From positions 1-64,000 of the forward strand of contig JAQBPN010000093.1 in NCBI GenBank assembly GCA_028287505.1: a stretch of 64,000 nt of DNA, written 5' to 3'. Positions 1 to 64,000 of this stretch are shown here, piece after piece. The translations under genes and the position numbers were made by a program. The stretch comes from Fibrobacterota bacterium. GTDB taxonomy: Bacteria; Fibrobacterota; Fibrobacteria; UBA11236. Under the pieces are notes generated by a model. It was not told the origin of the DNA. It saw only the letters and a list, made by a program, of their open reading frames with translations, and did no database searches. Position 1 is the stretch's first letter. Each line of letters begins with the position of its first letter.

Positions 1-54
1 GCAATCTTTTAATTTAAGCCTAGCCCCGCGCATGGGGCCGAAAGGCGGGCGCCT

Positions 55-801
55 ATGGATAGCCTCACCCATACCATTCTGGTGGTGGATGATGAAGCGC
101 ACATCCGCGACTTCGCCCGCCACGTCCTGGAAAACCAGGGGTATAGCGTGCTCACCGCCAAGAACGGCGTGGAGGCCCTTCTCCTAGGCGAACATCATCC
201 CGGACCCATCCGCGCCTTGATCACCGATCTCAACATGCCTCCCTATATGGGAGGGTGCGAGCTGGCTCAGGGAATGCGGCGCATGCGTCCGGGCCTGGCA
301 GTCCTGTACATTTCCGGTTACCCCGCGGATGCGATGGTGCAGAGCGAAGTGCTCGAGGAGAAGGCGGATTTCCTGGCCAAGCCCTTTACCCCGGAAACCC
401 TGGTCCGCAGGCTGAAAGCCTTGATCCGCCGCCAGGCGCCCGCGGCCATGGCCGCGCCGCGGAAAAACGATCGCGCCATCCTGCTGCTGGTTCCCGAGGG
501 AAATCTGCGGAGCGGCATCGCTTCGCTCTTGCGCGTCGAAGGCCTGCAGGTCCTGGAGTCGCGCAATTTCCCGGAAGCCCTGATGATCTGCCAATGGCAT
601 GTCGGGTACATCGGATTGCTGCTGGCGGACCGCGACACCTTGGCCCGCCTGCCGTTGGAACTGACGGAGCGGCTGGGCCAGATGCGGCCGGAGATGCGCA
701 TCCTCTGCGCGGCGGCGGTTTCCTGGGCGGGAGAGCCCGACGAAGAGCGCATGCGCCGGGTCCTTGAGGAATGGGGATTGGAATTGACCGGCGGGGAATG
801 A
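55..801 (+). CDS. Response regulator with REC domain and degenerate second receiver-like half
   Basis: 248 aa. Residues 6-125 form a CheY-like receiver: acidic pair D12/D13, phospho-acceptor D58 in the TDLNMPP stretch, and the K109-P-F motif. Residues 140-245 again look receiver-like (ILLLVPEGNLRSG start) but the acidic pair and acceptor Asp are not recognisable, so the second half is probably a non-phosphorylated receiver. There is no DNA-binding domain, so output is likely by protein contact. No kinase gene lies beside it here. Start ATG 55; RBS weak. Confidence 0.85.
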   Translation: MDSLTHTILVVDDEAHIRDFARHVLENQGYSVLTAKNGVEALLLGEHHPGPIRALITDLNMPPYMGGCELAQGMRRMRPGLAVLYISGYPADAMVQSEVLEEKADFLAKPFTPETLVRRLKALIRRQAPAAMAAPRKNDRAILLLVPEGNLRSGIASLLRVEGLQVLESRNFPEALMICQWHVGYIGLLLADRDTLARLPLELTERLGQMRPEMRILCAAAVSWAGEPDEERMRRVLEEWGLELTGGE

Positions 802-807
802 ACCCGG

Positions 808-1077
808 TCAGCGCACGTGGAACCCCTGGAAGCCCTTGACCTCGCCGGTGGAGGCCTTGACGGCGTCCACATGCGAATGCGGCGGACCCTGGCGGCACCA
901 CTGCAGGAATTCATCCAGGCTTTCACGGACGCCTTCGGCCTCGGCGTAGACCGATCCGTCCTCTTCATTGCGGACGAAGCCGTGCAGACCCAGCCGGTTG
1001 GCTTCCGCCCGCGCGGAGGCGCGGAAGAAAACCCCCTGGACCCGGCCCGAGACGCGGATATCGTAGTGCAGTAACAT
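808..1077 (-). CDS. acyP: Acylphosphatase
   Basis: 89 aa from ATG 1077; a TTG four codons upstream (1089) is possible but lacks a good RBS. It hydrolyses carboxyl-phosphate bonds of acyl phosphates in the cytoplasm. The family signature GRVQGVFFR with catalytic R19 and the GFVRNEEDG block with catalytic N37 are both present, and length is normal for the family. It converges on the response regulator (6 bp between stops) and is divergent from the esterase at 1129. Confidence 0.93.
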   Translation of the reverse strand: MLLHYDIRVSGRVQGVFFRASARAEANRLGLHGFVRNEEDGSVYAEAEGVRESLDEFLQWCRQGPPHSHVDAVKASTGEVKGFQGFHVR

Positions 1078-1128
1078 GGCAGGTACCAAAATAGATAGCC
1101 GTCGCTTAACTTCCTAGATTTCCGGGGC

Positions 1129-2583
1129 ATGACTGAAGCCGATAAGCCATGGGGCGCGTTCATCGAAAACGGACCGGGCGATTGGCAGGTTCTGCAACAG
1201 GATGCGGACGGCTACGCGCGCCTGCGGGCCTCGGGCCGCTGGGCTCCCAAGGAATCGATGGGCCTGCTGGGCGCTTCGGGCGGAACCGTGGAGTTGCGCT
1301 TGGTGCGGGAGGATTCCGGCGCGCCCGTAAGCGGGGATCTGGATTGGCGCGGGGCCGCCACGGGAGCCGATGGTGGCTGGAACGGGGAGTTGTATCCGGT
1401 TCCCGCGGGCGGACCGTATCGATTGGAGACGCGCTTCAATCCCAAGGGAAACAAGCTGGGCGAGTGGTCGCTCCGCGGGGACACGAGGCATTTCCTGGGA
1501 GTGGGGGATCTGTGGATCATCGCCGGGCAGAGCAACGCCAGCGGCTACGGGCGCGGCCCCTATGACGATGCCCCGGAACTGGGCCTGCACATGTTGCGGC
1601 ACAACGGGACCTGGGCGCTGGCGGCCCATCCCCTCAGCGACGCCACCGCTTCCGTCTTCCCGGCCTCCCGGGAGACCTACAACACCGGCCATTCTCCCTT
1701 TCTGCATTTCGCGCGCGCCCTGAAACGCGAGCTGGGCCATCCCATCGCATTGCTGCCTGCCGCCCTGGGCGGATCGCCCCTTGAGGCCTGGCATCCCGGA
1801 ACGGGTCCGCTCTTCGCCAATCTGAAAGCCATGGTGGCCAAGGCCGGGGGAAGGGTCAAAGGCATGATCTGGTATCAGGGGGAAACCGATACGGAGCCGG
1901 GGAAAGCCCACGACTATCTGGAACGGTTCCTGGCGTCCGCGGCCGGTTGGCGGGAGGGATTGGGCCATGCGGAACTTCCCATCCTCACGGTGCAGCTTGC
2001 GCGTTACCGGTCCGAAAAGCCGGGCGGCGAGGATCGGGAATGGTCCCAGGTCCGCGAGGCCCAGCGCCAAGCGGCCTTGAGGGACGCCCGCATCTGCGTA
2101 ACGCCTGCGCTGGATCTGCCTTTGGACGATACCATCCATATCGGGACTTCCGGGAACATGACCTTGGGCGCGAGGCTGGCGCGGTGCGCCCTGGGCGCCG
2201 TTTACGGATCGGTTCCGGAAATCCGCGGCGCCCTGCCGGAGGGACGCGCCGGTACTCCCTTGGAATGGAAGGCTCCGGATCTTATCGAGGCGGCCTTGGA
2301 AGGCGGGCACGTGGTGCGCTTGCGCTTCGCTCCCGTGTTGAGCCGCCTGGAATCGCACGATCCCAAGGCGATGCCGTTCCGGGTGGAAGACGACGACGGT
2401 TTCGTCCCCGTGGAAAAAGCCATTTATTTCCATCGCGATTCGGTCAAGCTGTTCCTGGCAAAGGCGCCGCGGGGATCGGTGCGGGTGAGTTGCGGCTACG
2501 GGGAAAACCCGGATACCCTGCCCATGGACGTGGAACGGCAGATGCCCGTGCTGGCATTCCATGGGATTCCCGCGCCGGCCTGA
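1129..2583 (+). CDS. SASA-family carbohydrate esterase (sialate O-acetylesterase-like)
   Basis: 484 aa. The SGNH-like SASA domain is visible: block GQSN with nucleophile S135, a GGSPLEAW block, WYQGETD, and a later D-x-x-H (DDTIHIG) that supplies the catalytic Asp/His. Residues 1-120 and about 370-480 look like beta-rich flanking domains. These enzymes remove acetyl groups from sialic acid or plant polysaccharides. No convincing signal peptide is seen, so either it is cytoplasmic or the true start is uncertain; substrate cannot be told from sequence. In a Fibrobacterota genome a hemicellulose acetyl-ester target is plausible (inference). Confidence 0.8.
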   Translation: MTEADKPWGAFIENGPGDWQVLQQDADGYARLRASGRWAPKESMGLLGASGGTVELRLVREDSGAPVSGDLDWRGAATGADGGWNGELYPVPAGGPYRLETRFNPKGNKLGEWSLRGDTRHFLGVGDLWIIAGQSNASGYGRGPYDDAPELGLHMLRHNGTWALAAHPLSDATASVFPASRETYNTGHSPFLHFARALKRELGHPIALLPAALGGSPLEAWHPGTGPLFANLKAMVAKAGGRVKGMIWYQGETDTEPGKAHDYLERFLASAAGWREGLGHAELPILTVQLARYRSEKPGGEDREWSQVREAQRQAALRDARICVTPALDLPLDDTIHIGTSGNMTLGARLARCALGAVYGSVPEIRGALPEGRAGTPLEWKAPDLIEAALEGGHVVRLRFAPVLSRLESHDPKAMPFRVEDDDGFVPVEKAIYFHRDSVKLFLAKAPRGSVRVSCGYGENPDTLPMDVERQMPVLAFHGIPAPA

Positions 2584-2641
2584 TTCCGCTTGCCTGTTTG
2601 TCTGAGTTGAAGAATATTCCCGAGTATAAAGGCGGTATGCG

Positions 2642-4210
2642 ATGAAATGTCTCCCGGTAGGTTCCAGGATCCCCTTCTTCTCCGGACTGGCCGCGGCCGC
2701 CCTGCTCGGTCTGTGGGGCCGGCCCGTTTCAGCCGCCAAGGGCGACGTCCCCTCCGCCAAGGAAGAGTTGGCCGCGCGTATGGCCAGCGAAAGGAAAACC
2801 GTCGATCTTACCGTGTACAATGGCGGCACCTCGCTGGTGCGCGAGGAGAGGACCATCGGCCTGGCCAAAGGCGCCAACCGTGTGCAGGTGCCGGACATTC
2901 CCGCCACCATCGATCCCACCTCCCTGCATTTTTCCAGCCTGACCGATCCCGCGGGAGTGCGCGTGCTGGAACAGAACTACCAATACGATCTGGTGAACCA
3001 GGCCAAGCTGTTGGAAAAGTACCTGGGCCGACCGGTGGAGTTCCTGCGCCTGGATCCGGAAAAGAAAAAGGAATACACCGTAACCGGCAGGATCCTGGCG
3101 GTGGGCGGCAACCCGGAGCGGTACGGTGGAGAGAACGGAGAGGGCGGCGCCGCCAACCCGGGACTGGTGGCCGAGATTGGCGGCAAGATCGAATTGAATC
3201 CCGCGGGCCGCCTGGTGCTGCCGAGCCTGCCGGAAGGGTTGATCCTGAAACCGCAGCTGGAATGGATGCTGACATCCGCCAAGGAAGGCGAACAGCGCGC
3301 CGAGATCAGCTACCTGGCCGGCAGCATTTCCTGGAGCTGCGATTACGTGGCCCTGCTCAACAAGACCGACGACCGGCTCGATCTGACGGGATGGGTCACC
3401 TTGGTGAACAATTCAGGGACCGGATTCAGGAACGCGGGCCTCAAACTGGTCGCCGGAGACGTGAATATCGTGAGGCCGGAATACGATCAAAGCGCCAGAT
3501 TGCGCAGTATGACGAAAATGGCCTCGGCGCCGGCGCCGCAATTCCAGCAGAGGGATTTGTTCGAATACAAGATTTACAGCCTGCAGCGGCGTACGGACGT
3601 GGCCAATAACGAGAGCAAGCAGATTGAACTCGTATCCGCCGTGAACGCGGCGGCGCACAAGCTTCTCATCTATGACGGCATGGATCAAAGTTGGCGCTAT
3701 TGGGTCAACAGTCCCGACTATCGGAGCCAGCAGAATCTGGGGGAGCAGGGAAATCCCAAAGTGGGCGTCTACGTGACCTTCCGCAACGATGAAAAGTCCG
3801 GTCTGGGCATGCCCCTGCCCAAGGGAAAGGTGCGGGTCTACAAGAAGGACGAGGACGGCCGCGAGCAGTTCGTAGGCGAGGACCAGGTGGACCACACTCC
3901 CAAGGACGAGGAGATCCGCCTGTACCTGGGAAATGCTTTCGACGTGGTGGGCCAGCGCGCGCAAACGGACTTCCGCAGCCTGTCCGCGGGCCATGTGGTC
4001 GAGGAAAGCTTCGAAATCAAAGTGCGCAATCACAAGAAGTCCGAAGCCGAGGTGATGGTATACGAACACCCCTGGCGTTGGAGCCAATGGGAGATGGTGA
4101 AGTCCAGCGTCCCATTCGAGAAGGTGGATCAAACCACCATCCGCTTCCCCCTGAAGCTGGCCCAGGACAAGGAAAAGATCGTGACCTACACTATCCGCTA
4201 CACCTGGTGA
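2642..4210 (+). CDS. Secreted DUF4139 domain protein
   Basis: 522 aa with an N-terminal signal peptide (hydrophobic core around residues 14-28, cleavage near VSA-AKG). The start YNGGTSLVREERTI and the beta-rich remainder ending in IVTYTIRYTW match the DUF4139 family of periplasmic or surface proteins of unknown function. Start ATG 2642 has an AAGGCGG-like RBS. It follows the esterase by 58 bp and may be co-transcribed. Confidence 0.75.
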   Translation: MKCLPVGSRIPFFSGLAAAALLGLWGRPVSAAKGDVPSAKEELAARMASERKTVDLTVYNGGTSLVREERTIGLAKGANRVQVPDIPATIDPTSLHFSSLTDPAGVRVLEQNYQYDLVNQAKLLEKYLGRPVEFLRLDPEKKKEYTVTGRILAVGGNPERYGGENGEGGAANPGLVAEIGGKIELNPAGRLVLPSLPEGLILKPQLEWMLTSAKEGEQRAEISYLAGSISWSCDYVALLNKTDDRLDLTGWVTLVNNSGTGFRNAGLKLVAGDVNIVRPEYDQSARLRSMTKMASAPAPQFQQRDLFEYKIYSLQRRTDVANNESKQIELVSAVNAAAHKLLIYDGMDQSWRYWVNSPDYRSQQNLGEQGNPKVGVYVTFRNDEKSGLGMPLPKGKVRVYKKDEDGREQFVGEDQVDHTPKDEEIRLYLGNAFDVVGQRAQTDFRSLSAGHVVEESFEIKVRNHKKSEAEVMVYEHPWRWSQWEMVKSSVPFEKVDQTTIRFPLKLAQDKEKIVTYTIRYTW

Positions 4211-4410
4211 AAACTCCATGAAGCCGTCGTTACGGTGACGTCCCGGTAACCTTCCGGTCTCCCCTCCGGGGACCTCATGGGCTGAAAACCCCTGGCCACG
4301 GGGCCTCCAGGCCGCCTTCGAAATCAGGGGGAATTGCGGGGACGGCTTCCGCGGCCCCTTAAACGGGCCCCCGAGTTCCGCTGGTTCCCCAAAATACCGC
4401 TTCACAAAGC

Positions 4411-4440
4411 TTGCGGACTTTCCGCGGAATGCGGTATTCT
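4411..4440 (+). promoter_or_regulatory. Candidate sigma70-type promoter for the PEBP gene
   Basis: TTGCGG at 4411-4416 and TATTCT at 4435-4440 are separated by 18 bp and lie about 40 bp before the ATG at 4479. The rest of 4211-4410 holds only GC-rich short inverted repeats and no gene that I can support. Confidence 0.4.
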
Positions 4441-4478
4441 AAGTATGCGCTCTTTGCCGAACAAGCACTGGAGGGGAC

Positions 4479-5069
4479 ATGAAACCGTCCGCCTTTTTCG
4501 TTTGCCTGATTGGACTGGCTCCCGCGGCATGGCCGTACGGAGACCGCTCGCACGACCCCATCTTCGGTAAATCCTGGGGCCTGCAAATCTACAGTCCCGC
4601 CTTTCTGGAAAACGGTTACATCCCCGGCAAATACACCTGCGACGGTGAGAACATAAGCCCGCCCCTGCATATCAAGGGCGTTACCAACAAGACGCTGAGC
4701 CTGGTGCTGATCATGGAGGACCCGGATGCCCTGGTGGGCGATTGGGTGCATTGGACCGTGTGGAACATGGATGCCAAAACCCGCGTCATCAGCGAAAACA
4801 GCATTCCGGACGGATCCGTGGAAGGCGATACGGATTACGAACTGCCGGCCTGGGCCGGGCCTTGTCCCCGCTGGGGCGTGCATCGTTACATCTTCAGGCT
4901 ATATGCCCTGGACATCAAGCTGGCGCTGGCCTCGCGGGCGACCAAGGCCCAGCTGGATGGGGCCATCAAGGGCCACATCCTGGATCGCAGCGAACTGGTG
5001 GGGCTTTACGGCCGCGATCCGGAACGGGCCGCGAACGAGAATTGGATCGAGCGCAAAGTTTCGAATTGA
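4479..5069 (+). CDS. Secreted YbhB/YbcL-type PEBP (Raf kinase inhibitor-like) protein
   Basis: 196 aa with a short signal peptide (cleavage near WPYG). The PEBP fold is clear: FLENGYIPGKYTCDGEN, LVLIMEDPDA with VHWTVWNM, and GVHRYIFRLYAL. Bacterial members are small ligand-binding proteins of uncertain physiological role; this one should be periplasmic. RBS GGAGGGGAC lies just before ATG 4479. Confidence 0.9.
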   Translation: MKPSAFFVCLIGLAPAAWPYGDRSHDPIFGKSWGLQIYSPAFLENGYIPGKYTCDGENISPPLHIKGVTNKTLSLVLIMEDPDALVGDWVHWTVWNMDAKTRVISENSIPDGSVEGDTDYELPAWAGPCPRWGVHRYIFRLYALDIKLALASRATKAQLDGAIKGHILDRSELVGLYGRDPERAANENWIERKVSN

Positions 5070-5102
5070 ACCGGCGGCGAGACGCCGTGGCGCCCGTTTT
5101 CG

Positions 5103-6278
5103 TTACTTGCCTTGCGGCAGCAAAAGCGCGCCTGAACGCGCGAAGATATCCTCGCCCACTCCCAATGCCTTTTTCAATGCGACATCCCGGTCCCAGGGAT
5201 TGGTCTCGCGCGCGGCCGCGCGCAGGCGCGTGAAAGGCGCGCGCCAGGTATAATAGTAAGGCGACACCAGGGCGGTTTCGATCAGGGGGAAATCGGTTCC
5301 GTAGAGGAGGCGGCCTTTCACTTCCTTCCTGGGCAGGATCCGTTTCAGGTATCCCAATTTGTTGACCTGGGTCAGGGAAGAGATGTCCGCATACAGATTG
5401 GGATGGCGCGCCATCATGATGAGGGCCCGTTCCATGTTTTCCTGCTTGTGGCTTTTGCCGGGGGTGCCCACATGGGCTGCGATCACGGTCACGCCCAGGC
5501 TCAGGGGAAGCTCCAGCCGGAAGGGATCGCACAGGCTGTCCTTGGCCGCCAGGAATGAGTTCTCCGTGCCGGTATGCGTCAGCAGCGGCAGGCCCAGTTC
5601 CTTCAGGGCCAGGTAGAAAGGGATGTTCGCGCTGTCGGCGGGATCGATATCCATGATGGAGGGAATCCATTTGACCAGGACCGCTCCTTCGGCCTTGACC
5701 CGCCGCAATTCCTCCACGGCCCCCTTGCGTCCGGGGTTCACGCTGGCGCCGAAATAGAGATTGGCGTGCCTGCGCGCTTCCCCGGCCACGAAGGCATTGG
5801 GGATGTAAAGCTGGGTGCGGATCGTATCGAGCCCGCCCGCCGAGTCCGCCACTCCGTCCATGGCGAGCAGGACCGCTCCGCCCACGGTTTTCGATTCCGC
5901 CAGCTTCGCGGAAATCCGGTCCGGCACCAAGCCGTCTCCCTCGTCCATCAATTCCCGTTCGCTGACGCCGAAGGCTTTCAGATAGATGGGAAACTTGTAG
6001 CTCTCGCGCAGCTGCTTGGAGATGAAGCAGCCGCTGCCTTTTTCCCCGATGCCGGCGGTATGCACGTGGCAGTCCAGATATTTTCCGTTCAGGCCGAATG
6101 GTTTGCCGGCCGTAGCGGGACCGGTTGCAGGGGAGGGCGTGGCCGCGGGTAGTGCCGCCTCGGCCGTGTCCAAAGGGGCCGCCGCCGAGGCTGCCGGGGC
6201 CGGCGAGGCCGCGGAGGCCATCCAGGCGGCCGCAATGAACAGCAACCCGATGCGAATCCGTTTGGGCGTGTGCGCCAT
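5103..6278 (-). CDS. Exported amidohydrolase-family (TIM-barrel metal hydrolase) protein
   Basis: 391 aa from ATG 6278. Residues 1-30 form a signal peptide followed by a Pro/Ala-rich linker. The amidohydrolase_2-like core has the metal motif CHVHT near residue 74, a later LLTHTG histidine, AAHVGTPG and the terminal YGTDFPL aspartate. Substrate unknown. It is the last gene of a minus-strand run whose other members make glycerolipids; the upstream glycosyltransferase stops 14 bp before this start. The reading frame is open upstream of 6278 but that part merely mirrors the glycosyltransferase gene. Confidence 0.8.
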   Translation of the reverse strand: MAHTPKRIRIGLLFIAAAWMASAASPAPAASAAAPLDTAEAALPAATPSPATGPATAGKPFGLNGKYLDCHVHTAGIGEKGSGCFISKQLRESYKFPIYLKAFGVSERELMDEGDGLVPDRISAKLAESKTVGGAVLLAMDGVADSAGGLDTIRTQLYIPNAFVAGEARRHANLYFGASVNPGRKGAVEELRRVKAEGAVLVKWIPSIMDIDPADSANIPFYLALKELGLPLLTHTGTENSFLAAKDSLCDPFRLELPLSLGVTVIAAHVGTPGKSHKQENMERALIMMARHPNLYADISSLTQVNKLGYLKRILPRKEVKGRLLYGTDFPLIETALVSPYYYTWRAPFTRLRAAARETNPWDRDVALKKALGVGEDIFARSGALLLPQGK

Positions 6279-6292
6279 CAGCGGGACCTGCT

Positions 6293-7525
6293 TCACGAGG
6301 AAGAACCGACCTTGGCGCCGGAGGGTCCGGAGCCCCGGGTGGCGGCGGCTTTGGCGGCCGGCTTGGAAGCGGTTCCCGAGGGCGCGCCCAAAACCCGCCG
6401 CAAAACCGTCCCGGCGGCTTTCGGTTTTCCCAAGGCCAGGGCGTTTTCCCGCAGGGCGGCCAGCCGGCGCGGATTGGCGAGCAGATCCTTGACGCGGAAT
6501 TCCAGGCCCGCGGAATCGTACGCCTTGAGGGCCGCTCCGTTTTCCAGGAGATAGTCCGCATTGCGTTCCTCCTGGCCGGGAATGGGATTGACCAGGATCA
6601 TGGGAAGGCCCATGGCCAGGCATTCGGACGAAGTGAGACCGCCGGGTTTGGTGATGGCCAGATCGGCCGCCTTCATGATGCGTTCAATGGTGCGCGTGAA
6701 GCCCATGGGGAAGAGGCGGCCGGGATGGACTTGCGCCAGGCGGTTGAGATCCGCGAGCAGTTTCGCGTTCCGTCCCGCCATGGCGATCAACTGGAAATCG
6801 CCGGGCATGGCCAACAGGCGCGCCGCGGTCTGATCCAGGCCGCCCCCGCCGGTTCCGGCCCCCACGCCGGCCCCTCCGGCCATCAGGGCCAGGACGGGTT
6901 TGGCAGGGTCCAGGCCGAGTTCGCGGGCGCAGGCGGCTTTGTCGAGCCGGGACGAGAAAACCGGCATGATGGGGATACCCGTAACTTGTATGGTACTGGG
7001 GTCGACCCCTTTGTCCGCCATGCGCCACGCCACCTCTTCGCTGGCGGCGAAGTATCCGGCCAGGTGCGAATGGATCCACAGGCGATGGACGTCGAAATCC
7101 GTGACCTGGACCCAGACCGGCAGCTTGAATGCCCCCTTGCGGATTTTCCGGGACAGCAACTGGGCCGGAAGGAAATGCGTGCAGATGACGTGATCGGGAT
7201 TGAGGTCCTTGAGCACCTTCATGAACTTCACGGTATTGAGGCGTTCCAGCGCCTTGCGAAGTCCTTCGGTCTTGGAATACTCGCGCGGGGGCTTATCGGT
7301 CCTGCCGTAGAGATATCCCCAGATTTCCGGATACCGTTCCACCACGTAGAGGAAGGAGTCCGCGTATACCTTGCGGAATACGGCCGGCACCCATTCCATC
7401 AGGTCCAGGTGGATGGCGTTGACGTCCGGGTAGGCTTCCGCGGCCTGGGCCCGCAGGGCTTCGGCCGCGCGGACATGGCCGGCTCCGGCCGATACGCTTA
7501 AGAGAACGAGGCTACGGGCGGGCAC
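6293..7525 (-). CDS. MGDG-synthase / UgtP-like glycosyltransferase (GT28 family)
   Basis: 410 aa. The N-terminus SVSAGAGHVRAAEAL is the hallmark acceptor-side motif of MGDG synthases and processive diacylglycerol glucosyltransferases; the C-terminal half carries the GT-B donor site KPGGLTSSECLAMGLPMI. Such enzymes add galactose or glucose to diacylglycerol at the inner membrane. The last 35 residues are an Ala/Gly/Ser-rich tail not expected in the family. Its neighbours gpsA and the PlsB-like gene supply glycerol-3-phosphate and acylated glycerol, which supports a glycolipid role (inference). Confidence 0.85.
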   Translation of the reverse strand: MPARSLVLLSVSAGAGHVRAAEALRAQAAEAYPDVNAIHLDLMEWVPAVFRKVYADSFLYVVERYPEIWGYLYGRTDKPPREYSKTEGLRKALERLNTVKFMKVLKDLNPDHVICTHFLPAQLLSRKIRKGAFKLPVWVQVTDFDVHRLWIHSHLAGYFAASEEVAWRMADKGVDPSTIQVTGIPIMPVFSSRLDKAACARELGLDPAKPVLALMAGGAGVGAGTGGGGLDQTAARLLAMPGDFQLIAMAGRNAKLLADLNRLAQVHPGRLFPMGFTRTIERIMKAADLAITKPGGLTSSECLAMGLPMILVNPIPGQEERNADYLLENGAALKAYDSAGLEFRVKDLLANPRRLAALRENALALGKPKAAGTVLRRVLGAPSGTASKPAAKAAATRGSGPSGAKVGSSS

Positions 7526-7561
7526 GGAGATCTCCTTTGTCGGCGCTGACGCGCCAGTGGC

Positions 7562-8605
7562 TCAGCCGGGGCTGTTTCCGGGCCCGCCGTTCTGGCCCGC
7601 CCGGTATGCGAATTCGACGTCTTCCATCTGCGGAACGTTCATCAATTGTTTCAGGACCGTGGGAAGGTCCTTGCCTTCGAACAGCAGGGCGTGCAAGCCT
7701 TCCAGGATGTGCATGCGGATCCCGAGTTGGGCCGCCTTCTCCTTGACGATGCGGATGGTGTTGATGCCTTCCGCCACCTCGCCGATCCTGGCCACGGCCT
7801 CTTCCAGGGTCGATCCCTGGCCTATCATCAGGCCCACGCGATAATTGCGCGATAGCGGGGACGTGCAGGTGGTGACCAGATCGCCCACGCCCGCAAGCCC
7901 GAGGAAGGTGAGGGGATTGGATCCCATCTTGTCCGCGAAGCGGCTCATTTCCGCCAGGCCGCGCGTGATCAGCATGCCGATGGTGTTGTCGCCCATCTTG
8001 AGGGAGGCCACCAGGCCCGTGGCGATAGCGTACACGTTCTTGAGAACGCCGCCCAGCTCCACGCCGTACACGTCCGAATTGCTGTAGACCCGGAAGTAGG
8101 GACCGGAGAGGACCTCCTGCACCTTCTGGATCACTTCCTCGTACCGGCTTGCGATCACGGTGCCGCTGGGCTTCTTGGCGGCGATCTCCTTGGCCAGATT
8201 GGGGCCGCTTATGGCGCCGATCTTGAGGCAGCAGGTTTCCTCCCGCAGGATTTCCGTCATCAATTTGAAAGAGTGGGCCTCTATGCCCTTGGTGGTGGAG
8301 ACGAGGATCTGCCCTCCGTCCACCCAGTCGCCCAGCTTGCGGGCGATCTCGCGGAAATGCTGGCTGGGCACGGAAACGATCAGCAGCTTGGAGGAACGGG
8401 CCACTTTTTCCAGATCCCCGGTGGCGGTGATGTTGGCGCTCAGGCGGAGGCCCGGCAGGTACTTCGCGTTCTCGAACGTGGCATTGAAGCGATCCGCCGC
8501 CTCCGCGGTCCGGAACCACTGTAAAACGGGATGTCCCTTGGTGCCTACCATGTCCGCCAAGGCGCTGCCGAAGCTGCCGCCGCCGATGATGCCGATGGTT
8601 TCCAT
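7562..8605 (-). CDS. gpsA: NAD(P)-dependent glycerol-3-phosphate dehydrogenase
   Basis: 347 aa. Reduces dihydroxyacetone phosphate to sn-glycerol-3-phosphate for phospholipid synthesis. The Rossmann loop GIIGGGSFGSAL is at the N-terminus; STTKGIE, SGPNLAKEIA, ELGGVLKNVYAIATG (catalytic Lys) and GLAGVGDLVTTCTSPLSRN are all present. It starts 4 bp downstream of the PlsB-like stop, consistent with one operon. A short Gly/Asn-rich tail is unremarkable. Confidence 0.97.
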   Translation of the reverse strand: METIGIIGGGSFGSALADMVGTKGHPVLQWFRTAEAADRFNATFENAKYLPGLRLSANITATGDLEKVARSSKLLIVSVPSQHFREIARKLGDWVDGGQILVSTTKGIEAHSFKLMTEILREETCCLKIGAISGPNLAKEIAAKKPSGTVIASRYEEVIQKVQEVLSGPYFRVYSNSDVYGVELGGVLKNVYAIATGLVASLKMGDNTIGMLITRGLAEMSRFADKMGSNPLTFLGLAGVGDLVTTCTSPLSRNYRVGLMIGQGSTLEEAVARIGEVAEGINTIRIVKEKAAQLGIRMHILEGLHALLFEGKDLPTVLKQLMNVPQMEDVEFAYRAGQNGGPGNSPG

Positions 8606-8609
8606 GCCC

Positions 8610-10331
8610 TTAGCCTTCGCTCCTTGTTTCCTGCGGTTTTTCCGATACCGGGTCTTCCGACACGGATTTGTCCAACACTTTGTCCAGCCCGTAATGATCC
8701 AGGCGGTTGCGGTAATAGTAGAGCAATTTCATGTTGTTCGTGTACACCCCGTCCGGACCCTGCAACAGCACTTCCTGATCGTGGAACGATCCGAAATGTT
8801 CCATGGCTTTGGCGAAGACGTCCGTCGCATTGCCCGTCCTGACTTCCGGGGCCAGCAGGATTTCGCCCTTGCTTTCCATGTCCCGGAGGCGGGCCAGCAG
8901 GATGGCCAACTCGGCGTGGACATCCCGGAGGGGCACCGAATGGTCCGGCCCGGCCGTGCGCAGCACGCGGTAGAGATCGTATTGGGGATTGCGGCGGCGC
9001 ATCACGTTGAAGGCCGCGAATGCGGCGGTGTGCGTGCTCATGGCCACGTTGTTGCGGCGGTACGCGTCCAGGATGCTGCGGCCCAGTTCCCGCGTGTATT
9101 CCTGGTCCCGTTGCGGGTAGTGGACGGGTTTGCCGTCGTTCTCCACGTATTTGCGGCGATCGACCGGCCGGCCGTGGGCATCGCGGCTGACGCCGTTCCT
9201 GTCCACCCGGTTGCCGAACAGGTCCAGCGGTTCGCCGAAATGCAGCTGGATGCGCGAGTTCATGCTCTGCAGATTGCGCCAGAATTTGAGGACGCGCATG
9301 GGACGGCTGAAATCGCTTCGCACCCGGATGAAGCGGCTCTTGCCCGTTTCCTTAAGGAAGTCCTCGATCAGGGAACGGGCTTCCAGCACCAGGCCGCAAG
9401 AGACCGTGCAGGGAATGACGAACAGGTCCGGATTCGGTTTGCCCGCCAGCAGGTTGGACACGTACACGTTCACGCCGCAGCCTAGCAGCCCCAGCTTGAT
9501 CTTCTGTTCCACCTCTCCGCTGCGGCTGCGCGTGCCGCCCGGGAAGAACAGGTTGTGCTGGCCCATTTCCATGGACAGGGTGGCGTAATGCTTGAGCGCG
9601 GTCTTGTAGATGCCGTTCTTCTTGCGGCGGTCGACCTTGTAGGCGCCCAGGTTGTTCAGGAAGAAGGAGATGACCGGGTTGCCGAACAGGTTCAGGCCGG
9701 CGCCGTATGTGAACGGGGGCAGACGCATCTGGTAGAGGCCGAGCCCTATCACCACGCTGTCCAGGTTGCTCACGTGGGTGGGGGTCATGATGAGGGTGGC
9801 GCGTCCGGCAAGCTCGCGGATGTGGTCCAGCGGGCCGCTGATGACCAGGTTCTCTTCCAGGTTGAGGCGCGTGCCCAGATACTTGAGCCAGGCGGCGGGC
9901 GAAAACCGGCTGAGCATGGCTTTCAGCCCCCAGGGGAGTACCTTCGCCGCTACCTTGTGGAGGACGGGGTTGAAGTACCCCATGATTTCGTCCACGTACA
10001 TTCCGGCGATGCGTTCCAGGATGCGTTCGCGCTCGGCCTCGGAAACCCGGTGGAATTCATGGCCCACCTTGTTCCAGAAGCGCGCTTCCTCCCGGTCCTG
10101 TCGGGATCTGGCATTGCGAAGGCGTTCCTGCTCCTGATAGACGGCATCGTTGATGATGACTTCCAGGCTCATGTCCCTGGCCTTGCGGACCATTTCCAGA
10201 TGGTCTTCCACGGTGCGCCGGATGACTTCGCTGCGCACGTGTTCGCGTTGTTCCCGGGTCAGGAGGAGCCCCACGTTGGCCGGCCGGCCAACGGAATCCG
10301 CGGACGGGGAGAGGGCGGCGGTATCAGGCAA
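8610..10331 (-). CDS. Glycerol-3-phosphate acyltransferase-like (PlsB/PlsC superfamily)
   Basis: 573 aa. Acyltransferase blocks are visible: PTHVSNLD (HxxxxD catalytic motif), GAYKVDRRKK, FFPGGTRSRSGE (substrate-binding) and IPCTVSCG. Size and layout, with a long N-terminal helical region and a C-terminal extension, fit the PlsB-like group rather than the short PlsC group. It should acylate glycerol-3-phosphate or lysophosphatidate at the membrane. The ATG region overlaps the HAD phosphatase stop by 8 bp, and gpsA follows after 4 bp. Confidence 0.85.
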   Translation of the reverse strand: MPDTAALSPSADSVGRPANVGLLLTREQREHVRSEVIRRTVEDHLEMVRKARDMSLEVIINDAVYQEQERLRNARSRQDREEARFWNKVGHEFHRVSEAERERILERIAGMYVDEIMGYFNPVLHKVAAKVLPWGLKAMLSRFSPAAWLKYLGTRLNLEENLVISGPLDHIRELAGRATLIMTPTHVSNLDSVVIGLGLYQMRLPPFTYGAGLNLFGNPVISFFLNNLGAYKVDRRKKNGIYKTALKHYATLSMEMGQHNLFFPGGTRSRSGEVEQKIKLGLLGCGVNVYVSNLLAGKPNPDLFVIPCTVSCGLVLEARSLIEDFLKETGKSRFIRVRSDFSRPMRVLKFWRNLQSMNSRIQLHFGEPLDLFGNRVDRNGVSRDAHGRPVDRRKYVENDGKPVHYPQRDQEYTRELGRSILDAYRRNNVAMSTHTAAFAAFNVMRRRNPQYDLYRVLRTAGPDHSVPLRDVHAELAILLARLRDMESKGEILLAPEVRTGNATDVFAKAMEHFGSFHDQEVLLQGPDGVYTNNMKLLYYYRNRLDHYGLDKVLDKSVSEDPVSEKPQETRSEG

Positions 10332-11004
10332 AAAGCGCCTCCAGGTCGGCGACGTCCAGTTCGTCCAGACGGCGCACCACGCGGTGGGCTTTTTCCAGGA
10401 CGGCGGATCCGTGCGTTCCCGCCACTCCCACAGCCTTCATGCCTCCCGCCAGGGCGGCCTCGACGCCCATGGGCGCATCTTCGAAGACGACGCAATCGGC
10501 GGGTTCCCGGCCGATCTTGGCCGCGGCCTTCAGGAAAACGTCCGGGTCCGGCTTGCCTTGGCGGACATCTTCCGCGGATACGATGGCGGTGAAGAATTCC
10601 GCCAACCCAAGGATGTCCAGGGACGTGGTGATGTTCAGCCGGTGGGTGGAGGAACCGATGACCCGGGGAATTCCCGCCGCCTGCAACCGCTCCAGGAAGG
10701 GCCGCACGCCGGGCAGGGGCTCCAGGCCGCGCTCGCGGATGACCTCGCGGTAAAGCACTTCCTTGCGCAGGGACAGCCGGCGGATCTCGCCTTCATCGTC
10801 GGTCCAATGCAGGATGCCCGGGATGATGACCTCGTTCTTCATGCCGAAGCCCTTGAGGAAATGGCCTTCGGGAAGGACGCGCCTCTCCTCGGCCGCCAGA
10901 CGGTTCCAGCTTTCCTCGTGGTGGCGCGAGGAATCGATGACTACGCCGTCCCAATCGAAAATGGCGCCCAGGCGAGATGCCCGGCCCGAATCGTCTTTGC
11001 CCAA
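10324..11004 (-). CDS. HAD-family hydrolase, beta-phosphoglucomutase-like
   Basis: 226 aa. HAD motif I is FDWDGVVIDS (nucleophile and general acid Asp), motif II IGSST, the Lys in GKPDPDVFL, and motif IV VVFEDAPMGVEAA. It belongs to the subgroup that includes beta-phosphoglucomutase and small sugar-phosphate or glycerol-phosphate phosphatases; the exact substrate is not readable. As first gene of the run 11004 to 5103 it may act on a phosphorylated intermediate of the lipid pathway (inference). Confidence 0.85.
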   Translation of the reverse strand: MGKDDSGRASRLGAIFDWDGVVIDSSRHHEESWNRLAAEERRVLPEGHFLKGFGMKNEVIIPGILHWTDDEGEIRRLSLRKEVLYREVIRERGLEPLPGVRPFLERLQAAGIPRVIGSSTHRLNITTSLDILGLAEFFTAIVSAEDVRQGKPDPDVFLKAAAKIGREPADCVVFEDAPMGVEAALAGGMKAVGVAGTHGSAVLEKAHRVVRRLDELDVADLEALFA

Positions 11005-11101
11005 TTCCCTATCCCGGTTGGGGAAGGGTTAATTCTATTAAAAATGGGGGGGTTTCACCAATCGACTACATTTGGGAGGCAGGAGGCTTGCCGCATAAAA
11101 G

Positions 11102-11812
11102 ATGGACTTTCCCAGGCCCCTGATCCCCGGCACCCTGCTCCGCCGCTACAAACGCTTCCTCGCGGATGTGCGTCTGGATTCGGGCGGGGAATCGACCATC
11201 CACTGCCCCAATCCCGGCCGCATGCTGGGATGCGCCCAGCCCGGCATGCGGGTCCTGATCAGCGAAAGCCCCAACGCCTCCCGGAAGCTGAAGCATACCC
11301 TGGAACTGGTGCACAACGGAGCTTGCTGGATCGGCGTCAATCCCTCCTTCGCCAATGCCGTGGCCGAAGAAGGCATCCGCGCGGGAGTGGTGCCGGAACT
11401 TGCCGGCTATTCCGGCCTCGCCCGGGAAGTGCGCCACGGCGAGACCACGCGCTTCGACTTTCTCCTGACCCGCGGCCAGGAGAAATGTTTCGTGGAGGTC
11501 AAGAGCGTCACCCTGGTCGGCCCGGATGGAATGAGCGCCTTTCCGGACGCGGTGACCGTCAGGGGGGTCAAACACATCCGCGAATTGCTGGCGGCCAAGG
11601 CCGAAGGGGACCGGGCCGTGTTGCTTTTCGTGGTCCAGCGCCCGGATGGGCTTTTGGGCTTCCGCGCGGCCGGGGAAATCGATCCGCTCTACGCGGAAAC
11701 CCTCCGCGCGGCCCGGACCAAAGGGTTGGAGGTATATGCCCATTGGGCGGAGACGGGCCCAAACGGCATTACCCTCACGGACGTCCGGCTTCCCATCGGG
11801 AGCGGTTCATGA
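11102..11812 (+). CDS. sfsA: DNA/RNA nuclease SfsA family protein
   Basis: 236 aa. Conserved SfsA features: HCPNPGRMLG near the N-terminus, RFDFLLTRG, FVEVKSVTL (PD-(D/E)xK-like core) and FPDAVTVRGVKHIRELL. Named for sugar fermentation stimulation in E. coli and described as a nucleic-acid-binding nuclease-like protein. Divergent from the lipid operon with about 97 bp between starts. Confidence 0.93.
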   Translation: MDFPRPLIPGTLLRRYKRFLADVRLDSGGESTIHCPNPGRMLGCAQPGMRVLISESPNASRKLKHTLELVHNGACWIGVNPSFANAVAEEGIRAGVVPELAGYSGLAREVRHGETTRFDFLLTRGQEKCFVEVKSVTLVGPDGMSAFPDAVTVRGVKHIRELLAAKAEGDRAVLLFVVQRPDGLLGFRAAGEIDPLYAETLRAARTKGLEVYAHWAETGPNGITLTDVRLPIGSGS

Positions 11813-11896
11813 ACATATCTTCAGGATAAATCCGACTCGGGCAAATCCCAAAAAACCAAATCCTTGGACTCGCCGGGCCGGTTGGGTGGCGGGATG

Positions 11897-12154
11897 TCAC
11901 CGGAGCGGTTTGGGTCTGGTCGCGAGGTTCGCCAGGGCCAGGACGATGATGGCGCCAAGCACGGCCAAGGTCACCGAACCCGACAGGTCGCCGGTCTTGT
12001 TCGCAAAGGCCGCAAGCAGATAGCCGCCCAGGAAGGATCCGACCACTCCAATCACCATGTCCCCGGCCAACCCGAAGCGCCGGAACCCGGACAGCGCACC
12101 TGCCGAGTAACCGGCGATGGCGCCGACCGCCAGAAACCAAATGAATTCAAGCAT
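11897..12154 (-). CDS. GlsB/YeaQ/YmgE-type small membrane protein
   Basis: 85 aa from ATG 12154, which has a clear GGAGGG RBS; an in-frame upstream start at 12202 lacks one. Three hydrophobic segments with Gly-rich turns (AVGAIAGYSAGAL, VIGVVGSFLGGYLL, VLGAIIVLAL) match the transglycosylase-associated or stress-response membrane family. Function in the family is poorly defined. Confidence 0.85.
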   Translation of the reverse strand: MLEFIWFLAVGAIAGYSAGALSGFRRFGLAGDMVIGVVGSFLGGYLLAAFANKTGDLSGSVTLAVLGAIIVLALANLATRPKPLR

Positions 12155-12291
12155 AAACCCTCCGCTGTCCTTCCGCCCCTTTACTACTAAATAACCTTCC
12201 AACGCCGTCTCCCACTAGGCAAAGGCGAAAACCGCGTGGTAGAATGGGAATGCGACCCGTTGATTTCAGCTACCCGCACCCGGAGTTCGAT

Positions 12292-12666
12292 ATGCTTGCG
12301 ATGAGGGAAGGACCGTACGACAGAAGGGCCTTGGACAGCCTGGAACGCACCGGCGGAGTGGCATTGATGGCCAAGGTCATCGATCAGTTCCTGGAAAAGG
12401 TCCCTTTGCGGATGGACGATGCCTGCGACCGCGGGCGCGCCGGGGATCTCAACGGCCTCGGCCGCGCGGTGCAATACATCGGGACGGCCGCCGGTAACGT
12501 GGGTGCTACGGAAATCAGCGACATGGCCGGCCGGATCAATAAGCTTGCGGAAGCCGGCGCCAAAGATATCGTGCTTCCCCTATTGTGCCAATTGGATGAT
12601 ATGCTTGGGCATGCGAAATCCTGGCTGCAAAAGGAAAAAAGCACATTCGGATACCGCGCCGGATGA
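12292..12666 (+). CDS. HPt-like protein lacking the phospho-histidine
   Basis: 124 aa from ATG 12292 (RBS GGAG 7 bp upstream); an earlier ATG at 12244 has no RBS and sits on a possible -10 (TAGAAT 12240-12245). The helical pattern ALDSLERTGG, LMAKVIDQFLEKVP and LGRAVQYIGTAAGNVGA follows HPt domains, but the normal H-T-L-K-G block reads VQYIG and there is no histidine in that helix. If an HPt, it cannot carry phosphate at the usual place and may act as a decoy or binding partner. It directly precedes two further HPt-containing genes on the same strand. Confidence 0.65.
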   Translation: MLAMREGPYDRRALDSLERTGGVALMAKVIDQFLEKVPLRMDDACDRGRAGDLNGLGRAVQYIGTAAGNVGATEISDMAGRINKLAEAGAKDIVLPLLCQLDDMLGHAKSWLQKEKSTFGYRAG

Positions 12667-12716
12667 ATTTGATTTGACGCCCGAACATCCCTGCCGGCGT
12701 CCCTTGATGGCAAGGG

Positions 12717-14276
12717 GTGCCCTCCTCCCGGTCGGAACCAGTGGAAGATCTTAAAAAATGGTATAGAGCGGGCCTGGCCACCCGCATCGAGGCCCTCAAG
12801 GCCGCCCGGCGCGAGTTGGACGGCAGCCTTGAGCCCATCGAATCCGTGCGCCGCATCGCCCACACCCTGCGCGGAACCGGCGCCACCTACGGTTTCCCGG
12901 AAATCACCGAAAACGCCGCGGCCCTCGAGGATGCCACCGCCGAGGACTTTCCCCGCGCCCTGGAAAAACTCCTGGAGACCATCCAGGAAATCTGCGCCGT
13001 CTCGGAGATGGAGGACAAAGCGGGCATCCTTCTCATCGACGACGACCCTTACATCACCGATCTGCTCCGCACCGTGCTGGAGTCCTCCAACCGGGAAATC
13101 CTGATCGCCGCCACCGCCAAGGAAGCCGAAGCGGTGCTGGAAGAGAAGAAAGTCTCCCTGATCCTTCTGGACCTGATCCTTCCCGATACCGACGGCCGCA
13201 ATTTCCTGGTCCGCCTCAAGGAAAAGCCCGCCACCGCCAACGTCCCCGTGATAGTGCTTTCCGCCAAGCTGGGGGCGCAGCCCAAAACCGAATGTTTCGC
13301 CCTGGGCGCGGACGCCTATTATGAAAAGCCCTTCGAGGTGGAGACCATCTGCGCGGCCGTATCCGCCTGGCTCTACCGCACGGAAGGCAACCTGCGCGAA
13401 TCGCGCCGCGATCATCTGACCGGGCTGCCCAACCGTGCGGCCTTCCGGGAAGCCTACGCGCGCAACACCTCCCTGGCCAGCCGCCGGGGGGAACCGGTTT
13501 CCGCCGCCATCCTGGATCTGGACCGCTTCAAATACATCAACGATACCTTCGGCCACGCCGCCGGCGACGAGGTGCTGCGGCGCGCCTCCGCCATCATGAC
13601 CGGCGCCCTGCGCAAATCCGATCTCCTGGCCCGCTGGGGCGGGGAGGAGTTCGTGGCCCTGTTTCCCAACACCGCCCTGGATGGCGCGGGCATGGCCGTG
13701 CGCAAGGCCCTGGAGGCGTTGTCGGCCCAGACGTTCACGGCTTCCGGAGGCCGTACCTTTCACGTTACCTTTTCCGCCGGAGTCACGGAAATCGCCGCCG
13801 CCTGGACTGTGGAAGAGGCCATCGCGGAAGCGGACAGGTTCCTGTACCTGGCCAAGGCCCAAGGCCGCAATTGCGTGCTCACTTCCACGGACAAGCCGGT
13901 CCATCTGCCCCGGTCCATCCTGCTGGCCGAAGGGGACGAAACCGTCGCCACCATCGTCAAGGGGCGGTTGGGTCGGGAAGGGTTCGGCATCAAGCACGTT
14001 TCCGACGGCGCGGCGGCGGTGGCAGCCGTGGCCACGGGCGCCTATTCCATGTGCATCCTGGACGCCAAACTGGCCGGATTGGACGGAATGCAGCTTTTGC
14101 CCAAGCTGCGCTCTACCCAGGCCACCGCAAACCTGCCCATTCTCCTGCTCACCTCCCTGGGCAAGGAAAAGGACATCGCCCGGGGATTCCAATTGGGAGC
14201 GGACGACTACCTGGTCAAGCCGTTTTCCCCCCTGGAACTGGTGGCCCGGGTGCGGAATATCCTGCGAAAAACCTGA
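12717..14276 (+). CDS. Hybrid signalling protein: HPt - REC - GGDEF - REC
   Basis: 519 aa. HPt at about 8-95 with H49 in RIAHTLRGTGATYGF. REC1 at about 102-220 with D108-D110, acceptor D152 and K204. GGDEF at about 228-390: LTGLPNR, DLDRFKYINDTFGH, active site GGEEF (308-312), and an inhibitory RxxD site (R299-D302) five residues before it, so an active, product-inhibited diguanylate cyclase is predicted. REC2 at about 398-519 with acceptor D449 and K501. Having its own HPt lets it sit inside a phosphorelay that sets c-di-GMP. GTG 12717 is used here; GTG 12741 is also possible. Confidence 0.9.
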   Translation: MPSSRSEPVEDLKKWYRAGLATRIEALKAARRELDGSLEPIESVRRIAHTLRGTGATYGFPEITENAAALEDATAEDFPRALEKLLETIQEICAVSEMEDKAGILLIDDDPYITDLLRTVLESSNREILIAATAKEAEAVLEEKKVSLILLDLILPDTDGRNFLVRLKEKPATANVPVIVLSAKLGAQPKTECFALGADAYYEKPFEVETICAAVSAWLYRTEGNLRESRRDHLTGLPNRAAFREAYARNTSLASRRGEPVSAAILDLDRFKYINDTFGHAAGDEVLRRASAIMTGALRKSDLLARWGGEEFVALFPNTALDGAGMAVRKALEALSAQTFTASGGRTFHVTFSAGVTEIAAAWTVEEAIAEADRFLYLAKAQGRNCVLTSTDKPVHLPRSILLAEGDETVATIVKGRLGREGFGIKHVSDGAAAVAAVATGAYSMCILDAKLAGLDGMQLLPKLRSTQATANLPILLLTSLGKEKDIARGFQLGADDYLVKPFSPLELVARVRNILRKT

Positions 14277-14422
14277 TCCCGGATTCCGGGATCCCTTTCA
14301 ATACCGTTCCCTATTTGCATATACGCGCTCATACGCGCGTTCGTCGTTGCCCCCAGGTCCGCCCGTGGGATACAATTGGATGGGGCCGGATACGGTTCCG
14401 GTTCCTAAAGGGGGAGTGCTCC

Positions 14423-14791
14423 ATGCCCGCGAAATGCCTCGATGCCGACGTCCTGTCCAAGATAAAGCAAGAACGATCGGAGGCGTTCCTGGTGAAACTC
14501 ATCGACCTGTTCCTCAAGGATGGTCCCATGCGCATCCAGGAAGCCTGGGACGGAGGCAAGGCCAAGGATTTCAAGAAGGCGGCCCTGTCCGCCCACATCC
14601 TCCGCTGCCTGGCGGAAAACATCGGCGCCCTTTCCATCCGCGATCTCGCCGCGTCCGCTGAAATCTCGGCATCGGGAGGCAAGGAATCCGCGATCTTCCT
14701 CTCCAACATTCTGTTCGATCTGGAAATCGCCTTTGCCGAAACCCGGGCCTGCCTGTTGATAACCCGGCAGGGGATTTCGGAGAAAACCTGA
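14423..14791 (+). CDS. Stand-alone HPt domain protein
   Basis: 122 aa from ATG 14423 with RBS AGGGGGAG. The helix KKAALSAHILRCLAENIGA aligns with the HPt block: H58 is the expected phosphorylated histidine, with R and C in place of the usual K and G. It could transfer phosphate between the neighbouring hybrid protein and an unseen kinase. Its stop TGA overlaps the ATG of the next gene (TGATG), implying coupled translation with that membrane protein. Confidence 0.75.
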   Translation: MPAKCLDADVLSKIKQERSEAFLVKLIDLFLKDGPMRIQEAWDGGKAKDFKKAALSAHILRCLAENIGALSIRDLAASAEISASGGKESAIFLSNILFDLEIAFAETRACLLITRQGISEKT

Positions 14792-15642
14792 TGGCATTCC
14801 TCCGCGAGCAGGGTCCCTGGATCATTTCGATCCTGGCGGTGGCCCAATTCTGGCTCTGGTTCCTGCTCCGCAAATCCGCCGGGCGGAAACACATCGAATT
14901 ATATGAAAGCGGCTCCGTTGAAATCGGCTTCGACGCCAACGGTCCCTTGCTGGCCTTGGCGGGCGTGTTGCGCCCGTTGGAAAAGGAGGTTTTCGTCCAA
15001 TCGATGGAAGTGACCCTCATCTCCGACAGGGACAAGGCCAAGCGCGAATTCCGCTGGATTGCATTCAAGCCCAATTTCCTGCTTCCGCTGGCCGGCGCCA
15101 AAGCCTGGGAGATGCCCCATCCCTTCCTGGTTTCGCCGGGCGACACCCGGAAGTACAATGCCGTGTTCCATGACGTGGACGGATCGCGGCAAGTGAAGGG
15201 TATCCTGCAATCCTATTACCACCAATGGCGCGAGACGGAAAGGCGCATCCTGGAATGGCGCCAGCGCCGGGGCGGATCCGCCCCCTCGGGCGGCGCCGGA
15301 TTCCCTCCCCCCGACAGCAAGAGCGATCACGAGGACCTGATCGGCGAGTTCAAGAAACAGGATGCTTGCGTGACCGCCTACACGGATCTGAACCAGAAAT
15401 GCTATTGGGAACAGGGAAGTTACGGTCTCACCGTGAAAGTGGTGACGGAGGACGGAGCCGGGGATTTTTCCAAGACCTTCCGTTTCACCTTGGGAAAGCT
15501 GGATGCCAAACTACTGAAAGGCAATTGCGTGACCATGCTCGATGAACCCATCGCCGCGACCATGGGGCGGCCCCAGACCGCTTGCCAGGTTGTCCAAGCC
15601 GAATACGATTCGGGGACTCCGGCCCGCGGTCAGCAAGCCTGA
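14791..15642 (+). CDS. Membrane-anchored protein of unknown function
   Basis: 283 aa; family not recognised. One N-terminal transmembrane helix (about residues 10-26, WIISILAVAQFWLWFLL) then a soluble part with alternating beta-like segments, an Arg-rich helix (ETERRILEWRQRRG) and a Gly/Pro-rich linker near residue 165. The ATG overlaps the HPt stop by one base, so it is probably made together with the HPt. It may be the membrane partner or output of that relay (inference). Confidence 0.7.
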   Translation: MAFLREQGPWIISILAVAQFWLWFLLRKSAGRKHIELYESGSVEIGFDANGPLLALAGVLRPLEKEVFVQSMEVTLISDRDKAKREFRWIAFKPNFLLPLAGAKAWEMPHPFLVSPGDTRKYNAVFHDVDGSRQVKGILQSYYHQWRETERRILEWRQRRGGSAPSGGAGFPPPDSKSDHEDLIGEFKKQDACVTAYTDLNQKCYWEQGSYGLTVKVVTEDGAGDFSKTFRFTLGKLDAKLLKGNCVTMLDEPIAATMGRPQTACQVVQAEYDSGTPARGQQA

Positions 15643-15931
15643 TTCGGCCTTTCCCCGAACCCCTCCATAGGCCCGTCAAATTTCCCGACGCTTCAACTTC
15701 CTTAATCGGGACATTAAGTACCGCGCGGGCCGCGCATGCAGGTTCACGGCGATCTCAAAGGATCGCTTGGCGGCATTTGTGACCATGGAGTATATTGATG
15801 GTATCGGGAATCAAAGCCCCGATATTCTCCAAGACCCGGAAGGACACAACTCCAACCAGGGCGGATAATCAGAATCCATCATTTTAAGGAAATCGGGCCA
15901 TGCATCTGGGGTGCAGTGTCCGGAGGTGGCC

Positions 15932-17323
15932 ATGAATCCGAAAACAATACAATGCGCCGCCCCACGCTTTTTGGCGCGAATCCGCCTGATCCAGGCCCTG
16001 ATGCTGTCCTGCGGGGTGGCTTTTCTGGCCGGATGCCAGAAAGACGGGACCCCCAAGGCGGATGGCCGGCCTCAAGCTTCCCAAGCGGTCTACGATACCC
16101 TTTCCAGCCGGATCAAAACGGGGGAAAGCTTCAATTCCATCATCCATGACATGGGGCTCCCGGAATCGGAGTCGTCCCTGCTGCTTGCCGGCATCAAGGA
16201 CAACTTCCGATTCAAGCTTTACGCGGGACAATCCTACAAGGTTATCTTTCAGGTTACGGTATCGGGCCGGGTACTGCATTCCTTCATCCTCGAGGATCGG
16301 TATTCGGAGCGCAAGCATGTGCTCGCCAGAACGGCCATGTCCGGCGATGCGGCGCTCTCCGCCGCTTCCGCCCCTTCCCCCGGCAATGCCGCTTTGCCGC
16401 GCGAGCCGGAAAACGTTCCGGCGAGCGCACGCCCGGCGAACCCATTCGCTTATGAAATCGTCGACATTCCCGTGCGCATGGACACCGTTGCGGTCAACGG
16501 AGTCCTCAGCTCCAATCTCTACGAGGCCTTCGTCTCCCGGGGCGAAACGGGCGCGCTCATCCAGCAGGTCACCAAGATCTTCGCCTGGGACCTGGACTTT
16601 TTCAAGGACCCGCGCGCGGGCGATGAGTTCAGCCTGCTGGTGGAGAAGAAGTTCGGGGAAGACGGCAGCTTCCGCGGCTACGGACAGGTGCTCTCCGCCA
16701 AATACGTGAACCGCGGCAAGGATTATTACGGCATCCTGTACAAGGGCTCCTATTTCAACCAGGACGGCCGCAGCATGGAAAAGATGCTGATGAAAGCCCC
16801 CCTCAATTTCGCCCACGTTTCTTCCGGCTTTTCCGCCGCCCGGCTGCATCCCGTGCTCGGCGTGGTCCGGCCCCATTGGGGCATAGACTATTGCGGTCCC
16901 AAGAACACCAAGATCCTGGCGGCCGGGGACGGCACGGTGGAGTATTCCAAGTGGGTCAACGGCTACGGGAAGACCATCAAGATCCGCCATAACGGCGTTT
17001 ACAACACCTACTACGCGCATCTCAACGGATTCGCTTCCGGCGTAGGCTCCGGAAGGCGCGTCAAGCAGGGCGAGGTGATCGGATACATGGGTATGACCGG
17101 CCTGGCCACGGGCGTGCATCTGGATTACCGGGTGGAGTTCAACGGCAGGTACATCAATCCCGCCTCGCTCAAGATGGAATCCAAGCAAGGCGTGGAAAAG
17201 GTCGAGTGGAAGGAATTCTGCGACCACCGGGATTTGCTGCTGGCGCGCATGTCCACCTCCGAGTTCAAACATTTCGCCAGCGTCACGCCCAGCCGCGCGG
17301 ATCAGGCCACCAAGGCCTTTTGA
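15932..17323 (+). CDS. M23-family peptidoglycan endopeptidase, lipoprotein
   Basis: 463 aa from ATG 15932 with RBS GGAGG. Residues 1-36 form a lipoprotein signal with lipobox LAGC. The middle (about 45-300) resembles the OapA/LysM-like regulatory part of MepM-type enzymes. The LytM domain is at about 310-415: ARLHPVLGVVRPHWGIDY (first His/Asp metal ligands) and TYYAHLNGF. The last motif reads GVHLDYRVEFNG, with Asp where many members have the second His; this HLD variant occurs in other M23 proteins. It should cut cross-links in the periplasm. The 289 bp before it (15643-15931) hold no gene that I can support. Confidence 0.9.
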   Translation: MNPKTIQCAAPRFLARIRLIQALMLSCGVAFLAGCQKDGTPKADGRPQASQAVYDTLSSRIKTGESFNSIIHDMGLPESESSLLLAGIKDNFRFKLYAGQSYKVIFQVTVSGRVLHSFILEDRYSERKHVLARTAMSGDAALSAASAPSPGNAALPREPENVPASARPANPFAYEIVDIPVRMDTVAVNGVLSSNLYEAFVSRGETGALIQQVTKIFAWDLDFFKDPRAGDEFSLLVEKKFGEDGSFRGYGQVLSAKYVNRGKDYYGILYKGSYFNQDGRSMEKMLMKAPLNFAHVSSGFSAARLHPVLGVVRPHWGIDYCGPKNTKILAAGDGTVEYSKWVNGYGKTIKIRHNGVYNTYYAHLNGFASGVGSGRRVKQGEVIGYMGMTGLATGVHLDYRVEFNGRYINPASLKMESKQGVEKVEWKEFCDHRDLLLARMSTSEFKHFASVTPSRADQATKAF

Positions 17324-17641
17324 GTCAGACCAAGATCCCATTGAAGTGAATCGACGGAACGTGACTGTGGGCGCTCCGTTAGCGTGAGCCCGTCGGGCGT
17401 ACGGGCTGCCCTCCGGAACCTATGCTCCGCCCCTCGGCGTCGGGCGTCGGGCGTTAAGAAAACCTGCTCCAAAGCTCTGCTGCGTCAAATCCGCACTTAC
17501 TCAGTCCCGCAATTATTCGGATCACCTGGCTTCATCCCTGCTTGCCATTCTTTCCTGAATTGGCTCTATTTCCATGGGCGGAAGCATTCCGCCTTTCCGC
17601 TTCGGTCATTCCGGCCGGCGGATTCCCTTCCGGAGTCATCC
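17324..17641. other. Intergenic region with short repeats, possible dispersed repeat
   Basis: 318 bp between the M23 gene and bcp. The reading frame of bcp is open back to 17384, but composition and lack of an RBS argue against coding. The segment 17370-17455 is rich in short repeats: cgtcggg repeats in tandem near 17436-17452, and a small hairpin GCCCGT/ACGGGC near 17388-17406. No promoter or tRNA recognised. Confidence 0.4.
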
Positions 17642-18205
17642 ATGCCCGCTGTCAAAAAAGCTTCCGCCCCCACCATCAAACCCGCCGCCAAGACCATCGT
17701 CAAAGCCAAGGCCGCTCCTTCCGCCCCGGCCACCGAGAGGTCGGCCTACGGGCCGCAACCCGGCGCCAAGGCCCCGGCATTCAAGCTGCAGGACGATTCC
17801 GGGAAAACCGTTTCCCTTTCGGACTTCAAGGGCAAAAAAGTCATCCTGTACTTCTATCCCAAGGACAGCACTCCCGGCTGCACTACCGAGTCTTGCGATT
17901 TCCGCGACAACGTGAACCGTTTCGCCAAATCCGGGGCCGCGGTTTTGGGCATAAGCGGGGATTCCGTGGAATCGCACAAGAAGTTCAAGGCCAAACATGG
18001 GCTCAACTTCCCTTTGATCAGCGACCCCGATCACAAGGCGTTGGAAGCCTACGGCGTCTGGCAGGAGAAATCCCTCTATGGCCGCAAGTTCATGGGCATC
18101 GTGCGCACCACCTACATCATTGATGAAGAGGGCCGGATCGCCAAAGTCTTTCCCAAGGTTAAGGTGAACGGCCACGTGGACGAAGTGCTGGCCTTCCTCA
18201 AATAG
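17642..18205 (+). CDS. bcp: Thioredoxin-dependent peroxiredoxin, Bcp/PrxQ type
   Basis: 187 aa from ATG 17642. The first 37 residues are a Lys/Ala/Pro-rich extension; the peroxiredoxin core begins at [13 protein letters not shown]. The [12 protein letters not shown] motif holds the peroxidatic Cys and, five residues on, the resolving Cys typical of Prx[25 protein letters not shown] is also diagnostic. It detoxifies hydroperoxides in the cytoplasm. The basic tail is unusual and could bind nucleic acid or membrane (inference). Confidence 0.93.
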
Positions 18206-18309
18206 TCCGGCCGGGAGTCTCTCTCCCGCCCAGGAACCCGGAAAAGCCGCAGTCACGCCCCGATGGACAAGGAAAATGGGTGCCGGAACCACCCGCCTCA
18301 CTCTATCTT

Positions 18310-20577
18310 ATGGATGGACCGGGGCTTCCCGGGCGTGGGGACCCATTGGTTGAATCGGCGGCAAATTTCCCATTTTGCAAGCATGCTTTGCCTGCCGGGA
18401 AGCGGACCGTTTCCCGGTATTTCCGCATTTGCATGGCGGTGATGGCCCTGGGCGCGGGCGCGCTTTCGGCCCAGGAGTACCTCACCCTCAAGGCCACCCT
18501 TTTCGATCACGACTATGGCGACTTCGGGGAGTTTTCCGCGACCAATGTCACGGGCTGCAGCTACGATATCAACAAGTGGGCCACCGGCATGGTCAGGGAC
18601 ACCCTGATCTTCGATGCCGCCAGGGGCAAGAAGATCCCGCTCCGGGGAGCCGTGGACGGGTGTTCCAAAAGCCTGGAGAAATGGTTCGACCCCGCACAAT
18701 CCCGCTCCGCTTCTTGCGGCAATATATTCCTGAGCAACGTGGGCCCGGCCGGCAACCCCGTCTGGAAAATGGATGACAGCGACTTCTTTCCCATGGACGG
18801 ATCGAGCCGGCAGCGCACCTGGAAGCTTCCCGGCGGCGGCACGCTCGCCAACGACTACGCCTATTGCATGGAGATCAACGCGGCCATGACCTATCGGGGC
18901 GGGGAGTCCATGAAGTTCCACGGAGACGACGACGTGTGGGTCTACCTGGACAATCGCCTGGCCGTGGACGAAGGCGGCATCCACTTCGCCCTCGACGGCG
19001 AAACGCTCCTGGACTCCCTGCCTTTCCTGAAAGGCAAGCTCGGCAAGACCATGGACCTGGACATCTACTACTGCAGCCGCCAGCCCGCCACGGCCGTGTT
19101 CGGCATGGAAACGAATGTGGAGTTGAAGCCCCTGTCGGTGAAAAGCCTGCAGATAGTCGACAGCCTGGGCGCCAACATCACCAGCAAGGACATCATCACG
19201 GGCAAGACGAAACTGTGCGCGCGCCCCTTTTTCCAGGCGCCGGGGGAGGAGATGTGCGGCAACTACAAGCTGCCGCCCGACCTGAGCTTTCTCTCGGCGG
19301 ATTGGGATCTCAACGGCCGCACTCTGTCCATGGACGGCGGCCAGGCCTGCCTGGATCTGGATCCTTCCATGTTTCCCAACAACACGCGCATCAATCTCAC
19401 CGCCAAGGCGGAGGACCACAGCAGCCGCATTTCCCTCACCCTGTACCGGCTGGCCCGGCCCACCCGGGGAGTGCTGTCCGGGGATGGACGGGCGGAGGCC
19501 GTGGAGATGAAGTTGGATACCGCCGCGGGTCCCGCGCCGGACGGCCTGGAAATGCAATTCGATTTCGCGGGCCTGCACCGGTATGCTTGGGTGCGCCCGG
19601 ACAGCGCGGACCCGTGGACCCTGACCGGCCGGCTGGGCGCCGACTATACGGGCCCCTTCGGCATCACGGGATTCGCGAACGTGCCCGCCTCAACGCGGCA
19701 GACCCTCTTCACACGCATTTCGGACCTGAGCGTGGATCTGCGCGACGGCGTGAGTCCGGTGCTTACGGGGGCGTGGTTCCGCTGGGGGACCATGAACGGA
19801 CAGCCCGCCTATGTGGATTTGCAGGTCTCGGAAAGCCTGATGGGAACGGGGGATTCCATGCAAGCCGGCTTGATGTGGAAGCGCAAGGATGGTTCGCTTC
19901 CCAACCCGGCGGGAGCGATGGGCATGCGGATCCAGGCGGATCGGTATTTCCTTCCGCTACCGGAAGCGGCGACCGGAGGGTTGCTTCCCGGCGACAGCGT
20001 TTCCCTCTCCCCGGCGGCGAAGGATGGGAAAGGCAATCCCGCCGCGCCCCATTTCATTCCCTTGCTGTTTCCCCGTAACCTGGAAGAGACGGTGGGGCCG
20101 TTGCGCATCCGGGAAAATCCCGTCCACGGCGCATCCTTCAATCCGGAAGCCGGGATCCGGGCATTGGTTCCCGTTTCCGCGACCGGACAGCCCCTGGGGA
20201 ACATCGATGCGGAACGCAAATGGACCGCCTCGCGCGGGCCCGTGCTGGAGTTCCCGGCCCTGGTCCCCATCTCCCGGATCCAACTCGCCTTCCACGATCA
20301 TCTCGGGGCCTACGTGAACTCGGTCGACAGGGAAATCACCGCAGCGGAATGGGAGGCCATGCAGGCCGCCAGCCCCGGAGACACCACCTGGGTCCGTCTC
20401 ATGTGGTATCCGGTTTCCCAAGCGGGAAGCCGCTTGGGCACGGGAGCCTACGTGGTGCAGGGCCGCATGTGGACCCGGGACGGCGCCGTGGTCAACGGCC
20501 CCGGCGGAGAGATGGTGCGGGTCAAGGGGGAAACCGTATTGGTGCGGCCGCGCCTGTTCGGCTATCTCAGGGATTGA
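18310..20577 (+). CDS. Fibro-slime domain protein, exported
   Basis: 755 aa from the first ATG. The true start is unsure: a TTG at 18388 would give a neat signal peptide ending ALSA-QEY. The fibro-slime domain covers roughly residues 45-280: DHDYGDFGEF, CGNIFLSN, NDYAYCMEINAAMTYRGGESMKF, then the PA14-like core GDDDVWVYLDNRLAVDEGGIH. This domain occurs on surface or slime proteins of Fibrobacter and on some eukaryote adhesins. The rest is beta-rich and unassigned. Probably surface-exposed and carbohydrate-related. Key marker for the taxon. Confidence 0.85.
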   Translation: MDGPGLPGRGDPLVESAANFPFCKHALPAGKRTVSRYFRICMAVMALGAGALSAQEYLTLKATLFDHDYGDFGEFSATNVTGCSYDINKWATGMVRDTLIFDAARGKKIPLRGAVDGCSKSLEKWFDPAQSRSASCGNIFLSNVGPAGNPVWKMDDSDFFPMDGSSRQRTWKLPGGGTLANDYAYCMEINAAMTYRGGESMKFHGDDDVWVYLDNRLAVDEGGIHFALDGETLLDSLPFLKGKLGKTMDLDIYYCSRQPATAVFGMETNVELKPLSVKSLQIVDSLGANITSKDIITGKTKLCARPFFQAPGEEMCGNYKLPPDLSFLSADWDLNGRTLSMDGGQACLDLDPSMFPNNTRINLTAKAEDHSSRISLTLYRLARPTRGVLSGDGRAEAVEMKLDTAAGPAPDGLEMQFDFAGLHRYAWVRPDSADPWTLTGRLGADYTGPFGITGFANVPASTRQTLFTRISDLSVDLRDGVSPVLTGAWFRWGTMNGQPAYVDLQVSESLMGTGDSMQAGLMWKRKDGSLPNPAGAMGMRIQADRYFLPLPEAATGGLLPGDSVSLSPAAKDGKGNPAAPHFIPLLFPRNLEETVGPLRIRENPVHGASFNPEAGIRALVPVSATGQPLGNIDAERKWTASRGPVLEFPALVPISRIQLAFHDHLGAYVNSVDREITAAEWEAMQAASPGDTTWVRLMWYPVSQAGSRLGTGAYVVQGRMWTRDGAVVNGPGGEMVRVKGETVLVRPRLFGYLRD

Positions 20578-20583
20578 GCGCGT

Positions 20584-21327
20584 TCACTCGACCCAGATGA
20601 GGTCCGCCTCGGACCAGTCCGACGGCAGGTACTCGGTTCCCGCGGTCAGGGAATCCGCCGCGGAATACACCTTGGCGTCCGCGGAGACGGCTTTCACTTC
20701 GTAACTCCCCACGGCCATGCGCGCCAGCACGAAAGACCCGTCGCTTTGGACCTGGGCCCAGTAGGGGGAGCCGGGGACGAATACGGATTGCAATCCCAAC
20801 TCCAGGCCGTGCGCGCCGATGTTGCCGCGCTGATGGAGGACGGGGCCGGCCATGATCGGGCTCACCGCGAGGACGCCTTTGGTGTCGGCATGGACCAGGG
20901 TTCCGCCTGTCCGCCTCATCATGCTAAAGGCGCCTCCCGGTTTCCTGGCCATGAGAAAGTTTCCCAGGAATGCCTCGCCGTCGGGAGCGACGGTGTTCAC
21001 ATTGAATTCCACGGTGTCCTGGTTGGGCCAAGGCGTTCCCAGGGTTTGCGCCCGCACCATGGCGGACACCAGGGCCGAATCCCGGATGGTGACGGCGGTT
21101 CCCGCGGATACGTGTTGATCGATGATGGGCAGCGAATCCTTGGAAGGGATCTGGTAGCGCGCATAGATTCGGAGTTCGCCCGCGCCATAGGGCTTTTGCT
21201 GGTCATCCAGCAAGGACACCTGGATGGCGGGATTCTCCACGTCATCGTATCCGCCCGCAACTTGATCCTTCCTGGTGCAGAAGGTGCACAGCAGGGCGGC
21301 CAGGACCGATAAGGCGCGCGCGTTCAT
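20584..21327 (-). CDS. Lipoprotein of unknown function coupled to TIGR02147 gene
   Basis: 247 aa from ATG 21327. N-terminal hydrophobic segment followed by Cys (LLCTFCTRK), a plausible lipobox. After it, residues 30-60 (NPAIQVSLLDDQQKPYGAGELRIYA) resemble a carboxypeptidase-regulatory-like beta domain, and another such segment (DGSFVLARMAVGSYEVKAVS) lies near the C-terminus. Its ATG overlaps the TGA of the upstream TIGR02147 gene (TGATG), so the two are made together. No enzyme motif seen. Confidence 0.7.
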   Translation of the reverse strand: MNARALSVLAALLCTFCTRKDQVAGGYDDVENPAIQVSLLDDQQKPYGAGELRIYARYQIPSKDSLPIIDQHVSAGTAVTIRDSALVSAMVRAQTLGTPWPNQDTVEFNVNTVAPDGEAFLGNFLMARKPGGAFSMMRRTGGTLVHADTKGVLAVSPIMAGPVLHQRGNIGAHGLELGLQSVFVPGSPYWAQVQSDGSFVLARMAVGSYEVKAVSADAKVYSAADSLTAGTEYLPSDWSEADLIWVE

Positions 21328-22193
21328 CAGGCCTTCCCGGATCCGTTTTCCCAATGCGGCAGGCGGTTGTTCGGAAAGAGTTGCATGCCCATGGTGTAGA
21401 TCCTGTCTTCGCCCTTGTCCGCGCCCACCAGGGACTTCACTTCCTCCCGGAACACGCGGATTTTCTCCTTCAGGGCCTGGTAGCCCTGTTTGGAAATATA
21501 CACCGTCATGGCGCTATATTCCCTGTCTTCCGGAGGCAAGTGGTTGAATACGTCCTGGGCCAGGCGCATCATTTCCAGAATGCGCAGCTTGCCGACGAAA
21601 TCCTTGTTCTCGCGTTCCGTTTCGATGTTGGGATCGCGGAGGGCGAATCCGTTGGCGGTCCTGCTGATCATCCCCAGTTGCAGCAGCAGCTTGACGGCCT
21701 CTTCCACTTCCCGGGCCGGAACCTGGGGAAATACCTTCTTGCCGATGATGGCGGGGTTGGCCTCTTTCTGATCGATCCCGAAAAAGGCGCGGACGATGGT
21801 GTTCTGCCACTTGGAATAGTACTCGTAACCTTCCTTGTCGATGATACGCGCCTTGGACTTGCCGTGCTTGGCCAGTTGCGCGTAGAAGTGCTGCTTGCCT
21901 TCCGGGTCCTTGGATTGGTTGAACTGCACCAGCAACCCGAAATATTTGATCTCGTTGTTGGAAAGCTTCATGGCCTTGGCCAGGCGGAACTGCTTATCCA
22001 GGGTGAGATTGCGCTTTCCGGCGATCACCTTGGAGAAGAAGCTGGAATTGGAGAGCGGCAATCCCGCCTTGACCGCGAAGGCGCGCAATGAGAATTTCGC
22101 GTCGATGAGCCCGCGCGCCGTGAGGTAATCGGCGAGATACCTGCGGTAATCCAGGTACTCGAATACGGAAGGAGGGGCGGGTTGGATTTGCAT
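21327..22193 (-). CDS. TIGR02147 family protein (Fibrobacter paralogous family)
   Basis: 288 aa. The N-terminus SVFEYLDYRRYLADYLTARG followed by FSLRAFAVKAGLPLSNSSFFSKVIAGKRNLT (helix-turn-helix-like) and IKYFGLLVQFNQSKDPEGKQHFYAQL is typical of TIGR02147/DUF4423 proteins, which are multi-copy in Fibrobacter. The HTH-like N-terminal part suggests a regulator, but function in the family is not established to my knowledge. It starts divergently from the 22360 operon and overlaps the lipoprotein gene by one base. Confidence 0.88.
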   Translation of the reverse strand: MQIQPAPPSVFEYLDYRRYLADYLTARGLIDAKFSLRAFAVKAGLPLSNSSFFSKVIAGKRNLTLDKQFRLAKAMKLSNNEIKYFGLLVQFNQSKDPEGKQHFYAQLAKHGKSKARIIDKEGYEYYSKWQNTIVRAFFGIDQKEANPAIIGKKVFPQVPAREVEEAVKLLLQLGMISRTANGFALRDPNIETERENKDFVGKLRILEMMRLAQDVFNHLPPEDREYSAMTVYISKQGYQALKEKIRVFREEVKSLVGADKGEDRIYTMGMQLFPNNRLPHWENGSGKA

Positions 22194-22359
22194 GCCGGTT
22201 TTCCAAGTATACCACTTCGCCGCGGAATCCGCGGGCCGGGTTCAGGCCGCGAGTGCGGCCTTTTTGGCCTAACTATTCCGGTCCCGGCGGTCCCCGGTTC
22301 CCGGTTGCCACCCTAGATTCGGCATGGGCGTCCGACCACGTCCAAGGGGGAATTGCATC

Positions 22360-23619
22360 ATGGCTCAAGGGCTGAAGATAGCGGTGATTTTGGGAATCTT
22401 AGGGATCGGTCTGGCGGCGAAGCCCGTTCGCGCCCAAGCGGACTATGTGCCCCCTTTGTCCGGGGCCGCCCTGTCCCAATGGCAGGTCCAAGGCGAATAC
22501 TATGGAACCGTGGCGGGTGGAGGCAACCTGGGGGCCTGGCTCGTCGCCACCGGCAATGACAATTATACCGTGGTCTTTCTGCCGGGCGGCCTCTTGACCT
22601 TGCCCGGCCAGCCCTACGGGGGTTGGGTGCAAACCGGCTGGAACCGATCCACCTTCAGCGGCAGCGCGGCCTTGTCCGGGTCCACCTTTGCCGTCAATAC
22701 CACCAGCAACTATAAGGCGACCTCCATTTCCGGTACCGGGGAAGCCCGCGTGATGGCGGGAACCACTCCCACCGGCGCCGCATTTTCCCTGAACCGCGTG
22801 GTGCGGAACAGCCCGACGCACAACATGAAACCCAAACCCGCCTGGGGCACCGCCAACATGTGGTTCGACTCCGCCACCGGCCAGGCCGACCTGGTGAAAT
22901 GGGCGACCAAGGACAACACCGTCCAGCTCAGCCGCAAATGCCTTTATCGCGGCGTCCAGAGCGCCGCCTCCCATGGCGCCGGCCTGCTCCACATCGAGTT
23001 CCAGGGCTGCTTCAATCCCACCGCCACCGGACAGGGCCGGGCCAACAGCGGCGTCTATCTGCAAGGCCACTATGAAGCCCAGGTCCTGGATTCCTTCGGC
23101 AATGCCGGAGCCCTGGACGAGTATGGCGCGGTCTATACCGTGAAAGCGCCTTCCATCAACGCCGCCCTGCCGCCTTTGACCTGGCATACCTATGACATTT
23201 ATTTCACGCCCCGCTCGTCCGGATCCGGAGGCGATGCGGCGGGCGCCGCGTTGATGACGATTTATGCGAACGGGGTGATGACTCAGGACGCCACCCCCGT
23301 CCCCAACGTGACCACGGCAGGCATAGGCGGCAACCTCCTGGTGCCTTCTCCCCTGTATCTGCAGAACCACGGCAACGAAGTGGTGTACAACAATATCTGG
23401 TTCATCCCCAACGCGACCGTGGCCTCGCTTCCTTATTCCACCATCATCGGCTCCGTGACCGGAATCCGGGACGGCGTCATCAAACCCCTGCATGGGGAAA
23501 AGTTCGGGAACGGGTTCGGACCCATGGGCCGGTTCGACTTGACCGGGCGGAGGATCCGGCATGACGGCGTCATCCTTTCCATCCTGCCCGCCTTCCCGGC
23601 GGACCCGGCCGCCCTTTGA
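22360..23619 (+). CDS. Secreted DUF1080 (3-keto-disaccharide hydrolase-like) protein
   Basis: 419 aa from ATG 22360 (RBS AGGGGG). Signal peptide ends near VRAQA. The DUF1080 lectin-like fold is visible: PLSGAALSQWQVQ, LLHIEFQGCFNPTATGQGRANSGVYLQGHYEAQVLDSFG, WHTYDIYFTPR, and VVYNNIWFIP. Family members hydrolyse 3-keto-glycosides or bind glycans. The last 35 residues (MGRFDLTGRRIRHDG) resemble the first part of a C-terminal sorting-type beta domain, as on secreted Fibrobacter proteins, but end early. First gene of a three-gene run. Confidence 0.82.
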   Translation: MAQGLKIAVILGILGIGLAAKPVRAQADYVPPLSGAALSQWQVQGEYYGTVAGGGNLGAWLVATGNDNYTVVFLPGGLLTLPGQPYGGWVQTGWNRSTFSGSAALSGSTFAVNTTSNYKATSISGTGEARVMAGTTPTGAAFSLNRVVRNSPTHNMKPKPAWGTANMWFDSATGQADLVKWATKDNTVQLSRKCLYRGVQSAASHGAGLLHIEFQGCFNPTATGQGRANSGVYLQGHYEAQVLDSFGNAGALDEYGAVYTVKAPSINAALPPLTWHTYDIYFTPRSSGSGGDAAGAALMTIYANGVMTQDATPVPNVTTAGIGGNLLVPSPLYLQNHGNEVVYNNIWFIPNATVASLPYSTIIGSVTGIRDGVIKPLHGEKFGNGFGPMGRFDLTGRRIRHDGVILSILPAFPADPAAL

Positions 23620-23675
23620 TGGGGATGGCGGCGCGCGTCCCCTTGAAGTTCCAGCACCTTAAGACGAGGAAACCG

Positions 23676-25022
23676 ATGTCCATACGATTTTCAGCCGTAA
23701 TCGCATTGCTGTTCCTGGCGGTTCAGGGCCTGATGGCCGAAGAGACCGCGTCCAGGCTCGCGCCCCTGAAGATTTTCGCCAATTGGGAAGCCGCCGAAAT
23801 CGAAAGCTTCGTTCCCGATCCCGGGTCCACGCCTTCCGGCTATTTCCGCGAAATCTCCAGCGCGAGTTCGGTCTGGCTTCTGGAAGAAGCGAGGCTGTCC
23901 GACAACGGCAAATTCTTCGCGGGGGTGGGGGGATTCTACTTCTTCATCCTCCCTTCCAAGAGCAACCAATACAGCATCGGACAGCGTTCCGCATTCGCCT
24001 TTACGGATCTGCACGCCGAATTCGAATATTGGCGCCGGGAAAACGGGGGCCATGGGCTGTTGCTGAAGGCCGGCGTATTCCCCTTCAAATACAATGAGAA
24101 TGCCAAGAACCTGGGCGAATACATGTTCCGGACCTATACCTATCCCACCGTGATTTTCACCGGCGGACTGACCCGCGTCAACGGCGCCTCGGCGCAACTG
24201 GGCGGGTTCGATTTGAATACCGTCCTGGGAGGACTGACCAACGATCTGTTGGTGACGGTCAAGACCGATCAGATCCCTTCGGCGAGCCTGAGCCTGACGG
24301 AAATGGCGTCCTATTCCATCGGCGGCATCCTCACCCTGGGCGCGGGCGTGATGCTGGACAATTTCTACGACCCCAGCAAGATAGCGGACGGGAAGTACGA
24401 TGTGAAGGATTTCGACCTTTACTACACGCTCAAGGACGGTACCCGCAAGATGAAAACCCCGCAGAACCCCACGGACATCCCCTATGATCCGGCCGTGGAC
24501 TCGGCCGTGGATTCCACGCGCCTGACCTTCAAGGGCCAGAAGGTCATGGTCCGCGGTTCCCTGGACTTCGGCAAGCTGATCGCCAGCCCCATGCTTTCGG
24601 AAAAGGATCTGCGTCTCTACTTCGAAGGCATCCTGCTGGGAGTGGAGAACCGTCCCTTCTACTACACCAAGATGGCGGACAGAATGGTCTATTCCATCGG
24701 GTTCAATTTCCCCACCTTCCGGATCCTGGACGTCCTCGCCGCCGAGTGGGAGTATTGCTCCAACCCGTATCCCAACGATGCGGGCAATGCGTCTCTCAAT
24801 CTTTCTCCCACCCCGAACCCCACCGGCAGGGAAATGAACGGGGACAACGTCAAATGGACGTTGTACGCGCAGAAGATCATCAATCCGGGTTTCACCCTTT
24901 CCGGGCAGGTGGCGAACGATCATATGCGCATGGTGGATTATTTCGGACACATCAACGACCGGGCCGTGATGCCGGTGCGCAAGAACTGGTATTGGTGCGT
25001 CCAGATGGGATTCGCCATCTGA
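23676..25022 (+). CDS. Outer-membrane beta-barrel protein
   Basis: 448 aa from ATG 23676 (RBS GAGGA). Signal peptide ends around LMAEE. The body alternates aromatic and small residues (FAGVGGFYFFILPSK, GLLLKAGVFPFKYNENAK) and ends with an aromatic strand WYWCVQMGFAI, as expected for a barrel or porin. Placed between a DUF1080 protein and a propeller protein, it may admit the sugars they handle (inference). Specific family not recognised. Confidence 0.7.
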   Translation: MSIRFSAVIALLFLAVQGLMAEETASRLAPLKIFANWEAAEIESFVPDPGSTPSGYFREISSASSVWLLEEARLSDNGKFFAGVGGFYFFILPSKSNQYSIGQRSAFAFTDLHAEFEYWRRENGGHGLLLKAGVFPFKYNENAKNLGEYMFRTYTYPTVIFTGGLTRVNGASAQLGGFDLNTVLGGLTNDLLVTVKTDQIPSASLSLTEMASYSIGGILTLGAGVMLDNFYDPSKIADGKYDVKDFDLYYTLKDGTRKMKTPQNPTDIPYDPAVDSAVDSTRLTFKGQKVMVRGSLDFGKLIASPMLSEKDLRLYFEGILLGVENRPFYYTKMADRMVYSIGFNFPTFRILDVLAAEWEYCSNPYPNDAGNASLNLSPTPNPTGREMNGDNVKWTLYAQKIINPGFTLSGQVANDHMRMVDYFGHINDRAVMPVRKNWYWCVQMGFAI

Positions 25023-25061
25023 ATGCAATCCGTCGGGCAGGCGGACAATGGGGGAGAGAGC

Positions 25062-26855
25062 ATGATACGAGCGACTGATAAAAAATGGAATCCGATCCTG
25101 GCGGTGGCGTTGGTCCTGGCATTCGGGCCGGGCAGCGCGTCCGTGTACGCTCTCGGCAACCTGCATCCTTATTTCACCATCAAGCATATCATGCCCGCCG
25201 AGCTGAACAATATCGGCGGCATAGGCGGGATAGGCCTGCTGCCCAACGGCGACGGCGCCATCTGCACCTGGGGCGGCAGCCAGCAGCCCGCGGGCACGTC
25301 CAGCAAGAGCAACGGAGAGGTCTGGATCATCCCCAATCTGGCGAGCGGCGCGCCCGGCACCCCCGTGCGCGTGGCCACGGGAATGCGCGAACCCCTCGGC
25401 GTGGCCGTGGTGGGATCCGATTTCTTCGTCATGGAAAAGCCGCGCATCGCCAAGTTCGCCGGATCGGGCTCCACCTGGACCAAGTCCACGCTTTGGAGCC
25501 TGCCCACCACCTGGTACAACGATGATCAATGGCATCATTTCTCATTCAACCTGGTGGTCCGCGACAATGCCTTCTGGTTCACCACCGGCACGGCATACGA
25601 TTACGATCCCAACGATCCGCTCCAGCGCGGCGCTTTGATCAAAGTCCCTTTGGCCGGAGGGAGCTTTACCCAGCTCGCCCGCGGCCTCCGCAATACCAAT
25701 GGCGTCGGCATAGGACCGGACGGTGAATTCTTCGTGCCGGAAAACCAAGGCCATTGGAAACCCGCCGACGCGCTCTACCACATTCCCACCGCCAACGTGC
25801 CCACCAACGGCCGTTTTTTCGGTTTCCGCACGAATGCCAACAACGCCTGCGGCACCACGCCTCCCTCCGTTACGGGGATCAGTTGCTCCAACGATCAGGA
25901 ATATCCCCCCGCCATCTGGATTCCCTACGGCGGCTTCAGCAATTCCCCTACGCGGCCAATCCTGATCAAGGCAGGTCCCTATGCGGGACAGATGATCTCC
26001 GGAGACGTATTCCATGGCGGGACGCTGCGTTATTTCCTGGAGAAGGTGAACGGTGAATACCAGGGCGCGGCTTTCGCTTTCATGACCGCGGGAAGCGGCG
26101 GCGTCAATTTCGGCATCAACCAATTCCTGTACACCCCCGGCGGATCCCTGCTGGTGGCGGGCATCGGGGGGGGAACCTGCAATCTGGGCGGGTCCGGAAA
26201 CTGGAACTGGAACGGTACCTGCAGGGGGCTGGATCTGTTGACTCCCACCGACAAGGCGCCTTTCGAAATCCTGGCGGTGCGTTCCCTTCCCAACGGGTTC
26301 GACGTGGAGTTGACGCAACCGGCGGGCGCCTCCGCCGGAGACAAGGCCAATTGGAAGGTGAAGACCACCGTGTTCACTCCGGTTCAGGCCTATGGCGGCG
26401 ACGCCAATGGTTCCGACAACGACGTCACCGTGGAGGTGTCCTCGGCCACGTTGAGCCAGGATGGAAAACATGTCCGCCTGCAACTGGCCAGCCTGGAAAC
26501 CCGCAGGATGTATGCCATCACCATGAACAATGTGACGAGCACCACGGCGGAACAACCCTATACCAATGTGGCTTACTACACCTTGAACAATGTGGGCCCC
26601 GCCACGGCCATCGGGCCGGTGGGGGACTTCCAAAAGCGGGTGCGTTCCACCGTGCAGGCCGGCCGGGTTTCCATCGAGTTGCCCTTCCAGGGCGGCTATC
26701 AGGTGGCCTTGCTCAGACTGGACGGCGGGAAGGTGGCCGAGGCTAGGGGGGACCGTCCGGGAACCCTGACGACCGGCAAGCTGACGCCCGGGATTTACCT
26801 GCTGTCGGGAACCGCCGCGGGCGCCGTTCTCAGGGAAAAAATCCGCGTGGAATGA
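25062..26855 (+). CDS. Secreted propeller protein, sorbosone/glucose dehydrogenase-like, with C-terminal sorting-type domain
   Basis: 597 aa from ATG 25062 (RBS GGGGGAGAG). Signal peptide to about residue 31. Residues 40-405 look like the six-bladed propeller of PQQ-type sugar or sorbosone dehydrogenases: GIGLLPNGDG, GMREPLGVAVVG, RGLRNTNGVGIGPDGEFFVPENQGHW and ISGDVFHGG. No cytochrome CxxCH is present, so it may be non-redox. Residues 410-515 resemble the beta domain found behind such propellers in Planctomycetes. The last 70 residues (VALLRLDGG, LTPGIYLLSG) resemble T9SS-like sorting domains. Confidence 0.72.
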   Translation: MIRATDKKWNPILAVALVLAFGPGSASVYALGNLHPYFTIKHIMPAELNNIGGIGGIGLLPNGDGAICTWGGSQQPAGTSSKSNGEVWIIPNLASGAPGTPVRVATGMREPLGVAVVGSDFFVMEKPRIAKFAGSGSTWTKSTLWSLPTTWYNDDQWHHFSFNLVVRDNAFWFTTGTAYDYDPNDPLQRGALIKVPLAGGSFTQLARGLRNTNGVGIGPDGEFFVPENQGHWKPADALYHIPTANVPTNGRFFGFRTNANNACGTTPPSVTGISCSNDQEYPPAIWIPYGGFSNSPTRPILIKAGPYAGQMISGDVFHGGTLRYFLEKVNGEYQGAAFAFMTAGSGGVNFGINQFLYTPGGSLLVAGIGGGTCNLGGSGNWNWNGTCRGLDLLTPTDKAPFEILAVRSLPNGFDVELTQPAGASAGDKANWKVKTTVFTPVQAYGGDANGSDNDVTVEVSSATLSQDGKHVRLQLASLETRRMYAITMNNVTSTTAEQPYTNVAYYTLNNVGPATAIGPVGDFQKRVRSTVQAGRVSIELPFQGGYQVALLRLDGGKVAEARGDRPGTLTTGKLTPGIYLLSGTAAGAVLREKIRVE

Positions 26856-27023
26856 TCCTTCCCGCAACCCTCGGGAAAGCGCCGCAAAAAGCTCGTAATC
26901 CCCGTAAAATCAAGGGTTTCCGGCATGCTACCGGTTGTCCGGCGGTCGGTTTCGTGATATCTTCATACATGGACGGTTCCCATTCCCAAGGGGACCGACA
27001 AGGACGGCTGCGAGCGCGGCCGC

Positions 27024-29723
27024 ATGCCCATGGAACCGGAAAACGCGAACAACCCTTCCCGTAACACGCAAGGTCCGGCCGTCTCCCCGGCCGGATTGGA
27101 AATCCCGCTTTATTTCAGCCGGGAAGATCGGCATCCGTTCGACACGGTGGAGTGGGAGCGCCGCGACGCCGTCATCGAAGACGAAGACGGCAGGATCATT
27201 TTCGAACAGCGCGGAGTGGAGTTCCCAAAGACGTGGTCCCAGTCCGCTTCCCAAATCGTGGCTTCGAAATACTTCCACGGTTCCGGGGAAAACCGCGAAC
27301 ATTCCCTGAAGCAATTGATCTCCCGCGTGGCGGAAACCATCGCCGCCTGGGGGGAAAAGGGAGGATACTTCTCCTCCCTGTCCACGCTGCATTTCCGCCA
27401 TGAACTCATGCATCTCCTGCTCGACCAGAAGATGGCTTTCAATTCCCCCGTGTGGTTCAACGTGGGCATCGAATCCAAGCCCCAGTGCTCCGCATGTTTC
27501 ATCAACGGGGTGGAAGACAACATGGACAGCATCCTGGAGCTGGTGCGCACCGAAGGCCGCCTGTTCAAGTACGGCTCGGGTACCGGCACCAATTTCTCCC
27601 GCCTGCGTTCCAGCCGGGAAAGGCTGTCCGGCGGCGGCACCGCCTCCGGCCCGGTCTCTTTCATGCGCGGCTTCGACAGTTTCGCGGGCGTGATCAAATC
27701 CGGGGGCAAGACGCGCCGCGCCGCCAAGATGGTGATCCTGGACGCCGATCATCCCGATATCCTCGCCTTCATCCGCAGCAAAGCGGTGGAGGAAGCCAAG
27801 GCGCGCGCCCTGATCGACGCGGGGTATTCCGGCGGCTTCAACGAAGCGGGCGGCGCCTACGATTCCATCCAATTCCAGAACGCCAACCATTCCGTGCGGG
27901 TCAAGGACGGGTTCATGCGCGCGGCGCAGGCGGGCGGAGACTGGACCGTGCACGGCCGCGTGGACGGGAGCCCCATGGGCACCTTCAAGGCCGCCGATCT
28001 GCTCAAGGAAATGGCCGAGGCCGCGTGGGCCTGCGGGGATCCGGGCCTCCAGTTCGACACTACCATCAACCGTTGGCATACCTGCCCGGAAAGCGGGCGC
28101 ATCAACGCCAGCAACCCCTGTTCGGAATACATGTTCCTGGACGACTCGGCCTGCAACCTGGCGTCCCTCAACCTGATGCGCTTCCGCAAGCAACGCCCCG
28201 GGAGCGCCGAGGACGGGACCTTCGACGTTCCCGCCTTCCAGCAAGCCGTTGACATCACCTTGCTGGCCCAGGAAATCCTGGTCGACCAGGCCGGCTATCC
28301 CACCCCGGCCATCGCCCGCAATTCCCACGACTACCGGCCGCTGGGCCTGGGGTACGCCAATCTCGGCGCCTTGCTGATGGCCCGCGGGCTTCCTTACGAC
28401 AGCGCCGAAGGCCGCAATTTCGCCGCCGCCATCACCGCCCTCATGCACGGCCGCGCCAACGCCATGTCCGCGCGCATAGCCGCCGCGCGCGGCCCGTTCG
28501 CCGGATTCCCGCCCAACCGCTCGGCCATGCTGCGCGTGATGGAAATGCACGCTTCCGCGGCGCGCTCGCTGGAGGCCACGGGAGTGCCCCGGGATCTGTC
28601 CCTGGCGGCGGGCCGGTCCTGGGAAGAGGCCGTATCCCTCGGGAAAGCCCACGGCTATCGTAACGCACAAGTTACCGTGCTTGCGCCCACAGGAACCATC
28701 GCCTTCATGATGGACTGCGACACCACCGGCGTGGAGCCGGACATCGCCCTGGTCAAGTTCAAGCGCTTGGTGGGCGGCGGGATGATGAAGATCGTGAACC
28801 GTTCCGTCCCGGAAGCTTTGCGGCGCCTGGGGTATGGCGAGGCCGAGATTTCGGAGATGATCGCGTACCTGGAAAGGAACGGCTCCCTGGAAGGGGCGCC
28901 GCATATCCGGGAGGCGCATCTTTCCGTGTTCGATTGCGCCTTCACGGCCCAGGGCGGCACCCGTTCCATCCAACCCATGGGCCACCTGCGCATGATGGCG
29001 GCGGTGCAGCCCTTCCTTTCCGGAGCCATATCCAAGACCGTGAACCTGCCCCAGGAAGCCACCGCCGAGGCGATCCGGGAGGTTTTCACCGAGGCCTGGA
29101 AGCTGGGGCTGAAGTCCGTGGCTGTCTACCGCGACGGATCCAAACGCACCCAGCCGCTTTCCGTTTCGCCGGCTGCCAGGGAAGCCAAGCCCGCGCGCCG
29201 CCGCCTGCCGGATGAACGCGAGGCCATCACCCACAAGTTCAGCATCGCCGGTCATGAAGGCTACGTGACGGTGGGCAAGTACGAAGACGGAAGCCCCGGC
29301 GAACTGTTCGTGGTCATGTCGAAGGAAGGCTCGGTGGTATCCGGCCTGCTGGACAGTTTCGCCACCGCGGTCTCCCTGGCCCTGCAATACGGCGTGCCCC
29401 TGAAGGTGTTGATCGACAAATTCAGCCACAGCCGCTATGAGCCGTCCGGATTCACCAACAATCCCCAGATCCGCATGGCCAAATCCATCACCGATTACAT
29501 CTTCCGCTGGCTGGCCCTCAAGTTCATGCCCACGGAGGAGGGCCTGGCGGCGGTAGGGGATGGGGAAGACGCCATCTTGTCGGCGGGAAACCTTGCTCCC
29601 GGGTCCTTGCCGGCTCCGGTGGAGATGGATGCGCCCCCCTGCCCGGATTGCGGATCCATGATGATTCGGGCGGGCACCTGTTTCCGTTGCGGCAATTGCG
29701 GCGGCACCAGCGGCTGCTCGTAG
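27024..29723 (+). CDS. nrdJ: Adenosylcobalamin-dependent (class II) ribonucleotide reductase
   Basis: 899 aa, a usual length for the B12-dependent type. Reduces ribonucleotides to deoxyribonucleotides. Conserved blocks: [64 protein letters not shown] (active-site region) and [16 protein letters not shown]. The C-terminus has a TSCPD-like region and a Cys-rich zinc-ribbon tail ([14 protein letters not shown]) that carries the re-reducing cysteines. The 168 bp upstream show no cobalamin riboswitch that I recognise. Confidence 0.97.
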
Positions 29724-29791
29724 GAGGCTTCCCCGGAAAAGTCCCACTTTTACTTATTCATTCCGCCGTTATGATTTTAACTTCTACCTCC

Positions 29792-31855
29792 ATGTCCCAT
29801 ACCAACCGGCTCGCGCACGAATCCAGTCCCTATCTGTTGCAGCATGCGCACAATCCGGTGGATTGGTATGCCTGGGGCGACGAGGCCCTGGACCGGGCCA
29901 AGCGGGAGAACAAACTCCTCCTCATCAGCATCGGCTATTCCGCATGCCATTGGTGCCACGTCATGGAGCGCGAGTCCTTCGAAAGCGAAGAGACCGCCGC
30001 CATCATGAACGAACTCTTCGTCTGCATCAAGGTGGATCGGGAAGAGCGCCCGGACGTGGACCAGGTCTACATGAACGCAGTTCAGCTCATCAGCGGGCAC
30101 GGGGGCTGGCCGTTGAATTGTTTCGCGCTGCCGGATGGGCGGCCCGTTTACGGCGGCACTTATTATCGCCCCGAACAATGGCGCGAGATCCTGCGCAGCC
30201 TGGCCGATCTGCACGCCAAGGAACCGGAAAAGGTGCTCCGCTATGCCGAACAGCTGACCAAGGGCGTGCGCCAGAGCGAATGGGTGGAAGCGGCGCCCGA
30301 CTCCGCTTCTTTCACCCTGGCCGAGTTGGAGGCCATCTACAAACCCTGGCAGGCGCACTTCGACCGGAGCGAGGGGGGCATGAATCGGGCGCCCAAATTC
30401 CCCTTGCCCAACAATTACCAATTCATGTTGCGGTATTGGAAGGCCAGCGGCGACGCGACCGCGCTGGATCAGGTGCGGCTCACCCTGGACAAGATGGCGT
30501 TCGGCGGCATCTATGATCAGGTGGGCGGAGGGTTCGCGCGCTATTCGACCGACAGCCTTTGGAAGGTGCCGCATTTCGAAAAGATGCTGTACGACAACGG
30601 CCAACTGCTGGAACTGTACGCGGAGGCCTACCAGGCCACGGGCGATCCCCTGTATGCGCAGGTGGTGCGCGAGACCGCCGGATTCGTAGCCAGGGAATTG
30701 ACCTCTCCGGAAGGGGCGTTCTATTCCGCCCTGGACGCGGACAGCGAAGGAGAAGAGGGCAAGTATTACGTTTGGAGCAAAGAGGAATTGGAGTCCATCC
30801 TTGGGGACGGCTTCCCCTTGTTCCGCGATGCCTACAACATCAATTCCATCGGGTTCTGGGAAGAGGGCAATTACATCCCCTTGCGCAAACGCAGGGATGC
30901 CGAGCTCGCCGCCGATCACGGCATGGGCGAAGCGGAGTTGCGTTCCCGCTTGGAGGCGGCCAAAGCGATGCTGCTGCCGATCCGGGAAAAGCGGATCCAT
31001 CCCGGCCTGGACGACAAGACCCTGATCTCCTGGAACGCCTTGATGGCCAAAGGCTACGTGGCGGCCTACCGGGCCCTGGGTGACCCGGCTTATCTGGACG
31101 CCGCTGTGCGCAATCTGGGATTCCTGTTGGCCGCCGGCCGCCGGCCCGACGGCGGTCTCTTCCGCACCTACAAGGCTGGACCTGGCGACCAGAGCGACCA
31201 CGGCGATCGCTTCGATCGCCGTGGTCGCTTTTCCATCAACGGCTTTTTGGAGGATTATGCCTTCATGGCGGAAGCCCTGGCCGCGTTGTACCAGGCCACT
31301 TTCCAGGAGCGGTGGCTGTCGGCCGCCAGGGAGTTGATCGAGTACGCCATCGCGCATTTCCGCGATCCCGTCTCCGGTCTGTTCTACTTCACTTCCGATC
31401 TGGACAAGCCCCTGGTGGCGCGCAAAATGGAAATCATGGACAACGTGACGCCGGCTTCCAATTCCAGCATGGCCAAGGCCCTGTTCGCCGTCGGCACCTG
31501 CTTCGGCGAGCAAAGCTGGTTGGATATGGCCGCCGCCATGTTGAACCAGGTGAAAGAGGAAATGCCCGCCTACGCTTCCGGCTACTCCAACTGGGGCATG
31601 CTCGCGCTCAACCTGGCCGCGCCCTTCCACGAAGTGGTCATCACCGGCCCGGACGCGGAAGCCAGGCGCAGGGAGATCGCCGGCCACTACCTGCCCAACA
31701 CCCTGATGGCCGGTTCCGCGTCTCCCGGCTCCCTGCCTCTGCTTGCGGACCGTTTCGCCGCGGATCGCACCGCCATCTACGTTTGCCGCGACCGCACCTG
31801 CAAGCTTCCCGTGGCCACTGCCGCCGAAGCCCTGGCCCTGCTGCAAGCCGGTTGA
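29792..31855 (+). CDS. YyaL/DUF255 thioredoxin-fold protein (spermatogenesis-associated protein 20 homologue)
   Basis: 687 aa from ATG 29792 (an ATG at 29771 is also in frame; neither has a strong RBS). Residues 1-165: [24 protein letters not shown] and a thioredoxin-like CHWC motif (C52, C55), as in all family members. Residues 190-670 form an alpha/alpha barrel like N-acylglucosamine epimerases. Biochemical role unknown. Residues about 463-482 ([18 protein letters not shown]) look like extra sequence in a normally short loop and are encoded by a perfect palindrome at 31193-31229. Confidence 0.9.
31191..31231. repeat. Perfect palindromic element inside the yyaL-type gene
   Basis: Left arm AGCGACCACGGCGATCG (31193-31209), 3-nt loop CTT, right arm CGATCGCCGTGGTCGCT (31213-31229): 17 of 17 pairs. 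The hairpin extends by one wobble and one A-T pair on each side and is followed by a short T run. It stays in frame and encodes extra residues in a loop. It looks like an inserted palindromic element or an intragenic terminator-like hairpin. Confidence 0.8.
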
Positions 31856-31859
31856 TCCC

Positions 31860-32186
31860 TTGGGCGCGCCCTCCAAAGAGGATCTCGCCACCCTGGATCT
31901 GCGCTCCGGCGACGGGTTCACCCTGCTCCGCGTCAAAGTGACCCCCAAAGCCTCCCGCAATGAAATCACCGGGGTGGCCGACGGGGTATTGCGGATCCGG
32001 ATCCAGGCGCCACCCGTGGACGGAGCCGCCAACGACAAGGCCCGGGACTTCCTGGCCGGGGTGCTTGGACGGCCCCGCAGCGCGCTCCGCCTGGAAAAAG
32101 GCCAAACCTCCCGGGAGAAGACCTTCCGGATAGAGGGAATGGATCCGCAGTTGCTCCGCGACCGCCTGGCCGCCCCGGCCCCGTAA
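31860..32186 (+). CDS. DUF167 / YggU family protein
   Basis: 108 aa, starting at TTG 31860, four bases after the previous stop. The family signature LLRVKVTPKASRNEITGVADG, LRIRIQAPPVDGAANDKARDFLA and EKGQTSREKTFRIEG is complete. Small cytosolic protein of unknown function. No better start codon exists before the conserved core, and no RBS is obvious; translation may be coupled to the upstream gene. Confidence 0.85.
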   Translation: MGAPSKEDLATLDLRSGDGFTLLRVKVTPKASRNEITGVADGVLRIRIQAPPVDGAANDKARDFLAGVLGRPRSALRLEKGQTSREKTFRIEGMDPQLLRDRLAAPAP

Positions 32187-32552
32187 GGCTGTCCGCTTAA
32201 GTCCTTGATCTACCTGGAAATGCTTGGCGTCGTCGCGGGTTTCCCTTATCGGGAAGCGCGCGGGTATCCGCCGGATACCGTAACACGCAGGGGAAGCGCG
32301 CCGGCCGGTTCCGCGCGCGAATTAATCCCATGAAATTCAATGTCTTAGCCCATGTAGGCGATGTATGCGCGGTCGAAAACCCGATCGCTTACGGGTCAAT
32401 GTCCACGGGGCCTGCAGGGGACGTTCCCTGCAAGCCCCGTCCCGCCGATGTTGCAGGGTGAAAGCTCCGGAGACCCTATGCCCCTAGGCTTGCAGCGTAT
32501 CGCTTCGCGAGATATTTCATTTAGCGCTTTTCTTTTCGCGGCTTTGGAGGTA
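32187..32552. other. Non-coding region with strong, competing RNA-like hairpins upstream of HU
   Basis: About 370 bp with no supported gene. It contains a 7-bp hairpin GGTATCC-gcc-GGATACC near 32264-32280, and a 15-bp arm pair at 32405-32419 and 32426-32440 (one mismatch, loop GACGTT). The second arm can instead pair with GGCTTGCAG at 32487-32495 (9 of 9), so two folds exclude each other. No known riboswitch class was recognised. Confidence 0.5.
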
Positions 32553-32558
32553 TATAAT
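32553..32558 (+). promoter_or_regulatory. Promoter -10 for the HU gene
   Basis: Perfect TATAAT (32553-32558), 75 bp before the HU ATG. The -35 at the right distance (TTCTTT, 32530-32535) is poor, so an activator or upstream element may help. Transcripts would start near 32565, at the beginning of a leader in which GAGATCGG (32565-32572) pairs with CCGATCTC (32598-32605). Confidence 0.6.
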
Positions 32559-32632
32559 GGGACCGAGATCGGATTTCCGGTTTCGCGAGATCGAAAACCG
32601 ATCTCCAGATCCAACCATTGAAAGGAAAGCGC

Positions 32633-32929
32633 ATGAACAAGCAAGAATTAGTGCAGGCTGTGCTGGAAGACAACAAGAGCGGCATCGAGACCAAGGCCGC
32701 CGCCGAACGCGCCGTCAACGCCGTATTGGGCGCCATCGAAACCGGAATCAAGAAGGACTCGGTTGTCCAGCTCATCGGCTTCGGCACTTTTTCCGTGAAG
32801 ACTCGCGCCGCCCGCAAAGGCCGCAATCCCTCCACCGGCGCCGAGATCAAGATCAAGGCTTCCAAGACCGTGGGATTCAAGGCCGGCGTGGCCCTGAAGG
32901 AAACCGCCAAGAAGGCCAAAGCGAAGTAA
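32633..32929 (+). CDS. hup: HU/IHF family DNA-binding protein
   Basis: 98 aa from ATG 32633 (RBS AAAGGAAA). N-terminal MNKQELVQAVLEDN, the core QLIGFGTFSVKTRAARKGRNPSTGAEIKI with the beta-arm Arg/Asn-Pro tip, and SKTVGFKAGVALKE are classic HU. It compacts the nucleoid as a dimer. The Lys/Ala tail is slightly longer than in E. coli. A structured leader precedes it and a terminator follows. Confidence 0.97.
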   Translation: MNKQELVQAVLEDNKSGIETKAAAERAVNAVLGAIETGIKKDSVVQLIGFGTFSVKTRAARKGRNPSTGAEIKIKASKTVGFKAGVALKETAKKAKAK

Positions 32930-32973
32930 TTTTCGCATAGCCCGGGAGCGGACCTCCGGGTCCTCTCCGGCAC

Positions 32974-33007
32974 AAAAGAGGCGGTCCTGCGGGCCGTCTC
33001 TTTTTGT
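32974..33007 (+). terminator. Rho-independent terminator after HU
   Basis: AGAGGCGG (32977-32984) pairs with CCGTCTCT (32994-33001) with one wobble, loop of about 9 nt, followed by TTTTT. Preceded by AAAA. It ends HU transcription just before mqnA. Confidence 0.85.
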
Positions 33008-33041
33008 TTCCAGGCGCGGCCAATCCTGTTAATTTGGAAGC

Positions 33042-33881
33042 ATGAATCCCGCTCCCCTGCAAAACCCCTTGATAGTCGGCCGCCTGCCCTTTCTCGTCTG
33101 CGCCCCATTCTTTCATTCCAGCCTGCGCGGTGCGGATGGCATCCGTTTCGTGGACGGCGTGCCCAGTTTTCTCAACGGAGAACTCCAGGCCGGCCGCGCC
33201 GATTGCGCGCCCTCCTCCAGCTTTGAATACGGCCTGCACTACCGCGACTACAAGCTGTTTCCGGGCATCTCCACCTCCAGTACCATGGAGATGAAATCCG
33301 TGCTCTTCCTGTCCCAGGTCCCCTGGGAGGATCTGGAGGGCGCCCCGGTGGGGCTCTCCTCCGATTCGGCCACCTCCAACGTCCTCTTCCGGATCCTATG
33401 CGGCCGCCGCTTCGGGGTGAAGCCGCGGGTGCTTCCCGGCACCGGGGAAAGCGCCGTGGTCGAAGCCGTGGGCCGCGTGTTCATCGGCGACCGGGCCTTG
33501 CGTGAATCCCTTTCGGGAAAATGGAAGCACCGCTATGACCTCGCCGACGTCTGGGCCAGATGGCAGGAGCTGCCTTTCTCTTTCGGGCTGTGGATGGTGC
33601 GGCGGGAGGCGCTCGCGGAAAAGGCCGCTTTGGTGGCGAAGTTCCATCGCATCCTTCTGGATTCGCTGGCTTCCTTCCGGGCCGATATGGGGAAGGCCCT
33701 GGACGCGTGGACGGCCGTCTATCCTTCCGGCCTGCCGCGCCCCCTGATGCTGGGCTTCTACGAAACCGCCGATTACGGTTTCACGCCCAAGCACGCTCGA
33801 TCGCTGGAGCTGTTCTACCGCTTGGCGGGCGAGGAAGGCTTCCTGGACGCGGCGCCCAAACTGGACTTCGTGGAAGTCTGA
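33042..33881 (+). CDS. mqnA: Chorismate dehydratase of the futalosine menaquinone pathway
   Basis: 279 aa. Converts chorismate to 3-enolpyruvylbenzoate. Family blocks: VGRLPFLVCAPF, GVPSFLNGELQAGRADCAPSSSFEYG, ISTSSTMEMKSVLFLS, and the diagnostic YDLADVWARWQELPFSFGLWMVRR. Shows that this organism makes menaquinone without the MenF/MenD route. The 3' end overlaps the convergent hydrolase gene by 67 bp. No other mqn gene in the window. Confidence 0.93.
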   Translation: MNPAPLQNPLIVGRLPFLVCAPFFHSSLRGADGIRFVDGVPSFLNGELQAGRADCAPSSSFEYGLHYRDYKLFPGISTSSTMEMKSVLFLSQVPWEDLEGAPVGLSSDSATSNVLFRILCGRRFGVKPRVLPGTGESAVVEAVGRVFIGDRALRESLSGKWKHRYDLADVWARWQELPFSFGLWMVRREALAEKAALVAKFHRILLDSLASFRADMGKALDAWTAVYPSGLPRPLMLGFYETADYGFTPKHARSLELFYRLAGEEGFLDAAPKLDFVEV

Positions 33882-34531
33882 AAGCCCTCCACCGCGCGCA
33901 TCACCAGTTCCCGCACTTCTTGGGGATGGGAAACCGTGATCAAATGGTTTTTCCCGGGTAGGAGGGTCAAAGTGGCCGGATCTCCCGCGGGCCGGATCAG
34001 CCAATCCCCGTCCGAGTGGATGTGGCGGAAATTCGCCGGCGGCTCGCATCCCGGCCATCCAAGGATCATCATGGGAAAAGTCTTCAGCAGCTTGGGCGGG
34101 AATTTGCCCATGATGTCCCCCAGCAGCGCCTGGCCTTCCGGGGAAAGCATGTTCTGCAAAGCCAGGATGCGCGGGATCATGGTGAAGATGATGCGGATGA
34201 CGGGTTCCGGAACCCATCTCGCCAGGGGAGCCCACATCTTGAAGCGTTTCCGGATATGCCGGGGATGGGTGGTGGAGGCGATCAGGACCACACCGCTCAC
34301 GTCCACGGCTTTCGCCATTTCCAACGCCAGCATGCCCCCCAGGGAGACGCCGCCGATGACGTCCCCGGCCGCCAACCCGATTTCCGAGGCCATTCTCAGG
34401 GCATATTGCCGCAGGGTCTCCCCCTTGAGGATGGGAATCAGGTCCAGGGTATGGTACGTCTCCCCGGGAAGATCCATGAAGTCGAAGGCGTGTTTGTCCA
34501 GAGCGAAGCCGGTGATGAGGAATACCCGCAT
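33815..34531 (-). CDS. Alpha/beta hydrolase
   Basis: 238 aa. Nucleophile elbow GVSLGG (Ser near residue 64), a later GWPGCEPPANFRHIHSDGDWL containing the acid residue, and catalytic His in LLPGKNHLITVSHP. Compact esterase-type hydrolase; substrate unknown. The last about 22 codons (a Ser/Lys-rich tail) lie on the opposite strand of the mqnA 3' end, so they may be a run-on extension. Confidence 0.8.
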   Translation of the reverse strand: MRVFLITGFALDKHAFDFMDLPGETYHTLDLIPILKGETLRQYALRMASEIGLAAGDVIGGVSLGGMLALEMAKAVDVSGVVLIASTTHPRHIRKRFKMWAPLARWVPEPVIRIIFTMIPRILALQNMLSPEGQALLGDIMGKFPPKLLKTFPMMILGWPGCEPPANFRHIHSDGDWLIRPAGDPATLTLLPGKNHLITVSHPQEVRELVMRAVEGFQTSTKSSLGAASRKPSSPAKR

Positions 34532-34584
34532 GCTTATAATTTATAACCTTTTTTAGCTACATTTACCGATGACCGGGGGTGAGC

Positions 34585-36183
34585 ATGCAATGCCGTGAAT
34601 GTGGAGCTTCGATTGCCGCGGACATTTCGTTTTGTCCCACTTGCGGCACAAGGCAGGTGACGCCCGTTCAGGCGGCGCGGCTCAAGGATCCGGCCCAGGC
34701 CGGCCAGGCTCCGGCAATCCGTCCCCAGACCAAACCCTTGATATCCCAGGACCCGGCGCCCGCCAATGTCGGCGGATCGCCGCTTGCGGGACAGGGGGTC
34801 AAGACTCCCAAGTCCGCGCTGCCCCAAGCGGGGGAGACCTTCGCCAACCGGTACCGCGTGGAGAAATACCTGGGACTGGGCGCTCTCTGCAATTCCTACC
34901 TGTGCCGCGATCTGGGCGCCGGGAACCAGGAAGTCGTCCTCAAGGTCATGCACGCCCGCAAAGCCGCGGAGGCGGGTCTGGCGGACAGCTTTCTGTTCCT
35001 CGCCCAATCCGTGGCCAAATACGATCACAAAGGCATCGCCAAGATCTACGACAGCGGCCGGCATGAAGGCGCGCCCTATTACACCATGGAATGGGTGGGA
35101 GGGGTTCCGCTCCGTCTTTGGCTGATGGAGCGCCTCAATTTCGAGAACCGGGTATTGCCCGGCCTCGGCATCATCAGTTCCCTGCTCGATACGTTCGAGG
35201 CCATCCATGAACGCGGATGTTACGGGTGCGTCAAGCCCGAGAACGTTTTCATCACCCTCAACGGTCCCGTCATCACGGACTTCGGGGTGGTGGGGTTCCT
35301 GAGCCCGCAGGAGTTCGAATTCAATTCCTACGCGCGCCGTTACCTGCCCTATATGGCCCCGGAGCTCAGGCAGGATTGGAGCAATCTGCTTCCCCACAGC
35401 GACTACTACTCCATCGGGGCCATTCTCTACGAAATCCTCGTCGGCCGCGCTCCCGCGCCGCAGTTGCGCCTGCCTAGCGAGCTCAGCCGCATTTTCGGCA
35501 TCGAAGCCGATGAGATCATCCTGAAGTCCATGGCGTCCAGGCCTCTCGATCGCTTCGGTACCGTCGAGGCCTTCAAGAATGCGGTGGTGTCCCTGCAGTC
35601 CTCGCTGCTGAATGCCCGGCCCCAGGAGGAGATCCCTGGTCTGCCGCCGTCCCTGAATGCCACCATGGCCCCGCAGGCCCATTCCGCCCTGGAAGTCAGT
35701 TCCGATATGCAGACCATCCACAATCCGGACGAAGCCTTCTCCGTTTCGGATTTCTCCCGCGGAGTCACGCCTCCCCCTCAACCTCCCGGCGCCGATGCGC
35801 CGGCCGGCGGCGCCAACCCCTGGATCCGTGAGAACTCCCCCGGCCGCGATGAAGCCGAGAGCCCCGGCCAGGATGAGGGTGAAAAAACCCTTTCCGCATT
35901 CGCCCGTCTGGGCGATCGGATCGTGGAAGAGGCGCATGCCCAACGTCGTTTCGCCCATTCCGCCCCGATGATTCCGGGCCGCTCGGATGGGGAAGTCTCA
36001 CCCAACGCGGCGCCCGGCGCGGCCTGGGACGGCCCTCAGGGAGAAAGCGCTGTCCTGGCGGCGGTTGCGCCGGAAGAAGAAGCCTCGGAACCGGTCCCCG
36101 CATGGCTGTGGATTTCCCTGGCCCTGGCGGGATCCTGCATGGTCGTCCTTTCCGCCTATTTCGGCCTGCTCCACCCGAATTGA
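34585..36183 (+). CDS. Zinc-ribbon pseudokinase with C-terminal membrane anchor
   Basis: 532 aa from ATG 34585 (RBS GGGGGTGA). Residues 1-24 form a zinc ribbon (C3, C6, C17, C20). Residues 88-355 have the Ser/Thr kinase fold: Gly loop YLGLGALCNSYLC, VLK with K120, EWVGGVPL hinge, KPEN with N220, and DFG at 232-234. The catalytic HRD triad reads Y213-G214-C215, so the catalytic Asp is gone. A Pro-rich acidic linker follows, then one transmembrane helix near 507-526, leaving the kinase-like part in the cytosol. Likely a binding or scaffold protein. Compare the intact kinase at 56689. Confidence 0.85.
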   Translation: MQCRECGASIAADISFCPTCGTRQVTPVQAARLKDPAQAGQAPAIRPQTKPLISQDPAPANVGGSPLAGQGVKTPKSALPQAGETFANRYRVEKYLGLGALCNSYLCRDLGAGNQEVVLKVMHARKAAEAGLADSFLFLAQSVAKYDHKGIAKIYDSGRHEGAPYYTMEWVGGVPLRLWLMERLNFENRVLPGLGIISSLLDTFEAIHERGCYGCVKPENVFITLNGPVITDFGVVGFLSPQEFEFNSYARRYLPYMAPELRQDWSNLLPHSDYYSIGAILYEILVGRAPAPQLRLPSELSRIFGIEADEIILKSMASRPLDRFGTVEAFKNAVVSLQSSLLNARPQEEIPGLPPSLNATMAPQAHSALEVSSDMQTIHNPDEAFSVSDFSRGVTPPPQPPGADAPAGGANPWIRENSPGRDEAESPGQDEGEKTLSAFARLGDRIVEEAHAQRRFAHSAPMIPGRSDGEVSPNAAPGAAWDGPQGESAVLAAVAPEEEASEPVPAWLWISLALAGSCMVVLSAYFGLLHPN

Positions 36184-36206
36184 ACCGGGCGGCCTGAACA
36201 CACCGC

Positions 36207-36545
36207 ATGGAAATCCGCATCGACGGGTCCGACGCAATGGCCCACGGGGAAACCCGAACCTTCGACTTCCCCCGTAATGGGCGTCCGGCCCAGGGATTCC
36301 TGATCCGGTACCATGCCGGTTTCCACGCCTATCTCAACCAATGTTGCCATTGGCCCGTGGCCTTGGATATGGGGGATGGCGATTTTTATTACGCCGCGGC
36401 CGATCGCATCATGTGCAAGACCCATGGGGCCGTCTACCAGCCGGATACCGGATACTGCGATTTCGGTCCCTGCGTCCGGTCCTCCCTGGATTCCTACCCG
36501 GTGCAGATCCACTCCGGTTACGTAATCATTACCGTCCCGGATTGA
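36207..36545 (+). CDS. Rieske-type [2Fe-2S] protein
   Basis: 112 aa. Cluster ligands C46-x-H48 (CCH) and C70-x-x-H73 (CKTH), 21 residues between, as in Rieske ferredoxins; GPCVRSSLDSYPVQIHSGYVII is the usual C-terminal strand region. No signal peptide or membrane helix, so a small soluble electron carrier is likely. It lies between a pseudokinase and a YceI gene, with no partner oxygenase. Confidence 0.88.
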   Translation: MEIRIDGSDAMAHGETRTFDFPRNGRPAQGFLIRYHAGFHAYLNQCCHWPVALDMGDGDFYYAAADRIMCKTHGAVYQPDTGYCDFGPCVRSSLDSYPVQIHSGYVIITVPD

Positions 36546-36585
36546 CCGCTTGCCATCCGGCCGACGATAAGTTTGATTTCCGGGG

Positions 36586-37221
36586 ATGAGAAAGCCAATC
36601 CTGTCCGTCCTCTTCGCATTGTCGCTGGCGGTCCTTTCCGCTTCTGCCGGGGACGCTCCGGGCAAAGTGGCCCCAGCCGGGAAAGCCTCGGGTGCTGAAG
36701 CCCCAGGCGGGAAACCCGGCATGCGCGCCTATATCTGCGACTCCGCCCTTTCCACGATCACGTTCAAGGCCATCCACCCTTTCGCCACGGTCCATGGAGT
36801 GTCCCACGCTCCCGCCTGCACAGTCTGGGTGAATCCGGATACCACGGAGTTCCTGGTTCATGCCAGCGCGCGGGCCCGCTCCTTCAAAACCGGAAACGGC
36901 TTGCGGGACTCCCACGCCATGAAGGCGGTGGAGGCGGACAAGTTCCCGTTGGTGACGTTCACCAGCAAAACGGTGAAGCCCAAGGACGGCAAGGTGGGGC
37001 CCTACTCCCTGGCGGGTGATCTGACTTTCCATGGGGAGACCCGCCCGATCGAGGCCGCGGCCAAACCGGAAATCAAGGACGGCAAGGCCGTGGTCCGCGG
37101 GTCGTTCCCCGTCAGCTTCAAGGAATACAAAGTGACGCCGCCCTCGCTTATGGGAGCCAAGGCCAGGGACACCCTCACCCTGTCCTTCGATCTGGTTTTC
37201 GATCTCTCCGGGGCCAAATAG
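36586..37221 (+). CDS. YceI-family periplasmic protein
   Basis: 211 aa. Signal peptide ends near SASAG, then an Ala/Gly/Pro linker. YceI lipocalin-like core: STITFKAIHPFATVHGVSH, SHAMKAVEADKFPLVTFTSKTV, YSLAGDLTFHGETRPIE and FPVSFKEYKVTPPSLMGAKARDTLTLSFDL. Family members bind isoprenoid or lipid ligands in the periplasm. Confidence 0.9.
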   Translation: MRKPILSVLFALSLAVLSASAGDAPGKVAPAGKASGAEAPGGKPGMRAYICDSALSTITFKAIHPFATVHGVSHAPACTVWVNPDTTEFLVHASARARSFKTGNGLRDSHAMKAVEADKFPLVTFTSKTVKPKDGKVGPYSLAGDLTFHGETRPIEAAAKPEIKDGKAVVRGSFPVSFKEYKVTPPSLMGAKARDTLTLSFDLVFDLSGAK

Positions 37222-37279
37222 TTTTAACTTGATCCCGCCCCGTCGGGTAAAAGGCAAACACCACCAAGGAGCCTCCACC

Positions 37280-38209
37280 ATGTTCACCCCAGCTTTTTCC
37301 AGCGATGCGATGTTGAACCGCAAAAACCTGATGCCGGTGGTAAACCCGGACAAGTCGGGGAACCCGCTCCACCATCCCGCCCCCAAGGCGCCCCGGATCT
37401 TCGCGGACACGGCCACCCGTTCGGAAATCGAGCCGTTGTTCAAGGCCGGCATCATCAACGGCCTCACCACCAATCCTTCGCTGCTGAAAAAGGCGGGCGC
37501 CAAATCCTGGGATCATGCCAAGGAGATCATGAAGGAGCTCTGCAGCCTGCTGCGCCCTTTCCCGGTTTCGCTGGAACTGACCGAACTGGAGGAAGAGAAA
37601 ATGGTCCGGCAGGCTGAGGAGCTTTCCGCGCTGGGGGACAATTCCGTGATCAAGGTTCCCGTGGGCGGCTATCGCGCCATCAGCCCTTCGGCCGATCCCT
37701 TTACGGGGCTGAAGGTCATCCGCCGCCTGTGGGAGCGCGGCATCAAGGTGAACACCACGCTGGTTTTCAATACCAACCAGGCCTTCTGGGCGGCCAACGC
37801 CGGCGCCAGCTATGTCAGCCCGTTCCTGGGCCGCTTGGCGGATTATGCCTACAAGCACGATACTCCCGAACGCAAGCCCGGCAACTCCCTCTACTGGGTG
37901 GAGGATCACAAGAACTCCAAGGGCGACCAGGTCATGCACAACACCGAATACGTGGCCTCGGGCGGCGCGGTGAAGGACGCGGGCGCGCGCCTCATCTTCG
38001 AGATCGCCACCGTCTTCGCCAACTACCAGATCAAGACGGAAATCCTGGCCGCAAGCTTCCGCAACCAGGTCCAACTGACCGAATGCCTGCTGGCGGGCGC
38101 CGATATCCTCACCGTGCCGGCCTCCGTGCTCAACACGGTGGCGGACCATCCCTTGAGCGATGAAGGAATGAAGGCCTTCGTGGAAGATTCGAAAGCCTTT
38201 GGCAAGTAA
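37280..38209 (+). CDS. tal: Transaldolase (TalC/MipB type)
   Basis: 309 aa from ATG 37280 with RBS AGGAG. The short transaldolase barrel: FADTATRSEIEPLFKAGIINGLTTNPSLL, the Schiff-base Lys in NSVIKVPVG, and VNTTLVFNTNQAFWAANAGASYVSPFLGRLADY. Moves a three-carbon unit in the pentose phosphate pathway. It has about 40 extra N-terminal residues over the smallest members and an insertion around WVEDHKNSKGD. The codons for its last residues are duplicated downstream (see repeat 38198-38253). Confidence 0.93.
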   Translation: MFTPAFSSDAMLNRKNLMPVVNPDKSGNPLHHPAPKAPRIFADTATRSEIEPLFKAGIINGLTTNPSLLKKAGAKSWDHAKEIMKELCSLLRPFPVSLELTELEEEKMVRQAEELSALGDNSVIKVPVGGYRAISPSADPFTGLKVIRRLWERGIKVNTTLVFNTNQAFWAANAGASYVSPFLGRLADYAYKHDTPERKPGNSLYWVEDHKNSKGDQVMHNTEYVASGGAVKDAGARLIFEIATVFANYQIKTEILAASFRNQVQLTECLLAGADILTVPASVLNTVADHPLSDEGMKAFVEDSKAFGK

Positions 38210-38253
38210 CCAACTGAAAAGGCCCGGCCAAAGGCTCGCATTCGGCAAGTAAC
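38198..38253 (+). repeat. 43-bp spaced duplication of the transaldolase 3' end
   Basis: TTTGGCAAGTAAC (38198-38210, the last codons and stop) recurs as TTCGGCAAGTAAC at 38241-38253, an offset of exactly 43 bp. The base run just before the second copy is AAGGCTCGCATTCG. The same offset and the same run occur behind the HDOD gene at 62493-62552. AGCCTTTGGC (38194-38203) is also inverted as GCCAAAGGCT (38227-38236). Confidence 0.6.
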
Positions 38254-38289
38254 GAAAGCGGCGGGCCTATTCAGCGCCCGCCTGCTCCT

Positions 38290-38583
38290 TCAACGATTGG
38301 GGTATTCCTTTCGCTTGTCGGAATGTTCGCCCCGCACCGTTCCCCAAACCCCATCCTTGGGGAACTCATTGTTCCCGGGAGTATTGGACGAATCGGGTTG
38401 GTTCCGATCGGAAAACTCCGCGATCAGGTGATCGCCTTCCTCTTCCAGCGAATAATCGGTCTCCTGATTGGCGCCGTGCAGATGCCGTTCAATCAGATCC
38501 TGCGCTTCCGCCAAGGTCAAGTCCGCTCTGCTTATCCAGCCGATGCCGCTGCGTATCCCGTGAAAACGTTTTTCCTCTTCCAT
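38290..38583 (-). CDS. Small hypothetical protein
   Basis: 97 aa, not recognised. Very polar and acidic (MEEEKRFHG, SLEEEGDHLIAEFSDRNQ), with a Gly/Asn/Pro-rich C-terminal half and no membrane segment. Supported as a gene by an AAGGAG RBS at the right distance before ATG 38583 and by lack of any gene opposite. Function unknown. Confidence 0.6.
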   Translation of the reverse strand: MEEEKRFHGIRSGIGWISRADLTLAEAQDLIERHLHGANQETDYSLEEEGDHLIAEFSDRNQPDSSNTPGNNEFPKDGVWGTVRGEHSDKRKEYPNR

Positions 38584-38719
38584 GGAGACTCCTTCGATGC
38601 CTCCATTCCATGCGAGGCCCGGAATGGAGGGCGGAACAATCGCCTTAGGGCCCTGATTTTAAAATAGGATTGCGGAGGGACGGGGAATAGCGGCCCGCTT
38701 TCGCGGCCGGAAGCCGGGA

Positions 38720-39103
38720 CTACGGGCGGGCGGCGAGCCGGAGGACGACCCATCCCCAGCCCAGCAGAAAAGCGACTCCGCCCAAGGGGGTAATCGCGCC
38801 CAGGGACTTGATACCGGTCAGGGTCATGGCGTATAGGCTTCCCGAGAAAAGCAGTATCCCCACCGCGAAGAAACGGGCTCCCCAGCGGATATCGGCGCCG
38901 GAGACTTTGGCGAACAAGGCCAGCGCCAGCAGGACCAGGGCGTGGATCAGGTGATACAGGACTCCGGTATGCCAGACCGTCAGCATTTCCGGCGGTACCT
39001 TCGCTTTCAGGGCATGGGCTCCGAAGGCCCCCAGGCCCACTCCCAGAAACCCCAATCCGCCGGCAATCCGCAACCAATCCATGCCGCTAAAGGTACTCTC
39101 CAT
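38720..39103 (-). CDS. DUF423 membrane protein (YgdD type)
   Basis: 127 aa; ATG at 39082 is an alternative start that fits the family better (MDWLRIAGG). Four hydrophobic helices with the conserved [11 protein letters not shown] block and [16 protein letters not shown], both typical of DUF423 inner-membrane proteins of unknown function. Confidence 0.9.
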
Positions 39104-39275
39104 GCCAAGGACCCGCCAGGGTCAGCCTGTGCCCGGTAATTCGGGATGCCAGGCGCGGAATTGGGAATACCTTTCCGTTTCCCGGGACCGGGAGCCCTTT
39201 CTCCACCGCCTTCCGCCTACTATATTTTTGCGCCCACGGGTCCTCCCGTGCACTCACCCAAAATCGAGGTTCCGC

Positions 39276-41234
<1,959 letters not shown>

Positions 41235-41240
41235 GCGGCT

Positions 41241-41268
41241 CGGAAACATGCCCCAAGGCATGTTTCCG
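41241..41268. repeat. Perfect 12-bp hairpin after acs
   Basis: CGGAAACATGCC (41241-41252), loop CCAA, GGCATGTTTCCG (41257-41268), all pairs matching, 7 bp after the acs stop. There is no T run, so it is not a normal terminator; it may protect the 3' end or be a small repeat element. Confidence 0.7.
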
Positions 41269-41356
41269 ACGCGAACGCCTTTCCAGAGGACCGACCCGAC
41301 AGAGAGTACACACTGCCTCAACCTGTTTCATCTCCGGAAAGAATTCAGAAAACAAC

Positions 41357-41386
41357 AAGGCCGGGGAGTCCATCCCCGGCCTTTTT
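41357..41386. terminator. Terminator between acs and the convergent DUF1349 gene
   Basis: GGCCGGGGA (41359-41367), loop GTCCA, TCCCCGGCC (41373-41381), then TTTTT. On the other strand the stem is followed by the less regular TTGTTGTTTTC, so it may also end the minus-strand gene. Confidence 0.88.
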
Positions 41387-41402
41387 CATTCCATTCGTAC
41401 TG

Positions 41403-43808
41403 TCAATGTTGTGTTTCCGGATACAGGTTGAAGTTCACCGCGTATTCCCACCAATTGTTCAGGCGGTTGCTGTTGGCCGCGGTACCATCCGAGTAACGGC
41501 CGGTCACGCGGGGATAGTGCTGGAAATACCATTTCACGAAGCCCCGTTGGATCTCCCCGTCCTGGGCCATGGGAAGCCATTCGTTCTGGTTCATCAGGCG
41601 CCTGGTTGACGCGCCCTGAAGCAGGGGATAGTTGTACAACCAGTCGTCGGCCTGGGAGTAGTAGTTGTCAAAGGACCAATACACGTATTCCTGGGAATGG
41701 TTGACCAGGTTGGGTGGCCAGTGGATGACGCCCACGCCGGCCTGGCCCGGCAGATTGCCTTCCACCACGCTGAAGCGGTCCCAGATGTTGCGGATGACGG
41801 TGGGCTGGCGGCTGCCGCAACCCGCCGTGAAATCCGGCCACATGCAGCCATTGTAGGGAATGGGAGGAGGCGTGCCGAAGGCGTGGTCGCCCACCAGTTG
41901 TTCGGCGCGGTGGCCGAAGGCGTGTTCCGCAAGGCCCACGGTGCGTTCGTAGTTGAAGCCCATGACGAAGAAGTTCGGAGTGGGGCGGGTGAACGGGGTA
42001 CCGTTGATCCAATAGGAGGTGCTGCCTCCCATGGCGGATTCGAAATATCCGGCATAGGGGAAGCCCCAGACGATGACTTCGTCCACTTCGCCCGCGTTGA
42101 CCTTGGCATCCACGCCGTATTGGTCCATCAGGGCGTTGTAGTCCGCTCCGTAATTGCCTTGACTGGGCATCCGCTGCGTCGCGCCCACCCAATCGCCGGT
42201 GTTGATGGCGTACTGGTAGGCGTTCAGGTAGTCCGATTCGGTGAATTGCGGGGTGTTGAACTGAACGGATCCCGTGATGGGGCCCCAGGTGTTGAGCAAG
42301 GAGGGGATGGAAGGATAGTTCGCCACCTTCCAACGCACGTAGCCGCCGCTGGCCTCAGTCAAATCGGCCAGGTAGTCCGTGGCCATCACCACGGGATTGT
42401 CCCAGTTCCAATGGGCCCTGCCGTATTCATGCAGGCGCTGGTTGCCTTGGGTGGTCAGGATGGGGGAGAAGGTGAGCACCAGGGCCTTTTTGACCGTGTA
42501 GTACTTGTTGTTGGTGGCCCAGTAGACGGCGTTGTCGAACAGCGCCAGGGCGCGGCCGGTGCTGATGGCGCCCGGGGTCAGGTCGCTGAAGAACAGGAAG
42601 ACGCGGCGGGCCGGGGCGGTGCGGCCGGGCATGGCCACGTTGGCGTCATAGGCGAAGTCGATGACCTTGGCGGTATTGTCCGCCTGGGAGGCGATCTTGA
42701 TGGCGTTGGGCCCGGGCTTGCCCCAGGAGATCTGGGCAGGCTGGTTGTAAAGGGTGGAGGTGCCCGTAAGCCCGGCGGCCAGGTCCTGGCAGCCGTCCGC
42801 GTAGTTCTTGGCGGCCGTGTACATGGTGGCGCGATCGCACGCCGAAGTGAAGATGGCTGCTTGGGTCTGGTTGTCCGTAGTGCCGTAATCGGTGCCGCCC
42901 ACGGTGCCGGTCATGCCCAGGTCATCCAGGATGGCGTTCTCCCAGGTGATCAGGGGAACCGCCGAGGTGGTGAACTTGGTGTTCACGTCCCCGGAGCTGA
43001 CCGTGGAAGAAATGACGATCAGGCCTTTGCCCGCGGCATCACCGGACACGGAGGCCGCGGCGGCCTTGACGGTCACCGCATAACCCAAAGTCTCCAGCCT
43101 GCGCTTGATGAAAGCGTCCGCGCTGGTCAGGGAGGCGGAACCCGCTACCAACAAAACGCCTGCGGGCGGGGGAGTGTTGATGATCTGCACGCTGATGGCG
43201 GAAGCGGATCCCAGCCGGGTATTATCGTGGCTGGTGGCCGCCAGGCCAACGTATACGGTGCCGGTCATGGGAATGGTCTGGGCCGCGCCAATCTGGGTCC
43301 AGGCCGATCCGTCCGGGGAGCGGAATGCGGTGAAGGCGTCCCCGCTGCGGACCAGCTTCACCCAGTAGGGCGCCGCGAGTCCGGTAGTATTGGTGTTGAC
43401 CGATGCGCCGTTCAAGGCGGCGCGGTATTGGAAGGCCACGCCGTTGGAAGGGGTGACGGCCACAAAGGCGTTCTTGGCTCCGGCAGTCAGGTCCTGGCGG
43501 ATCATCACTCCGGCTTTGGCCCATGCATTGGTGTTCGCAACGCTGTTGATCTTGGCGATGATGGTGGTGTTGCCGCTCAGGGCCTGGTAGGCGAAATTGA
43601 AGGCGTCGGCATTGCCCCAGATGTCCGCTCCGGATCCGTAAATGGACCAGAGGCCTCCGCTTTCCGCGGCGCTGCCCGCCACTCCCACCGATCCGATGTC
43701 CTTGTCGATCCAGGGCGCAGGCAATGCATGGACCGACGCGGTCCAACCAAGCAGCAGCGATGCCGAGATCGCCGCAAGTTTTCCTCTTCGGGTTTCTACG
43801 CTATTCAT
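41403..43808 (-). CDS. Large secreted protein: DUF1349 (ConA-like) + ThuA/Rossmann-like + unknown C-terminal domain
   Basis: 801 aa from ATG 43808 (RBS GGAGGA). Signal peptide ends near VHALP. Residues about 30-205 are DUF1349/ConA-like (NAWAKAGVMIRQDLTAGAKNAFVAVTPSNG). Residues about 212-440 resemble the ThuA or amidotransferase-like Rossmann domain seen in secreted Bacteroidetes proteins (GVLLVAGSASLTSADAFIKRRLETLGY, VISSTVSSGDV). Residues 440-801 are not recognised; they contain a striking NYERTVGLAEHAFGHRAEQLVGDHAFG stretch with several His/Glu that might bind metal. Likely surface or secreted; substrate unknown. Confidence 0.75.
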   Translation of the reverse strand: MNSVETRRGKLAAISASLLLGWTASVHALPAPWIDKDIGSVGVAGSAAESGGLWSIYGSGADIWGNADAFNFAYQALSGNTTIIAKINSVANTNAWAKAGVMIRQDLTAGAKNAFVAVTPSNGVAFQYRAALNGASVNTNTTGLAAPYWVKLVRSGDAFTAFRSPDGSAWTQIGAAQTIPMTGTVYVGLAATSHDNTRLGSASAISVQIINTPPPAGVLLVAGSASLTSADAFIKRRLETLGYAVTVKAAAASVSGDAAGKGLIVISSTVSSGDVNTKFTTSAVPLITWENAILDDLGMTGTVGGTDYGTTDNQTQAAIFTSACDRATMYTAAKNYADGCQDLAAGLTGTSTLYNQPAQISWGKPGPNAIKIASQADNTAKVIDFAYDANVAMPGRTAPARRVFLFFSDLTPGAISTGRALALFDNAVYWATNNKYYTVKKALVLTFSPILTTQGNQRLHEYGRAHWNWDNPVVMATDYLADLTEASGGYVRWKVANYPSIPSLLNTWGPITGSVQFNTPQFTESDYLNAYQYAINTGDWVGATQRMPSQGNYGADYNALMDQYGVDAKVNAGEVDEVIVWGFPYAGYFESAMGGSTSYWINGTPFTRPTPNFFVMGFNYERTVGLAEHAFGHRAEQLVGDHAFGTPPPIPYNGCMWPDFTAGCGSRQPTVIRNIWDRFSVVEGNLPGQAGVGVIHWPPNLVNHSQEYVYWSFDNYYSQADDWLYNYPLLQGASTRRLMNQNEWLPMAQDGEIQRGFVKWYFQHYPRVTGRYSDGTAANSNRLNNWWEYAVNFNLYPETQH

Positions 43809-43951
43809 CGTGTCCTCCATTGTGAAAGCGTTCGCGGATAAAAAAGCCCTTATGGGGATCGATCGTCAAGCCATTGCAATCGCATTCCTGTGCATTTGAT
43901 GGAGAACATCCGCGCGGAATTTCCCGGTTCGGAAGCGGCAAAAAATGCGGG

Positions 43952-43977
43952 ACGGATAATTTTCGTGACGGATAATA
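43952..43977. repeat. Direct repeat GACGGATAAT, 16-bp period
   Basis: GACGGATAAT occurs at 43952-43961 and 43968-43977, separated by TTTCGT, in the 404-bp region between the divergent genes starting at 43808 and 44213. It may be an operator for the minus-strand gene. No other gene is seen in 43809-44212. Confidence 0.5.
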
Positions 43978-44127
43978 CAAAGGCTTCCCGACGAAGAAGA
44001 TTCCGAAAGCGCGGAAACCGGATGGAAGCGGGATGGACATCAAGATGAAAACGGACCCGATCCGACAGGGATATGTGGGCGCCCCCGATCGCCGCTAGGG
44101 CGGGTTGCCGCTGCCTGGCGAAGCGGA

Positions 44128-44156
44128 TTGAGAGTAATGGAAAGAAGTGTTAAGTT
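44128..44156 (+). promoter_or_regulatory. Candidate sigma70-type promoter for the DUF3078 gene
   Basis: TTGAGA (44128-44133), 17-bp spacer, TAAGTT (44151-44156). Transcripts would start near 44163, about 50 bp before ATG 44213. Confidence 0.5.
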
Positions 44157-44212
44157 TTGCCCGCCTTCCCCGCGCCTGCTTTTTCAATCCGGGGAGGATG
44201 GAGACCTTTGTC

Positions 44213-45106
44213 ATGATCCGTTCTTCTATCCGATCGGGGCGCATAGCCGCCTTAGCAGCCATTGTCACCTTGTCGGCAGCCGCCATCCAGGCTCAGGCCA
44301 CGGCAGGACCCACGGACAGTGCGGCGGCGGCGGAAGCGGCCAAATTCGGATGGAAGCATCGGGTCGGCGGCATGCTCAATCTGAGCCAGGCCTATTACGA
44401 CAAGTGGGCCAAGGGCGGTACCGATAATCTTGCCTACGAATGGAATTTCGGCGGATCCATCGACCTGGAGCAACCGGACTACCAATGGGAAACCAAGGCC
44501 AAGGCCATTTATGGCCGAACCAAACTGGGTTCCCTGGCTTCCCGCAAGTCCTCGGACCAGTTCGATTTCGAGTCCGTATACACCCGCCTGCTCAAAATCC
44601 ATGTCAACCCCTTCGCCTCGGTCACGGCCCAATCCCAGTTCATGCCGGGATATGCGTATACGGAAGCTCCCATTACCAGGACGCAGATCTCCGACTACTT
44701 CAATCCCGCCTACTTTACCGAAACGGCGGGTCTGGGAGTGGAACCCGTCAAGGACTTGAAGGAGCGCCTGGGCGCCACCATGAAGCAAACGGTGGGTTCC
44801 TTCGGCTTCCAGGAAAACGGCGTCCGCACGGGCCGGGACTTCAGGCAGGAATACGGCGTCAGCTCCACCACTGAATATGAGAGAAGCATCATGGAAAACA
44901 TCCACGCTTCCACCCGCCTGGACGTTTTCGTGAATTTCAAAGGCATCGACAACATCGATGGACGCTGGGCCAATAAAGTCACGGCCAAGGTGAACAAACT
45001 GGTCAGCGCCAATGTCGAGTACGAAGTGCTCTACGATTCCGATCTGTCCCTGGATACCCAGACGCGGGAAGGCCTCTCCATCGGGATTTCCTTCCTTTCC
45101 TTATAG
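44213..45106 (+). CDS. DUF3078 domain protein, predicted outer-membrane
   Basis: 297 aa from ATG 44213 (RBS GGAG); another ATG at 44198 lacks spacing for an RBS. Signal peptide ends near IQAQA. The body WKHRVGGMLNLSQAYYDKWAKGGTDNLAYEWNFGG is the DUF3078 pattern common in Bacteroidota and relatives; many later beta strands, ending YDSDLSLDTQTREGLSIGISFLSL, fit a membrane barrel. Function unknown. Confidence 0.82.
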   Translation: MIRSSIRSGRIAALAAIVTLSAAAIQAQATAGPTDSAAAAEAAKFGWKHRVGGMLNLSQAYYDKWAKGGTDNLAYEWNFGGSIDLEQPDYQWETKAKAIYGRTKLGSLASRKSSDQFDFESVYTRLLKIHVNPFASVTAQSQFMPGYAYTEAPITRTQISDYFNPAYFTETAGLGVEPVKDLKERLGATMKQTVGSFGFQENGVRTGRDFRQEYGVSSTTEYERSIMENIHASTRLDVFVNFKGIDNIDGRWANKVTAKVNKLVSANVEYEVLYDSDLSLDTQTREGLSIGISFLSL

Positions 45107-45153
45107 TTTCTATAACGCCCACAGTCCGAAGCAAAAGCTATATGCCGTCATAT

Positions 45154-45174
45154 GCCCCCGGACACTCCGGGGGC
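45154..45174. repeat. GC-rich hairpin between DUF3078 and EF-hand genes
   Basis: GCCCCCGGA (45154-45162), loop CAC, TCCGGGGGC (45166-45174), a perfect 9-bp stem without a T run. Possibly a weak terminator or mRNA stabiliser. Confidence 0.5.
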
Positions 45175-45259
45175 CGAATCGAGCGGTTCCCGGTCCACCT
45201 TGGGAAGTCCCGCTCTCCAGGTTATCTTACCCGCTTTGGTGAACTCACGGGAGCACGTC

Positions 45260-47473
45260 ATGGCGCAAAAACATAAATGGACTTTCTTCCGCGCCGGCGG
45301 CTTCGATCAGGTCAAACTGGAGTCCGGCGCGGACCTGATGAATCTCGACAAATTGGACAAAAAGCTGTGGGTCGCTCTCGCATGTCCCACCAGCGGCCTG
45401 GAAATCGATTCGCGCACCCTGGACCTGATCGATTCGGACAAGAACGGCCGCATCCGTCCCGGGGAGCTTATTGAAGCCATCGGATTCGCCGCCGCTCAGT
45501 TGAAGAATCCGGATGACCTTCTGAAGGGCGAGCCCGGCCTGCCTCTGGCCTCCATCGACGATTCCAATCCCGTCGGCAAGGTGCTATTGTCCTCCGCCCG
45601 CCAAATCCTCTCCAATATCGGCAAACCCGAGGCGCTGCTTCTTTCCGTGGAAGACGTATCGGACCGTTCCCGGATCTTCGCGAATACCGCGTTCAACGGC
45701 GATGGCATCATTACCGAATTGAGCGCCTCCACCGAGCCGGTCCGCGCGGTCATCCGCGAGATCATCGAATGCATCGGCTGCGTCCCGGATCTCTCCGGCA
45801 AGCCCGGAATCCTGCCCGAAATGATCGACGCCTTTTTCGCGGAGGCCAAAGCCTTCGACGCCTGGTACGTGAAGGGCGACGCCGAAGCTACCGCGGTCTT
45901 CCCGCTGGGGCGGCTGGGCACGGCGGATGCCGTCTCGGTCATCACCGCCATCAAGCCCAAGGTGGACGATTATTTCGCCCGATGCCGCCTCACGGCCTAC
46001 GACCCCCGCACCGAGCAGGTGTTGAACCGCAAGGAAGAGGAGTATCTGGCGCTGGCCGCGAACGATCTGAGCATCACGGCCGCGGAAGTGGCCGGCTTCC
46101 CCCTTTCCCACGTGGGTCCGGAACGGCCCCTGCCCTTGATGGGGCCCGTGAATCCCGCGCATGCGGCGGCCCTCGCCAACCTGGCGGTCGCGGCGGTGAA
46201 GCCGATCCTGGGGACCCGCGACAAGATCACGGAGAGTGAATGGCATGCCGTGATGGCCAAGGTCGCTCCATACCGGGCCTGGCAGGAGCAGAAGGCGGGA
46301 CTCAAGGTGGAGCAGCTCGGGGAGAAGCGTATCCGGGAAATCCTGGAATCGAATCTTTACGCCCAGTTGAACGATCTTGTCGCCAAGGACAAAGCCCTCG
46401 AAAGCGAAACCGCCAGCATCGAACAGGTCGAACGCCTGGTGCGTTATTACCGGGACATCGCCCTGCTTTGCACCAACTTCGTCAACTTCAAGGACTTCTA
46501 CGACGGCGCCGAACCTTCCATCTTCCAGTGCGGCACGCTGTACCTCGATCAAAGGGAATGCCGCTTATGCCTTCGCGTCGAGGATCCCGCCAAGCACGCC
46601 ATCATGGCGGGATTGGCCGGGGCGTACCTCGCGTATCTGGACTGCACGCGCAAGGAATCGAACGAGAAGATGCAAATCGTGGCGGCTTTCACGGCCGGGG
46701 ACTCCGACAACCTGATGGTGGGGCGGAACGGAATCTTCTACGACCGCAAAGGACGGGATTGGGACGCCACCATCGTCAAGATCGTGGACAATCCCATCAG
46801 CATCCGGCAGGCTTTCTGGTCCCCGTACAAGAAGTTCGTCCGATTCCTAGAGGAGCAGGTCAACAAGCGGGCCGCGGCCGCGGATGCGGAGGCCCACGAC
46901 AAGCTTGCCGCGACGGCGGCCACCACCGTCAATGCCGACAAAGCCAAGTTGGCGGTGCCCAAGAAGATCGACGTAGGCACGGTGGCGGCCATCGGCGTCG
47001 CCGCCGGCGCCATTGGAACCTTCGTCACCGCTCTCATCGGCTATCTGGCCGGCATTCTCAAGCTTGGCGTTTTCCCGACCCTTGCCGCCTTGGCCGGGGT
47101 GGTTTTTCTGATCTCCATGCCCTCCGTGATCATGGCGTACATCAAACTCCGGAAGCGCAATCTGGGTCCCATCCTGGATGCCAACGGCTGGGCCGTGAAC
47201 GCGAAAGCCAAATTCAACGTCCCCTTCGGGGCCACGCTCAGCAGCGTCGCCAAGCTTCCCCCCGGATCCCGCAGGGATTCCAGCGACCCGTACGCGGACA
47301 AGGGGTTCCCCTGGAAGCGCGCGCTGGTCGCCTTCCTGCTGCTCTACGTCGCCTACCGGTGGAGCGGCGGTTCCTTCGACCGCGTCCTTCCCTCGAGAGC
47401 GCGCGCCGGCAGCCTGCTGGGCCCCCGGTTGCCTTGGTTCCATCCCTCCAAGCCCGAAGAATTCAAACCTTAG
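45260..47473 (+). CDS. Large EF-hand protein with C-terminal membrane helices, unknown function
   Basis: 737 aa from ATG 45260. An EF-hand loop lies at residues 58-69 (D58-S-D60-K-N62-G-R-I-R-P-G-E69), and a second NGDGII stretch near residue 150 is a degenerate copy. The middle is helical with Cys pairs (FQCGTLYLDQRECRLCLRVED). Two hydrophobic helices near 575-635 (TVAAIGVAAGAIGTFVTALIGYL, FPTLAALAGVVFLISM) and a third near 692-708 anchor it. No signal peptide, so the large N-terminal part is likely cytosolic. Similar uncharacterised proteins exist in Bacteroidota, as I recall. Role unknown; calcium sensing is inference. Confidence 0.75.
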   Translation: MAQKHKWTFFRAGGFDQVKLESGADLMNLDKLDKKLWVALACPTSGLEIDSRTLDLIDSDKNGRIRPGELIEAIGFAAAQLKNPDDLLKGEPGLPLASIDDSNPVGKVLLSSARQILSNIGKPEALLLSVEDVSDRSRIFANTAFNGDGIITELSASTEPVRAVIREIIECIGCVPDLSGKPGILPEMIDAFFAEAKAFDAWYVKGDAEATAVFPLGRLGTADAVSVITAIKPKVDDYFARCRLTAYDPRTEQVLNRKEEEYLALAANDLSITAAEVAGFPLSHVGPERPLPLMGPVNPAHAAALANLAVAAVKPILGTRDKITESEWHAVMAKVAPYRAWQEQKAGLKVEQLGEKRIREILESNLYAQLNDLVAKDKALESETASIEQVERLVRYYRDIALLCTNFVNFKDFYDGAEPSIFQCGTLYLDQRECRLCLRVEDPAKHAIMAGLAGAYLAYLDCTRKESNEKMQIVAAFTAGDSDNLMVGRNGIFYDRKGRDWDATIVKIVDNPISIRQAFWSPYKKFVRFLEEQVNKRAAAADAEAHDKLAATAATTVNADKAKLAVPKKIDVGTVAAIGVAAGAIGTFVTALIGYLAGILKLGVFPTLAALAGVVFLISMPSVIMAYIKLRKRNLGPILDANGWAVNAKAKFNVPFGATLSSVAKLPPGSRRDSSDPYADKGFPWKRALVAFLLLYVAYRWSGGSFDRVLPSRARAGSLLGPRLPWFHPSKPEEFKP

Positions 47474-47547
47474 CGGGGCTGGCCGGCCCCATCCCGGTTT
47501 TTCACCGTCTTTGACGGCCCTACGGCCCGTTTCTATCCTTCCTTTCC

Positions 47548-47808
47548 ATGACCTTCGAAGAAATGTGCCGATTGGCGTTGGCCCGGAAAAGCGAAATGCC
47601 CGCGGGCAAATCCACCACGGCCCTGTTTGAAAAGGGCGCCCACGGCATCGGCAAGAAGCTGGTGGAAGAAGCGGCGGAAAGCTGGATGGCGGCCCGTTTC
47701 GAAAGCAAGGATTCCCTGTCCCAGGAGCTCTCCCAGGTCCTGTATTACGTCGCCTGCATGATGGCGGAAAAGGGCGTGTCCCTGGAAGAGGTTTACAAGC
47801 ACTTATGA
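47548..47808 (+). CDS. hisE: Phosphoribosyl-ATP pyrophosphatase
   Basis: 86 aa. Second step of histidine synthesis. MazG-like helices with K-S-T-T-ALFEKGAHGIGKKLVEEAAESWMAA (metal-binding Glu pair) and SQELSQVLYYVACMMAEKGVSLEEV. Its TGA overlaps the hisG ATG (ATGA), so the two are coupled. Not fused to HisI here. Confidence 0.93.
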   Translation: MTFEEMCRLALARKSEMPAGKSTTALFEKGAHGIGKKLVEEAAESWMAARFESKDSLSQELSQVLYYVACMMAEKGVSLEEVYKHL

Positions 47809-48641
47809 TCAAGGTCGCCTTGCCCAACAAGGGCCAGCTCTTCGAACCCACCATGGATATCCTCTCGGCATGCGGCTACAAGGTCAGCAAGTCCCTGCGT
47901 TCCCTGAGCACTTTGGATGCGGAAAACCAGGTCGAGTTCTTCTTCCTGCGCCCCGGCGACATTCCCCTGTACGTGGCCAACGGCATCCTGGACGCGGGAA
48001 TCACCGGCAAGGATTTCGTGGCGGAAAAAGGCGTGAGCCCCGCCTGCCTGGTGGATCTCAGCTTCGGGGCTTCCAAACTGTGCGCGGCCGTTCCCGAACA
48101 CCATGCCGCCAAAGGGCTGGCGGATCTGAAAGGGATGCGGATCGCCACCTCGTTCCCGAATATCGTCGGAGCCAAGCTGCCCGGCAACCCGCTGGTGGAA
48201 CTGGAAGGCGCGGTGGAAATCTCCATCAAGCTCGGCATCGCGGACGCCATCGTGGACATCGTCGAGACCGGCACCACCCTGAAACAGGCGGGCCTGCGCA
48301 TCATCGGGGAACCCCTATTCGAGTCCCGCGCGGCCCTGTATGCCCATCCCGGACGCGAGAAACAGGATGAAGTGCTTATCCTCAAGAGCCGCATCGAGGG
48401 CAAGTTGCTGGCCCAGGAATACATGATGGTCGAGTACGATGCCCCCGAGGCTCTGCTCAAGGCCGCCTGCACCATCACCCCGGGCATCGAATCCCCCACG
48501 GTGATGTCCCTGGAGAAGTCCGGCTGGTTCTCGATCAAATCCATGATCAAAAAGCGCCAATCCCAGAACATAATGGATTCCCTGTCCAAACTGGGCTGCA
48601 AGGGAATCATCCTGACGGCCATCGATAGCGTCCGAATCTAG
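47805..48641 (+). CDS. hisG: ATP phosphoribosyltransferase, long form
   Basis: 278 aa. First, committed step of histidine synthesis. IKVALPNKGQLFEPTMDIL, ANGILDAGITGKDFV, ATSFPNIVGAKL and the PRPP-binding DAIVDIVETGTTLKQAGL are clear. Residues 205-278 form the regulatory ACT-like domain of the long, HisZ-independent type. Only hisE and hisG are here, so the rest of the pathway lies elsewhere. Confidence 0.97.
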   Translation: MIKVALPNKGQLFEPTMDILSACGYKVSKSLRSLSTLDAENQVEFFFLRPGDIPLYVANGILDAGITGKDFVAEKGVSPACLVDLSFGASKLCAAVPEHHAAKGLADLKGMRIATSFPNIVGAKLPGNPLVELEGAVEISIKLGIADAIVDIVETGTTLKQAGLRIIGEPLFESRAALYAHPGREKQDEVLILKSRIEGKLLAQEYMMVEYDAPEALLKAACTITPGIESPTVMSLEKSGWFSIKSMIKKRQSQNIMDSLSKLGCKGIILTAIDSVRI

Positions 48642-48675
48642 AAGATTCGGCCCTGATTCCGGCAAAATCCTCCGA

Positions 48676-48704
48676 TTGCATTGTGCTCCGCATCACGCTG
48701 TAAC
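48676..48704 (+). promoter_or_regulatory. Possible promoter for the tail-tube-like gene
   Basis: TTGCAT (48676-48681), 17-bp spacer, TGTAAC (48699-48704), about 65 bp before ATG 48771. The -10 is weak. Confidence 0.3.
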
Positions 48705-48770
48705 GCGCGTATGCTTCCATTCCATGCGAAAATAGTTATGCTTTTCATGCGCGTCCCTACAGGAGTAAAC

Positions 48771-49283
48771 ATGAACCGTTGCAGCTTGCTGTCGCTGGCC
48801 TTTTTGGGGGCGGCGGCCTTGGCTCTACCGGCATCCGCCGGCGTACGGCCCGGTACCGATGCGGGTTCCGGCCCCTTCACCATCAAGGTGGAAATCGAAG
48901 GCGTCACTCAGGGCGTCTTCCAGTCCGTGGAAGGACTCGCCTCCCAATCCGAAGTGATTGTCCAGGATGAAAGCGGAAGCATGGCCGAAGCGCCCGGGCC
49001 GCTCAAGGGCTCCCGCCTGATCCTGAAACGTCCTTACGATCCGCTCCTCAACGGGTTGTGGAACTGGCGCCAATCCGTCATCGATCGGGATCCCCAGAAG
49101 CGCGACGGCAGCATTTTCATCTTCGATTGGAAGGGGCAGTTGGTGGCGCACTGGATATTCCACAAGGGTTGGCCCTGCCGCTGGGAGGTGCCGGTCTTGA
49201 CGGCGGGAGCCACCGAGCCCGCCGTGGAAATCGTGGAGATAGTGCATGCCGGGTTGAGCCTGGAAAGCCGCTCCGGTTCCTGA
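48771..49283 (+). CDS. Exported phage tail-tube-like (T4 gp19 / TIGR02241) protein
   Basis: 170 aa from ATG 48771 with RBS AGGAG. Residues 1-23 are a standard Sec signal peptide (cleavage ASA-GV). The mature part follows the gp19-like tube pattern: FTIKVEIEGVTQGVFQSVEGL, EVIVQDESG, GSRLILKRPYD, LWNWRQSVIDRDPQKRDGSIFIFD, GQLVAHWIFHKGWPCRWE and VEIVEIVHAGLSLE. Such proteins normally form the inner tube of phage tails or contractile injection systems and stay in the cytoplasm. No sheath, baseplate, spike or ATPase gene is near. Exact role unknown. Confidence 0.8.
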   Translation: MNRCSLLSLAFLGAAALALPASAGVRPGTDAGSGPFTIKVEIEGVTQGVFQSVEGLASQSEVIVQDESGSMAEAPGPLKGSRLILKRPYDPLLNGLWNWRQSVIDRDPQKRDGSIFIFDWKGQLVAHWIFHKGWPCRWEVPVLTAGATEPAVEIVEIVHAGLSLESRSGS

Positions 49284-49293
49284 AAATCTCCCA

Positions 49294-49332
49294 TTAAAAA
49301 ACCCGCCCCGATTGACTCGGAGCGGGTTTTTC
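49294..49332. terminator. Bidirectional terminator
   Basis: AACCCGC (about 49299-49305) pairs with GCGGGTT (49322-49328), with an inner CCGA/TCGG stem. A run of A precedes it and a run of T follows, so it ends both the tail-tube-like gene (plus) and ahpC (minus). Confidence 0.88.
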
Positions 49333-49363
49333 GCTTACAGCCAGCCAGGCGGGCGAAGGCGGA

Positions 49364-49957
49364 TTACTTGGACTGGAAGAAGGCTTTGACGCCTTCGTTC
49401 GAACCCTTCATGGCCTTCTTGCCTTTGGTCCAGCCGGCGGGGCAGACTTCCCCGTGCTCCTCGTTGTACTGGACGGCGTCGAGCAGGCGCAGGGCTTCTT
49501 CCACGCTGCGGCCGATCGGGCGATGGCTGATGTTCTGGGCCATTACCTTGCCGTCCTTATTGATGATGAAGGTGGCGCGGTAGGTGATGCCCACGTCTTC
49601 ATCCAGCACGTCATAGGCGCGGGAGATGGACTTGGTGAGATCCGCGATGATGGGATAGGTGACGCCTTGGATGCCGCCGTCGTTCTTCGGGGTGCGGAGC
49701 CAGGCCTGGTGGCTGTTGACCGAATCCACCGACACGCCGATTACCTGGGCGTTGCGGGACTCGAATTCGCCGAGCAGGTCCTGGAACGCATGGATTTCCG
49801 TCGGGCAGACGAAGGTGAAATCAAGCGGGTAGAAGAACAGGACCACGTATTTCTTGTCCTTGAACTGGGACAGGGTGTAGTCCTTCTTCGACTCGTTCGG
49901 CCCTACGGCGGCTTCGGCTTTGAAATCCGGGGCTTGCTTATTGACTAATACTGCCAT
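49364..49957 (-). CDS. ahpC: 2-Cys peroxiredoxin AhpC/Prx1 type
   Basis: 197 aa. Peroxidatic Cys in DFTFVCPTE, resolving Cys in GEVCPAGW, conserved GVSVDSVNSHQAWL, and a full C-terminal tail. Typical 2-Cys enzyme that reduces hydrogen peroxide and organic hydroperoxides; no AhpF is adjacent, so thioredoxin may be the donor (inference). Confidence 0.97.
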   Translation of the reverse strand: MAVLVNKQAPDFKAEAAVGPNESKKDYTLSQFKDKKYVVLFFYPLDFTFVCPTEIHAFQDLLGEFESRNAQVIGVSVDSVNSHQAWLRTPKNDGGIQGVTYPIIADLTKSISRAYDVLDEDVGITYRATFIINKDGKVMAQNISHRPIGRSVEEALRLLDAVQYNEEHGEVCPAGWTKGKKAMKGSNEGVKAFFQSK

Positions 49958-50024
49958 GATGTATCGCTCCTGAATGATGGTTTTTATTTGGGGTTAAATA
50001 TAAAAAAATGGCCTTGATCAGGCG

Positions 50025-50810
50025 CTAAATCGGCCGCAGTTCCAGGTAGTTACGGGCCGGGGAGCGCGAAACCGGACGCGCGTCCCAGCCGCGTTCGCGC
50101 AATGTTGCGGCCAAAGCCTCCATCGCCTCGCGGTATGCAAAAGGTTCCCATAAAAGGATGCGGCCTCCGGGTGCCAGATAGGGTTTCCAGGTCTCCAGTT
50201 TCTGGGCGAACCCGTACCGCTCTTCCAGCATTTCCCGGAATTCCGCATCAGCGGCGGCTTCGGGTTTTGCCAAAGAGCCATCGTCATCGGAATTGATTTC
50301 CCCCAGGCTGTCGACGCACAGAATCAAATCAAAGCCCCCCTTATTCGCACCCGGCAGGCCGGCAGCCGAACCCGGGGCGGGGTGGGGGAGCACGGTGAAA
50401 CCCAGGGCCGTCAATTCATCCCGGACTTCCCGGCAGGGATCCTGGAGCACCAGGGAATGCGGGGCGCGGTACCGTTTGAGAATCGAAGCGATTATTCCCG
50501 CACCGGCTCCGACATCGAGGATGGACGCGCCGGCCTTGACTTCGGGCAGCAGGTCCATAAGGACGACCGCCAATCTGCCGTAGCGGAAGGAGTTGATTTC
50601 CATTTGCAATCCGTGGGAAAACACGAATCCGTAGAACCGCGACAAAGTCCACTCGCTCCGGTACCCGACGAAATTCCTATGGAGACGGGAAAAGGTTTCC
50701 CAGTCCGGCTTGGGCAGTTTCGCCTGGATGTCTTCCAAAACCTTCTTCCAGGTTTTGGGCGTAAGCCCTTGGGATTGCAGCTCCTGTTCCACATCGATTT
50801 CCCCATCCAC
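50025..50810 (-). CDS. SAM-dependent methyltransferase-like protein
   Basis: 261 aa from GTG 50810 (preceded by a GGGGGGA RBS). SAM-binding motif I is ILDVGAGAGIIAS near residue 97, then LVLQDPC at the acidic position, FDLILCVDSLGEI (motif II/IV) and LAPGGRILLWEPF (motif V). The N-terminal 85 residues are helical. Target unknown. Divergent from glgP, separated by 225 bp with no gene. Confidence 0.75.
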   Translation of the reverse strand: MDGEIDVEQELQSQGLTPKTWKKVLEDIQAKLPKPDWETFSRLHRNFVGYRSEWTLSRFYGFVFSHGLQMEINSFRYGRLAVVLMDLLPEVKAGASILDVGAGAGIIASILKRYRAPHSLVLQDPCREVRDELTALGFTVLPHPAPGSAAGLPGANKGGFDLILCVDSLGEINSDDDGSLAKPEAAADAEFREMLEERYGFAQKLETWKPYLAPGGRILLWEPFAYREAMEALAATLRERGWDARPVSRSPARNYLELRPI

Positions 50811-51035
50811 GCGCTTTTCCCCCCGCCACTCCCGATCCGAATCGGGATTGGAACTTCCTTTGCTTGGTCCAGACCAATGGACAGTTTAATTTAAAAAGGC
50901 CATAAATCCAGGAAAGCGTGTAGCGCTGAAATGCCAAAGCCTGACAAATAGCAACGGATTGTGACCGTCTCCTATAGTAATATTCCTCCCATACACCTTA
51001 ATTTGTGCTAAATTGCCACCATTGGGATACCCAAA

Positions 51036-53624
<2,589 letters not shown>

Positions 53625-53651
53625 TCCACTAACGGAGGGCCTCGGGCAAAC

Positions 53652-54809
53652 GTGAAAGACTTCATCATCATCAGTAACGTTTCCGACGACCCTTTCGCCA
53701 TCGATATCGGCCACATGTGCGGCCAGCCCGAGGAAATCTCGGACATCATCAGTCTCAAGGTCTACGCCAACACCGAGTTCTGTCCGCGCTTCATCAGCGA
53801 TGAAGGCGATATGGATCATATCGGGACCCAATTGAAGGGGAAGACCGTGGTGATCTGCTCCGCGGCCACCAACCACACCAGGGGATCGTTGGCCATGCGC
53901 AATCTGGTGCTGGCGCGCGGCGCCAAGGACAACGGGGCCAAGCGCGTCATCCTGGTGGAGCCGGATCTCTACTTCAGCGCCCAGGACAGGGGTCCCCACC
54001 GCGGGACGGACGAACAGGGCCGCCCGCCCGAGGATCTCAAGAAGTTCGACGGCCAGCCCTTCACCGCCAAGCTGTACGCGGAGCTGCTCAAGAGTGCGGG
54101 CGTGGATGTGGTCATCACCGTGCACAACCACTCCGCCAAGGTGCAGGCCCTTTTTTCCACCCTGTTCAACGGCGAGTTCCACAACCTGATTCCCGCCGAT
54201 CTGTACGCCGACTACATCCGCTATTCGGACATGGTGGTCACCGGCAAGGACGGGGACAACCTGGTGCTGTGCGCCCCCGATCACGGGGCCGAGCCGTTCA
54301 TGCGGTCCGTCTACGATACCCTGGGGCTTTCCAAGACTTCCCGCATCGTGATGGAAAAGGTCCGCGATGGCGAGCGCAAGGTGAGCATGACCGTCAGCAA
54401 GGGATCCGATCTCAAGCTGGAAGACATCAAGGGCAAGGATGTGATAGTCCTGGACGATATGGTCCGCACCGGTTCCACCATCGTGGAGTGCTGCCGGATG
54501 CTGCGCCAGGGGAATCCCAACAAGATCTGCTTCGGCGTGACCCACTTCCTCACCAGCGCCGAGGCGCGCGAGAACCTGAATTCGAAATTCGTGGACGAAA
54601 TCCTCACCCTGAACACGATCCCGGCGATATTGAATCGCGACTCGCAAGGGCGGTTGCGCAAGAAACTGGTGGTGCTCAAGATCGAGAAATGGATCGCCCG
54701 TTTCCTTCTGACCTACATGGGTAGGAACGCCCAGAAGTTCGAAAAGGATTTCTATTCCGTGGACATGTCCTCCAAGAACCCGCGCTGGCGGCCGCCTTCA
54801 AGGTATTGA
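53652..54809 (+). CDS. Ribose-phosphate pyrophosphokinase-like protein
   Basis: 385 aa from GTG 53652, 27 bp after glgP. The PRPP loop is VIVLDDMVRTGST; the catalytic flexible loop reads AQDRGPHRG instead of the usual RQDRK, and the DLH block reads TVHNHSAKVQALF. About 70 residues longer than E. coli Prs, with a C-terminal extension (LLTYMGRNAQKFEKDFY). A divergent PRPP synthetase is most likely; a related pyrophosphokinase with another substrate is possible. Confidence 0.8.
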   Translation: MKDFIIISNVSDDPFAIDIGHMCGQPEEISDIISLKVYANTEFCPRFISDEGDMDHIGTQLKGKTVVICSAATNHTRGSLAMRNLVLARGAKDNGAKRVILVEPDLYFSAQDRGPHRGTDEQGRPPEDLKKFDGQPFTAKLYAELLKSAGVDVVITVHNHSAKVQALFSTLFNGEFHNLIPADLYADYIRYSDMVVTGKDGDNLVLCAPDHGAEPFMRSVYDTLGLSKTSRIVMEKVRDGERKVSMTVSKGSDLKLEDIKGKDVIVLDDMVRTGSTIVECCRMLRQGNPNKICFGVTHFLTSAEARENLNSKFVDEILTLNTIPAILNRDSQGRLRKKLVVLKIEKWIARFLLTYMGRNAQKFEKDFYSVDMSSKNPRWRPPSRY

Positions 54810-54823
54810 GGGGAAACGGACAA

Positions 54824-55687
54824 ATGGCCACCGGGAAGACCAAGACCTTCGTTTTCTCCCACCGCGGAGCGCTGGGCGATTTCATCATGACCTGGCCGGC
54901 CCTGGTGACCCTGCGCTGGAAATTCTCCGATCACAAGTTCATCGGCCTGGGCCGGCCGGAGCACCTGAGCCTGGCCGCGGAGATGGGTCTGGTCGACGAA
55001 AGCTACGATTGCGAGTCCCGCGACTTCATGCAGTTCTATTCCGGGGACCTGCTCCCCGGGGCCCTGGACGGAATGACCTCCGCTTTGCTCTGGATGGAAG
55101 AAGATCCCAAGTTGCGCACCCTCCTGCATCAGAAATGCCCCGGGCCCTTCCATATCCGCCCGCCGTTCCCTTCCGCGGGCCAAGAGCATGCCATGGACTA
55201 CCACCTGCAATGCCTGCCTTACTTCTCCCTGCCCGCCGTGCCGGAAGAGGATCTGTATTTCCCCATCGCCACCACGCGCCAGGGGTTCGCGCTCATCCAC
55301 CCGGGGTCTGGAAGCAAGGACAAGAATTACGATCCGGAGTTCTACGCATTCCTGGCCAACGAACTCAAGAGCCGCCGCTTCCCGGACACGCGTATCCTCA
55401 TCGGTCCAGCCGAACAGGATGTCAAATCCCAATTCGCCGCCCGCTTTCCCGTGATGGAGCCCTCATCCTCCGTGGAATTGGCCCGGCTTCTTTCCCAGGC
55501 GTCCCTCTTCGTCGGCAACGACAGCGGCGTCAGCCATCTGGCCGCCATTCTGGGCACCAAGACCTTGGCTTTGTTCAAGGGCCAGAACTACACGCAATGG
55601 GGCGTGCGCGGCCGGGACGCCCACAGTCTGGAAGCCGCCAACGAAGCGCAGGCGATGACGCGCATCCAGAAGGCGCTGCAAGGGTAG
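54824..55687 (+). CDS. Glycosyltransferase family 9 (heptosyltransferase-like)
   Basis: 287 aa from ATG 54824; a TTG at 54806 would overlap the previous gene by 4 bp. N-terminal HRGALGDFIMTWPAL replaces the usual RxGxLGD acceptor loop; C-terminal ALIHPGSGSKDKNYDPEFYAFL and SLFVGNDSGVSHLAAILGTKTLALF are the GT9 donor site. Probably adds a sugar to lipopolysaccharide core or a similar glycan. Short for the family. Confidence 0.85.
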   Translation: MATGKTKTFVFSHRGALGDFIMTWPALVTLRWKFSDHKFIGLGRPEHLSLAAEMGLVDESYDCESRDFMQFYSGDLLPGALDGMTSALLWMEEDPKLRTLLHQKCPGPFHIRPPFPSAGQEHAMDYHLQCLPYFSLPAVPEEDLYFPIATTRQGFALIHPGSGSKDKNYDPEFYAFLANELKSRRFPDTRILIGPAEQDVKSQFAARFPVMEPSSSVELARLLSQASLFVGNDSGVSHLAAILGTKTLALFKGQNYTQWGVRGRDAHSLEAANEAQAMTRIQKALQG

Positions 55688-55692
55688 TCCGC

Positions 55693-56556
55693 CTAGCGCG
55701 GCATCGGGATCCTCCTGATCCCGAGCCCATCCACCTCAAACGCAACCGTCCCGGACCGATCCGTCCGCAGGATCCGCGCGCTGTCTCCCATCACCAGATT
55801 CAAATCGGCCACGGCTTCCGCATGCGGATGGCCATATACGGCGCTGTCGCAGGAAATCACCGCCCAGCGCGGGGACACGGCCGATAGGAAAGGCAGGCCA
55901 TTGGAGGTGCGGCTGCCGTGATGGGCCACCTTCAGGATATCCGCGGCGGGGCTGACGCCGGCTGCGAGAACCCCCCTTTCGGCTTCCTCCTCGATATCGC
56001 CGGTCAGGAGAATGCGCCGGGAAAGATATTCCACCCTGAGGACGGTGGAGATGTTGTTGTCCTGCAACCCCGAATGGGGAAAGGGCCAAAGCACTCTCAC
56101 CCGGATCCCGTCCTCCCAAAGAAGGGTATCCCCCGCGAACAGGGTATCTTTTTCCCCTGCAAAGACGTCTAAATCCCCGAGCACCTCCGCCCAGTCCGGG
56201 TTGGGGTTGGAACCCGAAGGCAGGAATACCTTTTTTATGGGGATTTCCCTCAACAAGGCCGGAAAAGCGCCATAATGATCCAAATCCGGATGGGAAATGA
56301 ACACCGCCGAGAGGGTGTCCACCCTCGCGCTTTTCAGAAAGGGGATAAGGTATTCTTCCTTGTTTCCGACATCGTAAAGGAACCACCGGTTTCCCGGCGT
56401 CCGCAGCAGACAGGCATCTCCCTGGCCCACGTCCAGAAAATAGACGAGCAAGGCGGGAGGGCCTTTTCCAGGGCCTTCCAGCGGATCGCAAGAGAGGAGA
56501 AAGCAAGTGCACAGGGACATGAATAGCGGGACAATTCTAGGGATGCCAAAAAACAT
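55693..56556 (-). CDS. ComEC-like metallo-beta-lactamase-fold lipoprotein
   Basis: 287 aa. Lipobox LLSC (Cys near residue 23). MBL motifs: FLDVGQGDACLL, SHPDLDHYGA (metal-binding), LLTGDIEEEAE and VAHHGSRTSNG, as in the hydrolase domain of ComEC. Without the ComEC membrane channel it is a stand-alone secreted nuclease- or phosphodiesterase-like protein. It stops 5 bp from the convergent GT9 gene. Confidence 0.85.
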   Translation of the reverse strand: MFFGIPRIVPLFMSLCTCFLLSCDPLEGPGKGPPALLVYFLDVGQGDACLLRTPGNRWFLYDVGNKEEYLIPFLKSARVDTLSAVFISHPDLDHYGAFPALLREIPIKKVFLPSGSNPNPDWAEVLGDLDVFAGEKDTLFAGDTLLWEDGIRVRVLWPFPHSGLQDNNISTVLRVEYLSRRILLTGDIEEEAERGVLAAGVSPAADILKVAHHGSRTSNGLPFLSAVSPRWAVISCDSAVYGHPHAEAVADLNLVMGDSARILRTDRSGTVAFEVDGLGIRRIPMPR

Positions 56557-56688
56557 TTTCTACTTTCTCCGGGCTACGGGCCGGCGGGCCGGCTCGGATA
56601 CCATCATAGCCATCCGTCGCGGCAGGGAATGTGCTTCCCGGCACAGAAGCGCGTGCGGCAGTGGAACCCGAATTTTAGCCTGAGTATC

Positions 56689-58407
56689 ATGGAATACGGA
56701 CGCTACAGGATCCTCAATCAGCTCGGCCAAGGCGGCATGGCGACCGTCTATCTCGCCGAAGATCCGTTGTTACAGCGTCTGGTGGCCATCAAGGTCATCC
56801 AAGCCCATTTATCTTCCAACTCGAGCCTGATGGATCGCTTCACGGTGGAAGCCAAAACCATCGCCTCCCTGCGCCACATCAACATCGTGGAAGTGTTCGA
56901 CTTCGGCATCCAGGACGACCAGCAGTTCCTGGTCATGGAATACATCGACGGACAGAATCTCCAGGCCATCTGCGCGGCGTTGCAGGGAAAGCCAATGTCG
57001 AATACCGTGGCCGCCGCCATCATCTGCCAGGCGGCGGAAGGCCTCACCTCCGCGGAAAAGCACGGCGTGGTCCATCGGGACATCAAGCCGGAAAACCTGA
57101 TGTTCAATTCCGAGGGTCAGCTCAAGATCGCGGATTTCGGCATCGCACACATCGCGGACGAAGGTTCGCGCACCCAGACCGGAGCCGTGCTCGGCTCCCC
57201 CAATTTCATGTCCCCGGAGCAGATCGAAGGGGTCAAGCCGACCAACAAGACCGACATTTTCTCCCTGGGCGGAGTTTTCTATTACTGCCTCACCGCGAAA
57301 ATGCCTTTCACGGGTCCCAGCATCCCCGTGACCATGCGCAACATCTGCGAACGGCCGCATCCCTCGATATTGGAAATCAGCCCCACGGCGGATCCCATCC
57401 TGGTCCGGCTGGTGGATACGCTCCTGCAGAAGGCTCCCGAGAACCGGGGCGACGGCGCGCGCTGGCTGGCCAATCAGTTGCGGGCCTATCTCAACACTCA
57501 CGGCGTGGTGGACATCGTCGACCACGTGAAAATATTCGTCAACGCCCTTGGAATCGTGGGCGGCGGCCAGACCATCGCCGAGGGCGGCCGCATCACCAAG
57601 CAGACCATGAAGCCCACCCGGAATTCGGGCGGTTCTTCCCTGGGCGGCTTCCCCCAATCGTCTATAATCAAGTCCGGCTCGACCATGGGCGGGAACAATA
57701 CCATGTCCCGGTCCATGGCCAATTCCGCCGACTTCACACAGGCCACCACCGGCGCCATGGGACCGTCTTCCCGCAGTCCCGTGGTCTGGATTGGCGCCCT
57801 TTTGTCCCTATGCGTGCTGGTCCTGGCGGGAGCCATCATCTGGACCCGTCTTGACCATGGCGAGACCCCGGCCCAGGTCGTCAAAATCCCGGTCAAACAG
57901 CCCGTCAAACTCCCTCCGAAAGTCGATAGTACGCCCACCATCAACGGACTTGCGGTCGGGGGAAACGGCCCGGGTCTGCCCGGCGACCAGTCCTCGGGTT
58001 CGGACAATCAGGCCTCCAAGGGTAATTCGGGATCCCTTGGCAATTTCAATTCCGCCGGAACCGGCTCCAATGGCGGATCCAAATTCCATGGTGATGGACA
58101 TACCGTTTCCCATCCCATTCCTCCCACCCATCATCCCGTCCCGCACCAACCGGATCCCCCTCAGCCCAAGGATCCCCCCCCGGAGGCTGCCCAGACGGGC
58201 TTTGTGCTCATCAAATCGGCTCCGCCATTCGCCGCTCTGACCATCAATGGCAAGCCCCAGGGGGAGACTCCCATGAACGCCTATCTTGAAGTGCCCGTCG
58301 GTCCTTGCCACGTGGAAATCGTCCACCGCCTCAGCCCTCCCTTCGATACCATCATCAAAGTGACGCCGGGATTCCGTCGGGAGTTCAAATTCAAGTTGGA
58401 CCGATAG
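56689..58407 (+). CDS. Serine/threonine protein kinase with membrane helix and PEGA domain
   Basis: 572 aa from ATG 56689 (ATG 56629 also possible). Kinase at 5-280 with all key residues: GQGGMATV loop, K35, HRD at 129-131, DFG at 149-151, and GSPNFMSPEQIEG. A Ser/Gly-rich linker follows, a transmembrane helix near 370-390 (VVWIGALLSLCVLVLAGAIIW), an outer Pro/Gly/His linker, and a C-terminal PEGA domain (GFVLIKSAPPFAALTINGKPQGETPM). Predicted active sensor kinase with an envelope-facing PEGA domain. Confidence 0.93.
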   Translation: MEYGRYRILNQLGQGGMATVYLAEDPLLQRLVAIKVIQAHLSSNSSLMDRFTVEAKTIASLRHINIVEVFDFGIQDDQQFLVMEYIDGQNLQAICAALQGKPMSNTVAAAIICQAAEGLTSAEKHGVVHRDIKPENLMFNSEGQLKIADFGIAHIADEGSRTQTGAVLGSPNFMSPEQIEGVKPTNKTDIFSLGGVFYYCLTAKMPFTGPSIPVTMRNICERPHPSILEISPTADPILVRLVDTLLQKAPENRGDGARWLANQLRAYLNTHGVVDIVDHVKIFVNALGIVGGGQTIAEGGRITKQTMKPTRNSGGSSLGGFPQSSIIKSGSTMGGNNTMSRSMANSADFTQATTGAMGPSSRSPVVWIGALLSLCVLVLAGAIIWTRLDHGETPAQVVKIPVKQPVKLPPKVDSTPTINGLAVGGNGPGLPGDQSSGSDNQASKGNSGSLGNFNSAGTGSNGGSKFHGDGHTVSHPIPPTHHPVPHQPDPPQPKDPPPEAAQTGFVLIKSAPPFAALTINGKPQGETPMNAYLEVPVGPCHVEIVHRLSPPFDTIIKVTPGFRREFKFKLDR

Positions 58408-58613
58408 GTCCGACACCAGAATCCCATTATCCGTCACTCTCAAAAAGCCATTGATTTGACCAAGCTTTTTTTCCCACCTGACGCTATTTTTAGCCCGGGA
58501 TGGGCCATTTTTCAATACAACTGAATTAGTTTTTAGTTACCGTCCAGTGGGTTTTGCCCTGTCCTTCATGTTTGCGGGTAACGTGTCATAAAACTCAGGA
58601 GCTTAAGGAAACA

Positions 58614-59333
58614 ATGACGTTCAAAAGAATTATCCCCTTTGCCATGGTGCTGGCGACCGCACTGCCGGTCCTTTCCCAAGTGCAACTGTATGAGGCGGAA
58701 GTTTCCGGATTGGTTCCTTATTTCGGCGTCAATTGGAACTCCGGGATTACCGAAGCCACTGCCGGTCTGGAATACACCATCGACGGCAGAACCACCCTCG
58801 GTTTCAATTACGCCATGCCCCTGAAGGACACCATTTCGTTCGACCCTCAACTGAAGGCCTACGAGATCAACCCCTATGGCATTTTCGAGTTCATCGAACC
58901 GGACAATCTCAAGACGTTCAGCTTCGCCCTGCGCGCGGATTTCATCCACGAAGATTCCCGTAAGACCAACAAAACCGTCGACGATACCGCCAAGCTGAAC
59001 AGCTTCAGCCGCACCCAGATTGGCGGCGGACCCATTTTCGCTCTGCGCATTTTCAACAGCGACAAGCTGGTGATGATTCCCGCGGCCGGATATGAATTCT
59101 TCTACGTAACCTACCAGCGCAATGAGTTGACGAATTTGGGCACGGGCGGAACCTTTACCGAGGGTGATTACCTCTGGCATGATGTGACGGGAAGTTGCGC
59201 CTTCCACTTCATCTTCAATGAGTTCAACGGCTTGACGATTGAGCCCAAGGTCACCGCCAAGTTGGGAAAAGGCAGGTCTTCCAAAGACCTGATCAACGTA
59301 TCCACCACGATCGGATACGTACTGGCCTTCTAG
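58614..59333 (+). CDS. Small outer-membrane beta-barrel protein
   Basis: 239 aa from ATG 58614 (RBS AAGGAA). Signal peptide ends near VLSQV. Alternating strands through to the terminal ISTTIGYVLAF-like end (VSTTIGYVLAF), with terminal Phe as expected for Bam substrates. No specific family recognised. The upstream 206 bp are AT-richer than the surroundings and probably hold its promoter. Confidence 0.7.
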   Translation: MTFKRIIPFAMVLATALPVLSQVQLYEAEVSGLVPYFGVNWNSGITEATAGLEYTIDGRTTLGFNYAMPLKDTISFDPQLKAYEINPYGIFEFIEPDNLKTFSFALRADFIHEDSRKTNKTVDDTAKLNSFSRTQIGGGPIFALRIFNSDKLVMIPAAGYEFFYVTYQRNELTNLGTGGTFTEGDYLWHDVTGSCAFHFIFNEFNGLTIEPKVTAKLGKGRSSKDLINVSTTIGYVLAF

Positions 59334-59372
59334 ACGAATCGGCCTGTCGCCTATCCGGAGTACATGAAAAAG

Positions 59373-59407
59373 AAAAAGCCCGTCCCATTGCTGGGGCGGG
59401 CTTTTTT
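59373..59407. terminator. Strong bidirectional terminator
   Basis: AAAAAGCCCGTCCCA (59373-59387), loop TTGC, then TGGGGCGGGCTTTTTT (from 59392): about 15 pairs with one wobble. The A and T runs serve both the barrel gene (plus) and the OmpA gene (minus). Confidence 0.92.
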
Positions 59408-59469
59408 GATGTCCTTCCAATCCGCACCGGCAAACCGGCGGGAGCCGGGAGGCATCCGGTCAACACTAC

Positions 59470-61353
59470 TCAGTTCAATCGGTGGAGCTCGATGCGGCGA
59501 TTTTGCTGGCGGCCCGAGGCGGTCTTGTTGTTCGCGATCGGGTCGCGTGAACCCATTCCCCTGGCCATGACCTGGTTGGCTTCCACGCCTTTGGCAACCA
59601 GATATTTGCGAACGGTATTGGCCCGGGATTCGGAATTGCGGAATCCGTCCAACTCCGCGCCGGCGGCGTCCCAATAGCCGCGTACTTCCACCATTACTCC
59701 GGGGGTGGCTCGAATGCGCTCCGCCAAGGTGTCCAGGGCCGCATAGGACTCCGGCATCAGGTCGGAGGAATTGCCTTGGAAATGGATTCCTTTGACGAGC
59801 AGGCGCTTTTCCAGCGGCGTGGCATTCAACATGCTCCGGCTCATGTCAGGGCAGCCATCGCCGTCCTCGAATCCGTTGTAGCTTTCCGGCTCGTTGGGGC
59901 ATTTGTCGTTCAAGTCGGGAATCTTGTCCTGATCGTTGTCCGGTTCCGGACAGCCATCCGCGTCCTCGAACCCGTCTTTGTCTTCCGGGATACCGGGGCA
60001 TTTGTCCTGGGCATCGGGAACGCCGTCCTTATCGTTGTCCAGTTCCGGACAGCCGTCGTAATCCTCGAAACCGTCCATGTCCTCGGGTTCGTTGGGGCAT
60101 TTGTCCAGGGCGTCCGCCAAGCCGTCCTTGTCGTTGTCCGCTTCCGGGCAGCCGTCCTGATCCTGGAACCCGTCCATGTCTTCCTGCTCATTGGGACATT
60201 TGTCCATCACGTCCGGAATGCTGTCCCCGTCATTGTCTATTTCCGGGCAACCGTCCATGTCCTGGAACCCATCGAAGTCTTCCTTTTCATGGGGACACAG
60301 GTCGTCCTTGTCCGGGATGCCGTCCTTATCGTAATCGGCGGCGACCAGGGTTCCGGACCAACCCAGGTTGGCGGCCAGCGCCAGGCGCGGCTGGTAGCGG
60401 GAGGAAAATGTGGTGTGGCCATCCGGCAGTTCCACGTCATAGGCCCGGAAGGGACGGCTGGCCGGCAGGCTTTTCTGGACATTGACCGAGAAGAAAATGC
60501 CGTCGTCGCCTTGGGCGGAAAAGCCGACGGCCGCATAGGCGTATTCCGCGCCGATGTCGGAGAGTTTGGCCAGCTTGGACATGCGGGTTTCCGATTGGGC
60601 ATTGATGATGAATGCCAGGCTGGGCATGGCCAGCCATTCCAGGCCGCCACCCAGCAGGAAACGGGTATCGACACCTTCCATGCCGGTGTTCCCGAAGCCG
60701 GTTCCCAAAGAGGCCCGGAAGGGGGGAGGGGATTCCTCTATCTTGGACAGATCCAGGGTCGCCAGCATTTTCGCCGAGCCGCCCGGCGCGAAGCTGGAAA
60801 AATACCGCGGGGGCACGGGAAGGCTGTCGTTCCGCATGTAACCGCCCTGTTTCGGCAGGAACCCTTTGTCGGACTTGGTGGGAATCGTAAGCGTGCCCAG
60901 CAGGGCCACGTCGAAGAGGTGGTTGCCCGCCAGGGTAAGGCTTCCCTTTGCGGAGAGGGTGGGGTCCCCCAGGCCGACGCCGGAAAGATCCTTGGCCTTG
61001 GTATCGCTGATGAAGTCCCCGAACAGGGGGGCGGAAAGGCCGACGTCGAAATGTCCGCCGAATCCCATGGCCAGGCTGAGCCGCATGCTTGCGCTTTGCA
61101 GGTCCTGGATTTCGAAGGTATCGAGAACTCCTGGCCCGGCCCCGTTTTCATGGAACAGGAACCGGTTGTTGCGGATCATGGACTCGTCCTGATGACCATA
61201 GGCGCCGGCGGAAACAACCAATTCCAGATGGCCCAGGGGTTGGGCGGAGGGGGAAAACAGGGTTCCGGGCATGCCTTCCAGGGTATAGGGGCAAGCGGAG
61301 GAAACCAGCAGGGTGGCCAGGAGGGCTAATGACTTTACCATTTTCATACACAT
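59470..61353 (-). CDS. OmpA-family protein with five thrombospondin type 3 repeats
   Basis: 627 aa. Signal peptide near residues 1-20 (SSACPYT could be a lipobox-like site). Residues about 30-330 form a beta-barrel-like part. Residues about 335-500 hold five tandem TSP3 calcium-binding units of 33 residues (pattern DxDxDGIPDxxDKCPxxxED, then DGFxDxDGCP). Residues 510-627 form the OmpA peptidoglycan-binding domain: FQGNSSDLMPESYAALDTLA, VEVRGYWD and RANTVRKYLVAKGV. It links outer membrane and cell wall. Confidence 0.92.
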   Translation of the reverse strand: MCMKMVKSLALLATLLVSSACPYTLEGMPGTLFSPSAQPLGHLELVVSAGAYGHQDESMIRNNRFLFHENGAGPGVLDTFEIQDLQSASMRLSLAMGFGGHFDVGLSAPLFGDFISDTKAKDLSGVGLGDPTLSAKGSLTLAGNHLFDVALLGTLTIPTKSDKGFLPKQGGYMRNDSLPVPPRYFSSFAPGGSAKMLATLDLSKIEESPPPFRASLGTGFGNTGMEGVDTRFLLGGGLEWLAMPSLAFIINAQSETRMSKLAKLSDIGAEYAYAAVGFSAQGDDGIFFSVNVQKSLPASRPFRAYDVELPDGHTTFSSRYQPRLALAANLGWSGTLVAADYDKDGIPDKDDLCPHEKEDFDGFQDMDGCPEIDNDGDSIPDVMDKCPNEQEDMDGFQDQDGCPEADNDKDGLADALDKCPNEPEDMDGFEDYDGCPELDNDKDGVPDAQDKCPGIPEDKDGFEDADGCPEPDNDQDKIPDLNDKCPNEPESYNGFEDGDGCPDMSRSMLNATPLEKRLLVKGIHFQGNSSDLMPESYAALDTLAERIRATPGVMVEVRGYWDAAGAELDGFRNSESRANTVRKYLVAKGVEANQVMARGMGSRDPIANNKTASGRQQNRRIELHRLN

Positions 61354-61473
61354 GTTCGGTTATGCCGGGGCGGAAGGGTTGGGCCGGGATTCGTGGGCGG
61401 ATGTCAAGGCTGAAGCTGGCAATTGCTGCACCTGATGGTGAGCAAAGGTACATATTATCGGACGGAATCCGGC

Positions 61474-61511
61474 TTCGGATCGGTTTGGATTGCTTTGGAT
61501 GGTTTGGATTG
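61474..61511. repeat. Four phased copies of TTYGGATYG
   Basis: TTCGGATCG (61474), TTTGGATTG (61484), TTTGGATGG (61494) and TTTGGATTG (61503): spacing 10, 10 and 9 bp, so all lie on one face of the helix. The last copy overlaps the -35 of the promoter at 61509. Possible operator for the HDOD gene. The rest of the 254-bp gap 61354-61607 shows no gene. Confidence 0.6.
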
Positions 61512-61536
61512 AAAAGGCCCCCCGATTAAGTATAAA
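61509..61536 (+). promoter_or_regulatory. Sigma70-type promoter for the HDOD gene
   Basis: TTGAAA (61509-61514), 16-bp spacer, TATAAA (61531-61536). Start near 61543 gives a leader of about 65 bases before ATG 61608. Confidence 0.65.
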
Positions 61537-61607
61537 CTTACCGGAGCCGGTCCGCATGGGAATCCTCAACGCTGGAAATGCCTTCAGGCTGATCCAGAGG
61601 GGTTTCC

Positions 61608-62507
61608 ATGACGCCGTCAAAAAGGGTGAGCACACCCGGAGTGGGCATGAGCAAGAGCCTGGAACAGAAGAAGATAGAGCAGATAGAGAACCTGCCTACC
61701 CTGCCGGAGGTGGCCAATAAGCTCCTCAAAATCATCAATGATCCCACCACGACGGCGGTCGATGTGGCCAATCTCATCTCGCGGGATCTCAGCCTCACCT
61801 CCAAGGTGCTCAGGCTGGCGAACTCGGCCTTCTATGGGATCCCGCGGACCGTAACCACGGTGCAGAATGCGGTGGTAATCCTGGGGCTCAAGGTGATCAA
61901 CACCATGGTTTTCAGTATCACCGTGGTCAAGATGTTTCCCGGGGACGGCAGGAACGAGATGTTCAGCCGCAAGAAATTCTGGGCCCATTCGCTCGCCTGC
62001 GCCGTGCTGTCGCGCCAATTGGCCCTGCGGATGCGCAAGTTCACCTTGTTCGATCCCGAGGAATGTTTTTGCGCCGGCCTGATCCACGATATCGGCCGCA
62101 TCGTCCTGGATCAATACTTCCACGAGAATTTCCTCAAGGCCATCCAAAAGGCCGTGCAGGAAAAGATCTCCCTGCTCCAGGCTGAAAGCGACGTGTTCGG
62201 ATTCAACCACATGGACGTGGGCGACTGGCTGACCTCCCGTTGGGAGCTTCCCCAGGACATCCGGGTTCCCATCGTCTACCATCACGCTCCCTCGAAAACC
62301 GAGTACGCGCGGGAAATCACCACCCTGGTCCATCTGGCGGACAGCCTCTGCTACGATATCGGATTCGGCCTTCCCGGTCTGGAGACCAAGCCGGCCGTGG
62401 ACACCGCCCTGGTCAACCAGCTCGGCTTCACCCAGGATGACCTGGACGCCGTCAAGGCGAGCGCCAACGAGGAAATCGAGAAATTCCAGGCCGCGTTCGA
62501 GATCTGA
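61608..62507 (+). CDS. HDOD domain protein
   Basis: 299 aa (ATG 61608, RBS GAGGGG; ATG 61647 also has an RBS). HDOD core at about 25-225: IENLPTLPEVANKLLKIINDP, ISRDLSLTSKVLRLANSAFYG and LGLKVINTMVFSITVV, with the HD-like LIHDIGRIVLDQYF. HDOD proteins act in signalling, often with c-di-GMP or chemotaxis modules; they lack strict phosphodiesterase motifs. Its 3' end is duplicated downstream (see 62493-62552). Confidence 0.92.
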   Translation: MTPSKRVSTPGVGMSKSLEQKKIEQIENLPTLPEVANKLLKIINDPTTTAVDVANLISRDLSLTSKVLRLANSAFYGIPRTVTTVQNAVVILGLKVINTMVFSITVVKMFPGDGRNEMFSRKKFWAHSLACAVLSRQLALRMRKFTLFDPEECFCAGLIHDIGRIVLDQYFHENFLKAIQKAVQEKISLLQAESDVFGFNHMDVGDWLTSRWELPQDIRVPIVYHHAPSKTEYAREITTLVHLADSLCYDIGFGLPGLETKPAVDTALVNQLGFTQDDLDAVKASANEEIEKFQAAFEI

Positions 62508-62552
62508 CCCACCCTGTGAGGCCACGAGAAGGCTCGCGTTCGAGATTTGACC
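62493..62552 (+). repeat. 43-bp spaced duplication of the HDOD gene 3' end
   Basis: GCGTTCGAGATCTGACC (62493-62509, includes the stop) recurs as GCGTTCGAGATTTGACC at 62536-62552, an offset of 43 bp and 16 of 17 bases the same. The run AAGGCTCGCGTTCG leads into the second copy, as it does (with A for one G) behind the transaldolase gene. Confidence 0.65.
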
Positions 62553-62688
62553 GCTCCATTTCCCCTCCACCCTGGTAACATTCAGGAAACCTATCGGCCC
62601 CCTGCACCCGCCCCGGCGGCGGCTACCGGTCTTTTTGTAGCTTTTGCCTTGGGCGGCGAATCGCCCTTCCGGAAGCCGGGGAGCTTTT

Positions 62689-63891
62689 CTGATCCTTCTT
62701 TTCGACATGCAAACCGGCGCGGCGGGAGACATGATCCTCGGCGCCCTGTTCGATCTGGGCCTGGATTTCCCGGCTTGGAAAAAACACATCGGTACCTTGG
62801 GACTGATCGGCGTCGAGCCGAAACGGGAACGCGTTTCCAAACACGGCATCATGGCGACGCGCTTCCAGGTGGAAATCCCGCATGAACATTCGCATCGGGG
62901 GCTGCCGGAAATCCGGGCCATCATCGAGCGGAGCGGCGTGCCCGCGCGAGCGAAGGAACGCGCCGTAGCGGTGTTCACGAGGCTGGCGCATGCGGAAGCG
63001 GCCATCCACGGCGTTCCGGTGGAGCAGGTGCATTTCCACGAGGTGGGGGCGCTCGATGCCATCGTGGATATCGTAGGCGCATGCGTGGGATTCGAAATGC
63101 TCGGCGTCACCGGGTTCTTCACTACGCCCTTCACCTTCGGCACCGGAACGGTCAAGACGCAACATGGCATTCTGTCCGTTCCCGTGCCGGCCACTTTGGC
63201 ATTGAGCGAAGGCTTTCCCTCCCGGCGCACGGACCTCCCGGGCGAATTGTGCACACCCACCGGAACGGCCATCATTTCCGCCTTGGCGAAGCCGATTCCG
63301 GCCGATTTTATGGGCACGGTGAAAAAGATCGGATATGGGGCGGGTGGCCGGGACCTGCCGGGAATCGCCAACGTGCTCAGGATTTGCCTTATGGAACGGA
63401 ATGAACGGAACGGGGCGGATGCTTCCGCGGATGCGGTGTATCAGGTAGAATGTAATTTAGATAATATGACCCCTGAGCTTATCGGATACACGGCCGAACG
63501 GCTCCTGGCGGCCGGTTGCAAAGACGTTTGGCAAGAACCCATCTTCATGAAAAAGAACCGCTCCGCCGTCAAGCTTTGCGCCTTGGTGGAGAAGGCCGGA
63601 TTGGACGCCGCGTTGTCCTTGATAGCGGCCGAGACCGCCACCGGCGGCATGCGGTATTTTCCCGTAAACAGATTGGTGGCGGAAAAATCCTCCGAGACGG
63701 TCGATACGCGTTTCGGAAAAGTGGAATTGAAAAAGGTTGTGTTCCCGGGCAAAGCCGGGCCGCGCTTTTCCCCCGAGTTCGAAAGCTGCCGCAGGTTGGC
63801 GCAGGAGGCCTCCGCGCCCCTGCAGGACGTCTATCGCGAAGCCCTGCTGCAAGCGGCGCTCAAAGGTTTCGCCGGCAAGGAAGCAGAATGA
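62689..63891 (+). CDS. larC: Nickel-pincer cofactor biosynthesis protein LarC
   Basis: 400 aa. LarC inserts nickel into the pincer cofactor of lactate racemase-type enzymes. Family blocks: LLFDMQTGAAGDMILGALFDLG, the His-rich HEHSHRGLPEI, VHFHEVGALDAIVDIVGACVG, VPVPATLAL, GELCTPTGTAII and VECNLDNMTPE. No ATG or GTG precedes the conserved start; CTG 62689 (reading LILLFD, with GGGGAG just upstream) fits best, and TTG 62644 is the other choice. larB and larE are not in the window. Confidence 0.9.
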   Translation: MILLFDMQTGAAGDMILGALFDLGLDFPAWKKHIGTLGLIGVEPKRERVSKHGIMATRFQVEIPHEHSHRGLPEIRAIIERSGVPARAKERAVAVFTRLAHAEAAIHGVPVEQVHFHEVGALDAIVDIVGACVGFEMLGVTGFFTTPFTFGTGTVKTQHGILSVPVPATLALSEGFPSRRTDLPGELCTPTGTAIISALAKPIPADFMGTVKKIGYGAGGRDLPGIANVLRICLMERNERNGADASADAVYQVECNLDNMTPELIGYTAERLLAAGCKDVWQEPIFMKKNRSAVKLCALVEKAGLDAALSLIAAETATGGMRYFPVNRLVAEKSSETVDTRFGKVELKKVVFPGKAGPRFSPEFESCRRLAQEASAPLQDVYREALLQAALKGFAGKEAE

Positions 63892-63910
63892 ATCCCCTGG
63901 TGCTCCGTAC

Positions 63911-64000
63911 ATGACGATGTTGGCTCCCGGTATGCACATCGAACAGCGTAAAGGCGATCCGAAAAAGCTGAAGGGCAAGCTGCTCGCTTACGTGCGCATT
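63911..64000 (+). CDS. Start of a gene cut by the window end
   Basis: Open for 30 codons from ATG 63911 to the edge (MTMLAPGMHIEQRKGDPKKL onward); ATG 63917 and 63932 are other starts. Lys-rich and plausible as coding, but too short to name. RBS weak. It follows larC by 19 bp on the same strand. Confidence 0.4.
   Translation, partial: MTMLAPGMHIEQRKGDPKKLKGKLLAYVRI

Follow-up and report, generated by a model that had tools for sequence, protein, structure and literature searches.

To our knowledge, the tube proteins of phages, tailocins, T6SS and contractile injection systems (CIS) have always been treated as cytoplasmic parts of a needle. The protein considered here is encoded at positions 48771-49283 of the 64,000-nucleotide stretch of DNA that was analysed (hereafter the window), taken from a 6.07-Mb draft genome of the Fibrobacterota. 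It shares with the tubes of CIS and phage tails (PF06841-TIGR02241; Pvc1, Pvc5, Afp1, AlgoCIS and the Streptomyces CIS) its domain, fold, domain length and C-terminal motif, and these tubes are its best matches in the PDB by both sequence and structure. It differs from them in being apparently exported, in having a shortened β2-β3 hairpin, in having no sheath, baseplate or ATPase genes beside its gene, and in having diverged below the TIGR02241, CIS1 and CIS5 cut-offs. Whereas a CIS or phage tail tube is expected to be cytoplasmic, without a signal sequence, and to have a sheath in the same gene cluster, the window gene has no such sheath and its product carries what its sequence suggests is a conserved export signal. 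The features of the locus, and those of a second group discussed below, are collected in Table 1.

Table 1. Features of the window locus and of the exported gene pairs of family f157 (coordinates without a locus name refer to the window).
Feature	Location	Strand	Basis or remark
hisG, left border of conserved slot	47805..48641	+	ORF; same border in 6/6 genus genomes
Ribosome-binding site (CAGGAG)	48760..48764	+	Sequence; AGGAG 7 nt before ATG 48771
Predicted exported PF06841 (tail-tube-fold) protein, 170 aa precursor	48771..49283	+	ORF, ribosome-binding site, start-codon check; PF06841 match; orthologues in 3 more genus genomes
Predicted Sec-type signal sequence, residues 1-23, cleavage ASA|G	48771..48839	+	Sequence; hydrophobic core and A-x-A site present in each of 4/4 orthologues
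Predicted tube-fold domain	48882..49256	+	PF06841 search; AF2 model, top PDB matches PVC/Afp/CIS tubes
Shortened β2-β3 (ring-stacking) hairpin region, residues 61-76	48951..48998	+	33 aa between EGL and RLILK landmarks
Terminator-like hairpin	49297..49331	.	Between the 48771-49283 gene and convergent ahpC; fold -20.8 kcal/mol, z -4.29
ahpC (peroxiredoxin), right border of conserved slot	49364..49957	-	ORF; same border in 6/6 genus genomes
f157 two-gene exported cassette	L109 8310-10112		Tube-fold, then ~407-aa six-repeat protein
f157 two-gene exported cassette	L110 8177-9967		Tube-fold, then ~407-aa six-repeat protein
f157 two-gene exported cassette	L135 7082-8875		Tube-fold, then ~407-aa six-repeat protein
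f157 two-gene exported cassette	L136 1562-3598		Tube-fold, then ~407-aa six-repeat protein
f157 two-gene exported cassette	L137 1281-3152		Tube-fold, then ~407-aa six-repeat protein
f157 two-gene exported cassette	L138 8221-10008		Tube-fold, then ~407-aa six-repeat protein

The original prediction assigned the mature part of the protein to the tube family, and this was confirmed by a match to PF06841 (Phage_T4_gp19) over residues 38-162, the sole Pfam match, with an E-value of 3e-19 and a score of 69.6 bits against a cut-off of 28.2. The score of 60.6 bits with TIGR02241 (phage tail region protein) lies just under the cut-off of 62.4; the orthologue from genome G003 reaches 64.4 bits and the other two orthologues 55.7 and 50.0. 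The equivalogs for the CIS tube (CIS1, 14.2 of 220 bits) and the CIS tube adaptor (CIS5, 40.5 of 260 bits) are missed, as they are by the CIS tubes of Fibrobacter. A phmmer search of PDB sequences gave E-values below 1e-4 only for injection-system tube proteins, and the PHROGs families yielded no match. The predicted structure points the same way: the AF2 model, computed from an alignment with exported and CIS tubes (pLDDT 83.8), has the tube fold, its best PDB matches by Foldseek being the PVC and Afp tube subunits (E about 1e-9, TM 0.70-0.74), followed by the Streptomyces, Anabaena and Algoriphagus CIS tubes and then by Hcp and phage tubes. Since the presence of CIS tubes in that alignment means that the structural likeness could be borrowed, a second AF2 run employed the four exported sequences only; this is a weak control of low confidence (pLDDT 62), in which CIS tubes again rank first with weaker matches. 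The core of the domain and the C-terminal strand motif, GWPxRWEVP...EEVVEIVHxGLSLE, are among the best-conserved parts of the protein.

The export call is based on sequence features and their conservation. In MNRCSLLSLAFLGAAALALPASA|G an n-region is followed by a hydrophobic core (mean Kyte-Doolittle value of 2.3 over 12 residues) and an A-x-A site, and the three orthologues keep these features, in agreement with the Sec signal peptide originally proposed. Pairwise comparisons within the genus gave pN values of 0.48-0.57 against pS values of 0.54-0.75 for the N-terminus, the sequence of which is therefore nearly free to change, and of 0.18-0.26 against 0.62-0.73 for the mature part. These substitution figures indicate purifying selection on the mature part, and the N-terminus, which in each orthologue drifts in sequence while retaining its hydrophobic core and small-residue cleavage site, evolves in the pattern of a signal sequence in use. 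The N-terminus of the G003 orthologue contains an RRxFL motif, so that Tat export may be possible for that protein. The next in-frame start beyond the hydrophobic N-terminus is a GTG at codon 40; because this falls inside the first strand of the PF06841 domain, a start downstream of the signal sequence is unusable, which speaks against a true start further on. It is thus very improbable that the protein stays in the cytoplasm as the remnant of an injection system since lost, with an N-terminus that only resembles a signal sequence: although the family is otherwise cytoplasmic, a usable later start is lacking, selection is purifying, and the export signal is present in all four orthologues and again in two other lineages.

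The gene has its own ribosome-binding site, as foreseen. It was also said to have its own terminator; a strong, T-rich hairpin does follow the gene, but it may be shared with ahpC, which converges on the gene. For this hairpin the consensus terminator scan alone gave a result not above chance, and a sigma-70 promoter scan found nothing. The G+C content of the gene, 0.63, is close to the 0.59-0.62 of its neighbours.

The comparison within the genus covered six genomes, each species being represented by a single draft. Orthologues of 60-65% identity occur in G002, G003 and G005, so that the gene is present in four of the six genomes including that of the window (G000), in every case with a signal sequence and between hisG and ahpC, where the original prediction had placed it. 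The gap between these two genes (window 48641-49364) is a variable slot across the genus (loci L063, L064, L065/L078, L029 and L015). It holds the tube-fold gene alone in G000 and G005, the tube-fold gene and an EF-hand protein in G002, the tube-fold gene among three exported ASH-domain proteins in G003, and one exported ASH-domain protein without a tube-fold gene in G004; in G001 the site is empty, with hisG and ahpC 83 bp apart. A link with the exported ASH-domain proteins was considered and rejected, since their presence or absence does not follow that of the tube gene, and no conserved partner gene adjoins the tube-fold gene in the loci of the genus. In the loci of the genus that were examined, hisG is preceded by a conserved gene for a 773-residue protein without a Pfam family (window 45152-47473), which has an EF-hand-like motif at its start and hydrophobic segments near its C-terminus. 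Among 168 Fibrobacterota genomes no other genus has the exported form; PF06841 matches in other genera are near 30% identity or less, and the PF06841 genes of Fibrobacter and G078 are in clusters with sheath genes.

The patchy distribution within the genus resembles that of a defence gene, and a homologue of tube proteins would be located in the periplasm just where attacking tubes arrive. It is on such grounds of plausibility only that the protein might be imagined as a decoy, one that binds to, or assembles with, the arriving tubes of phage tails, CIS or T6SS and so blocks them. We consider this improbable, given that defence genes are missing from the neighbourhood and that the slot has been kept for long times under strong purifying selection.

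Phage and injection-system genes had been said to be absent from the vicinity. Locally this stands: tblastn detected no sheath homologue in the window, the tube-fold gene has no sheath, baseplate or ATPase genes beside it, and no cap, initiator or length-control gene is near it. A prophage or phage origin was rejected, there being no match in 50,697 phage records, viral contigs or PHROGs and the flanking genes being hisG and ahpC; the orthologues, all in the same slot, are likewise not bound to prophages. Over the whole genome, the tube-fold gene is the only PF06841 gene and the PF04984 sheath is absent, but the statement does not extend that far, since a T6SS locus is found on a separate contig, C113, at about 94828-108931 (L075). 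It comprises genes resembling TssK, TssL, TssM, TssA, TssB, TssC, TssF and TssG, together with Hcp (PF05638, 6e-35) and gp25/TssE (PF04965), both confirmed with Pfam; genes resembling those of sugar ABC transporters follow it on the contig. The window protein resembles T6SS Hcp in overall fold, yet it has no match to PF05638 and no linkage to tss genes, the genome encodes a separate Hcp, and Hcp lacks a signal sequence. With such a system at hand, and gp25 genes in all six genomes of the genus, the window protein could assist the resident T6SS, perhaps by adapting its tube in the periplasm or by holding the place of Hcp. However, the gene lies apart from the T6SS locus, CIS tubes are nearer relatives of its product than Hcp is, and gp25 occurs also in G001 and G004, which have no tube-fold gene; the T6SS therefore fails to explain the tube gene, and we regard a role of this kind as highly unlikely.

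Sheath clusters in G001 and G005 were considered as the missing machine and rejected, since a PF06841 tube is missing from both and neither is linked to the tube-fold gene. The two clusters (L067 1721-10367 in G005 and L068 9299-18199 in G001) are related, and include a coiled protein of about 1,200 residues. A 165-residue ORF in the G005 cluster (L067 7607-8104) matches no family and could encode a tube protein that has escaped recognition. In G003, the 6-kb contig C8 (L077) bears gp25 and baseplate-like genes, a CIS or phage tail fragment that may be contamination of the draft genome.

The β2-β3 hairpin provides most of the ring-to-ring contacts in tubes and is nearly constant in length (PMC9022992, PMC6088184). 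Measured between the EGL and RLILK landmarks, the corresponding segment spans 33 residues in the window protein, 32-33 in the genus and 29-31 in f157, a family of another phylum described below, as against at least 36 in 25 of 27 CIS-type sequences and 34 and 35 in the remaining two. The window protein thus does not have the stacking hairpin of normal length that is characteristic of CIS and phage tails: in the genus and f157 the hairpin falls short of that of nearly all injection-system tubes by about 3-7 residues (about 3-4 in the genus), and the REGG-type hairpin motif has been lost in the genus. A short stacking hairpin argues against a long exported tube. The original prediction had offered either an exported tube or fibre or a reuse of the fold; reuse fits best, while a true periplasmic or surface fibre of stacked rings, for which the predicted tube fold and the top structural matches to PVC and Afp tube subunits would speak, is weakened by the hairpin in both the genus and the second exported lineage, and by the lack of a cap, initiator or length-control gene nearby, and we think it unlikely. 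The same shortening, the lowest confidence of the AF2 model in precisely this hairpin, and the occurrence of a single gene without partners in the genus would all suit a protein that forms no rings whatever, acting as a small monomeric binding protein in the periplasm or at the surface. This is a somewhat more credible alternative, if still a doubtful one, because the core and the C-terminal tube strand motif are highly conserved, as expected if subunit contacts persist.

The explanation that we favour, with confidence evenly balanced for and against, is that the protein at 48771-49283 is a detached and domesticated CIS or phage tube protein that has acquired a signal sequence and works in the envelope either as a small ring or as single subunits. 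It draws on features that the sequence itself gives: the tube fold, a Sec-type export signal conserved in the genus, the lack of nearby sheath and baseplate genes, purifying selection, and a fixed slot with some losses. The protein, once part of a CIS or of a phage tail, would have become separated from its machine and gained a signal sequence; Sec would carry it unfolded across the inner membrane, and cleavage at ASA|G would be followed by folding in the periplasm or by passage further outward. With its stacking hairpin shortened, the protein would build no long tube; as a single small ring or a monomer, it would most likely serve in the cell envelope as a module for binding or scaffolding.

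Beyond the genus, about 390 genomes sampling many families were surveyed, followed by a second survey, amounting to about 1,000 overlapping genome searches in all. The nearest CIS-type relative on the tree comes from another phylum (G282): its tube protein matches the profile of the genus with an E-value of 1.4e-28 and has the WRxSVIDG and AWPCKW motifs in common with it, but lacks a signal sequence and is encoded directly downstream of a phage-type sheath gene. In family f157, PF06841-like proteins with an N-terminal signal sequence, ending in GAWA or similar, are present in all six genomes; the two that were tested match PF06841 with E-values of 1.6e-11 and 2.2e-8. The neighbourhoods of signal-bearing homologues were compared, as suggested in the original prediction. 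In each of the six f157 genomes the tube-fold gene is followed, after 12-110 bp and in the same orientation, by a gene for an exported protein of about 407 residues, homologous in all six; no other neighbour is common to them, and the neighbourhoods otherwise differ. This protein has about six repeats of the type GYYVLYDDGEIAFFGDA, from which we take it to be propeller-like; sequence searches of Pfam and the PDB gave no match for it. From this constant gene order, the repeat protein is likely to be the partner of the f157 tube-fold protein, and the two would act together. Neither the window nor the genus loci searched yielded a homologue of the partner, and the window protein differs from those of f157 in this respect.

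A third exported group consists of PF06841 proteins with signal sequences in G265 (two tandem copies, L143 7156-8265) and G421 (L126), which are about 60% identical to the tubes of plasmid-borne CIS clusters. The nearest plasmid relatives were considered as exported kin and rejected, the annotated ones examined being in CIS clusters and without a signal sequence. Like the window protein, those of f157 and of G265 and G421 combine the PF06841 fold with a signal sequence, and no sheath homologue was found in the stretches surrounding their genes. Unlike it, the G265 and G421 proteins keep a full-length hairpin and are closest to a different group of CIS tubes; hairpin shortening is not, therefore, a general mark of exported PF06841 proteins. 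On the tree the genus and f157 are weakly grouped (88/72) and G265 and G421 stand apart, and the hypothesis that all exported forms arose once is not rejected (p-AU 0.27).

The literature searched yielded no account of exported PF06841 proteins; the original prediction had named the locus the best candidate for an undescribed system in the window. Those of f157, with their constant partner of about 407 residues, and of the G265 and G421 lineage are new findings of this analysis. It is conceivable, and we suggest it tentatively, that exported tube-fold proteins form a distinct, undescribed class of envelope protein, tube rings having been recruited to a place outside the cytoplasm by two lineages or more; one of these would have made them half of an obligate exported pair with a propeller-like protein, the two forming a ring-plus-propeller structure within the envelope or on it. 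Annotation pipelines at present hide exported PF06841 genes under the name 'phage tail protein'. The f157 exported gene pair offers a simple and the most testable lead. A tube protein apparently exported by Sec, long kept without a needle and recurring in unrelated lineages, would represent a new use of the tube fold.
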